The position numbers and the translations under genes are program-made. A stretch of 64,000 nucleotides of DNA, from positions 76,089,631 to 76,153,630 of the forward strand of contig OX578279.1 in assembly GCA_951217055.1 (NCBI GenBank), in the 5' to 3' direction. The first letter of the stretch is position 1, and every line of letters starts with the position of its first letter. Source of the DNA: Gerris lacustris. Its lineage: Eukaryota; Arthropoda; Insecta; Hemiptera; Gerridae. Below the pieces are notes generated by a model that had not been told where the DNA came from, searched no databases, and worked only from the letters and a program-made list of their open reading frames with translations. Below are positions 1-64,000 of this stretch, piece by piece.

Positions 1-157
1 TTACAGTTTAAGGAATGCTGTCTAACTATCTGATTGAAAAAATGTTCAAGTAGATCTATGTATTGTTCTGGTATAAATGTTGAGCGAGAAAGGAAGGACC
101 GTCTGAAGGTATAATCAAATATATTTTTTTTCGGGCGAAATGTCATGATCCAGAAGA

Positions 158-261
158 AATTATGCATAGCCATTCTGTCTGGACTATGAAGCGTGTCATC
201 GACCCTAGAGAGGTCGATAACAGTCTGTCATAGTCCTGGAGCATAAGGTCTACGCATAATT
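158..261. repeat. Imperfect hairpin
   Basis: Three nested complementary blocks are visible: 158-169 with 250-261, 181-189 (GGACTATGA) with 228-236, and 199-204 (TCGACC) with 212-217. Nothing else in positions 1-700 is recognised; it reads as AT-rich intron. Confidence 0.5.
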
Positions 262-703
262 ATTTCGTTAAATAATTTAATGTCGCTGACGTACTTCTTT
301 CCAATCGTTCGATTTTTTTTCAGTTTCCTCTTAAAGGCATTATTTTTACTTAAGTATAAAAAACACCTAAGAAGAGAAAAAAAAATTACTTAAAAAAATA
401 CGTTTTTCATGGGTATAAGGTAATTTAAATCTATATGAAATGTATAATTTTGTTTAATGAGCTTTTAGAGAAAGTTGCTCTATCCTTAAATTAATGTAAC
501 TTAACTTATCTGTAAAAAGGTTGGTTATTATCAAACTTAACATTGAAGTGGGTAATTGTCAGCAATTTTACTGTAAAAAAGTAATTATAAAGATATTAAC
601 ATTATAAAGATGATTACATTTTTAGTGTTTAATAAGAAAAACTTTTTTTTAATTTAAAATTAGTTTTTACTTTACTTCCCATCTTGCCGGTCATGTTCTG
701 CTA

Positions 704-1135
704 TTTTTTACTGGTCTTCTATTACTTTGCTTTGTAAGTTTCATCGCTCATTTCCGTTTCCCCAATTTTGAACCACTTCCCGTGATTTAATCTTCCCCAA
801 ATTTTGCACATAGATAAAACTAAGGTGAAGAGTACAGAAACCAAAAACAAAAAAACAAAAAACAAAAAAAAAAAAATGACGTCAAATTTATTTGCTTTTT
901 AAATTTCATCGCACACCTATTACCCCAATTTTGAACCACTTACCGTCATTCAATCTTCCCCAAATTTTGCACATAGATACAACTAAGGTAAAGAATACAG
1001 AAACCAAACAAAAAAAAAAAAAAAAAAAAAAGGCGTCAAATTTATTTGCTTTTTAAGTTTCATCGCACACCTATTACCACCTAAGGTAGAATATAAGACC
1101 AGTTTTGAAAAATTGCATTTTTATATTAATTATTT
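704..1135 (+). repeat. Rep-J copy: tandem A-rich monomers
   Basis: Units of roughly 150 bp carry the shared blocks TTTCATCGCACACC, TTTTGAACCACTTACCG and CCAAATTTTGCACATAGATA. Each unit ends in a poly(A)-rich stretch followed by GGCGTCAAATTTATTTGC. The 3' end carries GACCAGTTTTGAAAAATTGC. The same head, units and tail occur at 9029-9540 and 60574-61398. No coding capacity or terminal inverted repeat was seen. Confidence 0.75.
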
Positions 1136-1235
1136 TACTATTTAGTCTATGTAGACCTTATTATAGAAAAGTTAAGTGCATTTCAATATAAATCTGTTAT
1201 TAACGGTCTATTCTATAATTTACCTCTTTTAACTT

Positions 1236-1627
1236 AACACCAGTAAGGCGCGCTTCACGTAAGTACGTGTGGCGATAATCGCCGGTTTCTGTACAATTAA
1301 GTTAAAATTATTAAGTGATATTTTAATAGTTGCGCATATTCTTTTCCTACTCTTCAATACCTTTAAATTAATGTATAACATGTCATGGTGACTAAAAACT
1401 GTTTTTTAGTCGCCCGCCATATTGGCCGCCATCTTGAAAATATTAAGTGTGAAAAATCCAAAATGTGTCCAGTTGTCTCAAATGCCGAGATGCACCTGGG
1501 TGTCGAATTTCATGTTCCTAGCTATAGTTTATGAATTGAAACAAGCGACTGACAGACACCAACGAACAGACAGACAGAGCCGTTGTATAAGGTTTCTTTT
1601 TGTACTTTGTACAGAAACCTTAAAAGG
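1236..1627 (-). repeat. Rep-L dispersed repeat
   Basis: One end carries AAGGCGCGCTTCACGTAAGT and the other ends near TTTGTACAGAAACC. The interior has a GCCGCCATCTTG block and a CAGACAGACAG run. A related copy in the opposite orientation lies at 53788-54147, and tandem fragments lie at 47540-47975. Confidence 0.65.
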
Positions 1628-1817
1628 ATAATCTGAGTAAAATCTATAGATTACGACACACGACACTGATGGGAAGTAATCGTAGTTCCACAAGTTGGGA
1701 GATATAAAATAATTTGTTATTTTGAGTTTTCTTTCTTCTAGTCCCTAATGTATAACACTTATTTGGAGTAGTTGGGTCTTTTAGGGTATAATAAGTACAA
1801 ATTTACTTTTCAATTAT

Positions 1818-1852
1818 GGCTATATTTCGACCTACTTGGTCATCTTCAGGCC
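1818..1852 (-). ncRNA. Hammerhead-like motif (minimal type I)
   Basis: The minus strand reads GGC, CUGAAGA, U, stem II GACC/GGUC with loop AAGUA, GAAA, UAUA, GCC. All invariant core positions (CUGANGA and GAAA) are present. GGC and GCC can pair as stem I, and helix III is almost absent. This is the minimal layout reported for hammerheads in Penelope-like elements. Activity is not known. Confidence 0.5.
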
Positions 1853-2056
1853 TAAAACATCGAAACATCATACACATGAGATTTATATAAAAACATTTTT
1901 ACACTATTATTACGTCAAAAGCTACAATAACTAATAAATTAAGTTTTTTATTGTAATAGATTTCAAATAAAATATAAAAAATAATAAAATATACAACATC
2001 TTACCTAGATTGAAAATGTAAATAATTTTGTTTTTGCATCATATGTTGGAAAGAAT

Positions 2057-2462
2057 GTTATTATCACCTTTTTGGTTCGTCATTTACAATAAAATACATC
2101 ACATTACATCACATAACATTAACAATTAAACCATTAACATTTGTCAAATAAATATTTAAAAAATAATAAATTAATAAAAGGCATGGTAAAAGCGGTAACC
2201 TGGAAGTAACCTATCCTATTTTAATTATATAATATATTTTTTAAATAACTACGAAAAATAAAAATATATTATATAATAAAAATATATTATATAATTAAAA
2301 TAGGATAGGTTACTTCCAGGTTACCGCTTTTACCATGCCTTTTATTAATTTATTATTTTTTAAATATTTATTTGACAAATGTTAATGGTTTAATTGTTAA
2401 TGTTATGTGATATAATGTGATGTATTTTATTGTAAATGACGAACCAAAAAGGTGATAATAAC
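2057..2462. repeat. Long near-perfect inverted repeat (foldback)
   Basis: The left arm starts GTTATTATCACCTTTTTGG at 2057 and the right arm ends with its reverse complement at 2462. Arms are about 180 bp each, almost identical, with a short AT-rich loop near 2245-2275. No ORF is present. It could be a MITE or a recent inverted duplication. Confidence 0.8.
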
Positions 2463-3130
2463 TTCTTAAATTATATTATATCGCTATTGTACGTTAATAG
2501 GCCGTTTGTTTTCTAAAGGAATATCTTGATCTAAGATGAATCTAATAGATTGTCAAGTCTTATCTAAAATGATAAGAAAAAGGTAACAACAACAAAGATC
2601 TTCCTTCTTAATATGAAGAAGAATGCAATGGATTTTTCATACATTGGATTCCCTCGGAAGGGCTTAAAAAGGAAGCCTTTCGACTTTAGAATGGTTTAGG
2701 CTCTAAAAGAGACTAGTGGAATATTGGCTTGAATGGTTTCAAATCAGCTCTGTTCCCTCTCACGAGAAGTTCTTCCTGTAACGCGCTTTCTCTCTCGTTT
2801 ATCCTATATTCCGAGAGCTCCCTTCTTTACATTTCACCCTTTTCTTGGTTCTAACTTGTTAGATTTCTTCAAGACCTTCGAAGAATTAATCCAATCCCTT
2901 TCTAAGACTTGAATTTTCTCCTTTTTTTATTCCACAATAAAATATTCTTTGATTTTTTTTCTTGTTTGAACACTTGTCAAGAATCAGTGAAAACAGCGCG
3001 GTGTAAAGACCTTTTACTTGTGAATTTATTTCTATTGTTCTGTGTCTCTTTGGTTTTTATACTAGTAAAGCATATTGTCTCGCTTTTGTATAATATGTAT
3101 TTTTATTGCTTCTACATAAAAATGTTTTTT
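2463..3130. other. Intron sequence, nothing recognised
   Basis: No repeat, RNA gene or exon could be supported here. Confidence 0.5.
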
Positions 3131-3132
3131 TT

Positions 3133-3908
3133 TTTCCGTGGTAGGCTGTGAAATAGTAACTTTAGAGCCTAAAAAACATAGCTAAAATCCATTTTTTCAT
3201 TACGTGGACTTAAAAAATCTTTTCATTACTCCTAGCTGTAAAGAAAAAATCTTTTACGTCCTAGGAACTAAAATTTATTTTTTCCGGCGGGTAGTTGTCA
3301 AAACTTCCGTTAGTACCGCTGCAGTCTTTGTAGAAATGCTTCTAGTACGATTAAAATCCGCTAGATGTCAATGCGTTTTATTTATCTTTTCTTATAGTGT
3401 AACCTCTTTTTAAGGTTTCTTTTTTTAAGTCTTAAGTATGTACTAATATTTGTTATTATTATATATTGATTAGTGATTAATATTTAATGTTTTTTCATTG
3501 TCTGCTACCTCAGAAAAAATAGCATATGCTACCCGACTGTGAAGTGTTTTTTCTTTACCTTGGCAATATTTACTGTCTCGCTTCGCTCGACAGTAAATGC
3601 AATTGCCGCGGTAAAGAAAAAACTCACTTCACAGCCTTGTAACATAATATACTATTTTCCGTGGTAGGCTGTGAAATAGTAACTTTAGAGCCTAAAACAT
3701 AGCTAAAATCCATTTTTTCATTACGTGGACTTAAAAAATCTTTTCATTACTCCTAGCTGTAAAGAAAAAATCTTTTACGTCCTAGGAACTAAAATATTTT
3801 TTTTTCCGGCGGGTAGTTGTCAAAACTTCCGTTAGTACCGCTGCAGTCTTTGTAGAAATGCTTCTAGTACGATTAAAATCCGCTAGATGTCAATGCGTTT
3901 TATTTATC
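3133..3908 (+). repeat. Rep-H: about 250-bp direct repeats around a palindromic core
   Basis: Block 3133-3383, beginning TTCCGTGGTAGGCTGTGAAA, recurs as 3655-3907. Between them is an AT-rich segment with an inverted pair, GAAGTGTTTTTTCTTTACC at about 3541 and its complement at about 3618-3636, around the GTCTCGCTTCGCTCGAC palindrome. The layout resembles two terminal direct repeats around a short non-coding interior. A minus-strand copy with one flank lies at 15724-16208. Confidence 0.65.
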
Positions 3909-3965
3909 ATAATGAGAGGGTATATTAGCGAGAATGTCAAATAAATTACAGTGAAGAAGTTTATG

Positions 3966-4000
3966 CTAACGTTTCGCTAAATTTATTAGCATCATCAGAG
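3966..4000 (-). ncRNA. Hammerhead-like motif
   Basis: The minus strand reads CUGAUGA, U, GCUA, a 7-nt loop, UAGC, GAAA, CG. The core is fully conserved, with a 4-bp stem II and the same extra U after CUGANGA seen in the other minimal copies. Stem I pairing is weak. Confidence 0.45.
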
Positions 4001-4179
4001 CTAGAAACTAAGTATAACATAAAAATAATACAAAAAAAATAATCAAGGTTTATTCATCGACATGTAGAGAGTATAAATGTGTGTGTGTGTGTGTTTTAGT
4101 CGTCGAAACGTTACCTTATGATAAATTGAAACGTTTATATATATGAATTTGACCGAATATTCCCACGTTGTCGAGTGAT

Positions 4180-5052
<873 letters not shown>

Positions 5053-5544
5053 TTTTTTAAAGTTAGAGTTAGGGTACATATTATTTTAAGAGTTTTAAAA
5101 AAAAAGGAAATATATTATTTATTTAAAATTATATTTTTTACTCTAAAATATATATTTAAGTGAGACTTAGTTTTCATTATAAAATATAAAAATTCCTGGG
5201 CGTGACACCCTGCCTCCTTCCTTTTAGTATAATATCTAGAAATTCTATGAATCCCTTGTAGTGGTAGTAGGGCTCTGTGAACTGAATACTACCCCCTCCC
5301 CCACCTTCTTATTTCCCAGCAGTATTTCTCGGTTGGGAAGAATAAAGAATTATTCACCATTCATTCTTTACTCTTCTGTCAGTTTCTCTCTGAATATTCT
5401 TTTTCTTTTCTTGATTTTTTTTTTTTTTCGTTCTTAAAATTGTTCCATCCTCTTTTACTCTTTCATTTAAACGTGTTACTATTTTCTGCAGATTTGAACT
5501 TGTGTTCTATATTTCAGTGTATATGTCTTACTAATATTATATAG

Positions 5545-5551
<7 letters not shown>

Positions 5552-5630
<79 letters not shown>
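5552..5630. repeat. (TA)n microsatellite, left of hammerhead cassette
   Basis: About 39 TA units lie immediately left of the cassette at 5636-6181. With the matching tract at 6182-6262 this suggests insertion into a single (TA)n array. Confidence 0.95.
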
Positions 5631-5634
<4 letters not shown>

Positions 5635-5791
5635 TATCAGCAGAGTAATACCGTGTTTTTGCACACTGCAATAGGCTACACAATTTGCGAGAGACACCAA
5701 GGGATGTGCCACGCAAGCGTGACACATAGGAACTGTTCCAACATCAGACATAACGTCATTAAGATGTTGGCTCGGCATTATGCCATGTCCT

Positions 5792-5834
5792 GCATCGTTT
5801 CGTCGCGTCCGACTCATCAGGGGCCCGACGATGC
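5792..5834 (-). ncRNA. Hammerhead ribozyme, minus-strand copy
   Basis: This is the exact reverse complement of 6025-6067. It has stem III GCAUCG/CGAUGC, cleavage triplet GUC, a self-complementary GGGCCC in the stem I position, core CUGAUGA, stem II GUCG/CGAC with loop GACG, and core GAAA. Confidence 0.7.
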
Positions 5835-6024
5835 CCACCCAACTCTGGACCTATACTACATCAAGAAGATCAGATATAGGACTTATCAGAGACGAGGGTG
5901 CTCTCATACCGCCATTCTTGCTTGGCTGGCAAAACACATCAGCAGAGTAATACCGTGTTTTTGCACACTGCAATAGGCTACACAATTTGCGAGAGACACC
6001 AAGGGATGTGCCAGAGTTGGGTGG

Positions 6025-6067
6025 GCATCGTCGGGCCCCTGATGAGTCGGACGCGACGAAACGATGC
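6025..6067 (+). ncRNA. Hammerhead ribozyme, plus-strand copy
   Basis: Stem III 5' strand GCATCG is at 6025-6030, UC at 6031-6032 (making the cleavage triplet GUC), GGGCCC at 6033-6038, core CTGATGA at 6039-6045, stem II GTCG at 6046-6049, loop GACG at 6050-6053, stem II CGAC at 6054-6057, core GAAA at 6058-6061, and stem III 3' strand CGATGC at 6062-6067. With the A-U pair of the core, helix III is 7 bp. Every canonical conserved nucleotide is present. Stem I has no loop and is palindromic, so an active form would probably need two molecules pairing through GGGCCC. In vivo activity is inference. Confidence 0.72.
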
Positions 6068-6176
6068 AGGACATGGCATAATGCCGAGCCAACATCTTAA
6101 TGACGTTATGTCTGATGTTGGAACAGTTCCTATGTGTCACGCTTTCGTGGCACATCCCTTGGTGTTTCTCGCAAAT

Positions 6177-6181
<5 letters not shown>

Positions 6182-6262
<81 letters not shown>
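6182..6262. repeat. (TA)n microsatellite, right of hammerhead cassette
   Basis: About 39 TA units begin directly at the end of the right cassette arm and decay into imperfect TA-rich sequence up to about 6360. Positions 6360-6580 hold nothing recognised. Confidence 0.95.
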
Positions 6263-6265
<3 letters not shown>

Positions 6266-6582
6266 TGTATAGTATATATAGTATAATATATAGTAGTAGT
6301 ATTTATTATGTAGCATATGTAGTATATATATATTATATACATAGTATAATATATATAGTGTGTCGACCAGTAAATCAACAGAATTTAGTTGAAATTTGTG
6401 TATCCTTTGTAGTTGGTTAACTGGTGTCACAGATCTGATTGTGTAGGTTAGTTGATAGGTATAATTTCTTTTCAACTTTTTGAAATGTAAATGCATTCTG
6501 ATGATCAAAGTTTTATTTATCTACAATATATAACTAATTTAGAACAATTATTTTTTAGAAGATATTTTTTAAATTAAATAGT

Positions 6583-7158
6583 GTGTCAATTATTGTGGCA
6601 CATAGCTTCCTCGCATCCTATTTAATATTATATTATGATTTTTTGCTTTTACAACCTATTATAGTCAAATTTATTTAATTTTCCTCCCGTTTTTTAATTC
6701 TTTCAATTGATAAAGTATCAATTTATCAAAATTTAAAGAGTGCAGACGGTTGAAATTAATCTGGAACTATCTGCGGGCCTACTTTCGATGAACCACCAAA
6801 ATTTCATAAAAATTAAATGAGTACTTTTGAAGATTTAGGTTTAAATGAATGTATGTTTGTGCGCATGTGGAAATAAATCTAATATGTGCAGAATCTTAAA
6901 ACTTACACGTCACCAATAAGAGGCTAATTATGACCTACCATTAAAATTTCATTAAAATCATATGACTAGATTTTAAGATATATTGGTTCGATAAAATTAA
7001 GTGACAGACCGAGAGTCTGATACGGAACCAAACATTTTCCTTGATGTCTAAAACGGATTTCTATATTGAAATTTTTGAAATCGGAGACATAAAAAAATAT
7101 CTTTCTTCAAAACGATCATGCATATAGCTTCCGTTACCTTCGGTATCCTCGGAAGCAA
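6583..7158 (-). repeat. Rep-A copy, minus
   Basis: It runs from the shared 3' end (complement of GGAAGCTATGTGCCACA) to the 5' hairpin (complement of GAGCTTACCGAAGGTAACGG, here decayed). The standard interior is present: a CTGCGGGC block, a CCTACCATTAAAATTTCAT block and the ATTTTTGAAATCGGAGACAT block. Confidence 0.8.
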
Positions 7159-7198
7159 TAAGAACAAAGAAATTTGAAGTTTAAATTTAATGAAAATA

Positions 7199-7770
7199 CA
7201 CTGCCAATTAGTGTGGCACATAGCTTCCTCGCATCCTATCATGTACTTTATTGTTATATTAACGCATTAAAGTTTTATTACTTTATTGTTATATTGTTTA
7301 TTGTGTAAGAACAATTAACATTTTTTAGCGATTTTTAACACTTTATAGGAGTGTCGCTGTAGGTTTTACTAAAAAATTGTATTTGAAAAAAATGTTTGTC
7401 TCATTGAATAGATTAGGTTTGATTTTTTTCCTGACCGAAAATTCCAATTTTAAATTTGAAGTTCACGTTTGTGCGAGCGTTGCGCGTGAACGCTTGAACG
7501 GATAACGTTGTCCAACGAAATCGACCTGAGCATTGGTAAAATAAACATGTCTACCAAATTTCATCAAAATCGGGCAACATTTACTCAAGTTATCGTCGCA
7601 GGTTTCACGATTCGCGGACACACAGACTGACAGACAGACACGGAACCAAAAATTTTCTTTGATGTCTGAAACGGATTTCTGTCTTGGAATTTTTAAAATA
7701 GGAGACATAAAACTTTTTTGTTCTCAAAAGTGAACACAATGCTTCCGTTACCTTCGGTAAGCTCGGAAGC
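7199..7770 (-). repeat. Rep-B copy, minus
   Basis: It shares both termini with Rep-A but has a different interior, with GCGAGCGTTGCGCGTGAACG, AACGGATAACGTTGTCCAAC and CAGACAGACACGGAACC. The terminal hairpin TTCCGTTACCTTCGGTAAGC is intact at its right end. Confidence 0.8.
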
Positions 7771-7773
7771 AAA

Positions 7774-7955
7774 ATGTAATTAATATGCTGTTTTTCTCTG
7801 TTTGTATTTGTTTATAGGATAAACAAGTTTCCTTTGTAAGCTTGGCATAAAAGAACAACGAAATTTGAAGTTTAAATTCAATGAAAAAGTGTAATTAATA
7901 TGCTGTTTTTTTCTATTTGTCCTTTGTTTATAGAATAAGAGCTTCGCATAAAAGT
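7774..7955 (+). repeat. Local tandem duplication
   Basis: The segment TGTAATTAATATGCTGTTTT recurs about 112 bp apart. The linking GAAATTTGAAGTTTAAATT block also occurs just before the Rep-B copy at about 7170, so Rep-B appears to have inserted into or beside this duplication. Confidence 0.5.
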
Positions 7956-8424
7956 GTTGACAATAACTTCTTTTGTTGAGGGAAAAAATTATAATTAATT
8001 ATTATAGTGCACATTGCAAAGAAAATTCTCTTAGGGAAAGAGTCAACATATTTAATTTTCCCCAGTTGCCAGAAGAGCTACTAGAGGGTCCTAGAAGTTA
8101 CATGTAGGTGTAGGTCCTTCCGGTGGCCTCTGATATTGGCAGGGTCATTAGCTACAGCTTAACTTGGCTTAATGGCTGTAAATTATGGGTAGCAAGCCTG
8201 GTCTTACGTAGTCTTACGTTCCAGAGTTTGGCAAAATATTTTAAACAAGTTATTCCAGGTGTAACTAGGAGGCACTTAATAATAACTTAACAAAATCCTC
8301 TGGTCCATAATTTTGCTCTTTTCGAACAATAACAAGACATGTAGGTGACTGATTTTATGTTAGTACATTATTACAGCTACTAATATCCATTTTATTTTTC
8401 TTTATTTATTACTTTTTATACTAC
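7956..8424. other. Intron sequence, nothing recognised
   Basis: This stretch is less AT-rich than its surroundings but has no supported ORF, RNA or repeat. Confidence 0.5.
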
Positions 8425-8948
8425 TTCCGAGCTTACCAAAGGTACCGGAAGCTATGTGATCGTTCTGAAGAAAGAAACTATTTTATGTCTCCGATTTCAA
8501 AAATTCCAAGACAGAAATCCGTTTTAGACATCAGGGAACATTTTTGGTTCCGTGTCTGTCTGTCGCTCTATTTTTGCGAATCTATCTTAAAAACTGCACG
8601 ACCGATTTTAATGAAATTTGGTCCCATATAAGTTTCAACTTTCTGCGCTTATTTGTTTCTCTTCCACATACGCACAAACTTACATTTATTTACACCTATA
8701 GCTTCAAAAGTACTTATCTGATTTGTATGAAACTTTTTTAGTTTATCAAAAGTAAACGGCAGATAGACCCAGATTAATTTTAACCGTGTGCGCTCTTTAA
8801 CTTTTGCTAAATTGAGACTTTAATTTTTTTTTTTTTTAGAAACGGGGGAAACAATAAATTAAAATAGGACAATAATGGCTTGTAAAAGCTTAAAATCAAT
8901 AAAGTATTTGATAGGATGCAAGTTATGTGCAACACCAATTGGCAGTTT
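8425..8948 (+). repeat. Rep-A copy, plus
   Basis: It begins with a variant of the terminal hairpin (TTCCGAGCTTACCAAAGG) and ends with ACACCAATTGGCAG. The whole Rep-A interior is present, including the CCGATTTCAAAAATTCCAAG block. Confidence 0.8.
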
Positions 8949-9028
8949 ATTTTTTTTTATTATTATATTTGTCTTTTTAAGCTTTGTAGCATTGTTTTCT
9001 CCCTGTTTCACTGGTACTTATCGAATTC

Positions 9029-9320
9029 TTTTTACTGGTCTTATATTACTTTGCTTTGTAAGTTTCATCGCACATTTCTGTTTCCCCAATTTTGAACCAC
9101 TTCCCGTGATTCAATCTTCCCCAAATTTTGCACATAGATACAACTAAGGTGAAGAATACAGAAACCAAAAAAAATAAAAACAAAAACAAAATGGCGTAAA
9201 ATTTATTTGCTTTTTAAGTTTCATCGCACACCTATTACCCTAATTTTGAACCACTTACCGTCATTAAAGCTTCCCTAAATTTTGCACATAGATACAACTA
9301 AGGTGAAGAATACAGAAACC

Positions 9321-9352
<32 letters not shown>

Positions 9353-9540
9353 GTCAAATTTATTTGCTTTCTAAGTTTCATTGCACACCTATTATCCCAA
9401 TTTTGAACCACTTACCGTCATTAAAGCTTCCCTAAATTTTGCACATAGATACAACTAAGGTGAAGAATACAGAAACCAAAAAAAAAAAAATAAAGTTGAA
9501 AAATAAGACCAGTTTTGAAAAATGGCATTTTTATATTAAT
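9029..9540 (+). repeat. Rep-J copy: three tandem A-rich monomers
   Basis: It starts with TTTTTACTGGTCTTATATTA. Three units each have TTTTGCACATAGATACAAC and a poly(A)-rich spacer. It ends with GACCAGTTTTGAAAAATGGC. Confidence 0.8.
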
Positions 9541-10086
9541 TATTATTTTAAATGTTGTGTTATTATCTGGCAACACGATATTTAAAAAGCTTTTCATGAG
9601 CGTAACCCTTTGAAATGTTATTTTGTTGTCTCAATATTCATTTTCAATTGTATACTATGTTAATGAAATTTTGTTATTAATAACTTGATGGTGGACCCTC
9701 GCTTAGCCCACTCTGCTGGACGGGTTGAAAGCGATAGTTAAGCGAGCTTCCTTAATGAATTAAAGGGAAATACTCCAAGGCTTTACAAAGTACCCCCACC
9801 CCAGTGTTAGATATATATCTAACACAGTGTTTCGAGTGCCGTGATATGGCTCTCGTTATGTTTTGCTTTATGATCCTCTGGAGTTGAATGTTTGTCCGTC
9901 CATAATTTCTTGTTTTAATTGCTCTTAAGCTGACTCTCCTAAGAGCTTTTAGTCCTCAATATATGATTTTCACTCAGTTAAGCGTCGTAACTAAACATTG
10001 CAGCCTTCATTAAACCCTTTTATAAGCCTTTAAATTAAAGGAATAAGCTATTCATCGAGCAATTGCTTTTATGTTTTATTCTTATT
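9541..10086. other. Intron sequence containing a 22-bp perfect palindrome
   Basis: A perfect palindrome lies at 9804-9825, with half-site GTGTTAGATAT. Nothing else was recognised. Confidence 0.55.
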
Positions 10087-10667
10087 GCTTCCGAGCTTAC
10101 CGAAGGTAACGGAAGCTATGTGATCGTTCCGAAGAACAAAAAATATTTAGGTCTCCGATTTCAAAAATTCAAAGACAGAATTCCGTTTCAGACATCAGGG
10201 AACATTTTTGGTTCCGTGTCTGCGTCTGTCGGTCTGTTGTTCGATTTTTGAGAACCAACATTCTTAAAAACTACACGTCCGATTTTAATGAAATTTGGAT
10301 GGTATGTCATTAATTAGCCCATTGTTGGTCCCATATAAGTTTCAACATTCTGCGCTTATTTGTTTCTCTTCCACAAGCTCACAAACATACATCTATAGTT
10401 TCAAAAGTACTTATCTGATTTGTATGGAACTTTTACAGTTTATCGAAAGTAACCCGCAGATATCCCAAGATTAATTTGAACCGTCTGCGCTTTTTAACTT
10501 TAGCTGATACTTTAATTCATGTAAAACATTAAAACAATTTTGACAGATTAAAAAACGGGGGAAAAAATTAAATAAATTAAACAATAATAGCTTGTAAAAG
10601 CATACAACCAATAAAGTTCGTGGATAGGATGTGAGGAAGCTATGTGCCACACCAATAACTGGCAATC
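10087..10667 (+). repeat. Rep-A copy, plus, well preserved
   Basis: The terminal hairpin GAGCTTACCGAAGGTAACGG is intact, followed by the full-length interior and the GAGGAAGCTATGTGCCACAC 3' block. It is one of the best copies for building a consensus. Confidence 0.85.
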
Positions 10668-10924
10668 CAATATGGCAGTCTATTCTTCGCTATTATGCAA
10701 ATAAGAAAACAATAATTCGTATAAAACAATAGCTTTTGGACTCATCATCAACCACAGTGTTGACTTTGGAATAAATAAAAACAAATAAATGGTAACTGTG
10801 TGAAAATGGCGTTAATAATATATAGACTGCAGACTAATTGGAGTACCTGCTGATGACAGGGTTGTCACTTTTAACGTATAATTCTATAATTAGGTAGTTT
10901 AGTGTTGTACTTTTTTCTTATAAC

Positions 10925-11475
10925 TTAATGGGGTGTAACTTCTTTAGATTGTTACTCCCCTATGTTTTTTTTTTTTTGGAAAATAAATGACTTTTACTAA
11001 ATAACTATGAAGTCAAAGGGATGTTTAGTACAATGTATGGTAATTGTTTAGATTGTTACTCCCCTATGATGTTTTTTAGAATATAAATGACTGACTAAAT
11101 AACTATAATGACCAAGGGATGTTTAGTCTAATGTTCTTTAGGACAAAGGAATATCACACTTCTGTTTTTATAAGGAGAGTAACAGTCTAAAAAAGTGCCC
11201 AATGTACTTTGGGACACAGGAATGTCAGGAATGTATGTGTTTAGTCTAATGTTCTTTAGGACAAAGGACTTATCACACTTCAGTTTCTAAAGAAATCTAA
11301 AGAAGTGCCCAATGTACTTTGGAACAAAGGAAAACCCACTTCTTCTTTTTATGAGGGGAGTAATAGTCTAAATTAGAACATTCCGTACACCTTCTTTAGA
11401 TTTGTTACTCCCTTCTGTTTTTTTTTTTTTTTTTTATGAGAGGAGTAACAATCTAAAGAAGTGCCCTTAATACCT
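10925..11475. repeat. Rep-K: foldback with repeated internal blocks
   Basis: The outer ends are GTAACTTCTTTAGATTGTTA and its complement GAGTAACAATCTAAAGAAGT. Between them the blocks AAATGACT...TAACTAT, GTTTAGTCTAATGTTCTTTA and AAGTGCCCAATGTACTTTGG recur two or three times in both orientations. A fragment lies at 24850-25010. No ORF is present. Confidence 0.7.
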
Positions 11476-12330
11476 TCATTTTGTTTCAAACTTTTTTTAA
11501 AGAAAATTATATTTTCTTTAATCTAGTCGATTTTCTTATTAATAATAATGTATTTTTTTTGTAACCCTAAGGTCATTTTACGTAGAAAGAAATAAACAAA
11601 TTACAAAAAAGTTAAGTTAAGTCGAATTGTTGCAAGAGTTTACTATAATTTTAAATGTAAAGACTCGACTTAAATGGCTTAGAGTTTAGAGTTTTAGAGT
11701 ATAACTTGAATCTTTAATGTATCTGAGAAATATGAAATATGGTTTGAAGAAACATGATTATAGCTGAATATGGCGATAACTTTATTCCTACAACTGTAAC
11801 TTTTATATTATACAGTGGAAGTATTAAATATTACAGTAGCTTCCAGTTGTTAAAGCATTTTGTTTCACTTATTCAAGTAGGGTTAAGACTTGCGTGCTCT
11901 CTTTTTTTTTATACTTTTTGTTGGTATAACAGTTTTTTTAGCGGAAACATAGGTAACCATGCATTTTTTATTCATAATTACCTTAGGAACTGTTTGGCCG
12001 TGCCGACTGTCCGACGACATTCGTCGCGTGCAACTGTCCACAGAAAACAACTTTTGTCTGGAGGTGGTTAGAAGGGGTGCTGTCAGTCCTTTTGTGTCTC
12101 TTTATAGTCGCGGTGAAGTAGAGTTAAGTACGATCCAACTGTGGTGGAGTTTCGAATTCCATTCGTATTCATTTAAAATATTTTTAATTTTATGTTTCCT
12201 CAATATATTCGATAATCAACGTGATAAAGATCGATTAATTTGTTTTTATTTGATTTAATCAACAGTTCTTTTACTTACTTTTCTCACGGTTCACTTTTCA
12301 CAAAATCGTCGCACTACGATATCTAGTTTA
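11476..12330. other. Intron sequence, nothing firmly recognised
   Basis: Positions 11990-12130 are locally GC-richer and read open on the + strand, but the translation matches no family I recognise and lacks convincing splice context. Confidence 0.4.
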
Positions 12331-12413
12331 TAAACAATAATAATATAAATAATAAAAAATAATAATAAAATAAAAATAAATAAAAAAATAAATAAAAAAA
12401 TAAAAAAAAATAA

Positions 12414-12458
<45 letters not shown>

Positions 12459-12520
12459 CATAAATAAATAATAAAAATAAATAAATAATAAAAATAAATA
12501 AAATAAAATATATTATAATA
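12331..12520. repeat. (AAT)n and A-rich low-complexity tract
   Basis: It is an almost pure A/T tract with a clean (AAT)n core at about 12415-12457. The apparent tyrosine-rich ORF on the minus strand is a product of this repeat. Confidence 0.9.
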
Positions 12521-13305
12521 AATACTAACATTTCCTGTGAATTATTAGCATTATTTAAGATTTTATTTTATTTTTAAAAATGGTACCAAACAGATTAATT
12601 TATAAAAAGTTAAAACTTTTACAAAATACTTCTATAATGTATAGTTATAGTTATTTCAAAATAACTATATCAAAATATGCACTTTCTAATTTTAAACATA
12701 AAAAAGTAAAAATAAAGTTTCAATATTTCATCATAAAAATAATAATAATAAAAAAGTGAAAATTAATACTTTTATAAAAATGTAAAAAAAAGATAATAGT
12801 AACAAAAATCTTATATTCATTTTTTCCTTCTATATCTTTTGTTTCGTTAACAAATATTTTTTTTATTATCGAGTAATTGTTGATTTTCCGGGAAGTTAAA
12901 ATTATATTAGAGAAGACTATTCCATTTTTTTTTTCTTCTTTAATAATTTTTTTTTAGAGAAAATCAATCGAATTCAAAATATTTTAACGTGTTAACAAAC
13001 TGTATTAACGTTCTTCTATTACTTACTGATCTCCGCTAGAGAGGTTTGTAATAGACTACCTTCAAGAGGACCACGTGGAAGTCAAGAGTGTTTATCGTTA
13101 GATCGTATAATTTTTAAAAATAATAAATTTTATTATGACAAAACTTCGCATGATTTCCCAAGTATTTGAGTTGATCAGATTTATAATTTATAAGTGCCTG
13201 CATAAATAATGTTTGCTGCTCCTCAAAAAAGTAAGTCTTGTGCCCTCTACACCAAGTTTAGGTAAGAGATAAAGTATTTATCTAATAAGTCTGTTTTAAA
13301 TTTTA
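12521..13305. other. Very AT-rich intron, nothing recognised
   Basis: No repeat family or gene could be identified. Confidence 0.5.
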
Positions 13306-13880
13306 AAATACCGGAGGTAACGGATGCTATGTGATCGTTCTGAAAAACGAAAATATATTATGTCTCCGATTTCAAAAATCTGAAGACAGAAATCCATTTC
13401 AGTTATCAGAAACATTTTTGGTTCTGTCTGTCGGTCTATCGCTCAATTTTTGTGAACCAATATATCTTAAAAACTACATGTCCGATTTTAATGAATGATA
13501 ATAGGTTATAATTAGCCCATTGTTGGTCCCATATAAGTTTCAATCTTCTGCGCTCATTTGTTTCTCTTCCACATGCGCACACACATACATTTATTTACAC
13601 CTATATCTTCAAAAGTACTTATCTGATTTGTATGAAACTTCTATAGTATATTGAAATTAACCCGCAGATAGCCCCGGATTAATTTGAAACCGTCTACGCT
13701 CTTTAACATTTTTATAAATTGATGCTTTAATTCATGTAAAAAATCAAAACAATTTTGACAGATTAAAAAACGGGGGAAACAATTAAACAAATTAGACAAT
13801 TAGGCTTGTAAAAGCTTATTATTAATAAAGTACGTGATGTAATACGAGGAAGCTATGTGCCACACCAATTGTGGAAATCT
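13306..13880 (+). repeat. Rep-A copy, plus, diverged 5' hairpin
   Basis: It starts in a decayed hairpin (ACCGGAGGTAACGGATGC) and ends with GAGGAAGCTATGTGCCACAC. The interior is full length. Positions 13881-14260 hold nothing recognised. Confidence 0.8.
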
Positions 13881-14257
13881 ATTCTGTGTACGAACTATCT
13901 AGGGAATCGTTGTCTCTCTAACTAGAAATTCTTTATTAATTTTTAAAAAATACGAATTTATATAATATACGAGAAAATTTCTGTCCTTCATAAATCACAG
14001 CCCTTAGATTTATTGTTAGAAGAATTGATTTTTTAGAAAAATTCTCTGAGTTTAACTAGGTCCTGTCTGTTTCAGCTTTAAATCATAATTCATTTTGTAT
14101 TTTAGCTCTTGTTGTGTTTAGGACTGAGTTGGATGAGTGTCAGAATTGCCTCTAGGTTGGTCAGACAATTCTTCTCTACATGGCTTTTAGTTTCTCCACA
14201 TATTAGGCGCTAAGCTAGTTAGTCTGGTACCCTTCTATTACAGCTGTGGCTTTTTAA

Positions 14258-14260
<3 letters not shown>

Positions 14261-14306
<46 letters not shown>
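14261..14306. repeat. (TA)n microsatellite
   Basis: About 23 TA units abut the foldback element at 14307; TA-rich sequence resumes on its other side at 15328. Confidence 0.95.
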
Positions 14307-14309
<3 letters not shown>

Positions 14310-15327
14310 GGTGGTCCAAAAGTCTCCCCCCCCCCTCTTAACTTTTGAACGGTTTGAGATAAATTAATGAAACTTGGAGGACTTCTACCTTGCAAAGGGA
14401 AGTTTGTTTTCATGCAATCACCCACTAGGGGCAACCACCCACTTTGCCCCCAGGCCACCCAACTTCAAAATTTCAAATTGGAGTGTATATTTTTGATAGC
14501 ATATTTGGATTCTGCAGTGAAAAATAATAAACTTATAATAGCAACTTTTTTTTCTATTTCCAATATTTTGCCCCCTGTAGGGGGGCAAAGATAGCAAAAT
14601 AACCCTTACTATCATACGTTGTAAAATCTAAACGGTTAGAGATAAATTATTGAAACTTAGGGGATCCGTACCATGTAAAGGGAAGTTTGTTTTCATGCAA
14701 TCGCGCCGTAGGGGCAACCTCCCATTTTGCCCCCAGAACACCTAACATCAAAATTTTAACCTGGAATGTATATTTTTGATAGCAGATTTAGATTCTACGG
14801 CAAAAAATAAAAATATTTTACTTCAAACGTTCTTTTCTATATCCAATATTTTGCCCCCTATAGGGGGGGCAAAGTTATAAAAAGGGTAGATTTCAGCGCC
14901 TAGGGGCAAAATGGCGGTTGCCCCTAGTACACTTCCCTTTACATGGTACAGATCCCCCAAGTTGCATTACTTTATTTCAAACCGTTTAGATTTTATAACG
15001 ATCTAAGTGTATTTTTTTACTATTTCGGAAGGGTTATTTTGCTATCTTTGCCCCCCTGCAGGGGGCTAAATATTGGAGAAAGAAAAAATAGTTTCAAGTA
15101 AAAGTTTATTATTTTTCACCGTAGAATCTAAATATGCTATCAAAAATATACACTCCAATTTGAAATTTTGAAATTAGGTGGCCTGGGGGCAAAGTGGGTG
15201 GTAGCCCCTAGTGGGTGATCGCATAAAAACAAACTTCCCTTTGCATGGTAGAGATACCCCAAGTTTCATTAATTTATCTCAAACCGTTCAAAAGTTAAGA
15301 GGGGGGGGAGACTTTTGGACCACCCTG
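14307..15327. mobile_element. Foldback MITE, CAGGGTGGTCCAAAAGTCTC ends
   Basis: The left end CAGGGTGGTCCAAAAGTCTC is matched by its complement ending at 15327. Both sides are flanked by TA, compatible with a Tc1/mariner-type TA target duplication. The interior is built from repeated units of about 300 bp: a first unit to about 14607, a diverged direct copy to about 14890, a partial inverted copy to about 15010, and an inverted copy of the first unit to the end. A transcript would fold into a very long hairpin. No transposase is present. Confidence 0.8.
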
Positions 15328-15344
15328 TATATATATATACATAT

Positions 15345-15530
15345 ATATTTATTTATTATTTATTTATTTTAAAACATTTTACAAATTCACATAAAATAAT
15401 TATAAATTACACTTGCTTACATAAATAATTAGAATATAACAAATTAATATAAAGATCCAAAAGCCTCCAAGAAGGAAAACCTTGAAACAGGAGGCCCGAG
15501 TTCACATATTAAATATATAATATAATAATC
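15345..15530 (-). repeat. Possible 3' end of a retroelement
   Basis: A TTTATTTATTATTTATTTA run is followed by AT-rich sequence and then CCTCCAAGAAGGAAAACC and CAGGAGGCCCGAG. This looks like the complement of a LINE-type 3' end with an AATAAA-rich tail, but no coding sequence is present to confirm it. Confidence 0.3.
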
Positions 15531-15723
15531 TTTGTTATAAAATACAGTTTCATTTTATTATATATATTTGTTTTTTTTTTATATATATGTGTGTGTGTAT
15601 TAAATTGTTCATAACAAATAAGTAACAATTTAGCTGAGGTGACCTCAAACACTATATAAACTTAAGTACCTATACTTGTGCAAGAGCATTTTTATATTGT
15701 TTTCAATAAGTATATTATGGTAC

Positions 15724-16208
15724 TAGGCTGTGAAGTGAGTTTTTTCTTTACCGCGAGACAGTAAATATTTCCAAGGTAAAGAAAAAACACTTCACAGTCG
15801 TGTAGCATATGCTATTTTTTCCGTGGTAGCGCAGAAAATGAAAAAACATTAAATATTAATCAATAATCAATATAATAATTACAAATATTAGTACATACTT
15901 AAGATTTAAAAAAAAGAAACCTTAAAAAGAGGTTACACTATAAGAAAAGATAAATAAAACGTATTGACATCTAGGGGATTTTAATCGTACTAAGAAGCAT
16001 TTCTACAAAGATTGCAGCGCTAAAAACGGAAGTTTTGATAACTACTAGCTGTAAAGAAAAAAATTGTTTACGTCCTAGGACATAAACAATTTTTTCTTTA
16101 CAGCTAGGAGTAATGAAAATATTTTTAAAGTTCACGTAATGAAAAAAATGGATTTTAGCTATGTGTTTAGGCTCTAAAGTTACTATTTCACAGCCTACCA
16201 CGGAAAAA
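15724..16208 (-). repeat. Rep-H copy, minus
   Basis: This is the reverse complement of the 3' block and core of 3133-3908. It has the GTGAAGTGAGTTTTTTCTTT hairpin at 15728-15798 and ends in AGCCTACCACGGAAAAAA. Only one flanking repeat is present. Positions 16209-16489 hold nothing recognised. Confidence 0.7.
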
Positions 16209-16489
16209 AGAAATTATCCTAAGTGGTTTTAATCGCAGGAGATTTATTTAAAAATTTAATTAATTATAATCTTTTGAAGGTTTTTTTCTTGTAGATGTTG
16301 CTCAAGTGACCTAATATTTATTGGTTCCTTAATAAATTCCGCAAGTTGTTTACTTTATAGTTCAGTTTAACATTTTCTTGGGATAGCCTCGAAATAGAGA
16401 GATTATCAACCAGGTTAGGGAGAAACTAAACCGCAAATTAGTACCATTGGCTTAGCCAAGGAGATTTCAATCTCAATTTATTAATTTTG

Positions 16490-17070
16490 ACTCCGAGCTT
16501 ATCGAAGGTAATGGAAGCTATAGAACGAAAATATTCTCTGTCTCCGATTTCAAAAATTCCAAGACAGAAATACGTTTCAAACATCAGGGAACATTTTCTG
16601 CGTCTGTCTGTCAGTCTTTCTGTCGCTCAATTTTTGCAAACCCAACATATCTTTAAGACTGCACATCCGATTTTAACAAAATTTGTGTGGTAGGTCATAA
16701 TTAGCCTATTCTTGGTCTCAAATAAGTTTTAACCATCTGCGCCAGAATGTTTTTCTTCAATATGCGCGCAAACATTCATTTATTTATACCTATATCTTCA
16801 AACGTACTCATTTATTTTTTATGAGATTTGGATGATTTGTTGGAAGTAGCTTACAGATAGGCCCGGATTAATTTGAACCGTCTGCGCTCTTTAACTTTTG
16901 CTAAATTGATACTTTAATTCATGTAAAAAATCAATAACAATTGTGACAGATTTAAAAAACGGGGGAAACTGTTAAATAAATTAGACATTGTACAACCCTG
17001 TAAAAGTATAACATCAATGAAATTCGTAGTAGGACGTGAGGTAGCTATGTGCCACACTATTTGGCAGACT
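16490..17070 (+). repeat. Rep-A copy, plus
   Basis: It starts TCCGAGCTTATCGAAGGTAA and ends ATGTGCCACACTATTTGGCAG, with a full-length interior. It lies directly upstream of another Rep-A copy in the same orientation. Confidence 0.8.
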
Positions 17071-17153
17071 ATTTTACTATGACTTTTGCTTTCGAGCTTA
17101 GATAATGTAAAGGAAGCTATGTAATCGTTCTTTAGAACGAAAAATGATATATG

Positions 17154-18147
17154 CAGGGCCGCCCTTAGCAGTTGCGGGGCCCTGGACAAATCTTGGTTGC
17201 GGGGCCTTTTTGATTGAACTCGTGTCGAAATGGGGTACACAATTTTACCTTCGGTAACCACGGGGTGCACTCGTCATATATGTGTTGATTTTATTCTTCC
17301 CTTTACTAAAATGTAAATCGTCTTACTTATACGAGTGCACCCTGTGATTACTGAAGGAAAAATTGTGTATATTCATAATGACCAAGAAAACAAACATATT
17401 TTGTTATAAATGTATGTATTGTTTATTACATTACACTGAAAATGTGTTAACAGGTTATATGGTACCTACAAAACATAATAAAAACAATATACAATAATTG
17501 GAATATCGCGTAAAAAACTGAAAAATAACAAGTTTAAAGTCTCATTTAAATTACAAAGCAAAATTCACTTTTCTTGATTTCTGCTTAGCGAACTCAATGA
17601 GTCAATGAGGGTGTCAAAATTAATACTTTCAACTGTATTGTACTCTATTGATAGAGTTGCGAGGGATGAAAGTCTTTCTTGGGATACAGTCGTCCTTAAA
17701 TAAGTTTTGATTTGTTTCAAGCGAGAAAAGCTCCTTTCCGCACTTGCGACTGTAATGGGAAGGGTCAACAAAATTCTGTACACTATTTGAAGGTTAGGGA
17801 AAGGATTCTTGATGTCATGTGGGTACTTGAGAACTTTAATTGGACTGTCAATACCATCTGGAACAATTTCACGAAACACTTTTATTTCAGTTAAGAGCTC
17901 AGATCGACTTATATCTTTGGACACATACTCGTCTTCATGATATACTGTTACAGGACCATTCCAAGCAGTTAGATCATGTTCTATTTGCCGTATTTAAAAA
18001 AGTGTTTTTATTAAAATATGAAGAAATGTGTAATAAAAATACGAGTTCTGCATTTTACTTCTCTATATTTTTTTATTTGTTTCTGAGGTGCGGGGCCCCT
18101 AAAAGCGCGGGGCCCGGGGTGGTTGCCCCTGCCTAAGGGCGGCCCTG
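17154..18147 (-). mobile_element. hAT transposon derivative, ZMYM1-like lineage
   Basis: The terminal inverted repeats are CAGGGCCGCCCTTAGC at the left and its near-complement ending TAAGGGCGGCCCTG at 18147. The flanking 8-mers GATATATG and GTTATATG match at 7 of 8 positions, as expected for a hAT target duplication. It encodes only the C-terminal part of a transposase on the minus strand, so it is an internally deleted, non-autonomous copy inserted into a Rep-A element. Confidence 0.9.
17565..17993 (-). pseudogene. hAT transposase C-terminal fragment
   Basis: An open frame of about 142 codons ends at the stop near 17565. An in-frame stop lies just upstream at 17994-17996, and no ATG starts the frame. 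The diagnostic stretch is FPNLQIVYRILLTLPITVAS followed by AERSFSRLKQIKTYLR and ERLSSLATLSIE. This is the hAT family C-terminal dimerisation region (Dimer_Tnp_hAT), in the form found in ZMYM1-like transposases. In intact elements this part helps the transposase dimerise. The zinc finger and catalytic RNase-H-like core are missing, so this copy cannot be an active transposase. It lies wholly inside the terminal inverted repeats at 17154 and 18147. Family identity is confident; the exact subfamily is not. Confidence 0.85.
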
Positions 18148-18786
18148 GTTATATGTCTTCGATTTCAAGAGTTCTAAGACTCAAATCCGTTGCAGACACC
18201 AGTTCGTCTGGCGGTCAGTCGCTCAATTTTTGCGTACCAGTATATCTTAAAATCTACTCGTCTGTTTTTATTGAAATTAGGATGGTAGGCCATAAGCCCA
18301 TTTTTGGCTTCTACGACTATTTGTTTCTCTTCCACATGCTCACAAACATGCATTTATTTACACCCTATAATCTTTAATTTTTAATATCTGATTGTTATGA
18401 AATTTTGCTGGTTTGTCGAAAGTAGCCGCAGTTGATAGCCCCCGATTAATTTCAACCTTCTGCGCTCTTTAAATTTTGCTAACTTATTACTATTATTCAT
18501 GTAATAAATCACATCAACAATTTCGACATTAAAAACGGGTGGGAAATTAAATAAATGTGACAAAAATAGGTAGTAAAAGCATAAAATCATTGAAGTATAC
18601 GTGAGGAATAAATCAGTTTGACTTAAGGAAGATATGTACTACACTAATTGGTATAGACTATTTTAATAATTATTTAAGACTATGTTATCCAAGAATACGT
18701 GAATCCTAATTTGTTTATCTTTTATATTAGCTTTTCTATTCGATATTGTTTCCTCATTTATATTTTTTTTTGTTTTGTCTGGGCAG

Positions 18787-18941
18787 GTTTATAAGCTGGG
18801 ATGCTACACAGTTATTTTACTTCTGGAGTGCAATCCAGATATCGGTTCTTTGCTGGACTGGGTAGTGGATCGTTGTTACACTGCCTGTCCTCAAGTAGCA
18901 GATGGAGCTTTCCACGCCCTCGCTACAATCTTCAGTGCAAG
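18787..18941 (+). CDS. fry: Furry (fry) internal exon, 155 bp
   Basis: This is an internal exon of the giant cell-morphogenesis protein Furry, which works with NDR-family (Tricornered) kinases and Mob proteins in polarised outgrowth, dendrite tiling and epithelial hair formation. It is preceded by a T-rich tract and CAG (acceptor at 18784-18786) and followed by the donor GTATGT at 18942. It encodes [20 protein letters not shown], then [20 protein letters not shown] and [11 protein letters not shown]. This matches my memory of the central MOR2-PAG1 region of Furry, where animal proteins have a DRCYT...VA.GCF.A.A..F pattern. The exon starts in phase 0 and ends with AG of a split codon; the next exon at 46719 supplies the third base to give Arg and continues EYPCDHY. 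Splicing was inferred by eye, not from transcripts. Confidence 0.85.
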
Positions 18942-19044
18942 GTATGTAATACTATACAGTTTTTAGCTGTAAAAGGATTTAGTATTTTTATAGTCCTGAT
19001 CTATCAGTTTTAATTTATCAGTAGGTTATAACAGAATAGGGTAT

Positions 19045-19180
19045 GGACCACTTTAGTCATCTGCTCGATGTGATTATCAGTGGTTTGAACCAGATATTAT
19101 TATTGGAATTTTGACCAGGTCCAGGTTTCAGGCGAGTGTCGAGAACGCTAACCATACGGATACGCTGATCCGCGGAAGAA
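19045..19180 (-). repeat. Possible tRNA-derived SINE fragment
   Basis: On the minus strand TATGGTTAGCGTTCTCGAC resembles a pol III A box and CTGGTTCAAACCAC resembles a B box. They are separated by a spacer longer than in a normal tRNA. The frame through 19057-19428 is open but matches no protein I recognise. Confidence 0.3.
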
Positions 19181-19426
19181 CTTTTGTAATGATTTTTATT
19201 ACAACTTACAACTAGGAGTCTCTGTCTCCTACTTGCTTGTTTTGTCCACCAGAAAATGGCCGTTCCCGGGCTTTCGGTGAATTTACTGCTTAAGGGCTTT
19301 GCCCCTCTCTTCATCGGAGTTACAGGGCATAGTCCAGTTATTTTAGTCATAAATATGGCATCTGTATAAAAAAAAAGAAATCGGTCTTTTTTCTTTTTTT
19401 TAATATTTAGTATTCGTCGCCTCCCC

Positions 19427-19755
19427 ACTTTTTACGTATTTCAACGAATATCTCGCTTCCTAAGGCTCGGAGACAAATTAAAATGCTTATTAAAAAGCAA
19501 GATTATTAAATTTGCATCAAAAAAGGTCTCATTAATTTTCTACGTACAACGAACGGTTAAGCAAAAACCTAGCTTACTATAACTTGCGTAGTGTTTGTTT
19601 TTGCATGACTTTTCACGTATTTTTGTGAAATCAATCTCGCTTCCTCTGGCTCAGAGACTAATTGAGGAATCGAAATTGAAGAATATAAAATTTCACACAA
19701 GAAACGTTATGTTCAATTTTTTACGTACAACCAACCGTTTGGACAGTAAAGTGCT
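19427..19755 (+). repeat. Diverged tandem duplication, about 180-bp unit
   Basis: The blocks ATCTCGCTTCCTAAGGCTCG and ATCTCGCTTCCTCTGGCTCA, and later CTACGTACAACGAACGGTT and TTACGTACAACCAACCGTT, recur about 180 bp apart. The origin is unknown. Confidence 0.5.
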
Positions 19756-19799
19756 CCGAGGTTTTCGCATCTTCTCCGCAGAAAACCTAAAATGACTGG

Positions 19800-20415
19800 A
19801 CTAGCAGCCCTATATGGAGGTGAACGTGTAAAAATTACGAATGTTTCTGTTTTTACCTTCATGTTTCATGTAAGATTTGCTAATTAATATCTAATTGTGT
19901 CATAAAAACTTAAAATGATAATCATCACATGTTAGCAGCATACTCGTATCGGTTGATTCTCTAACTTTTTTGTCATACATCCAAATTTTGCGAATATCAA
20001 ACAGGGATATTTATCTAATTTGTTGGAAAATATAATAACGCTGTTTGTGGTCGAATTCCGAACTAAGCTGAGATTATTTTGTTGGTAATAACGATAACAT
20101 AGTTAATCTCCTTTCAACTATGCGTCCTGTAATGACCTAATGAGATGTTGAACGGGACTAAAACTACAACCAAAAAAAAAAAAAAAAAAAAAAAAACTAT
20201 GCGTTATTTATCTATTTTTTTTTTCAAATTTCTTTAACAATTTATAATACCTAATAACACGTATGTTAATACACTTCTGATCAATCTTATTCGTTAATGA
20301 GAACGTTAAAAAATACGTAGGAATAGAAAAAGTGGCCTTAACAAATTAAATAGTAGTGGGATGTGGTTATGTTTTTTAATAAAAAAAAAATTAACTAAAA
20401 CAACCAAAAGTATAG
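19800..20415. other. Intron sequence, nothing recognised
   Basis: Apart from a poly(A) run at about 20172-20196, no feature was seen. Confidence 0.5.
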
Positions 20416-20487
20416 TGCCGTGACCAGGATTCGAACCTGGGTTATTGCGGCCACAACGCAAGGTACTAACCACTATACGATCACGGC
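20416..20487 (-). tRNA. tRNA-His (GTG)
   Basis: The 72-bp gene folds as a complete cloverleaf on the minus strand. It has acceptor GCCGTGA/TCACGGC with discriminator A, A box TATAGTGGTTAG, anticodon loop TTGTGGC with anticodon GTG, and B box GGTTCGAATCC. It carries no intron and no mismatch in the stems. Downstream on the minus strand a TTTT tract follows, a plausible pol III terminator. It lies inside the large fry intron, antisense to fry. Its upstream flank resembles that of the copy at 54454, so the genes spread by duplication of a larger unit. Pol III transcription in vivo is inferred from the intact internal promoter. Confidence 0.95.
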
Positions 20488-21212
20488 TACCTGAGATGTT
20501 AATAAAATGATTACAAGAAGGTACAAGAGCGTGAAGGAAGAAAGATTTTCATGGTAAGATGATTTGCTAACTGAGTCAAGTGGGAATCAGTTTAGTGATA
20601 GGAGACTATCATTATTCCGTTTAATAAAATAGAAGGTAGATCGATTTTATATGTAATCATTTGACTTGTCTACGTTACTTTATTTTATTCCAAAAATTCA
20701 ATAAAAAGTGTATATTAATTTACATTGTCATATACCTAATGCCGTGTGTAAGTTCTGCGGCTCAAACTCATATTCAAAGTCCAATCATTAACGTAAGAAA
20801 GTGGGTAAAGTACCTGATCCGTCAATCTACTAACCTTAATCGTAATCAGTCGGTATTTGAAGAAACGTTAAGATGAGTCCTAATCCTTGTTTTGGAGGGG
20901 GGGGGGGTCGCTCTATCAAAAATCGGTGCGATAAGTCTAGCTTAATCAAAACTTAATCAAATAGATAAATGATGCTGTATTTAAATCTCATAATATCTTA
21001 TTTAATTGATTTATTTTTAAACATGTGTAAAAGTGTTCAACAGGGGGTTGTTTAATTTTTAGGCACTTATTTACTTCAGCACCCCCTTGGTTTTAAGCAA
21101 TATTCTGCCGTACTAAAGTCTGAAAGGTTTGTGTGTTTGTCTCCCCAAGACATTGAGACTCCTGGGGCAGTTTTATTACGCTATTTTAAAATCCTGTCTT
21201 ATCACGTGTAAC
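20488..21212. other. tRNA flank and intron sequence
   Basis: Positions 20488 to about 20580 are shared with the flank of the tRNA-His copy at 54454. The remainder, including a G-rich run near 20896, is unassigned. Confidence 0.5.
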
Positions 21213-21423
21213 CAGGGGCGTACCCAGGATATCTTTTCGGGGGGGATATACATGCATATTTATATAGTACCAACACGCAAGGGGGGGGGGGGTCCGGGGG
21301 AAAAATTTGGAAATTTAGACTTCTTAATACGTTAATTTAACGCTTTTCTGGGCATTTAAAAAGTGTGAATACAACATTTGTAAGTGTGTGTCTACACCCT
21401 GGAGTTTAAGAGTAAAATAGGCA

Positions 21424-21530
21424 CAGTCGGCCCTCATTATAACGAACTTTTTACGACGAAAATCTCTATATAACGATTTGTAAATGCAGTTTTCCCATTT
21501 TTTGGATTTTTGAGCATTGTGATGAAACTA
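21424..21530 (+). mobile_element. Terminal fragment resembling a pogo/Tigger end
   Basis: CAGTCGGCCCTCATTATAAC followed by GAACTTTTTACGACGAAAAT resembles the terminal repeats of pogo-like Tc1/mariner elements. The other end was not found, so this may be a truncated copy. Confidence 0.4.
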
Positions 21531-21558
21531 TCATCACAGGCGTCGTTCTGTGTTCAAA

Positions 21559-23373
21559 CTAGGCATCGCGTGGCTCTATCATTGAACCAGCGTATTGCTA
21601 TGAATAATGAATATTAAGGAATTTACTTATCATGATTAATGTCATTGTTGTAGATAAGTGGAAGTATGTTTTTATTTATTTTTTACTTCCTATACAGGGT
21701 TCACACTGACCTGGAAAGTCAGGGAAAATCAGGGAATGTCAGGGAAAATAATCGAGGTCAGGGAAAGTCAGGGAAACTTTTTGAAATAACCCTAAAATCA
21801 GGGAAAATAACCAAACTTTAGGTAAAATAAGCCAAAAGTCAGGGAAACAAAATTTGTCAATTAAATAAACTATAAACGAACAAGCCCCTTGTTTTTTGTG
21901 ACTCAGATGAATTTGTTTAACTAATTTTTATTACGAGTATATGGTTATTTAACTCTGATATAAGAAACAAAATTCTGAAGAAGAAACAAAGTATGGTTAC
22001 ACAACTTGCATAATTGATTAATAAAATTTGAGTAAATTTTTAGTGTACAAAATCAAAAAGTTGGCAATAAAAATCAGTTATTTTATTCGACTACGTTAGT
22101 GGTGGAGATTATTATGACAAGTAAATATACGAGTATATATATGAAACAAATATTTTTCATCAAAAATATTTTATATTAATGTTGAATGTTAAAAAAATTC
22201 TTGGACATATATACATTGTATTTTTAAAGTAAAATAATAATTAAAATTATTTTGAAGATGAGCAATTAAAAACATAACTTCTTTTACAGTGAAAAAATAG
22301 GCTCATGAAAAAAAACAAATTTTTAATTAGAAAAAATAACGTGACCAGAAAAAAACTTGTTTACATCTCTAAGCCCAACTAATCATATTGAGGGGGCCAT
22401 ATTTTGTGATTTTTTAAAAAAATATTAAACTATATTAGGTATATTAGTTACTTACTGTTAAATTCTACATTTTAGGTATTTATGAGTGCACTTTATTTAA
22501 AGGAAAAAACCCTTTTCTTAATATTTTTACTTTAATTAACCAGATTAAACTGTGGTGACTTTTTAATGTTTATTAAGGTTTTACATTACTTTAAGTGTAT
22601 AAACAAATGGTGTGAATAAATATTTAATATTAAATTTACGAGATTGTTATTCTTTTCTTTTTTTTTTAATTTGTCAGGGAAAATTGATCAACATAGTCAG
22701 GGAATCTCAGGGGATGTCAGGGAAATCAAAATCAAATTTTAAGTGTGAACCCTGCTATATAACTACATGCCTAACGCCTATAACAATCTTAACCGCCCGC
22801 AGTAGCTTTAAAATTATTATTATAAACTATCACTTCGCTACACAAAAACTTCTGCTTGTATCAAGTTGAAATTTTACATGCCTATTTCAATTGTACTATA
22901 GACGATGTATATTAAGTTTTATTAAAATCGTTACGTTAGAACATAAGAAATCTACAAAAATGTTGCTTTCTCTAGTTTAAAGGTTTAGATCTGTTTTTAT
23001 AGTTTTCACGATCTTTATTACTTCATAGCCGTGCTGTTGGTTTTACTAAAAAATGATCTAAATAAAATTATAATTATTATTAAAAAATGATCGTCTCATC
23101 GAGTAGTTGATATTATAATCTTTTCCCATCCTGAAATTCCAATTTTAAATTTTATGTTCACGTTTACGCGAGCGTTGCGCGCGAACTCTTAGACGGATAA
23201 CGTTGTCCAACGAACTTAGCCTCAGTATTAGTAAGAGGAACATGTATACCAAATTTCAACTAAATCAGTCAACTTTTACTCGAGTTATCGTCGGACTCGT
23301 AAACGTTACTGACAGACAGACAAACAGACAGACAAGATGCATAGTTTGTTAAATGTAAGAAGCTCGCTTCAAT
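21559..23373 (+). repeat. Rep-C element interrupted by a hAT-like insertion
   Basis: It begins CTAGGCATCGCGTGGCTCTA and ends GAAGCTCGCTTCAA followed by TTAA. The interior carries the Rep-C landmarks TTTCAATTGTACTATAGACG, AAATCGTTACGTTAGAAC and a CAGACAGACA run. The element 21695-22754 splits it. Confidence 0.8.
21695..22754. mobile_element. hAT-like element with TCAGGGAAA subterminal repeats
   Basis: The inverted ends are CAGGGTTCACACT at 21695 and AGTGTGAACCCTG ending at 22754. TCAGGGAAA or close variants occur about ten times near the left end and several times near the right end, as expected for transposase-binding subterminal repeats. The flanks share only CTATA (5 bp), so the class is probable rather than proved. 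The interior is AT-rich and non-coding. Confidence 0.75.
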
Positions 23374-24185
23374 TAAAGCTAATTACATTTGCTACAACAT
23401 CTCTCCCTATGACTATACCAGTTAAATGAGTACTTTCCTCGATTTCGGGGTCAAAAGATACCAAATCTTAAAATTTCACTTTTTTTTGAAAATATTGCCA
23501 ATTTTTGGAGGATTGTATCTTGGCAACTATTGGTCGTACATAGCTGGTTCTGGCCTCAACTTGTAGGAAATTTACTCTACTTTAAAAACATAAATGAATT
23601 GTTTACATGAAAAGAAACTCATAGTTTAGGAGATGTAAAAACAAAAAACCGCAACAAGTGCGAAAATTTTGAGTACCACAAAGTTAGCACAGATCTTTGG
23701 AAGCTGCAAAATTGGATATACTGGTAGTGCTCCTGACAACATATTAAAAAAATCAGAAGTAGCCGTTAGTTTGCGATTTTATCGATGTATAGTGTACTAT
23801 TCGACTGGTCTTTATTTTAAACTGCTGGGAATTCTTTAAATACGCGGTATCACGCCAAAGAGTTTTTTTCATTTTCAAATATTCGGTCGCTAACGTCTAG
23901 TGTAGGAGAATGTTGTTTGTCAATAAACTAAGGATCGCGCGCTTGGCTTTCATTCAATAGACTATACTGAATATTAAGAAAATATTTGATCATGATTAGA
24001 TGATAATATGATAGTTACTGAAAGACAAACAGGATGCATTTTTATAATGTCGTAAGGTATAAAAATAGTTTTATTATTTACAAGAGGATTTTTTTTTTTT
24101 TAAATATGGGGGATTGATCCCCCATATCCCCCCCTAGGTACGCCCCTGCGTGTAACACTAAATCTAATTAAAAAAACTGTAAGAC

Positions 24186-24839
24186 AATGGCGCCCCATCC
24201 ACTGTCGTTCTTTCCGTAAGGAAAGCCGATTTGTCAAGAAAGAGTGTTAGTGTATAGGGTTCAAGAGGAAAGAATGGCAGGATTATAATCTTACAAGATC
24301 ATCCCGTCACTCCATCCTCTCCATTCTTGACAACCGATAAGTTTCATGTGGATGGGATAGAGATAACTGTAGAGATCCACTGTCGTTCTTTCCATAAGGA
24401 AAGCCGATTCCGTCAAGAAAGAGTGTCAGCGTATGGGGTTCAAGAGGAAAGAGCAGCAGGATTATTATCTTGCAAGATTAGCCCAGTTAGGCAACGAATC
24501 TCAAAGGTTTGTATGACACGACACGCTTTCCCTCGACGAGACAACATTCCCTTGGAAAGTGAGAGGAAAGAGACCACCCACACGCGTTCTTTCCTTCTGG
24601 CCTCACAAAATTTAAAAACAAACAGGATTACGATATTTCATGTGGATGGGCAACGAAGGGATTGTAGTCACACGACAAGCCTGCAGGATGGAATGAGCAG
24701 ATAGTCTCACAGGAAAGAGTGCTGGAAAGTGGTTGTGTGGATGGTAATGAACATGATTATCAATCATGCCGTGCTTTCCTTCGCGATTAAGAAAAAGGAA
24801 AGTCTGCCGGGAAAGAACGACTGTGGATGGGGCGCTATT
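24186..24839. mobile_element. TIR element, GCGCCCCATCCAC ends
   Basis: The left end AATGGCGCCCCATCCACTGT and the complement of the right end (AATAGCGCCCCATCCACAGT) match over about 30 bp including GTCGTTCTTTCC. An internal block of about 100 bp (GTCAAGAAAGAGTGT, GGGTTCAAGAGGAAAGA) is repeated 176 bp apart. It is GC-richer than its neighbours. The superfamily is undetermined; the flanks do not give a clean target duplication. Confidence 0.75.
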
Positions 24840-24849
24840 ATGACATTTC

Positions 24850-25010
24850 TATACACAAGTGTGACATTCCTTTCTTTGTACCAAGGTACATTAGACTAAA
24901 TATCCCTTTGTCTTAATAGTAATTTAGACTAAGCAATATATACTACTCTCTACATTCTACAAGTTCCTTTGTCTAAATAACTATTAAGACAAAGGGATAA
25001 AGGAGGGTGC
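24850..25010 (-). repeat. Rep-K fragment
   Basis: AAGTGTGACATTCCTTT and ACATTAGACTAAATATCCCT are the complement of the internal blocks of the element at 10925-11475. An inverted CCTTTGTCTAAATA / ACAAAGGGATA pair is included. Confidence 0.55.
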
Positions 25011-25210
25011 TAAAGTTAAAAAGTACCATTTTTTGTTTCCGATTTTCTACAAAATAAAATTTATTTTCATCTATATATCTCAGGAACTAGATTTCTCTCG
25101 CGAAAACGGCTTTAAATTAACTACATTTTAATATTCTTTTTCTTATTGGGCTCTAGGGATGATCATTAACAAAACATTTCTATTTTTAAAAAGAAAAATT
25201 TTATCGGTGC

Positions 25211-25244
25211 AAATTTTCGCCCATGCCTGGGCATCATCAGACTT
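25211..25244 (-). ncRNA. Hammerhead-like motif
   Basis: The minus strand reads CUGAUGA (25234-25240), U, GCCC, loop AGGCAU, GGGC, GAAA (25215-25218). The core is fully conserved, with a perfect 4-bp GC stem II and the extra U typical of the other minimal copies. Confidence 0.5.
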
Positions 25245-25285
25245 TTATCTGAGTAATAATAGTGTTCATTTCAATCTCCTTTTTT

Positions 25286-25866
25286 GCTTCCGAGCTTACC
25301 GAAGGTAACGGAAGCTATGTGATTGTTCTGAAGAACGAAACATTTTTAGGTCTCCGATTTCAAAAATTCCAAGACAGAAATCCGTTTCAGACATCTGGGA
25401 TCATTTTTGGTTCCGTGTCTGTCTGTCGGTTGGTCTGTCGTTCAATTTTTGCGAACCAAAGTACCTAACTACACGTCCAATTTTAATGAAATTTGTGTGG
25501 TAGGTCATGAGTAGTCCATTGTTGGTCCCATATAAGTTTCAACATTTTACTCTCATTTGTTTCTCTTCCACATTCACACAAACATACATTTATTTACTCC
25601 TATAGCTTCAAAATTACTTATCTGATTTGTATACAACTTTTATAGTTTATCGAAAGTAGCCCGCAGATAGCCTCAGATTAATTTGAACCGTCTGCGCTCT
25701 TTAACTTTTGCTCAATTGATACTTTAATTCAAGTATAAAATCAAAACAATTTTGACAGATTAAAAAAAAACAGGGGAAACAAATTAGACAATAATGGCTT
25801 GCAAAAGCATAAAATCAAAAAGTACGTGATAGCATGCGAGGAAGCTATGTGCCACACCAATTGGCA
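25286..25866 (+). repeat. Rep-A copy, plus, well preserved
   Basis: It has an intact hairpin GAGCTTACCGAAGGTAACGG, full interior and GTGCCACACCAATTGGCAG end. Flanking 25125-25175 and 25885-25925 are an inverted pair (AATATTCTTTTTCTTAT and its complement). Confidence 0.85.
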
Positions 25867-26680
25867 GTCTATTTTATAAACAATTCTCTAGAGCCCGCTA
25901 TAAGAAAAAGAATATTAGAAAATTATGGTATTAACTGAAGAATAATTAAACTATACACTTTAGAATTTTAATTTGAAAAATAAATTATAAACACGTTTTT
26001 TTGAGTATTTGAAAAGGTTGCGCCCCAAAAGTTAGTGCTAAAATTTACGATTTCTCTTTTGGGTGATTTTTCTGAACGTGTGCCAAATTTCATTGAAATC
26101 TGCACAGTTTAGACTCCACACGTCTGCACGGATGACGTAACATTCGTTCAGTTAAGCCGGATTGCATTAAATATCTACTACTATGAATATACAATAGTAA
26201 ACTGATTTAATTTATTTGATTTAATTGATGAGATTTAGTTTGTGTTCAGTAGTTAAATTTAGATTTGTTTTAACTAAAATGAGACGAGGGCAACTCTAAA
26301 GGAGTAGTAAATGGACACTAAATCTTCACTAACCAGAGAGTCATTATACTGTTACTACCAAGGAGACTTAATAAATTTAAATTAACTTCTTTCGTTTTTC
26401 CGAACGTTAAGATTCCAAACTTGAGATAACTACCCTTTAACTTAGGGGCTGAAAATCTTAAATCTTTACTAACCGAGGGGCATCTCGCAATATGAAAGCT
26501 ATAAAAAAACTGTTAAGCGTTTAATATAAAGGCTACTTTTAAAATCTATCATCTTTACTCCATTATCCCTATAAGTGTAGGTTAGTGGAAAACTGTTATT
26601 ATATTGATTTATCTCTTATAACAAAATAAAATAAATTTTCTGAGTTGCAAAAAAAAAAAAAAATTAATAAAAAATAGATT
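25867..26680. other. Intron with a Rep-N fragment
   Basis: Positions 26030-26135 (GATTTTTCTGAACGTG, GCCAAATTTCATTGAAATC) resemble part of the Rep-N copy at 38500-38936. The rest is unassigned. Confidence 0.45.
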
Positions 26681-27246
26681 GCCAATTAGTATGGCACATA
26701 TAGCGTCCTCGTATCCTATCACGTACTTTATTGATTTTATGCTTTTACAAGCTATTATTGTTTAATTTATTGAATCATTTCTTCCGTTTTTTTAATCTGT
26801 CTAAATTGTTTTGTTTTTTACATGAATAAGAATATCAATTAAGAAAAAGCAAAAGAGCCGCAGACAATTAAAATTAATCTGGTGCTACCTGCGGGCTACT
26901 TTTAACAAACCATCTAAATTTCATAAAAAAAGCAGATAAGTACTTGAGAAATTATAGGTGTAAATAAATGTATGTTTGTGCGCATGTTGAAAGGGAAAAT
27001 AATGGGAGCAGAAAATTTATATGTGGCCAACGATGGGCTAATTATGGCATACCATACAAATTTCATTAAAATCGGACGTGTAGTTTTTAAGATATATGTT
27101 TGTCCGCAAAAATTGAGCGATAGACAGACACGGAACAAAAAATGTTCCCTGATGTGTGAAACGGATTTCGGTCTTGGAATTTTTGGAGTTGAAGACATAA
27201 AATATTTTCCACATAGTTTCCGTTACCTTCGGTAAGCTCGGAAGCA
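26681..27246 (-). repeat. Rep-A copy, minus
   Basis: It starts with the complement of the CAATTGGCAG end and finishes with the intact hairpin TTCCGTTACCTTCGGTAAGC. The full interior is present. Confidence 0.85.
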
Positions 27247-27266
27247 ATAAATAAATATATAAATAA

Positions 27267-28002
27267 TTGAAGCGAGTGCAAGCGAGCTTCTTACATTCAA
27301 CAAACTATGCATCTTATCTGTCTGTCTGTAACGTTTACGCGTATCGTCACACGCGTAAACTTGAGTAAAAGTTGACCGATTTAGTTGAAATTTGGTATAC
27401 ATGTTCCTCTTACTAATACTCAGGCTAAGTTCGTTGGACAGCGTGATCCGTCCAAGAGTTCGCGCGCAACGCTCTCGTAAACGAGAGGTTCAAAATTAAA
27501 TTGGAATTTCAGGACGGGAAAAGACTCTATTATCATCTATTCGATGAGACGAGCATTTTTTTCAAATAACATTTTTTAGTAAATCCAACAGCGACACCGC
27601 TATGAATTAATAAAGATCGCTAAAACTATTAAAGCGGACCTAAACGTTTTTAATAGAGAAAACAACCTTTTTACCGATATCTTACGTTCTAATGTAACGA
27701 TTTTAATAAAACTGCATATACACCATCTAATGCACAATTGAAACAGGCATGCAAAATTTCAATTTGATACATGCAGTAGTTTTTTGTAGCAAAGAGATAC
27801 ATTTTATAATAATTGAAAAGGAGATGTGTGGTTAGAGGAATAGTAAGAATGCGGGGTGGTTCCCTTACTACTAGCCGCTGTACTACTACTATACGCATTA
27901 TCTATAAACACATCATGATTCATGATTAACTATTTTTTCAATATTCAATACATATTTATAACTTATACGCTCGCTTCAATGATAGAGCCACGCGATGCCT
28001 AG
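27267..28002 (-). repeat. Rep-C copy, minus
   Basis: It runs from TTGAAGCGAGTGCAAGCGAG to GAGCCACGCGATGCCTAG. The interior matches 34647-35423 throughout. It lies between a Rep-A and a Rep-B copy with only short spacers. Confidence 0.85.
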
Positions 28003-28016
28003 TTATTATTATTATT

Positions 28017-28573
28017 GCTTCCGCGCTTACCAAAGGTAACGGAAGCATTGTGTTCACTTTTGAGAACAAAAGAGTTTTATGCCTCTGATTTTAAAAATTC
28101 CAAGACAGAAATCCGTTTCAGACATCAGGGAACATTTTTGGTTCCGTGTCTGTCAGTCGGTCTGTGTGTCCGCGAATCGTGAAACGTGCGACGATAACTT
28201 GAGTAAATTTTGATGAAATTTGGTAGACATGTTTATTTTACCAATGCTCAGGTCGAGTTCGTTGGACAACGTTATCCGTTCAAGCGTTCACGCTCAACGC
28301 TTGCGTAAACGAGAACTTCAAATTTAAAATTAGAAATTTTCGGTCGGAAAAAAATCAAACCTTATCTATTCAATGAGACGAACATTTTTTTCAAATACAA
28401 TTTTTTAGTAAAACCTACAGCGACACCCCTATAAAGTGTTAAAGATCGCTAAAAAATGTTAATTGTTCTTACACAATAAACAATATAACAATAAAGTAAT
28501 AAAACTTTAATGTTAATATAACAATAAAGTACATGATAGGATGCGAGGAAGCTTGTGCCACACTAATTGGCAG
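28017..28573 (+). repeat. Rep-B copy, plus
   Basis: It has the hairpin GCTTCCGCGCTTACCAAAGG, the Rep-B interior and the end CACTAATTGGCAG. Confidence 0.8.
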
Positions 28574-28734
28574 TGTTTTTTTGTTGTTTTTTTTCGCTCC
28601 TTGAGTTTCGCCATTATTTGAAGTTCTAGGTCTTCTGGTGGTGATCAGTTTAAATCTAGTCCGTGGTCTCAAACCTCAGACCTTGTTGGAAACATTCAGT
28701 TTAAGTTAACGTTGTTACTTCACAAGGACAACAT

Positions 28735-28775
28735 GTACTCCCTTGAAGATGCTCCCAACATTGGGTGCGAAATTT
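28735..28775 (+). ncRNA. Degenerate hammerhead-like motif
   Basis: UUGAAGA (28743-28749) replaces CUGANGA by one base. It is followed by U, the stem GC-CCCA/UGGG-GC and GAAA at 28769-28772. The upstream ACAACATGTAC block and the downstream GGGGAAGGCTATG block recur around 40015-40130, so it belongs to a dispersed family. Confidence 0.35.
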
Positions 28776-29029
28776 CGAAACCAAAATCCTAAATTTCGCG
28801 GTCACCATTGAAACACCTAGAACTTTATATTTAGACCAAGCGGGGAAGGCTATGTAATAGTAGCACCAATATTTACTCATATTTTCTGTTTGAATAGATA
28901 AAGTGGATGTAGCAAGATGTTTAAAGAGAGCTTGACATGTCGTACAGGGTGAAGGGATCAGAGGCTCTCAAGCCGTTATATTCCTCTGTATTTGCCCTGA
29001 CAGGGTGTTTTACTAACATCTATATTCTT

Positions 29030-29805
29030 TTAGCGAATTTTCAAAGAAAATTACGCTATTGCAATGGCTTCAAAATTTTTGTAATAAGAATTTTTGAATT
29101 TTTTTTCCATGGAAATCCGTTTTAGACCATTCTGAATTGATTCCTAAAATTTAACATTTTTTTTATGTATGTATGTATATATGTATGTATACATATATGT
29201 ATGTATATATATGTATGTATACATATATGTATGTATATATGTATGTATACATATATGTATGTATATATGTATGTATACATATATGTATGTATGTATGTAT
29301 GTATACATATATGTATGTATATATGTATGTATACATATATGTATGTATATATGTATGTATATTTGTGTCACTCCAGACGATAACTCCCCTTAGGATGCAC
29401 TTAAAAATTTCATCAAATTTTAAAATGTCAATAATATCAAAAGAAAGGATGAGTTCGTTGGCCAGAAATTTTGGAGTTCATTTAGGGGTCAAATTTTTAT
29501 AATTTAGGGTCAAAAATAGCATAAATCTGTGTTTTTTCCATTTTACCCCCCTTTTATATGAAAATATGATAAACGTGTACATAACAACAATTACTGTACT
29601 CTTAAAGAGCTTTCCAACGAAATGCATCTTGAAGGGTAAATACTATTTTGACTTTTGTACCCCTACCCCTGTGTACCAATTTTTTTTTCATCCATGCAAA
29701 TTTTAAATCAAAATTTTCCTATATTATCATAAGCCAATAATACGCAGATTTCTTTCAAAATTCGCTCATTAAGTCATGGTGCATGACTGGACTTTTTAGT
29801 TTTAT
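29030..29805 (+). repeat. Rep-D copy with expanded (TATG)n
   Basis: It starts TTTTAGCGAATTTTCAAAGA and ends AAGTCATGGTGCATGACTGG. The other copy, 56758-57347, is nearly collinear but has only a short TATG tract. Conserved blocks include CACTCCAGACGATA and GAGTTCGTTGGCCAGAA. Confidence 0.8.
29166..29362. repeat. (TATG)n/(TATA) compound microsatellite
   Basis: About 197 bp of ATGTATGTAT and ACATATATGT units arranged in a higher-order pattern. It produces several spurious tyrosine-rich ORFs in all frames. Confidence 0.95.
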
Positions 29806-30215
29806 TTGTCGCTACCCTTTAACAAATGCTTACTTCTAGACTGAATCGAATTTTTTTTACCTCTAATTTATCTTTTGCTTCCGAGCTTACCGAAGGTTAC
29901 GGAAGCTCTGAAAAGCGAAGAAATCCGTTTCAGAAATCATTAAACATTTTTGGTTCCGTGTCTGTCTGTCGGTCTGTCGCTCAATTTTTGCGAACCAACA
30001 TATATTAAAAACTACTCATCTGATTTATTGAAATTTGGATGGTGGATCATAATTAGCCCATTGTTAGTCTTTTATTCATTTCAACATTCTGTACCCATTA
30101 GTTTATCTTAGCCTATTGTTGGTCCCATATAAGTTTCAACCTTCTGATCCTATTTATTTCTCTTTCAAAAGCGCACAAACATACATTTATTTACACCTAT
30201 AACGCATCAAAAGCA
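29806..30215 (+). repeat. Truncated Rep-A copy (5' part)
   Basis: The hairpin at 29878 (GCTTCCGAGCTTACCGAAGG) is intact but the copy stops near 30215, after TTACACCTATAACGCATCAA. It joins directly to a Rep-M copy without the Rep-A 3' end. Positions 29806-29877 are unassigned. Confidence 0.75.
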
Positions 30216-30775
30216 CTTAATTTTGCATGCCTGTTTCAACTGTACTTTAGACGATGTGTATGAAGTTTTATTGAAATCGTTACGTTAGAACGTATAAGAT
30301 ATCGGTAAAAACGTTGTTTTCTTTATTTAAAACGTTTAGGTCCGCTTTAATAAATTTTGCGATCTTTATCACTTCATAGCAGTGTCGGTGTTCGTTTTAC
30401 TAAAAAAAATTATTTAAAAAAAGTTGTTTGTCTCATTAAATAGATGAAGTTAGAATTTTTTCCCGTCCAAAAAATCCAATTTTAAATTTGAAGCTTACGT
30501 TTACGCGAGCGTTGCGCGTGAACGCTTGGGCGGATAACGTTGCCCAACGAACTTAGCCTGGGCATTGGTAAAATGATCATGTGTACCAAATTTCAACTAA
30601 CTCGGTGATCTTTTACTTAAGTTATTGTCATCGATAGATTTCGTGACGGATTTTGCGTGACGGTGATTTTGTGACGGTTATTTTGTGACGGTAATTTTGG
30701 TCGTTTTTTTCGGATTCACTCCCGGGCTCCAGAACGTGCCATAAGGAACTTCGTTCCAAAAATAGAACGCAAGGA
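30216..30775 (+). repeat. Rep-M copy, plus
   Basis: It shares TTTCAACTGTACTTTAGACG and AAATCGTTACGTTAGAACG with Rep-C but ends differently, in ATTCACTCCCGGGCTCCAG and AAGGAACTTCGTTCC. It is fused to the Rep-A fragment on its left. Confidence 0.75.
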
Positions 30776-30789
30776 AGGAAGTCATATGT

Positions 30790-31629
30790 GCCACACTAAT
30801 TGGCAGGAGTATTTTAAGATTCGATGATACAAAAAGGATAAATATTATTTCAGTTTATTCCATCTCACTGATTTTCTGAAAACAAATTTGGTGGTATGTT
30901 TTGAGCGCATGTTGACGGTGCTTTCGTAAAACATGGTCAAAATGTAAACAATATGCGATTATTAAAGAGGCGGGACAAGTTCCGCACCAATGATTGTGTC
31001 GGTAGATGCGTTACGTAGCTGATCCCTTCGTTCCAAACACATACACACGCAAGTTATTGATCGGAACGTTAAATAACAGACGTGAAAAGCTGGGCTTATG
31101 GTACATGGTACTAATAATTATGTGTTTGAGCCACAAAACACATAATTTCTTGCATATAAAGTATATATGTGAAGGTTGAAATTGAACCCCTCTCCCCTGT
31201 AAATAGGCATTCATATAGCTGAATAAATTCATACTAAAGGGTTAGGAAGGCTGTCTAATAATTCATTTTTTACATGAAAGACCATGTTTGTAATTTATCA
31301 TTTCGAAGCTTTTTAATGTGTAGAAACCGTATGAAAATTACGTAAATATGTATTTAGCGTACGTAGTATTCAACAAATATGCTTAATAATATGAAGTAAA
31401 TCCGATAGATTGAGAGTAATTTATTGGAAATAATATTTAAAGCTTTGGGATAAAATACACGAATGTAATGATTTATATTAGGGTTACTAACTTTATCTAT
31501 ATAACTTATTGAGATTAATAAATTAACTCTATATAGGTATAGATTGCATTAACTAATCACATTTATATGAACTAAATATAATAATAACTTTATCTTCGTA
31601 TCTAGATTAAATATGACCATTTATTAATC
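30790..31629. other. Intron sequence, nothing recognised
   Basis: No repeat or gene could be assigned. Confidence 0.5.
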
Positions 31630-32640
31630 ACTAGCTGGATACCCGTGCTTCGCTACGAAATGGGTTATTTTTATTTAGATGGGTTTATAAACTACCATCA
31701 AGAAGCATTTAAATTATTTTACTAAGAGAGAATATCTACATTCTATCTCTCCCACATATTTCTATGCCCCCTCCTCTTTGATAATATAATTTGCAAATAT
31801 CCCAATTACTAATTAATTCCGACTACTGATAAAAAATTCTTAAAAGTCAACTTTCCGTGTCTTTTTACATCCCTGGGTTGAAATTTGAATTATATACTTA
31901 CATCCAAAATACGTGCCCTTTCTCAATTATTAACTTCCTAACTTTAGGAGATCGGTCAGGGCTCGATTCCCCTTCTTTTCTTACTTTGTCCCTATGTTCT
32001 CCTTTGGGATAAAATGAAAAATTATTTCAAGATAAAAAGAACTTTTTATATACCTACTACGTTTTTAAATTTTCTGTTGAATCGTATGTAATGTTGATAA
32101 TATAATTATTATTGTTATATAATATATAATGTTAGTAAAAAAAATATGTTCCGAATTTATTTACTTCACATAAATGACAACCATCTAAGACCTGATCTTA
32201 AACCTATAAAAGGACAAATCTTTGTACAACGGATCTCCCCAACACCAAATCTAAAGCGTGCCATCGATATATTTGAAATAATATAATCGATAAATAATAT
32301 AATCGATATTTCCTGTTTTGTTGTCATTCAATTTTTATCTATCACAAATTTGAGACCCGTCAAAATGAAGATTGCGTAAACATGGGATATGGCAAAGCAA
32401 ATAAAATAACTTGCGGATTTTTTCCGAACTAACTTTCCGTACAGCAAAATTTGCTGAAAACCAATTAAATTCTGCTGAAAGATGGCTAAATGTATTAAAA
32501 TAATGCATTGTCATCGTGTTCTGAGCTATGCTAAAAGTTTCAAATGTTCTAGCTATTCGGGAAGTTAGTTAGAAATCGATTGCCAGATTTGTAGCGGACA
32601 AACAAACAAACAAACAAGAAACCAAGCTAATAAAAACGTA
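31630..32640 (+). repeat. Rep-O: retroelement-like repeat with (CAAA)n end
   Basis: It starts CACTAGCTGGATACCCGTGC followed by TTCGCTACG, a head common on arthropod repeats. It ends ATTGCCAGATTTGTAGCGGA, then a CAAACAAACAAACAAAC tail. A minus-strand copy of the last 500 bp lies at 50290-50680, with the tail conserved. No reverse transcriptase frame is visible. Confidence 0.6.
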
Positions 32641-33499
32641 GTAAAAATCCCTATTGGCAGATATCAATATAATTTAGAATTTATTATAGTACGTAAACAC
32701 TCGTAGATTTTATTTTAGTTTTAAAAAGTGGTAATAATTATGTTAGTAAAAGTTTAGGTAAGGTAAAGTGTGATTTATAAACTATTTAAATAATATATGT
32801 GACATTTATTTTAAAAAATTAATCAAAAAAGAATTATTGTTTTTTGACAGCGATTGAACAGTTCTCCCTACAGAAATTTTCACAAAACATAAAATATTGT
32901 CTGTAGCTTTTTCTACAACTTGGTTAAATATATCACCCACAGAATTAAGATTAAAAGATTTTTTTAACGATGTAAATATAGTTAAAAGGAAGAACATTTG
33001 AATAGTTGTTTTTGTACGTAAAGAAAATATTAATAGATATATGAGTGCAATTTAGTATCTTAATCGACTTGATATGTTAATATTTCGCTCTTGTATATTA
33101 AAGGGAAGTAGATTCTAAGTGTGTGCTGATTTACAAGAAGATTTGACTAGTTAGTGTAAGATTATATGATTTGACTGGTGGAGTTTAGCAAGTTCATTTG
33201 TAGTTATTAGTCCGGAGGCACGTTATCTTGGTAGACAGCGGTACTAGTGCAGCTAGGGAGACATGCTTCAGTAGTCCCTAGCGCCCTATTTATTATAGCC
33301 TAGCCCTACAGCTAACTTCTGTTGTACATAGTTGATAAAGGGCCTTTAATTAGTCTCTCTTAAGTTACAACTGTTCTATCTATTTCTAAGTCTATATATT
33401 GTTACGGTTTTTATAACTTGACCAACTCAGTCGGTTGCTGGAGGTGGGCTTATGATTAGGGAGTAAATCATTTCCTGATTTTTAAAAATAATAAAATAT
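32641..33499. other. Intron sequence, nothing recognised
   Basis: No repeat or gene could be assigned. Confidence 0.5.
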
Positions 33500-33507
33500 A
33501 AAATAGA

Positions 33508-34092
33508 CTGCCAATTAGTGTGGCACATCGCTTCCTCGCATCATATCATGTACATTATTGTTATTAACATTAAAATTATTGTTATATTACTTTATTGTTA
33601 TATTGTTAATTGTGTAAAAACTATTAATATAGTTTTAGCGATTTTTAACACTTCATAGCGGTGTCGCTGTTGGCTTTACTAAAAAATTGTATTTGAAAAA
33701 AATGTTTGTCTCATTGAATAGATGAAGTTAGATTTTCTTCCCGACCTAAAATTCCAATTTTAAATTTGAAGTTCACGTTTACGCGAGCGTTGCTCGTGAA
33801 CGCTTGGACGGATAACGTTGTCCAACGAACTCGTCCTGGGCATTGGTAAAATGAACATCTCTACCAAATTTCATCAAAATCGGTCGACATTTATTTAAGT
33901 TATCGTCGCACGTTTCATAATTCGCGGACACACAGACCGACAGACAGACAGACAGACAGACACGAGACCAAAAATGTTCCCTGATGTCTGAAACAGATTT
34001 CTGTCTTGGAATTTTTAAAATCGGAGGCATAAAAGTTTTTCGTTTTCAAAAGTGAACACAATGCTTCCGTTACCTTCGGTAAGCTCGGAAGC
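33508..34092 (-). mobile_element. Rep-B copy with 8-bp target duplication
   Basis: The copy is complete from CTGCCAATTAGTGTGGCACA to GGTAAGCTCGGAAGC. The flanking octamers are identical: AAAATAGA at 33500-33507 and 34093-34100. This is the clearest evidence that the Rep-A/B family moves as a discrete element. It has no terminal inverted repeats and no ORF; the hairpin is at one end only. Confidence 0.8.
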
Positions 34093-34646
34093 AAAATAGA
34101 TTAATGAAAGTATACAAATATTTAGCAAAATATTGGAATTTATAATAATTATAAATAAATGGTAGAGCAACTTTTAAGAAAATAGTTACAGTAATCTAAC
34201 ATAACAAATTTGATATACTTTAATAACTAAAAGTTTAAATTATAATGAAATTAGAGAGGTAAGGTTTAATAAAAACAACATAGTTTATCCAACCAGTTTC
34301 GTAATAGTACATTACGCGTCTAGTGCGAAAAGTAGCATTTTGCATGCGAGTGTGGAGTTTGCCCCCGAGCGACAGCGAGGGTAGTAAAACCACACGAGTA
34401 AAGCAAAATGCAGTTTTCGCACGAGTTGCGTACCCTACTTTATCTACGATTGTGGATTTTAATAATAAATACAGAAAAAAAATGTAATAAACTTCCTGTA
34501 TGTATAAGTTCGTATATCTCTTTTGATAAAGATGACATTAATTCATTAGTTGTATTTTGTGCTGAGTTAATTATTTCGGGAGGAGTATATTATTCTCCTC
34601 ATTTTCGTCATAATCACTAAAAACTCGATATAAACAGTTACTTTAA

Positions 34647-35316
34647 CTAGGCATCGCGTGGCTCTATCATTGAAGCGAGCGTATAGTAATAAATATGTAT
34701 TGAATATTGAAAAAAATGATTATTGTGAATCATGATGAGTTGATAGATAATGGGTCTGGTAGTAGTGCAGCGGCTAGTAGTAAGGGAACCACCCCGCATT
34801 CTTACTATTCCACTAACCACACATCTCTATTTCAATATTTATAATTTGTATCTCTTTGCTACAAACAAACTACTGCATGTATCAAATTGAAATTTTGCAT
34901 GCCTGTTTCAATTGTGCATCAGATGGTGTCTATGAAGTTTTATTAAAATCGTTACGTTAGAACGTAAGATATCGGTAAAAAGGTTGTTTTCTCTATTTTA
35001 AACGTTTAGGCCCGCTTTAATAGTTTTAGCGATCTTTATTAATTCATAGCGGTGTCGCTGTTGGTTTTACTAAAAAATGTTATTTGAAAAAAATGTTCGT
35101 CTCATCGAATAGATGATGATAGAATCTTTTCCCGTCCTGAAATTCCAATTTAATTTTTGAACCTCTCGTTTACGCGAGCGTTGCGCGCGAACTCTTGGAC
35201 GGATCCCGCTTTCCAACGAACTTAGCCTGAGTATTAGTAAGAGGATCATGTATACCAAATTTCAACTAAATCGGTCAACTTTTACTCAAGTTATCGTCAC
35301 ACGCGTGAACGTTACT

Positions 35317-35376
<60 letters not shown>

Positions 35377-35423
35377 CGGAGCATATTTCGTTGAATGTAG
35401 GAAGCTCGCTACGCTCGCTTCAA
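34647..35423 (+). mobile_element. Rep-C element flanked by TTAA
   Basis: The 777-bp copy runs from CTAGGCATCGCGTGGCTCTA to CGCTACGCTCGCTTCAA and is flanked by TTAA on both sides (34643-34646 and 35424-35427). The uninterrupted Rep-G copy at 39541-39560 has a single TTAA at the same point, so it is a true empty site. TTAA duplication suggests mobilisation by a piggyBac-type transposase, although the ends do not look like canonical piggyBac termini. Confidence 0.8.
35317..35375. repeat. (GACA)n microsatellite within Rep-C
   Basis: About 14 GACA units; other Rep-C copies carry only a few units at the same position. Confidence 0.9.
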
Positions 35424-35612
35424 TTAAACAAACAGCAAATTAGTTTTGTTAAATGGAAACAAACTCGCTAATCGTGCGTTAAGGTGAAGAATTTTTCTTT
35501 TTTACCGCACTACGGCTGAAAAAAAGAGGAATTATGAAATGCGCATGCGCAATGAATACAAGTACGTAAAGAATCACTTTCTACGCATCTAAACAGATAT
35601 ACAATGTTTATA

Positions 35613-35654
35613 TTTCGTATATCAATCGTAGATAAAATATATTTACATCATCAG
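35613..35654 (-). ncRNA. Hammerhead-like motif at Rep-G end
   Basis: CUGAUGA lies at 35648-35654 and GAAA at 35613-35616 on the minus strand, separated by a long imperfect stem-loop that begins GUA and ends UAC. The GAAAUAUAAACA block that follows is shared by all Rep-G copies. Confidence 0.35.
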
Positions 35655-35659
35655 AGTAT

Positions 35660-36083
35660 GTAGCAGGTGTACGCATGAGGTCAATGAGAGCCGCATTCCG
35701 GCTTTTCGTGTATTATAAAGAGCCACTCTATAATTACACACAGTATTAAAAACACAAATTAAAATTTAATTTAATTAATAGATTTGCATATTCTAGACAA
35801 GTCTTAAGTGCTATGTAACGTATATGTAAAAGAAGATACAATTAAGAGAGAGACAATGCAAATAATTATTTTAAATGTTTAATAATTGAAATAAAATAAA
35901 CGTTGATCGAAGAATTTCAAAGAACGGTTAAATTTTAGAAATATTATGTAAAATGTGTTAAATACACCCGCAGCTATTCTGTGAGATGGTGATTGGTCAA
36001 CTGAGATCGATATTTTGACTTCATGAATTCACTGTGGAGTAATATATATATTTATAAGTTTTGCAGCACAACTACGTGTAAAG
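35660..36083. other. Intron sequence, nothing recognised
   Basis: No repeat or gene could be assigned. Confidence 0.5.
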
Positions 36084-36929
36084 TCTAGTTTGCACGGGTC
36101 GAGTAATTTAGTATTAGTCGAGACGGTCGAGTAATTTAGTATTAGTAGCCACGGTCGAGTAATTTAGTATTAGTAGCCACGGTCGAGTAATTTAGTATTA
36201 GTAGCCACGGTCGAGTAATTTAGTCAGTGTCGAGTATATAAATTCAGTAAAAAACAAAGTGTCCAAACGAGTCGAGTACTAAAGTAATTTAGTACTCGAC
36301 TCGTTTGGACACTTTGTTTTTTTACTAAATTTATATACTCGACACTAACTAAATAAAAATAATATCGGGTACGGGGTACCTCGATATGCTATGTGTCAAA
36401 AACCTATTTATACTTTCAGTATTATTAACTGTCAAAGTTTAAAAATTCAAAAATTTATAACTTCAAAATGGCGGCCAAAATCAAAATGAAATTTAGTGGG
36501 CTTGTTTGTCATACAGAGAGGTACATTCGTGCCAAATTTCAACACGATCAGGACCATTTTCGATTTATTACGATTTTTAAGATGTTTGCTGACTCAGCAA
36601 ACTGGGTTCAAGATGGCGGAAAAAGTTGATTTTCCGGGCGGCACAACTACAGGTTAGGACTGATTTTTCTGCCAAGTTTCAACTCTCTAGGTTAAATACC
36701 TTGGGCGCTACGATGATAACACACATACACACATACATACGTCACGCTGAAAACCACTCAGGAGGTCTTAAAAACACCTAAAACGGATAATTCCGTTGAA
36801 ATCTCGAAAAATAATTTTTTGGTGAAAACAATACTTTTCCTACTATTAGTAGTAAGGAAAAGTAAAAAGAGTAGTTTAGTAATAAACTATACTCTACTAA
36901 AATACTCGACCCGTGCAAACAAGGCTTTA
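36084..36929. mobile_element. Rep-F MITE with 28-bp tandem units, split by Rep-E
   Basis: The left end TCTAGTTTGCACGGGTCGAG is matched by the right end CTCGACCCGTGCAAACAAGG. Five 28-bp units starting GGTCGAGTAATTTAGTATTA lie at 36097, 36125, 36153, 36181 and 36209. An inverted pair (GTGTCCAAACGAGTCGAGTA and complement) follows at 36258-36315. The second half is interrupted by Rep-E sequence at about 36345-36870. Confidence 0.75.
36345..36870 (-). repeat. Rep-E copy inside Rep-F
   Basis: It begins with the complement of the CCCGATT tail (ATCGGGTACGGGGTACC) and ends with TACTTTTCCTACTATTAGTA. Compared with 59047-59893 it lacks the block before the tail. Confidence 0.75.
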
Positions 36930-36931
36930 AG

Positions 36932-37097
36932 CCTAGTTTGCACGGGTCGAGTAATTTAGTATTAGTCGAGACGGTCGAGTAATTTAGTTAGTGTCAAGTA
37001 TATAAATTTAGTAAAAACCAAAGTGTCCAAACGAGACGAGTACTAAATTACTAAACTACTCTACTAAAATACTCGACCTGTGCAAACTAGGCTTAAG
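36932..37097. mobile_element. Rep-F MITE, compact copy
   Basis: A complete 166-bp copy runs from AGCCTAGTTTGCACGGGTCG to GACCTGTGCAAACTAGGCTT. It has one GGTCGAGTAATTTAG unit plus the first, so it lacks the tandem expansion of its neighbour. The two lie back to back. Confidence 0.8.
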
Positions 37098-37300
37098 GAC
37101 TGATTTTTGTACCAAGTTTCAACTCTCTAGCTTAAAAACTGTGCGAGTCATGCTTGACATAGACGCACAGACAGACTGACATTTAACTCAAAACCACTCA
37201 AATCGCCTTAAAAACACCCAAAACGGATAATTCCGTTGAAATCTCGGTTTCAAATTTTTTGGGAGAAAACAATACTTTTTCTATATATCTTCGGAGGTGT
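37098..37300 (-). repeat. Rep-E fragment
   Basis: AAGTTTCAACTCTCTAGC, AACACCCAAAACGGATAATT and GAGAAAACAATAC are the complement of the Rep-E head region. Confidence 0.65.
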
Positions 37301-38440
37301 AAAAATAATTGTCATCGAAGATTGTTATTATAGTAAGTAGAAAACAGTACAACGACCTGCTAATGATTACATGATTGGATTATTCCCCTTCTATTTTATT
37401 TTATTTCCAATTCTATTTTAAGTTCAAAAATAGAGTTATGATAGAAATGTTCCCCCTTCGTCTTTAATTATAATTTAATGATAAGAAAGTATTTCTGATA
37501 CTATTACAAAGATGGTACACCACTTATATCAGACGACCGTCATGACTTTATTCTACTATTTTGTTGATAAGTTTGAAAAATAAAATTTCAATAAACAAAA
37601 TTGTTATTTATTTATAATTAGAAGGAAACATCAGAGCCTTTTTGTGTAGTCAATTTGTGAATTTCTTTACAAGTAAAAGCTCTTATTGTTAAAAGTCAAA
37701 AAATAGAAATAGCCAATAGAGACTGTTATTGTACCGTTTATAAACATCTTGGTCTTATTTATAGTGTTTAAGGATAGGCTCTAATTATTTCCTCAAGAAA
37801 ATATGGAGTTTTAGAGATCAGTAAAATTGCTGCAATTGATGCCAAACTATTCGAATGCCATTATGAAGCTGGATCGTTCCATAAACTTGGGATTATTAAT
37901 AGCGCAAGTGTTTTTGACTTTTCCTTATACATTAGGGTCATTTATTAATAAGCAATCAATACTTACAGGATTGTTTTGTTTTTATTTCTTCTTCTTTTTC
38001 TTTATTTCTTCAAATTTTTGTTATGTAATCGATATCAGAACAAATCTATATTTGAGAACGGACTTTAGATGAATATATATGAGGAAATATTGTTTGACAG
38101 TTTCTTTAATCGTGATATCTTTTCATGTTTAAAAAAGCAAAATAGTAAATATTAAATATGAACAGTTTCGATCTCTTTTGTTTGCTATTATCAGTTGGCG
38201 ATATTATGTCTTATATATAACTTCTAACAAATTTTCAGCCATCTAACATCTAACGTATAAAAAATCTCTAAGAGCAATGTTAATTAGTTTCTTGTTTTTT
38301 TTAAAAAAAAAATCGGTCCGAGACAACTCAGACAAACTTTCTCATATACGAGTTCGTAATTATTTAGCCCAGTGTTTTCCATTTATTAGTTTTTGTATGT
38401 ACATTTAATTATTATTGAAAATTTTACCAAAATGTTTCAT
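37301..38440. other. Intron sequence, nothing recognised
   Basis: No repeat or gene could be assigned over this 1.1-kb stretch. Confidence 0.5.
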
Positions 38441-38445
38441 AAAAA

Positions 38446-38490
38446 TAACATCTCCTGGGCGAGGAATCGAACCCGGGCTCCGTCCGCATT
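38446..38490 (-). repeat. tRNA-like 3' half (B-box remnant)
   Basis: The minus strand has CCCGGGTTCGATTCCTCG, a perfect B box in a T-arm-like setting, but there is no matching 5' half. It is probably a SINE or tRNA pseudogene remnant. Confidence 0.45.
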
Positions 38491-38499
38491 TTAAGATTT

Positions 38500-38936
38500 T
38501 TTCTCAGGTACTAGATTTTTCCCGGGAAAATAGCTTATATGGTTAGATTAGTATTTAAATGGGGATTCGTATTTATGGGGAGGGGGGGATTTAGAATTTT
38601 TAATCAAAATCGTCGAAACCGACGATTTTTTTTTTTTTTTTCGAGAAATAATTTTTTCACGTTTTTTCAGAGTTTTTGGGGGGTAGCGCCCCCGAATTTG
38701 GAGCAAAATTCGTTTCTAGATTTCGCCTCGAGGTATGATTTTTCTGAACATGTATGCCAAATTTCGTCAAAATCGGTCCAGTAGCTTAGGCTCCAAGCTT
38801 CTGCACAGACAGACAGACATTTTTTAAAAAACCACTTTTTTGGACTCAAGTGACCTCAAAACGTGTAAATCCATCAAAATCTCAAAATCGAATTTTCGCG
38901 CCATCACAATACTTTCTCTTTATATGAGAAAGTAAA
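38500..38936 (+). repeat. Rep-N dispersed repeat
   Basis: Landmarks are AGTTTTTGGGGGGTAGCGCC, GCCAAATTTCGTCAAAATCG, a CAGACAGACAGACA run and the end CTTTATATGAGAAAGTAAA. A diverged fragment lies near 26030-26135. Confidence 0.55.
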
Positions 38937-39329
38937 AAAGCCGGTTTCTACTTACGGACTACTTTAGTTTTTCATCATCAGAGAACTGCTGGCGTAGCTA
39001 ACTTCTTATATTCCAACAAAGTATTCATCGTGGCTTCCTGTCTGTCAGTAATGTTTAAGGTATATTCACACCTAAGGCCACGGCCAGGTCACGGTCCAAC
39101 CCATTCCCACTGTCCGTCAGTCAAAGACAGAATTTCCTTTCGTCAACATTATGGTCTATAGGTACCGCTGTAATGTCTCTTAAAAAATTTACCCTATGTA
39201 AAATAGCGTAACTTTTAGAGGAGAACGAAGAAGGTAAGCCTTGGTGGCCATGCATTTTTTGGGTATATAATGTTTAATTCTAAATTATGATTTGAATTGT
39301 ATAATTCGATGATACTTCATTCAAATAAT

Positions 39330-39920
39330 ATTTTATCTACGATTGATACGAAATATAAACATTATATCTTTGTTTAGATGTGTAGAAAGTGATATATTTA
39401 CGTACTTGTATTCATTGCGCATGCGCGTCTCATAGTTCTGAAGAATTCCTCTTCTTTACCACGCTAGCGCGGTAAAGAAAAGGAATTCTTTAGCTTTACG
39501 CACGATTAGCGAGTTTGTTTACATTTAACAGAAGTAATTTGCTGTTCTTTTATTAAAGTAACTGTTTATATCGAGTTTTTAGTGAAAAACAATGAGTGAA
39601 TCAAGTGACTTTGACGAAAATGTGGAGAATAATACTCCTCCAGAAATAATTAATTCGCCAAAAAATACAACTCAAGAATTAATGCCATCTTTATCAAGAG
39701 AGAGATACGAATTTTCATGCAGTAAGTTTATTTTTTTCTGTATTTATTATTTAAATCTTAACAATCGTAGATTAAGTACGGTACGCAACTCGTGCGAAAA
39801 CGGCATTTTGCATTGCTCGTGTGGTTTTACTACCCTCGCTGTCGCTCGGGTGCAAACTCCACACTCGCATGCAAAATACTACTTTCCGCACTCGACGCGT
39901 AATGTACTATTCATGTACAT
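39330..39920 (+). repeat. Rep-G copy, plus, uninterrupted
   Basis: It starts TTTTATCTACGATTGATACG. A strong palindrome lies at 39441-39491 (GAATTCCTCTTCTTTACC and its near-complement around GCTAGCGC). It ends GACGCGTAATGTACTATT. The same sequence recurs at 62938-63515 and, inverted, at 34300-35655. The open frame starting at 39592 is frameshifted in the copy at 63194, so coding is not supported. Confidence 0.8.
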
Positions 39921-40009
39921 AAGATCATTACTTCAACAAGAACAACTAATAAACTACCAATTAAACCACGAGATCTAACGTGAACTAGTTCACTTATCGT
40001 TCGCTCAGA

Positions 40010-40145
40010 ACAACATGTACGCCCCTGAAGATGATCCCAACATAGAAGGCGTTGGAAAACACTCCGAACATGACTTATTTACCAGCAGAAGACCTAGAAA
40101 TCCATGATAACATCAAACGGGGAAGCCTACGCATTAAGATAACTA
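40010..40145 (+). repeat. Degenerate hammerhead-family fragment
   Basis: ACAACATGTACGCCCCTGAA, CTGAAGA (40025-40031), ATCCCAACAT and GGGGAAGCCTACGC align with the fragment at 28720-28860. Stem II and the GAAA placement are decayed. Confidence 0.4.
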
Positions 40146-40940
40146 AAATAATCATAATAATCCTTCTGGTGAATCTGATTACATGCTACATGCATTTATG
40201 AACAATATAGATGGTACTGAGAAAGGAACAATCGTTAAGGATCAACAGGTAACTTTGATCTTAGTATTCATGAACAACTGACATGGAGATTACTATAAAC
40301 CAGCAACTGGGGAATTACGATAAGATGATTTAATAACTCAGAACTCTTAGCTCTTTAGCTTTTTTAAGCACTTTTTAATAATGCCTACTAATTTCACACT
40401 CGGCCCATTACAGTGCGGATAATGCGGGGACTTGACGTGAATATTTTAAAACCGCATTGCTTCCCGAATTCTCAGAACTCAAAGCTATTAAAAGAATATT
40501 ATCTCCCACTGTCACGTAAGCCTACAACATTAATATAAACACTCAATTCATATTAGTCGAGAAAAAAAGAAGGGGAGGTTGCAAATTTTATTCGCCATTG
40601 GTGGACGATGAAACTAGATTCACCAATACTTCCGTATGTCCATTTAATTATTTTATTGATACTATTAACAACGATTCTATAACAGTAATGGATACCTACT
40701 GCAGAAAAGCGGTAATATTTGCTAAAAAACTTGGCTGTTTGCCTAAGATAAGACAATCAATTAATTTAAGATGTTTTATTTTTTATTTATTGTTAGTATA
40801 ACTTAATAGAATAAAATAAACAACAAGACAAACAATGTAAAAAGAAGGGCGCAAAAACAAACAAAAAAAAAAAAAATACACTTAAAAGCAATTGCAATAA
40901 AAACATTTTTTTAGAAAAGAGGTGAACCGATGGTTGACTG
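40146..40940. other. Unassigned sequence inside the insertion
   Basis: The 40598-40801 frame is open on the plus strand but is not recognisable and is probably fortuitous. Confidence 0.4.
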
Positions 40941-41335
40941 ACCATCATATGACCCATCACACTACGGTCACGGTCCGCATAGCGCAAGATTCGGTCAAGA
41001 GGAAAGTAACCCTGATCGGACCGAACCCTGTGCGTAACCGTACCGTTAGCGAAGGTGTGAATCCCAAATAAAAACAGAAAAGGAATCTTGACCGGACCGA
41101 ACCGTGATCAGGCCAGTCCATGATCGTATAAGTGTGAATCCACGATTACGCGTCCGTTGATAACTTGAGCATATGTTGAGCCATTTAGTTGGTTTGGTAT
41201 ACGTGTTCCTTTAAACAATTCTCAGTCTGAGTTTGTTGGACAGCGTTAACCGTCTAAGCGTTTGCATGAAAGATAAAAATTGGAATTTTAGGGTGTTCTA
41301 TCTTTATCTATTCCATTTCGAACATTTTTAATATT

Positions 41336-42849
41336 TTATCATATAATTGTGGGGAAGACCTTGTTTTAAACAACTAAAAAAACAATATTTACTCGCTAAG
41401 TACAACGACCAATAGACTAATAATGTAAACAACTGAAAATAACATTTTTAATCAAACTGATCTTTTAGAATATTTAATCTTTCTACGCATAACAACTCAT
41501 TACTGCACCATCTAATAAAATCTTTATTTATTTAGACATCTTACTACCTCCATTCATATATCAATAATTATAGATAATTTAAATGTGCTGAACAGACTGA
41601 CTTCCACAGCACAGGGCATCCACCCTCTAGTGGAAGTTATTATTCCTAAATGTAAAGAATACAAAAGATTGTAATTTATGATAAATAAAGGAAATTATTA
41701 TTTAAAAAAAAAAAAAAAAAAAAATAGCATCAAAAAAAAAAGCAAAGAAAAAAATTTTTTATCAAATTCTTTATTGGCATAAGTAACAAAAAAAATATTT
41801 GTGTTTACCGGAGCCATAATGTACTAAATTTATACTGTGATAAATGATTTTAGTTAGGTACTGAAACATATTAATCATTATATTATGTAATATTTATAAA
41901 CAAACTTTCTATAATATATTTTTGCTGTAATTGTCCATGTTTTCTGCTCTCTTTAAGTTCTATTGTCTCGAAACATACATTTGTTTATAACATCTTATTA
42001 TGTATTATTGGTAATTTAATAAACTACATTTACGGAAATAACCAGTTTTCATAACGAGAAACATTTTATTTTACTGTTTCGAGAAAAATTTTGGGATAAA
42101 AATTGTTGACCGATTTGCCTCGAGGCGTTTAGCGTTTACAACATTTTTTTTTTTTTTTTTTTTTTTTCTTTTTTCTTTTTTCTTTTTCTGGAATTGAATT
42201 CTTTTAGTTTTTATAATTTTTTACTGTTATAGTTATGAAGTGTTACTATTCCGTTTTGAGATCGAAGCAAAGGAAGCATGTTTGTTGAATTGACGTTGAA
42301 GCATGTTTAGCCGAGTTTAGAGTGTTGGAATGTTCTCAACTAGGTTGTGGTTTTATGAGGGTAATATGTTCGTGGCTGTGATTCCCAGAGGAGTTGGAAC
42401 ATGTGTCTTCTAACATTGCCAGCTCTGTTGCTTGAGATTAGTAGCAACATGCCCGCCATGTTCACGCCTCCTTAACATCCTGTAGATGTAGATAACCGTC
42501 TGCTCACATGTTTACAGCTTAACACTTCATTTATAACTGCATCGCTGATTATTTCCTTTTGCTGAATTTTCTAATTCCATTCCTTAAACACCTTCATGAT
42601 TTATGATATGAGTTATGAAATAAAATTAACTGGATTTCAGTCATGTGATAGCATTTTGCAGTATCTTTTTTTCGTCTGGTTATATTTTATTTCAGGAAAA
42701 TCCTTTTACTATTAATAACTTCAGTGAAATAATATATTTACATCAATTTATAAATCAAGTAGTGTAGTTTTTACGTGTTACAAATTATCCACATTTCTTA
42801 AGTAGGGAACCGGACCATTCCCTACCTAACCGCCCTAATCCATTTAAAA
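41336..42849. other. AT-rich intron, nothing recognised
   Basis: Poly(A) and poly(T) runs lie at about 41702-41724 and 42147-42168. No gene or family was assigned. Confidence 0.5.
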
Positions 42850-43375
42850 TATTATAAAATATATCACTTCACTACACAAAAACTTCTGCTTGTATGAAGT
42901 TTAAATTTTACATGCCTGTTTCAATTGTACTTTAGACGATGTGTATGGAATTTTATTTAAATCGTTACGTTAGAACGTAAGATATCGGAAAAAACGTTGT
43001 TTTCTCTATTTTAAATGTTTAGCTCTGCTTTAATCAATTTAGCGATCTTTAACTCTTCATAGCGGAGTCGGTGTTTTACTAAAAAAAAATATATTTATAT
43101 TTATAAAAGTTGTTTGTCTCATTTCATAGATGAAGGAAGAATTTATTCCCGTCCTAAAATTCCAATTTTACATTTGACGCTTACGTTTACGCCAGCGTTG
43201 CGTGCGAACGCTTGAGCGGATAACGTTGACCAACGAACTCTTCTTGGACATTGGTAAAATGAACATGTGTACCAAATTTCAATTAAATCGGTCAACTTTT
43301 ACTCAAGTTATCGTCATCGGTCGATTTTGTGTCTGTTGGTTTTGTGGCGGCTCCAGATGCTGTAACCTGCCAAAC
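42850..43375 (+). repeat. Rep-M copy, plus, 3' truncated
   Basis: TTTCAATTGTACTTTAGACG, ATCGTTACGTTAGAACGT and CAAGTTATCGTCATCGGTCG match 30216-30775. It ends near 43375 and is followed at once by a Rep-A fragment. Confidence 0.75.
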
Positions 43376-43404
43376 CTTCTTTCCAAAATCAGAGGAGTAC
43401 TTTT

Positions 43405-43741
43405 GAAGATGTAGATGTAAATAAAAGTTTGTTTCTGCGCAAGTGTTGCAAGAGTAACAAATGTTATCAAAGCGCTAGGGAAAAAAATGATCGTAGAAGT
43501 TTGATACTTATATGGGACCAACCATGGGCTAATTATATCCTACCATCCAAATTTCATTATAATGGAACAAGTAGTTTTTAAGGAATGTTGGTTTGCAAAA
43601 ATTGACAGACACTCGCGAGATCAAAAAGATTTCCTGATATCTGAAATGGATTTCTGTCTTGGAATTTTTGAATTCGATGGCATAGAAAATGTTACGTCCT
43701 ATACAGAAAAGCTTCCGATACCTTCGGCAAGCTCGGAAGCA
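43405..43741 (-). repeat. Rep-A fragment, minus (5' part)
   Basis: It begins within the Rep-A interior (AGTACTTTTGAAGATGTAGA) and finishes with the hairpin TTCCGATACCTTCGGCAAGC. This Rep-M/Rep-A junction mirrors the one at 30215. Confidence 0.75.
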
Positions 43742-44111
43742 TAAAATATAAAAAGGTTTAAAAATTATTATATTTATTAAATGAGTGTATAAATTTGCAG
43801 TCTTCAAAAAATCTAACCTTGTTTGTTTACATTGAACAAATTAAAATTAGTTTACTTTCCTCTTTCTATCCGCTTCTAGAACCATTCGGAATCTCCAAAG
43901 TTTGAGCCAAATTTTCTTTCACTTAGCTCTCTCTCTCTTTTATGCTTTTGTGCTTTAATGACGGCTTTTCAAACTCTAACTTTATGTTTTTTTCCTCTCA
44001 ATTTTCTCCTAAATCTCATTCCTGCCTTTTCTTTATGCTTTTTAGCAGTGAAGATATGATGTACAGCCGTAGATCCGGATCGAACGGGGGAAAAAATAAA
44101 ATAAATAAATA
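43742..44111. other. Intron sequence, nothing recognised
   Basis: No repeat or gene could be assigned. Confidence 0.5.
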
Positions 44112-44395
44112 AAATAATCCTACCGCGGGGTTCCGCAAGCTTAGCGAATTCCCATTGGAAATTTGTAGTTCAATGTTGTGCAGTTTAAACTTATTTCAAA
44201 CTACTACGATTATGTTTAACTAAGCAATATTCTAAAAACCCTAATCCAACTAAAATATTTCTTTTAAATTTTCTTAACTTACACACAATGGTAGTAGTTA
44301 TGAAGGTAGTTTAATTTTAAACAACACGGCATTGAACTAAAAATTTCCAATGGAAATTCGCTCGGCTTGCGGAACCCCGCGGTAGGATTATTTTT
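44112..44395. mobile_element. Foldback MITE, about 80-bp arms
   Basis: The left arm AATAATCCTACCGCGGGGTT (44114) and right arm AACCCCGCGGTAGGATTATT (44374-44393) are complementary. Pairing continues through GAATTCCCATTGGAAATTTG and beyond. The interior is non-coding. Confidence 0.75.
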
Positions 44396-44699
44396 ATATT
44401 CAGCGCCATAGAAAAGATATAGAACGATACCCCTGTTGCAATTAGGTAATATATGTGATTTGCCCACTCCTATCTCTCAAATGCCGCTATTTATAGGTTA
44501 AGGGTTATTCGAATCGCTACTGTATCTCATTTTTTGGATTCAGGACCTCCAAAACATACAAAAATTTATTTTGTTTAATCTTTGCTGACTCATCAGGACG
44601 GGTTAATGACGTCATAAATATCCCATTTTCAATAGGGATCCTCATTTCAACGAGAGCTTAATTTTTCGGCCCGTTTCATTTTGATACCTCAATTCGTTG

Positions 44700-44723
44700 T
44701 TATGTGTATGTGTATGTGTGTGT

Positions 44724-44781
<58 letters not shown>

Positions 44782-44785
44782 CAAA

Positions 44786-44842
<57 letters not shown>

Positions 44843-44861
44843 TTATATATATAAAGTTTTG
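44700..44861. repeat. Compound (TG)n/(CA)n/(TA)n microsatellite
   Basis: GTGTATGTGTG, CACACACACA and TATATA tracts follow one another, with an inverted pair TTACAAAACTTTA / TAAAGTTTTGTAA around the second TA tract. Confidence 0.9.
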
Positions 44862-44994
44862 TAAAACCTATTGATCAGGGACCCATGAAACGTATTATGG
44901 CCACAGTCCTGGCTCCAACTCCCGCCATGCCAGCGGCTCTATTTGCGATTTTTTTCCAATGGAAATTCGCTAAAAACTGGAGAAAAATAAAATA

Positions 44995-45085
44995 AATTGG
45001 GATAATAATATAATAAGGTATGAAAGCATAAAATCATTAAAGTTTACGAAATAGGACGCGAGGAAGCTATGTGCCACACTAATTG
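44995..45085 (+). repeat. Rep-A 3'-end fragment
   Basis: AAAGCATAAAATCATTAAAG and GCGAGGAAGCTATGTGCCAC are the last 90 bp of Rep-A. Confidence 0.75.
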
Positions 45086-45287
45086 GCTGAATATTATTGA
45101 ATCTGCCAAAATTGTTTTGATGTTAAGGCCCCTTTTTCTATTTATTCGTAGTTTTGAACTTTCATAGAGCACTGCTTCTGTTAATTTAATTCTTACAAGG
45201 CGAGATTAGCGAATCAACTTACCATGAAACTCTCCTTCCTTCACGCTTTTATAGATTTTTATACTGGTTTGTTAATCATCCCAAGTA

Positions 45288-45359
45288 GCCGTGATCGTAT
45301 AGTGGTTAGTACCTTGCGTTGTGGCCGCAATAACCCAGGTTCGAATCCTGGTCACGGCA
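45288..45359 (+). tRNA. tRNA-His (GTG)
   Basis: This is a 72-bp complete cloverleaf identical in every stem to the copies at 20416 and 54454. It has acceptor GCCGTGA/TCACGGC plus discriminator A, A box TATAGTGGTTAG, anticodon GTG and B box GGTTCGAATCC. A TTTTTT tract at about 45365 is a strong pol III terminator. It lies in the sense orientation in the large fry intron, about 1.36 kb upstream of the exon at 46719. The 3' flank (ATATAAATGG, ATAAAACAA) is partly shared with the copy at 54454, pointing to duplication of a unit larger than the gene. Expression is inferred from the intact promoter and terminator. Confidence 0.95.
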
Positions 45360-45507
45360 CTATACTTTTTTCTTTTATTTAGAAATACATATATAAATGG
45401 TATAAAACAACCCCTATTAATGCTTCTCGGGGATACTGATTAATTCCCCACCTTTTATTTTAAATGTGCCAAAATTATTTTTGATATTTTACATGAATAA
45501 TAGTTAT

Positions 45508-45650
45508 TTACGCACCAAGGGAGGAAAGTAAGTGATTGCACCCTGAGCGATGAAGTTGGTTCCTGAGGCGAAGCCGAGGCAACCATAACGTTCACTCGAG
45601 TTAATTATCGCGAGGGTGCAAGTGATTTTTACTCCCAAGGTACGTACTAG
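45508..45650. mobile_element. Short inverted-repeat MITE
   Basis: The left end TACGCACCAAGGGAG with GTGATTGCACCCT is matched by AGGGTGCAAGTGATTTTTAC and CTCCCAAGGTACGTA at the right, over about 33 bp. It is non-coding. Confidence 0.65.
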
Positions 45651-45651
45651 A

Positions 45652-46252
45652 TTTTACCTCCAGAAGGGAGAAAAAAATATGGAAAGATTTTAATTTTAAA
45701 TTTCGTTATTCAACAAAAAATACATAGGTTTGTATTTATTTTTTAAAAAATATAGTTAGATATAATATTAACATTTCTCTAAATAAGTTTAAACACGTTA
45801 GAATTAAATTATAGATAATAATTATTTGAATTTCAATGCTAAAATTAAATGGGAGAATCAGCTGGAAGCTGAGTCGTGTATTGAATGGTGTTGACAACTG
45901 ATGTATTTAAATATGGATCAGTTAATCTACATTTAGAAATTATGTTTCCACTTTTAACTTGTTTGTCTCTTTTACTGATGAATCATATAGCAACAGTTGG
46001 CGTTGTAGAGGTTACATGACATGTGTGAAAGATTTAGACATTAAACAAAAGTTAGTAAATGAAATGTGTATTAGCACCAACCTTATTTACTTGTGCTTTA
46101 TCTAGGGCAAAACTGGAGGGAATCATGAGAGTTCATGATTCCCTTCATTACTCCCTGTTTCACCCGACCGGGTGCAATGAGTAACTTGCCTCCCTGTAAA
46201 CTAGGGAGGAAAGTTCACTTTTTCTCCCCGCTGGAGGTAAAAGTATTAATTT
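45652..46252. mobile_element. TIR element, TTTACCTCCAG ends
   Basis: TTTACCTCCAGAAGGGAGAA at the left matches the complement of TTCTCCCCGCTGGAGGTAAA at the right. A perfect hairpin GGGAATCATGA/TCATGATTCCC (46118-46128 and 46133-46143, 4-nt loop) lies inside. It is non-coding and immediately adjoins the MITE at 45508. Confidence 0.65.
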
Positions 46253-46257
46253 AGCAA

Positions 46258-46677
46258 AATATAAAGAGCTCAGACGGTTGAAATTAATCTGGGACTATCT
46301 GCGGGCTATACTTTTTACAAACCATCCAAATTTAAAAAAAGTCAGATGAGTACTTTTGAAGATATAGGTGTAAATAAATGTACTTTTGTGCGCATGTGGA
46401 AGAAAAACAAATAAGCGTAGAACTTTGATATGTACATTGGACCAACAATGGGCTAATTGTGACCCATCATCCAAATCTTAATATATATCGGTCGAGTAGC
46501 TTTTAAGATATTATGTTGGTTCGCAAAAATTGAGCGACATATAGACACGGAACCAAAAATGTTTCCTGATGTCTGAAATAGATTTCTGTCTTGAGATTTT
46601 TGAAATTGTTGACATAAACTTTTTCGTTCTTCAGAACGATCACATAGCGTTCGTTGTTTTTGGTAAGCTCGGAAGCA
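46258..46677 (-). repeat. Rep-A copy, minus, 3' truncated
   Basis: It runs from AAAGAGCTCAGACGGTTGAA to GGTAAGCTCGGAAGC. It ends only 41 bp before the fry exon, so it lies within the splice-acceptor and branch-point neighbourhood. Confidence 0.8.
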
Positions 46678-46718
46678 AAATAACTTTTAAATCAAAAGTT
46701 TTGAACTTTGTGTTGCAG

Positions 46719-46864
46719 AGAGTATCCTTGCGACCACTACACAGCTATCATTAATGTGACCCTAATGAAAACTGGCTGCCCCAGGACTCATGAAACAGCT
46801 TTACAACTCCTGCAACTCCTTGACAAGCGCTTCTTCGAACCTGTCGGCCCACTTCCTGAACAAG
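46719..46864 (+). CDS. fry: Furry (fry) internal exon, 146 bp
   Basis: This is the next exon of Furry. The acceptor TGTTGCAG ends at 46718 and the donor GTATTT starts at 46865. The first base completes the Arg codon begun in the exon at 18787. The encoded sequence is [20 protein letters not shown] followed by [19 protein letters not shown] and EPVGPLPEQ. The exon ends with one base of the next codon (phase 1). The joined product runs [10 protein letters not shown] without a gap, as expected for the central MOR2-PAG1-type helical region of Furry, where a LMQIL/LLQLL helix follows a variable loop. The GCPRTHETA segment looks a little shorter than in my memory of other insect Furry proteins; I cannot check this. 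The Rep-A copy ending at 46677 sits just upstream. Confidence 0.87.
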
Positions 46865-47539
46865 GTATTTACAAGTTCTAGTTATTCTCTTTTCTATTTA
46901 TCCTTATAACAGGTTTTATATAAGTTATTATTTTTTAAGATTGTGCTTTAGGTTTTTTTAGTTCCAACATAATATAATAACTCGTATATTCTTGAATATA
47001 GATCTATAGACTCATCCGTTGACAGCTCTGTACAATATGATTACCTTTAGTATTATAGTATATGCGTCTTTCTTTATTAAATAACGTGGACTGAAAGTCC
47101 GCACGTTGATACTATCATCAGGGCATTAGGGCAATGTGTACTCCCATAGAAATGCCTCTGGCTTTAGCATAAAAGGTGAAACGTCGCGTCGTAAACATCT
47201 GAGATGCGTTCACGTCAGGGGAAGACACCTAGAATTTCATTAAAAAATAATTCACGGAAGCCTAAGCACTAGAATAGATTATAGCTTCTCTCAGTTTGTG
47301 GATATTCAAAGGTGACTTTCTGATTTCTTTTAAATTATAAAATTTATGAAATATCGGTGATACTGTTAATTAGGGTTTTGTAATTAATTGTTGCTGACAT
47401 TTTCTTGTATCAATATAGACGATTTCTTTGAAATTGGAATGAACGATATTCTGGCAGGTTTTCTAAATGACAATTGAACGAGCGTAGTAAATTCTTAATT
47501 TCAGAGAGTTGGGATTTGAAAAGTTTGTTTGATTGTCTA

Positions 47540-47975
47540 ACTCGAGTAAACATTAATCAATTTCGACGAAATTTGGCACATTTATGCTTCTCAGCATTTT
47601 TGAAAACTGTATAGTTTTTAGAAATTCCACACTAAATATTTTCAAGTTAGCGGCCAATATGGCGGACGACTAAAAAAAAAGTTTTAGTCAGCATAATTTG
47701 TTATACATAGTTTTAAAGGCCGTTAAGAGAAGGAAGAGAATATGTAACTAATAAAATGTTACACTTAATATTTTCAAGATGGCGGTCAATATGGCGGACG
47801 ACTAAACAAACAGTTTTTAGTCAGTATGACATGTTATACATCAATTTAAAGCTCTTGAAGTCTAGAAAAAGAATATCTAACAATTAAAATTTCACACATA
47901 ATATTTTCAAAATGGCGGCCAATATAAAGATAACTAAAAAAAAGTTTTATCTGCATGACATGTTATAAATCGTTT
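47540..47975 (+). repeat. Rep-L-derived tandem repeat, about 130-bp unit
   Basis: ATGGCGGACGACTAAA recurs at about 47658 and 47791, with a decayed third copy at about 47915. Each is preceded by TAATATTTTCAA and followed by a TTTTAGTCAG...ATGTTATACAT block. The unit corresponds to the GCCGCCAT region of Rep-L. Confidence 0.65.
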
Positions 47976-48004
47976 AAAGGCTAAAGATTATGTACAAATA
48001 CTGT

Positions 48005-48375
48005 ATAAAAAGGCGAGCCTGCATTCATTTTATTATTATGTACAAATACTTTTACAAGGCGAGCGTAGTGAGCCTGCAATCATTTTTATAAATAAAATAT
48101 TTACTACTAATGCTGTATAAACAGGCGAGCGTAGCGAGCCTCCAATAATATTATTAAATAAGGATAATGAAAAAAAGCTATATAAACAGGCGAGGGTAGC
48201 AAGCCTGCATTAATATTATTAACTGATTATGGAAAAATACTTTTACAACAGGCGAGCGTAGTGAGCCTGCAATCATTTTATTAAATAAAGATAATGAAAA
48301 AAAGCTATATAAAAAGGCGAGCGTAGCGAGCCTGCATCACTATTATTAACTAAAGATTATGGAAAAATATTTTTA
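48005..48375 (+). repeat. Minisatellite with palindromic GCGAGCGTAGCGAGC motif
   Basis: Six units of about 60-66 bp each carry GGCGAGCGTAGCGAGCCTGC or a variant, at about 48013, 48056, 48124, 48189, 48250 and 48316. AT-rich spacers (AATATTATTAA, GATTATGGAAAAATA) separate them. The CTCGCTACGCTCG palindrome also forms one end of Rep-C. Confidence 0.8.
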
Positions 48376-48487
48376 AATCAGAATATGAATTTTATAATTA
48401 ATTAACAATAAATAGTCGTTTAGACTTTAAAATTCTTGACTAATCTTATTTGAAAAAGAACACCCTAGTTTTATTAAATAATAGAAT

Positions 48488-48886
48488 TTGTAAATTCATC
48501 AACCGTTCAAGTTTTCCTTGTGTACTTGTGGTTATTTATTTTCTATAGTTAGTTAGTTTAGTGTAATTGTTCTGGCGATTTGTATTTTAAAACACTGCCG
48601 GCCTCCTTGAAACCATTTAACCAATTACATATAGTTTCTGCTTTCGGTACTTCAATGTCATACTGACGTCTGAAATTGCGCTGAATTGCCACAACAGACT
48701 TAGTTTTCACTAGCCAAATTACACACTGTTCTTTCTGCTGTGGATTTGCCATTGTACTGAACTCTATGGCGGCCACCCGCTGACTGGGGGCATCGTTTTC
48801 TCTCAACGGCTTGCTGGCTTACCAACTTTTGAAAATAAATAACCATAAGTACACGAGGAAAACTTAAACGATTGATGAATACAACT
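48488..48886 (-). mobile_element. Deleted transposon with about 55-bp TIRs
   Basis: TTCATCAACCGTTCAAGTTT with TCCTTGTGTACTTGTGG at the left is matched by the complement of the right end (CGAGGAAAACTTAAACGATT and GATGAATACAAC). The interior consists almost entirely of the DUF4817-type coding fragment on the minus strand. At about 0.4 kb it is an internally deleted, non-autonomous element. No clean target duplication was identified. Confidence 0.75.
48558..48752 (-). CDS. DUF4817-like transposon HTH protein, N-terminal fragment
   Basis: The open frame continues upstream to 48806, but the Met at 48752 is the likelier start because MANPQQKEQCVIWLVKTKS fits the family. The diagnostic pattern is QCVIWLVKTKSVVAIQRNFR, then YDIEVPKAETICNWLNGFKE and AGSVL. 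This is the helix-turn-helix domain annotated as DUF4817 in arthropods, found at the N-terminus of mariner-related transposases, where it would bind the terminal repeats. The catalytic DDE domain is absent: the frame stops after KSPEQLH and the terminal repeat follows. The fragment lies within 55-bp inverted repeats, so it is a deletion derivative. The frame is intact, which suggests a fairly young element, or that the truncated DNA-binding domain is still made; the latter is speculation. Confidence 0.75.
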   Translation of the reverse strand: MANPQQKEQCVIWLVKTKSVVAIQRNFRRQYDIEVPKAETICNWLNGFKEAGSVLKYKSPEQLH

Positions 48887-48937
48887 AAAGAAATTAGAAT
48901 CGTGTAATTTACTTATTATAAATTTTATTATTGGAAC

Positions 48938-49440
48938 GAAGTTCCTTATGGCTCGATCTGGAACCCGGGAGTGAATCCGAAAAAAACGACCGTCACAAAA
49001 CCAAGCGTCACGAAATCTACCGATGACGATAACTTGAGTAAAAGATGACCTAGTTAATGGAAATTTGGTACACATGTTCTTTTTACCAATGCCCAGGATG
49101 AGTTCGTGGGACAACGTTATCCTCCCAAGCGTTCACGCGCTACGCTCGCGTAAATGTAAGCTTTAAATATAAACTTAATCTATTTAATGAGACAAACAAC
49201 TTTTATAAATAATTTTTTTTAGTAAAATGAACACCCACACTGCCATGAAGTGATAAAAATCGCTAAATTTATTAAAGCGGACCTAAACGTTTAAAATAAA
49301 GAAAACAACGTTTGTACCGATATCTTATACGTTCTAACGTAACGATTTCAATAAAACTTCTTACACATCGTTTAAAGTACAATTGAAACAGGCATGTAAA
49401 ATTTCAACCTGATACAAGCAGACGTATTTGAGTAGGGAAG
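48938..49440 (-). repeat. Rep-M copy, minus
   Basis: It starts GGAACGAAGTTCCTTATGGC and carries CCCGGGAGTGAATCCG, AACGTAACGATTTCAATAAA and TACAATTGAAACAGGCATGT. It is the complement of 30216-30775. Confidence 0.8.
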
Positions 49441-50289
49441 AAATATATTTTAAATTAGTAGGCGGGGTAGGTAGAAAACAGTCCTATTTCCTACCAACTA
49501 CAACCATACTCTTTAACTATAAACTCATCATGATTATCTTTTTTCTCAATATTCAATACATATTTATATAATTTTTATCATAAATGATTTTTATCAAATA
49601 ATAATTATAATTTTATTTAGATTACATATTTATAGTAAGACGCTTGCTTTAATGGTACAAATAATGTTTTTCTTTTAATTTTGCCTTAACTCCGCTAGGT
49701 ACAAACAGTTATTTACTTTTAAGTTTGTTTCTTTACTAACTCCGCCATGCATAAGTAGGTAGCACCGTATACGTACTTAGCAGTGTGATTTTGTAATTTT
49801 AAATTTAATGAAAAATGTAAGGAACTTCGTTTCTACCTACTAGTTTTTTTAAAACTAGAGTTCTTTTTCAACCATCATGTATTAGATTTTATGGACCAAT
49901 TGCAATTACGTAACGAAGGTGTATTGTTGCTTTCCTGTAGTTAGAGTTTATATATGGCTTTCTCTGCTTGTAAGTTAGTTTTACACTTTTAATTAATATC
50001 CTTTACATAATTTTCTCAGTTGATTACATACTCCTCCTAAACGTAATTCGATTCTGAAAATATTGTTTAGAAATTTAATCATCTATACATAGGTATATGA
50101 TATAACATATTTTAATTTATATTTTAAGCCCGTTTAACGTTTTTCCAATAATCGAACATAATATATAGTTTATGAAGAACTCCTTTCTTGGAACATATCA
50201 AAATAATATATCAGGTATAACAAAGCATATTTCAAGCTACAATGACTTTTTTATGATGACTTACGTTCTTGTTGTACAAATTATTATAC
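49441..50289. other. Intron sequence, nothing recognised
   Basis: The first about 130 bp may be a Rep-C/M tail. The rest is unassigned. Confidence 0.5.
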
Positions 50290-50680
50290 TTTTTGTTTTT
50301 TTAATATTACTACGTTTTTATTAGCTTGCTTTCTTGTTTGTTTGTTTGTTTGTTTGTTTGTCCGGTACAAATCTGGCAATCGATTTCTTACTAACTTCCC
50401 GAATAGCTAGACATTTGAAACTTTTAGCATAGCTCAGAACACGATGACAATGCATTATTTCTATACTTTTAGCCATCTTTCAGCAAAATTTAATTGGTTT
50501 TCAGCAAATTTTGCTGGATGGAAGTGCAAATATATCGATGGCACGGTTTAGATTTGGTGTTGGGGAGATCCGTTGTACAAAGATTTGTCCTCTTACAGGT
50601 TTAAGATCAGCTCTCTAGATGGTTGTCATTTATGTGAAGTAAATAAATTCGGAACTATTTTTTTTTTTTTTTTTTTCACT
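50290..50680 (-). repeat. Rep-O copy, minus, 5' truncated
   Basis: It begins with GCTTGCTTTCTTGTTTGTTT, the complement of the (CAAA)n tail, and follows 32640-32150 in reverse (GATTTGGTGTTGGGGAGATC, GATGGTTGTCATTTATGTGA). It stops within the element. 5' truncation with tail retention is typical of LINE-type retrotransposition. Confidence 0.7.
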
Positions 50681-50817
50681 AACATTATATATTATATAAC
50701 AATAACAATTATATTATCAACATTACGTACGATTCAACAGAAAATTTAAAAACGTAGTATATAAAAAGTTCTTTTTATCTTGAAATTTTTTTATATATAC
50801 ATAATTTTAAATTGATA

Positions 50818-51215
50818 TTTTTGGAACGAAGTTCCTTATGGGTTCTTTATATAGCGTCTGAAGCCTAGGAGTGAATCCGAAAAAGAAGGCCGTCACGAAA
50901 TCTGCTGCTGACGATAACTAGAGTAAAAGATGACCGATTTAGTTGAAATTCGGTACACATGTTCATTTTACTAACACTGCTGTGGAGTGTTAAAGATCGC
51001 TAAATTTATTAAAGCGGGTCTAAACCTTTAAAATGGAGACAACAACGTTTTTATCGATATCTTACATCCTAACGTAACGATTTTGATAAAATTTCATACA
51101 CATCTTATAAAATACAATTGAAACAGGCATGTAAAATTTCAACTTGATTCAAGCAAAAGTTTTTGTGCTGTAAAGTGATATATTTTATAATATTTTAAAT
51201 GGACTAATATGCTGG
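50818..51215 (-). repeat. Rep-M copy, minus, internally deleted
   Basis: It starts TTTGGAACGAAGTTCCTTAT and ends with ATACAATTGAAACAGGCATG and a short tail. It lacks the central segment found in 48938-49440. Confidence 0.75.
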
Positions 51216-51341
51216 CGGAGTCTGAGGGAACAGTCGTGTTCCGTCACTACAACCGGGTGTCCCGCGACACCACATTTTTTTTTATTTTTTATTAATAAGA
51301 GTTTTCTGATTGTGATTGTGCTATTCTAGACCATATAAATC

Positions 51342-51848
51342 ATTTACTACGTTCACACATCGTTTTGGAAACGGTTTTGAAAACGATCCGCTAGTTCAAA
51401 ACGCTGTACGAACGGAGATCGACGGATCGTATCGGTTTAGATCCGATCCACCAAAAATACGTGATCGGAACGGGGGATCGAATTCAAAACGCTCGTGTGA
51501 ACAGGTCGTGGAGGGGATCGAGGTTTCAGGTTATTTTACTCTTTTCCACTTTTTAAGTTCTTTGTCTTCGAGAGCTTCCGTTTCTTTTTTTTTAACTGCA
51601 AAAACGTTTTTAAACAAAATTTAATACTATAAAGAACCTGTAAAAACTTTTAATAACTTGTAAATAACATGTAAAAATTCGCGGACATATTGGGTAACAA
51701 GAAAGAAGGTTTTACTCGTGACGTCACCGTTACGAGATTTCGAAAACAAATATTTCGATCACCTGTATTTTTTGTTGTACGAACGCGTATCGTTTTGAAA
51801 ACGAATTGGATCCGAAACGCTTTCAAAACGATGTGTGAACGTAGTAAT
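51342..51848. mobile_element. TIR MITE, CTACGTTCACACATCG ends
   Basis: TTACTACGTTCACACATCGT at 51342 is matched by ACGATGTGTGAACGTAGTAA ending at 51848. TA (or TTA/TAA) flanks suit Tc1/mariner or PIF/Harbinger. The interior has repeated GATCC/GGATC and AAACGATCC motifs. The plus-strand open frames here have no recognisable family. Confidence 0.8.
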
Positions 51849-52495
51849 TGTTCACTCCTTTACATGCTTTGTAGCCCTTGAATTCTTGATCTATTAGATG
51901 TTTCGGACAGGAAAACCGATATCCATTAATCTATTTGATTTCTCTTATCTATAACTCAGGACCATTATAATCATTGATTGATGATAACGTTAATTGTATT
52001 TATCTAAAATATTTATGGTATTAGCTAGGCTAATGTGCTTTTAGTGGTAGTAAACAAAGTCCCCACTTGGTTTCTTATCTCTATTGAGATTATTAATAAC
52101 AATATTTCATGTCGCGTTTATCACCAAAAATAACTTTCTTTATGTAATTTGAGGGCATGAAAATTAAAATTACACTTTTCTTGTAGGAAATTTTGTCAGA
52201 TTTACAACGATACCAAAAATTTTGTTTTTACTTTTATACTTTTTGGGCAATCAGTGATTTTTTGAGCAAAGGTATGCGATCTCAAAAAAAATAATAAAAT
52301 TTGACCTTGCGGGAAAACGGTTAAGAAGTTTTTTGTTGCCCCTGAGACGTAGAACAACCTACTTCATTTTTTCCCATATATCGCCAGTCACCCTGTTTAC
52401 ACATCTATATTTTGAATTTTTTAAAAAAAAACTTTACTTAATTTTTACTTAAATTTAATTCCACTTGTCCTTTAAAAGAGGTTTTTAGGGCCCAT
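51849..52495. other. Intron sequence, nothing recognised
   Basis: No repeat or gene could be assigned. Confidence 0.5.
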
Positions 52496-52499
52496 GTTA

Positions 52500-52580
52500 C
52501 CATATTTAAGTGTCCATGTCCAGTAAACAAGGGTGTCCATTATAGAGGGGTGTCCGTCCAGTAAGAGGGCTTTCACTGTA
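52500..52580 (-). mobile_element. Terminal fragment of a DNA transposon
   Basis: The minus strand starts CAGTGAAAGCCCTCTTACTG and continues GGACGGACACCCCTCTATAA. This resembles ends of DNA transposons beginning CAGTG. The partner end was not located. Confidence 0.4.
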
Positions 52581-52860
52581 TAAATTAATCTTGTCAAAGA
52601 GTTTTTTTATTTTGGAATAATACTTACTCAAAAACTTGATGTATAAAACAGGATGACGTAAAGAATAAAAAGACAAACATAATTAAAGTAAATTCTAGGG
52701 TAATGAAATTAAAGAATCCGTGTTGTCTAAGCCAGTCTTTTTATTTTTCCCTCTGCTTTAACGTGTCGGCTGGTTGCATGTTTTATCTTAGTAAACAATG
52801 CATTTTAATTTCATGGTCCAAAGACTAAGACTAGTGTAAAGGGGGTTAGAATAATTACTG

Positions 52861-52863
<3 letters not shown>

Positions 52864-52922
<59 letters not shown>
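52864..52922. repeat. (TA)n microsatellite
   Basis: About 29 TA units in otherwise unassigned intron (52581-53233). Confidence 0.95.
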
Positions 52923-52926
<4 letters not shown>

Positions 52927-53230
52927 TGTTTCATCCCTAGAATCTGACCGCTGGACTTGAGTTAGCGTTTATAGTTTCTGTGTTTTACCTCTTCTTTTAG
53001 ATTTTATTGTCAGCAAAAGGTTAAACCCTACGGGTTAATATGTTGTAAATGTCAGCTATATACTTTTTTCTTATTTTTCTTAAACCTTATCGATTCCTGT
53101 TTTAAAATCCTTTATATTAGTTTCGACTTTGTTTGTGAGTGGCTAACAGTCGTTTAATTGTTTAGACAGCTAATTTACCCTCTTCCAGTCATCCAATCAA
53201 GCTGAAACTTGAGAAACTATAGAATCTGTG

Positions 53231-53338
<108 letters not shown>

Positions 53339-53787
53339 AATGTTTCTACCACATTTTAATCATTGTTTTCTTCCATATGATTGTTTGTCTGTCTTTTCTA
53401 CGCTGACTCTGGATATTCCAGTTGAATGTTTCTCTCTCTAGCGGTATGTGACACGAAGTTTGCGTCCGATCTATTTACATTTTTTTATTTTATCTTTGTA
53501 TCCCCTGGCTTCTCTTATGTGTAAATTTAGAGCTCTTCGTTCGCTTTCAAAATATCCTGAAACGTTAGTTAATTAAACCCTTGAATTTCTCTGGAAATTG
53601 ATATTGTTCCAGCCAGGCTCCTTGACTATTAAGTAGGCTGATGTTATACTATTTTTAAATATCCTTTTTGCATATCTCACTGCTTTTCTAGACGGGCAAC
53701 ATTTGCATGAAGGCTTATCTAATTTGTTTTCATATATCTTCATTCTAAGTGTAACTATGGAAAGAATTCTAGTATTTAGGTTTATGT

Positions 53788-54147
53788 ATACAAACTACGA
53801 AAAGAAACCTTATATAACGGCTGTCTGTCTGTCCGTTGGCATGTTTCAATTCATAAACTACTATAGCTAGGAACATGAACTTCGGCACACAGGTGCATCT
53901 CGGCATTTGTAACAACTGTACACTTTTTGGAGTTTTCACACTTAATATTTCTAAGATGGCGGCCAATATGGCGGGCGATTAAAACAAGTTTTTAGGTCAC
54001 GAAGACATGTTATACATCAATTTAAAGGTCTTGAAGTATAGAAAAAGAATATGCAACTTGTAAATTTTCACACTTAATAGTTTTAACTTAATAGTACAGA
54101 AACCGGCGATTTTCGGCTCACGTACTTACGTGAAGCGCGCCTTACTT
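53788..54147 (+). repeat. Rep-L copy, plus
   Basis: AAGAAACCTTATATAACGGC, GGTGCATCTCGGCATTTGTA, AAGATGGCGGCCAATATGG and the end ACTTACGTGAAGCGCGCCTT are the complement of 1236-1627. Confidence 0.75.
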
Positions 54148-54453
54148 GATTTTTCTTTAAACATCGGCTGATTACGATTAAGTTTACTGGGTGGATGGAC
54201 AAGGTACTTTATCACTTATATTGGATATTGAATATCAGCCGCAGAACTTGCATACAATACGGCATACAATTGGAAACAATTTGACCGTATACAATATTTT
54301 ACTTAACTCCTCCTTGGAAAGGAATTTTGTGAGTTTCCTATGAGTAAACTGATTATATCAATTGACTCGGTTAGCAAATCATCTTACCGTGAAATTCATT
54401 CTTACTGCACGCTCTTGTACCTTCATGTACTCTTTGCATTATCATCTCAGGTA

Positions 54454-54525
54454 GCCGTGATCGTATAGTGGTTAGTACCTTGCGTTGTGGCCGCAATAAC
54501 CCAGGTTCGAATCCTGGTCACGGCA
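54454..54525 (+). tRNA. tRNA-His (GTG)
   Basis: This is a complete 72-bp cloverleaf, the same sequence as at 45288. It has acceptor GCCGTGA/TCACGGC with discriminator A, D-arm with TAGTGGTTAG, anticodon GTG, and T-arm CCAGGTTCGAATCCTGG. A TTTTT tract at 54532-54536 is a plausible pol III terminator. The 5' flank GCAAATCATCTTACCGTGAA and CACGCTCTTGTACCTTC is shared, in inverted form, with the copy at 20416, and the 3' flank with the copy at 45288. It lies in the sense orientation in the downstream fry intron. Three dispersed identical genes in one host gene's introns suggest recent segmental duplication or strong conservation. Expression is inferred, not shown. Confidence 0.95.
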
Positions 54526-54639
54526 CTATACTTTTTGCTATTTTTCAGAAATATATAAATGGAATAAAACAAACCCTAATTATGAGCTACTATCAAAATT
54601 AATGTTTACTCCCATCATAAAAATATTATCCAAAATCAG

Positions 54640-54793
54640 ACCGACTGGCTCGGGAACAAAAATGTTCCCTGATGTCTGAAACGGATTTCCGATTTTTTAA
54701 ATCGGAGACATAAATGTTTCGTTCTTCAGAATTGAAGTGACAAATATGTTTCGTTCACTTAGCTTCCGCTACCTTTGGTAAGTTCGAAAGCGA
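54640..54793 (-). repeat. Rep-A fragment, minus
   Basis: ATGTTCCCTGATGTCTGAAA and CTTCCGCTACCTTTGGTAAG are the 5' third of Rep-A. A short internal duplication of the GTTTCGTTC segment is visible. Confidence 0.7.
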
Positions 54794-54869
54794 AATTATC
54801 TCTTAAATATAGTTTTCTATGATTTTGATTAAACATTTTTGAATATATTTAATTTAAAATTCAAATCTC

Positions 54870-55240
54870 ATATTAAGGCTCTACCGCCCTTTGAGGTTAG
54901 GAAAAACAGTAAAATTAAAATTATACTGGTTCTAAGCAAGATATAAAAAATCAAATCACAGGCTTCATTCCTACTTTTAATTCTGCATAATTTGAGCCCT
55001 ATTTCAACTTCCTATGATAAATAGTACAGGAGCCATTTTAATACAACGAGTTTTATCGTTGTATTGAAATGGCGCCTGTACTATTTATCCTAGGAAGTTG
55101 AAATAGGGCTCAAATTGTGCAGAATTAAAATTAGGAATGAAGCCTGTGATCAGATTTTTGATATCTTGCTTAGAACCAATAAAATGTTCAATTTAATGAT
55201 TTTTCTAACCTCAAAGAGCGGTAGAGCCTTAATTCGTTTC
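54870..55240. repeat. Long imperfect palindrome, about 185-bp arms
   Basis: Left-arm blocks GGCTCTACCGCCCTTTGAGG, GGTTCTAAGCAAGATAT and AGGCTTCATTCCTA are each matched by their complements on the right, in reverse order. The centre is near 55046-55055. Confidence 0.8.
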
Positions 55241-55950
55241 GGTATAAGTCTAGTGTCCGAGATATATATGAAAATAAGTACGATTTTGTTGAAAATCGAA
55301 AACAATAAGTAATCTGGAATCTTAGTTTTCACAAAAAATAAAATGTTTTGTTTACATAAATTAAACAAAACTTTTGAAAAAAGTTTGAAATATGAGTTGT
55401 ACTTTTTAGGTACAGAGTACATGGTACAATTGTTATAACTAGATAAATCTTCATATTAGACAATGCAGAAAAAATGATAAATTATAACTTTTTTCTTAAA
55501 AAGTTAAAAATAAAGGCACATGGCACATGTCTTGGTTAAATTTAGAGATTTGTATTTTTTGGGTACAGAGTCCATGGTACAACATTTTTTTCTATGATTA
55601 ATCTTCGTTTTGGAACAAGCATACATTTTTATAAAGAGTAACTTTTTTTCGAAAAATGAAATGGGACTAGTGAAAAAAATGGGGACTAGTGAGGGGGTTT
55701 TCTGACATAATTGTTTTCACTTTTTTTATGACATAAATTACTTTAGAATATTAAATAAACAATTTTATAAAGAGTAACATTTATTCAATAAATCAAAAAT
55801 AACCCCACATTACTCTTGGTAATATTTTTGAAAATTGTAATTTTTCAAATTGTAGAGAAGTATAGTGGATTTTCTTTAGAAGATTGTTGGTTGCATCAAA
55901 GCATAAACCAAGGAAACTCATCAGTGATTATTTATTTTATGTATTTGTAG
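55241..55950. other. Intron sequence, nothing recognised
   Basis: No repeat or gene could be assigned; GTACAGAGTACATGGTACAA and GTACAGAGTCCATGGTACAA recur at about 55409 and 55561. Confidence 0.45.
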
Positions 55951-55954
55951 ATAA

Positions 55955-55992
55955 TCCCTGAAGAAGCTCAGGTTCCCTGGCCGAAAGCTTTG
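55955..55992 (+). ncRNA. Hammerhead-like motif
   Basis: CUGAAGA (55958-55964) is followed by A, a stem GCUCAGG/CCUGGCC with 6 of 7 pairs and loop UUC, then GAAA at 55983-55986. The downstream GTAGTTAATGATAATTATAA block recurs in the palindrome at 57846-58030. Confidence 0.45.
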
Positions 55993-56248
55993 ATGCAATA
56001 AAAAATCTTTGCAATAAAAAAAGTCCCGGTGCTGGGGTCTATTTTTCTCTGTATGTCTCCCGTAGTTAATGATAATTATAATTTGATTTAAAATGAAAAA
56101 ATCTTTTTAAAAAGGACTTTTATTCCAAATAAATACCCTCTTGTCTCCCGTAGTTAATGATAATTACTTAAAATAAAAAATATTTTACTGATGATTTTTA
56201 AAAAAGGTCTTCAGGGGAGTTGTAAATAAAAAACACTAAGTTTTTTGC

Positions 56249-56744
56249 AATATTTCGTCCCTCTTTTGGAAAATTTTCAAGCAATATACTTGGTGTGGTT
56301 GATTTTATCAATATGAAACAGTCTACATCAATTAGAGAAGTATATTTTGTGTGTTTATTTTATAAAAATAAAAATACCATCCCACTTGTTAACATCGTCA
56401 ATGGTAAATCCATAATATAAATTAGAAAATTTATATAAAATCAATAACTGTGAGGTGAGTCATGGTCAGAGACTGATCTATGACTCTGAGAGAGTTCAGA
56501 GAGTTCTCTCTAGAGTCATAGTTCAGTCTCTGACCATGACTCACCTCACAGTTATTGATTTTATATAAATTTTCTAATTTATATTATGGATTTACCATTG
56601 ACGAGGTTAAGAAGTGGGATGGTATTTTTATTTTTATAAAAATTACACTTCTCTAATTGATGTAGACTGTTTCATATTGATAAAATCAACCACACCAAGT
56701 ATATTGCTTGAAAATGTCCCAAAAGAGGGACGAAATATTGCAAA
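56249..56744. repeat. Long palindrome with degenerate hammerhead ends
   Basis: The left arm from TTGCAATATTTCGTCCCTCT pairs with the right arm ending GAGGGACGAAATATTGCAA. Pairing continues inward through GTGAGGTGAGTCATGGTCAG to a centre near 56495. Arms are about 240 bp. Each outer end carries a UUGAAAA - stem - GAAA motif (56253-56281 minus, 56707-56739 plus). Confidence 0.8.
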
Positions 56745-56757
56745 TATTTCGTGTTCG

Positions 56758-57347
56758 TGTTTTAGCGAATTTTCAAAGAAAATTACGCTATTGCAATGGC
56801 TTCAAAATTTTTGTAATGCGAATTTTTGAAAAATTTTTCCATGGAAATCCGTTTTAGACCATTCTGAATCGATTCCTAAAATTTAACACTTTTTTTTATG
56901 TATGTATGTATATATGTATATATGTGTCACTCCAGACGATATCTCCCCTTAGAATGCACTTAAAAATTTCAAACAAATTTTAAAATGTCAATAATATCAA
57001 AAGAAAGGATGAGTTCGTTGGCCAGAATTTTTGGAGTACATTTAGGGGTCAAATTTTGACCATATAGGGTCAAAAAACGTGTTTTTTCCATTTTACCCCC
57101 CTTTTATGTGAAAATATGATAAAAGTGTAAATAACAACAATTACTGTACTTTTAAAGAGCTTTCCAACGACATGCATCTTGAAGGGTAAATACTAATTTG
57201 ACTTTTGTACCCCGTACCCCTGTGTACCAATTTTTTTTTTCACCCGAGCAAATTCTAAACCAAAATTTTCCTATATTATCATAAGCCAATAAAACGCAGA
57301 TTTCTTTGAAAATTCGCTCATTAAGTCATGGTGCATGACTGGACTTT
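56758..57347 (+). repeat. Rep-D copy
   Basis: It is collinear with 29030-29805 apart from the much shorter TATG tract (56899-56930). Outside it, the inverted pair 56191-56221 (CTGATGATTTTTAAAAAAGG) and 57358-57391 brackets both this copy and the palindrome before it. Confidence 0.8.
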
Positions 57348-57845
57348 TTTTATTTAAAACTCCCCTGAAGACCTTTTTAAAAAATCATCAGTAGAAATTT
57401 AAGGGGACAGCAACAAAATATGAAAAATATTTTTAAAAAGGACTTTTATTCCAAATAAATACCCTCTTCTGAGATTGTAATTTTTAGGTGCAGTTTACAT
57501 ATATTTCGAAATTTTTAATATGATAATTCTTCATTTCAAAACCAGCAAAAATTATTATAAACAATAACTTTTTCTCGAAAAATGATTTTTTTGTCATTTA
57601 CACCTATAGTATCGGCAACTCGAACTAGGGACATACTGTATAATATATATTTGTGTGTGTGTGTCAACGGGATTAAGCTGTAAAAAATTGTCCTTTTATA
57701 ACTCTATCTATGGATCGAGATGCGCAAGCGTAGTACGTTTAGTATTGTCTATGTAGATATTCGACCTCTACGATAATGAGTGAATGATTAATACGTTGCT
57801 TGAAATGTTTTTACTATTAACTAATTGTTACAATCAAATTATAAT

Positions 57846-58030
57846 TATTATTAACTACGGGAAACAGACAGAGAAAAATACACTCCAGCGCTGGGATTTG
57901 AACCACAGGCCTCTATATTTATTTAATTATAAATATAGACACAACACACACAATATTTATATTGTGGTTCAAATCCCAGGGCTGGAGTGTATTTTTCTCT
58001 GTCTGTTTCCCGTAGTTAATAATAATTATA
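57846..58030. repeat. Palindrome with about 65-bp arms
   Basis: Left TTAACTACGGGAAACAGACA and GGGATTTGAACCACA pair with right TGTGGTTCAAATCCC and TGTCTGTTTCCCGTAGTTAA. The GGTTCAAATCCC in the arm resembles a B box, but no tRNA-like fold was found. Confidence 0.75.
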
Positions 58031-58039
58031 ATTTGATTT

Positions 58040-58770
58040 AAATTAAAACTTAATCTTTCCGTAGTTTGAATACTACCAAAATCGTAAAATATGAATTTCT
58101 AATTGTTACAAGTAAACCTAAGTTTTATATCACTTTTAACACATCCATTGAGAGGGAATGGGTATTTCTTATACATTTTGTATGTGATTGTCTTAGTTTT
58201 AATGGTACAAATTATCTGAACATTTTTCTAGACTCTAGACTCTAGACAAAAGTAATTTATCTTTTTCACTAGATAATTCTTAAATTCAACTTGAACTTTT
58301 AATTTAGTAGAAAATTAAAGAATTTAAGAGAGCGTAATTATTCGTATGTATGGATTAAAACTTAAAATGAAACTACCAAAAGAACTCATTAAAATATTAA
58401 AGCAATAAAGTAAAAGGGTTAAAAACCTGAATAATTCATTGAGTTAACTAACTTTAAACTTGAATTAAATTAAATAATGGAAAATTCAAGTTTAACTTTA
58501 TAAAATTAAGTTGTTTTTTTTTTCGTTGTATTAAAGTTTTTAAGCTATAAAGATGTGTTTGTTTTATTATTAGTATTTAAAAAAATATATTTTCTCCTTG
58601 AAATTTGCATTAATTTTATAATGTTTACGCATAATGTGTTTTTATTAATATAATATGTGTTGCCATTAATATAATATAAGAAGGTTATTATCATATAAAT
58701 GATAAATATGACTAGAGAGATTAATAAAAAGTAACACAACAATATTGTCACCACAATTTTATATATTTAA
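58040..58770. other. AT-rich intron, nothing recognised
   Basis: No repeat or gene could be assigned. Confidence 0.5.
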
Positions 58771-58777
58771 TCAGACG

Positions 58778-58802
58778 CGTTTCGACATTTATATCACCTG
58801 CA
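58778..58802 (-). ncRNA. Degenerate hammerhead-like motif
   Basis: The minus strand reads CAGGUGA, a short AU-rich stem ending in GUC, then GAAACGCGUC. Two core positions differ from CUGANGA. Confidence 0.25.
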
Positions 58803-58889
58803 TGCAGTGAGTGAAAGACTACTACGCTATATGTGTGTTGACTTTACCAGCTTTTATGACTTAAAATAACAGTACAAAGTGAGGGTAGA

Positions 58890-59046
58890 GTAGGGCTATA
58901 ATAGGATTAAGGAACCAAAGGTAAGGGATGCCTTAGCTTTGGTTCCTTAATATTTCCATAGCTTAATTCTGCCCCCACTTAACAGATTTCTTACCTTTGG
59001 TTCCTTAATCCTTCCATATAGCTTAATTCAACCCCCACTTAAAAGG
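58890..59046 (+). repeat. Minisatellite, about 60-bp unit (left part)
   Basis: Units contain ACCTTTGGTTCCTTAATCC, CATAGCTTAATTCT and CCCCCACTTAA. The array resumes at 60265 after the composite insertion 59047-60264. An inverted unit lies at its left edge (GGAACCAAAGGTAAGG at about 58911). Confidence 0.8.
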
Positions 59047-59893
59047 TCCCTTTTTACTTTTCCTCACTACTAATTGTAGGAAAAGTATTGTTTTCACCAA
59101 AAATTTTTTTTTCGAGATTTCAACGGAATTATCTGTTTTAGGTGTTTTTAAGACCTCCTGAGTGGTTTTCAGCATGACGTATGTATGTGTGTTATCATCG
59201 TAGTGCCTAAGGTATTTAACCTAGAGAGTTGAAACTTGACAGAAAAATCAGTCCCAACCTGTAGTTGTGCTGCCCGGAAAATCAACTTTTTCCGCCATCT
59301 TGAACCCAGTTTGCTGTCAGCATAAATTTAAAAAAAAAATCGTAATACATCGAAAATGGTCCTGATCGAGTTGAAATTTGGCTCGAATGTACCTCTCTGT
59401 ATGACAAACAAGCCCACTAAATATCATTTTGATTTTGGCCGCCATTTTGAATTTATACATTTTTGAATTTTTAAACATTGACGGTTAATAATACTGAAAT
59501 TACATATAGGTTTTTGACTTATAGCATATCGTCGGAAACCGGAAAAAATTAAGGAACAAATATAAAAAAACCCGATGAAATTCTATTAATTAGTTTAAAA
59601 GTTATAAGTGAATATAATTATTTATTTGTGCGATAATTTTGATGACGTCAAAGTTTGTTTACATCTGTCAAAATACCGCCAAACTTCAAATAATTAAATA
59701 AAATATATAGGTATTAAAAATAAGGGGTCTTTTTTGTAAAAATGATAATAAATCAGTTAGTTAAGAACGGTCACCCATCCAATGACCACGTCCAATGCTG
59801 CTTCCTCCTGCTGCGAAGCAGCAGGAGAGGCCACTTTAGTGGCCTTTGAAGTGAGGAAAAGTTCCGAGGTACCCCTTACCCGATTTTTTTTCT
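59047..59893 (+). repeat. Rep-E copy, near complete
   Basis: The head ACTTTTCCTCACTACTAATT and tail GCAGGAGAGGCCACTTTAGT followed by CCCGATTTTTTTT are both present. It also has a GCTTCCTCCTGCTGCGAAGC hairpin just before the tail. Confidence 0.8.
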
Positions 59894-60264
59894 TTTTTTA
59901 TATTCCGGGGGGCTTTTACACCCGAAGATGCAGGCCACTTAGGTGGGCCCATTGAACAAACCGGGGTTCGGACCGAAATCTTCACACTCATGTGAAGATA
60001 TGGTCGTTAGCCATTAACCATGACTCCCCTCCTGGTTGTAATACAACCAGGAGTGTCATCATCATGGTTTCCGCCTAAACCTGCTGGCGCCACTCTTTCG
60101 AGGAGCTTCCCATTTGTTTAAAGAATGCTGGGTGGACATTGAGCGGGGGGGCCTAGTTCGGGAATCGAACCCAGAGCTGCGGTCACCTTCTGACCCGGCT
60201 CGATGCTGCTTAACTTGCGTTATTGCACGGCAAGTGCTCTAGCCTCCGAGCCACCCTGGCCCCC
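59894..60264 (-). mobile_element. tRNA-derived SINE-like element
   Basis: The minus-strand head (60264 down to 60147) folds like a tRNA: acceptor GGGGGCC/GGCCCCC, A box GGTGGCTCGGAGG, anticodon-like arm ACTTGC...GCAAGT, a long variable region, and perfect B box GGTTCGATTCC. A body of about 250 bp follows with a hairpin at 60029-60053 (CTCCTGGTTGT/ACAACCAGGAG). The composite 59047-60264 is flanked by AAAAGGTCCCTT and AAAAGATCCCTT, which may be a target duplication or simply minisatellite units. Confidence 0.6.
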
Positions 60265-60435
60265 AAAAAGATCCCTTACTTTTGGTTCCTTAATCCTTCC
60301 ATTGCATAATTCTACCCCCACTTAAAAGATTTCTTACCTTTGGTTCCTTAATCCTTTCATAGTTTAATTCTACCCCCACTTAAAAGATCCCTTGCCTTTG
60401 GTTCATTAATCTTTCTATAGCCTAATTCTTCTATA
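60265..60435 (+). repeat. Minisatellite, about 60-bp unit (right part)
   Basis: Three units carry TTTTGGTTCCTTAATCC or variants with ATTCTACCCCCACTTAAAAG between them. This continues the array at 58890-59046. Positions 60436-60573 are unassigned. Confidence 0.8.
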
Positions 60436-60573
60436 GAATATAAATTCTCTCGGGACCGCAGGAATTTCTTGTCACGGATATCGAAACTAACAATAGACAG
60501 TCATCGTAATAAAGTAAAATATTTTAAGTTACGCTCATAGTCTGTATTAAATTTAGTCAAATCAAAAATGTGA

Positions 60574-61398
60574 CTATTTTTACTGGTCTTATATTACTTT
60601 GCTTTGTAAGTTTCATCGCACATTTCCGTTTCCCCAATTTTGAACCACTTCCCGTGATTCAATCTTCCTCAAATTTTGCACATAGATACAACTTAGGTGA
60701 ACAATACAGGAACCAAAAAAAATAAAAATAAAAATAAAAATAAAAATGGCGTCAAATTTATTTGCTTTTCAAGTTTCATCGCACACCTATTACCCCAATT
60801 TTGAACCACTTACCGTCATTCAATCTTCCCCAAATTTTGCACATAGATACAACTAAGGTGAAGAATACAGAAACCAAAAATAAATAAAAAATAAAAAAAA
60901 TGGCGTCAAATTTATTTGCTTTTTAAGTTTCATCGCACACCTATTACCCCAATTTTGAACCACTTACCGTGATTCAATCTTCCCCAAATTTTGCACATAG
61001 ATACAACTAAGGTGAAGAATACAGAAACCAAAAACAAAAAAAAATAAAAAATGGCGTCAAATTTATTTGCTTTTTAAGTTTCATCGCACCCCTATTACCC
61101 CAATTTTGAACCACTTACCGTGATTCAATCTTCCCCAAATTTTGCACATAGATACAACTAAGTTGAAGAATACAGAAACAAAAAAAACAAAAACAATGGC
61201 GTCAAATTTATTTGCTTTTCAAGTTTCATCGCACACCTATTACACCAATGTTAAATCATTTACTTACCTTCATTCAATCTTCCCCAAATTTTGCACATAG
61301 ATACAACTAAGGTGAACAATACAGAAACAAAAAAAAAAAAAAAAATGGTTGAAAATAAGACCAGTTTTGAAAAATGGCATTTTTATATTAATTATTAA
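60574..61398 (+). repeat. Rep-J copy: five tandem A-rich monomers
   Basis: It starts TTTTTACTGGTCTTATATTA. Five units of about 145 bp contain TTTTGCACATAGATACAACT and ATGGCGTCAAATTTATTTGC, each with its own A-rich spacer. It ends GACCAGTTTTGAAAAATGGC. It is the longest of the three copies. Confidence 0.85.
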
Positions 61399-62106
61399 AA
61401 TTGAACGCAACTATCAATAACTGAATGAGGAATTAAATGTCGATAATATTTGTTTACTCATTTTGATGAAGATTTGTTCTACCAATTGGTAGAATGGTAT
61501 GTATTAGGTAGGATACTTTGGGGAAATAAGGATCCCGCCCTCGATGCTCTTCGGCTTAAAGGTTTAGCGCTTTTACCATAGGATTTTAAAAATTGCTTTC
61601 TCTTGATTTAATATTATTATTAATAAAATCAAAAGTCACTCAGACGCTGTGACGATTCTCCATTGTCCTTTAGTTTAGGTTAACCTTTATGAGTTTATCC
61701 AGATCTTGATCAAAGCAGTAAATTCACCATCTCTGGATATCTCTAAAGTTTGCCCATATCTTGCTAATGCTGGTCTCAAATTTATCAAACCATATAAAGC
61801 TTTGACGGACAAAGGTAAGGCACTTTCCGACATTGACGTTGAGTGTTTTCTCGTCTTCGATACATTTGGGGCAAAATAAAGTTTATGAAATTCTATTGTT
61901 GTTTTTAATTTTCGCTGAATAAGCATGTCAAGTGATAACCTGAACTACCTACGGAATAGACTTTCATCTGAGTTGTTTTTTACGGGTCGCTAATGCTAAT
62001 GTGCTCTGATCTAATTAAATGCCTAGTGTCTATGAGCTTGTTCCAGCTCTTGATAGACCAATTCTGCACGAATTTTATAACTGAATGTATGAAATTCTCA
62101 ATATAT
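61399..62106. other. Intron sequence, nothing recognised
   Basis: The minus frame 61687-61926 is open but matches no family I know. Confidence 0.45.
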
Positions 62107-62108
62107 TA

Positions 62109-62243
62109 GGTTTGTTCCAACCACTCTTCAAACTGGTTTGGAACTGTCCGACGCATGCGCATCGGACCACATTTAAACGTTTTTTGCTAATGCACATGCG
62201 TCGTACAGTTTGAAACTAGTTTGAGGTGTAGTTGGAACAAACC
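62109..62243. mobile_element. 135-bp MITE with TA duplication
   Basis: The ends GGTTTGTTCCAAC and its complement GTTGGAACAAACC are flanked by TA on each side. Pairing continues almost to the centre (CTTCAAACTGGTTTG, GACGCATGCGCA), so the whole element is a hairpin. Confidence 0.85.
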
Positions 62244-62446
62244 TATGACTTACAGTACGTAGTAAAAATAAGTGATACTAAGATTTTTCTTGTTTCAACT
62301 TCTAAACCAATATAGTTTTAGTGCGAACTCAGTAAGATTATTTCAAATTTTGCTTCTTTAATGTGTAGTTTTGAACCCTTCTTTATAATTTTGATAAATT
62401 TCTTTTGCCTATGTAGGTATTTGTTTTATAGTTTTTAATATAACAA
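62244..62446. other. Intron sequence, nothing recognised
   Basis: Nothing recognised between the MITE and the inverted hammerhead-like pair. Confidence 0.5.
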
Positions 62447-62825
62447 GTTTAAAAAAGTAAACTTTTTTAAACTTGCTATATTTCGCACTCCCACGTTGGG
62501 GTTTCTTCTGGCTTTTAAATATTCCAAAGACTCTCTCCCTGACATCGAAGCAGGGAGGATTGAAGGTTTTTTTTTTTTAATTTAATTTAATATACTTTAA
62601 AGTGTGTAGATTGTACATATATATGTGTATTATTATAATTTTTTTTTTTTTTAAAAAAAAAAGAAAAAAAAATAGTACCTCTCACTTGTTTTAGAACCAT
62701 TCAAAAAATGTTTTATGGGAACAAAAAGTTTAGTTGACTCATGTGATTTGGAATATTTAAAAGCCTGAAGAAGCCACAACGTAGGAGGGCGAAATATAGC
62801 AAGTTTAAAGGAAAAGTTTTTTTTA
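62447..62825. repeat. Inverted pair of hammerhead-like ends
   Basis: The left end (62447-62525, minus) and right end (62750-62825, plus) share GAATATTTAAAAGCC, GAAGAA, CAACGT, GCGAAATATAGCAAGTTTAA in opposite orientations. A perfect hairpin AAGTTTAAAAAAGT/ACTTTTTTAAACTT sits at 62447-62476. The spacer between them is AT-rich and non-coding. Confidence 0.65.
62765..62794 (+). ncRNA. Hammerhead-like motif (minimal type I)
   Basis: GC is followed by CUGAAGA (62765-62771), A, GCC, a 12-nt loop, GGC, GAAA (62791-62794), UAUA, GC. The core is complete, stem I is a minimal GC/GC and helix III is almost absent. The inverted partner at 62481-62511 has one altered core base (CAGAAGA). Confidence 0.5.
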
Positions 62826-62937
62826 TTAATTATATTATAAACAATCAAAAAAACCCTACATAGGAAAAAAAAATCAGAAAGAGAAGATAATTTAGCAAAA
62901 TTCATACTTTCTTTGCACAAGCAAATAAATTGTTTTA

Positions 62938-63515
62938 TCTACGATTGATACGAAATGTAAACATTATATCTCTGTTTAGATGCGTAGAAAGTGATTATTT
63001 ACGTACTTGTATTCATTGCGCATGCGCGTCTCATGGTTCTGAAGAATTCCTCTTTTTTACCACGCTAGCGCGGTAAAGAAGAGGAATTCTTCAGCTTTAC
63101 GCACGATTAGCGAGTTTGTTTACATTTAACAAAACTAATTTGCTGTTCTTTTATTAAAGTAACTGTTTATATCGAGTTTTTAGTGAAAAACAATGAATGA
63201 ATCAAGTGGCTTTGACGAAAATGTAGAGAATAATACTCCTCCAGAAATAATTAATTCGGCAAAAAATACAACTCAAGATTAATGCCATCTTTATCAAGAG
63301 AAGAGATACGAACTTACATACAGCAAGTTTATTATTTTCTGTAATTATTATTTAAATTTAACAATCGTAGATAAAGTACGGTACGCAACTCGTGGGAAAA
63401 CGGCATTTTGCATTTCTCGTGTGGTTTTACTACCCTCGCTGTCGCTCGGGTGCAAACTCCACACTCGCATGCAAAATGCTACTTTCCACACTCGACGCGT
63501 AATGTACTATTCTTA
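62938..63515 (+). repeat. Rep-G copy, plus
   Basis: Collinear with 39330-39920 from TTTATCTACGATTGATACGA to GACGCGTAATGTACTATTC, with the palindrome at about 63045-63092 intact. A 1-base loss in the short frame (after ACAACTCAAGA) shows the frame is not maintained. Confidence 0.85.
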
Positions 63516-64000
63516 TTTTTATATCACAGTAATGACGAATATCCTTAGATAGATTGTGCTAAGCACTGTTTAAAGTAGGTGTACTTAAAAATGGCTGTCA
63601 GGTTGGATTTTGACCCCTATCAAATGCTCATTTGGTAGGAAGAAATACGCCGAGGGTATGCTAGACACGCTTGACCTTTAAGCTCAGCTGTCAGGGTAGG
63701 CCCTTATCTTCCGATATATCTTGACTTACTGCTTTCGTCCTTCTAAGTTTTTGAGATTTTGTCTGAAATAAATTAGGTACTTTTACTAAACGCCGCATGT
63801 TAATATTTTTTTAATGTTTTGTTGTAAGAATTTTAAAACCTAAATTTAGATTAAAAATTGTAGATTTCATTTATTTCAATGTATAACTTCTAAATCCAGA
63901 ATGTAATTTTCAAATCTAAATTTAGATTCAGATTTGCAGATTACAATTATGTCAATATAAATTCAAAATTTATATTGTAATTTTAAAACCTAAATGTAGA
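63516..64000. other. AT-rich intron, nothing recognised
   Basis: The last about 200 bp contain several variants of AAACCTAAATTTAGATT in both orientations. No gene was seen. Confidence 0.45.

Follow-up and report, generated by a model that had tools for sequence, protein, structure and literature searches.

A loop-less type III hammerhead motif in a retrozyme-like repeat of the Gerris lacustris genome: a candidate insertion by Penelope-like machinery

The hammerhead ribozymes of metazoan genomes are mostly of type I (PMC7229834). In animal retrozymes they occur in tandem repeats of 150–450 bp, for which Penelope-like elements (PLEs) have been proposed as helpers (PMC7229834). In most of the published circular RNAs of these retrozymes, the hammerhead is predicted to be free to re-open the circle, yet the circles accumulate, which is unexplained (PMC7229834). 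In animal DNA, type III hammerheads that have loop pseudoknots and long stems are described from termites and from dipterans (PMC7936874). According to a review of 2017, a type III hammerhead cleaves well on its own, as a monomer, and most engineered trans-acting constructs are type III ribozymes without a helix I loop (PMC6155905).

The insertion of a PLE has been described for the green anole. Its purified Penelope-like protein cuts AT-rich DNA and extends both strands, and reverse transcription starts internally, at two sites, the stretch between which corresponds to an optional “tail” of 30–40 bp in genomic copies; the start site is an AC-rich stem-loop (PMC11167929). The hammerhead of the anole element is dispensable for insertion in vitro, unprocessed RNA is taken as the dominant template, and the ribozyme cleaved only when the protein was added, with zero reads starting or ending at its site (PMC11167929).

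The window analyzed here, that is, a stretch of 64,000 nucleotides from Gerris lacustris, carries a hammerhead motif of type III topology at positions 6025–6067 of the plus strand, with predicted cleavage after C6032. CUGANGA, GAAA, NUH, and the helices are found in the correct order. In detail, the triplet GUC ends at C6032 and is followed by GGGCCC, CUGAUGA, stem II (GUCG/CGAC with the loop GACG), and GAAA, and helix III comprises 7 bp (GCAUCGU/ACGAUGC, with the core U-A pair counted in). Stem I, read between GUC and CUGAUGA, is the loop-less and self-complementary GGGCCC and would form solely as a helix between copies. The preliminary description had reported the complete motif, a helix III of this length, and the loop-less palindrome, all of which are borne out; the conserved elements that it listed are present, with the minor correction that the G of GUC had been counted twice.

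It had further proposed a search of both strands with Infernal and the Rfam models. Using cmscan, the motif at 6025–6067 aligned with RF00008 (Hammerhead_3) over model positions 1–54 of 54 at 42.6 bits, with an E-value of 6.2e-6 when the entire window was searched with 4227 families and of 8.8e-8 for 901 bases. The search thus recovered Hammerhead_3 on each strand, at a score below the curated Rfam gathering score of 48.5 bits; therefore, a default Rfam search of the window reports three tRNAs only. The window contains three identical tRNA-His(GTG) genes located within 34 kb, at 20415–20487 (minus strand), 45288–45360 (plus strand), and 54454–54526 (plus strand), each with ACTATACTTTT after it and with partly conserved sequence over ~100 bp before it. 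A descriptor scan (CTGANGA, GAAA, NUH, stem II of at least three pairs, stem III of at least six pairs, and 4–39 nt from the cleavage site to CTGANGA) gave two matches in the window, both in the hammerhead locus, and none in any of 60 first-order Markov windows. Two other CTGATGA...CGAAA matches on the minus strand (3972–3998 and 25215–25240) were rejected after inspection by eye, being without a matching helix III and cleavage triplet and absent from the descriptor scan. The hammerhead motif is real and lies in a small repeat of the mobile-element type.

The second match, overlooked in the preliminary description, is located at 5792–5834 of the minus strand, with predicted cleavage between 5827 and 5826, and is identical to the first over all 43 nt. 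Likewise overlooked were a tandem unit of 302 bp and an inverted repeat of 171 bp. The copy with minus-strand sense occupies 5637–6013 and its 377 bp equal 1.25 tandem units of 302 bp (unit at 5712–6013, minus strand); read in the ribozyme sense from 6013 to 5637, its initial 75 bp reappear at its end. The direct repeat of 5630–5711 and 5932–6013, with a spacing of 302, has two differences in 82 positions, both within the outermost 7 bp. The copy with plus-strand sense (6011–6181, 171 bp) starts 22 bases before the cleavage site, passes through it, and matches 5678–5848 of the minus strand at 169 of 171 positions, neither of the two differences falling inside the ribozyme. The two copies are placed head to head at 6011–6013, overlapping by 3 bp.

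The 3′ ends of both copies run into (TA)n tracts, which lie at the left edge (5552–5630) and the right edge (6183–6262) of the element and would mask a target-site duplication. The two 3′ ends are 41 bp apart, the minus-strand copy ending with a stretch (5637–5677, minus strand) that is missing from the 3′ end of the plus-strand copy. The GC content is 50% in the element and 49.3% in the 302-bp unit, against 29% and 30% in the tested flanks and 32% in the window. A BLAST search of 5630–6190 against the window (E 1e-3) revealed no further copies. With its 545 bp, the element is too short to encode a reverse transcriptase and a GIY-YIG endonuclease; no homologue of the frame at 5632–5850 (minus strand) was found as a protein, and Pfam showed PLE domains in none of 10 ORFs of the window (10 tested of 171, at least 60 aa), all 10 being located outside the element.

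The closest relatives in organization are the metazoan non-LTR retrozymes (Cervera and de la Pena 2020, PMC7229834), which share the short tandem hammerhead repeat, the unit of 302 bp in 1.25 copies falling within their range of repeat lengths, and for which a closed or multimeric RNA template has similarly been proposed. They differ in being type I with helix I open, whereas here helix III is open, stem I is loop-less, and the copies are head to head. Their GC content is given as <50% in the text and <45% in a figure legend of the same source, compared with 49.3% here. The locus is retrozyme-like, yet it departs from the animal family in its ribozyme type and in the number of ribozymes, since each strand holds one instead of two in tandem. 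With one ribozyme per strand, the locus is unable to release a unit-length RNA.

Plant LTR retrozymes (PMC7229834, PMC7761336, PMC7936874) are alike in their type III topology and in a stem II of 4 bp with a 4-nt loop. On the contrary, they have LTRs of ~350 bp and units of 600–1000 bp, in place of the 302-bp unit without such LTRs found here, and their stem I carries a loop of 6–8 nt, which is lacking here. The minimal hammerheads of PLEs and Terminons (PMC7761336, PMC6155905, PMC8490949) also have a core with one stem too weak on its own, a dimer as the proposed active form, and an association with a mobile element, but they are of type I and their weak stem is III, whereas in the present motif, of type III, it is stem I that is weak. 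The same difference separates the locus from the amphibian type I retrozymes, whose helix III is weak and which are poor as monomers and better in dimeric constructs (PMC7229834), a trait that the present motif may share. None of the titles, opening parts of abstracts, and passages searched, to which the key Penelope hammerhead reports do not belong, describes a naturally occurring type III hammerhead whose stem I is a palindrome without a loop. The type III topology is unusual in a short repeat of an animal genome, and so is the lack of a loop in stem I, for which a simple deletion may also account.

The reading preferred here, to which a probability somewhat above even is assigned, is that of a composite insertion of a small non-autonomous retrozyme-like element, with a 302-nt unit and a type III hammerhead, from a circular or multimeric RNA via Penelope-like machinery. 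The unit and its loop-less hammerhead are present in the DNA, from which we infer the nature of a retroelement. Cleavage at GUC|GGG would divide the tandem transcripts of more complete copies into pieces of 302 nt that could be ligated to circles. Penelope-like machinery may then have used a circle or an uncut multimer as the template for reverse transcription into a (TA)n target, and priming on both target strands would yield two sense copies placed head to head. The predicted cleavage site is read through in both copies, and neither of them starts or ends there. A linear cleaved monomer would give ends at that site, so the read-through sequence points to a circle or an uncut multimer as the template.

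This agrees with the green anole, where unprocessed RNA is taken as the dominant template; since the hammerhead of that element is dispensable, cleavage may likewise be irrelevant to mobility. Comparable too, at this one locus, are the AT-rich target, which is (TA)n here, the apparent extension of both strands, and the tail, of 30–40 bp there and of 41 bp in its putative counterpart here (PMC11167929). A stem-loop at the start site is weakly suggested by the folding of the corresponding internal position: a hairpin across 5930–5963 (minus strand) has −6.6 kcal/mol and a z-score of −1.86, with 13 of 200 shuffles as good, whereas longer pieces were no better than shuffles (z −0.03 for 5926–5984 and 0.17 for 5637–5700, both minus strand). 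The link to PLEs drawn in the preliminary description may well hold by the anatomy of the insertion; it does not hold by the ribozyme, since the present one is of type III and the published PLE hammerheads are of type I.

It is a separate question whether the ribozyme acts as a dimer. Without a loop, the GGGCCC of one motif closes at most one pair of stem I; for this reason, efficient cleavage most likely needs two motifs that would share a continuous stem I of six pairs, whether in cis, with both motifs on one tandem transcript, or in trans. When the 43-mer is folded without flanks, the predicted dimer has a minimum free energy (MFE) of −39.1 kcal/mol versus 2 × −13.7 kcal/mol for the monomers, contains all 28 pairs of the double hammerhead, and gains 9.6 kcal/mol in ensemble terms; by energy, 39 of 1000 random stem I hexamers dimerize at least as well. 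In contrast, the dimer MFE structures of flanked motifs (±20 nt, ±60 nt, and the 302-nt unit) have 0 of the 28 pairs in all three contexts. The earlier expectation that two molecules form stem I, and that one does not form it well, is therefore supported for the bare motif and not by the MFE structures of the flanked dimers.

When two units are joined in cis, the cost relative to the free MFE is 3.3 kcal/mol for the double hammerhead, 3.4 kcal/mol for one monomeric hammerhead without stem I, and 5.7 kcal/mol for two of the latter. With 3.3 for the double and 3.4 for the single partial form, the double form is not clearly favored. The predicted probability of the monomeric hammerhead without stem I is 3.0e-3 for the bare 43-mer, falls to 2.0e-5 when flanks of ±20 nt are included, and is 1.2e-3 within the 302-nt unit, in energy models that leave out the tertiary stability of the hammerhead core. 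A hairpin of seven pairs, in which the CUGAUGA strand captures the cleavage triplet, is part of the MFE structures of 6011–6080, the 302-nt unit, and the 377-nt copy and is missing from the folds of the 43-mer and of the motif with ±20 nt. This predicted hairpin would keep a single copy off; the fold of 6011–6080 is no better than those of its shuffled versions (z −0.13, with 93 of 200 doing as well) and its MFE frequency is 0.15. A transcript spanning both arms could moreover form a hairpin of 171 bp that hides the ribozyme. Since both copies have the same motif sequence, they offer no variation for covariation. The contact between loops I and II is absent without a stem I loop, which is a point against the preferred reading.

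Dimeric cleavage via the loop-less GGGCCC is a plausible hypothesis. The fuller proposal is of a retrozyme whose loop-less type III hammerhead would cleave only as a double hammerhead through the palindromic stem I, being off in the 302-nt monomer or circle and on where two copies meet, with circles protected from re-opening; it is put forward tentatively and, taken as a whole, appears unlikely. If true, a ribozyme that takes two copies to make stem I would work on multimers and be silent on monomer circles, which would be a testable answer to the accumulation of circles. Dependence on a dimer via helix III is already known from the type I retrozymes of amphibians (PMC7229834), to which dependence via stem I in a type III ribozyme would, if true, add another route to the same end. 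The anatomy of the insertion would, for its part, be concrete support for the movement of retrozymes by Penelope-like machinery.

The absence of the loop can also be explained as a loss, in a degenerate retrozyme whose source has a looped stem I and of which both copies share the loop deletion, the ribozyme being nearly inactive. The match of the copies at 169 of 171 positions, probably reflecting one RNA or template, means that a shared deletion costs nothing, type III hammerheads are described with a looped stem I (PMC7936874), and in the Rfam type III model GGG and CCC are separated by seven additional positions. Against a loop deletion, though not strongly, speak the intact catalytic core and the exact self-complementarity of the six remaining bases, which has a chance of 1 in 64 for random bases by our own arithmetic. 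Deleting a hairpin loop alone would leave complementary arms. This explanation is accordingly a serious possibility, albeit on the unlikely side. A more distant one is ordinary satellite or foldback DNA, with a hammerhead inherited from an older element and without a present role, and with an inverted repeat produced by rearrangement near (TA)n. Such tracts are prone to breakage and border the element at both edges, and the locus is without two ribozymes in tandem. However, the inverted repeat stops short of the left edge, where there are 41 bp extra, and both outer edges are 3′ ends in the ribozyme sense, which a simple inversion does not require; this origin seems quite improbable.

Another conceivable origin is a viroid-like or delta-like RNA that was integrated and of which the locus is a remnant. 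Hammerheads lie on both strands here, and the delta-like RNAs of a toad and of termites have type III hammerheads in both polarities, which resemble some in the genomes of termites and dipterans (PMC7936874). At this locus, however, the ribozyme on the minus strand repeats the plus-strand sequence within an inverted copy, instead of being a separate motif in the complement of a single unit, and in the delta-like hammerheads stem I is long and stem II longer than here. A remnant of this kind is very improbable. The reading as a terminal-inverted-repeat element (MITE) is not favored either, as the inverted repeat fails to reach both insertion edges.

Relatives of the motif were sought by pattern scans in viral, bacterial, and archaeal collections, which are uninformative on animal genomes. 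In viral contigs, GTCGGGCCCCTGATGA had no matches, and neither had three longer patterns from the element. A 17-base pattern from its 3′ end gave four matches, a length at which chance matches are expected. The pattern GGGCCCCTGATGAN{4,20}CGAAAC had nine matches in bacterial and archaeal genome contigs, with GTC present in one of them (contig L002) and, by eye, a cleavage triplet together with helix III in none. Six bases between GTC and CTGATGA occur in at least 120 stretches of viral contigs. Among the 120 listed, four passed the pairing of stems II and III, and none of these had a fully self-complementary stem I. Three of the four are one repeated sequence (contigs L031, L043, and L094), possibly a product of chance, with nine pairs in helix III (wobble included), three in stem II, and a stem I that is not self-complementary.

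The remaining part of the window contains other repeats and transposon remains. A fragment of a hAT transposase is located at 17565–17993 of the minus strand (PF05699, E 5.5e-15) and a DUF4817 fragment at 48558–48818 of the same strand (PF16087, E 4.1e-8). Together with the animal-like tRNA-His, these two fragments point to an animal origin of the DNA. A dispersed repeat family of ~450–600 bp, ~68–84% alike and found on both strands, occupies at least nine places among the 60 longest pairs listed, namely 6576–7161, 8402–8977, 10068–10667, 13309–13883, 16485–17076, 18149–18668, 25280–25878, 26649–27266, and 46238–46692. A partly tandem repeat at 60577–61397 shows offsets of ~154–163 bp near 60598, 60761, and 60915, and a further copy of it, 88–93% alike, is located at 9029–9545.
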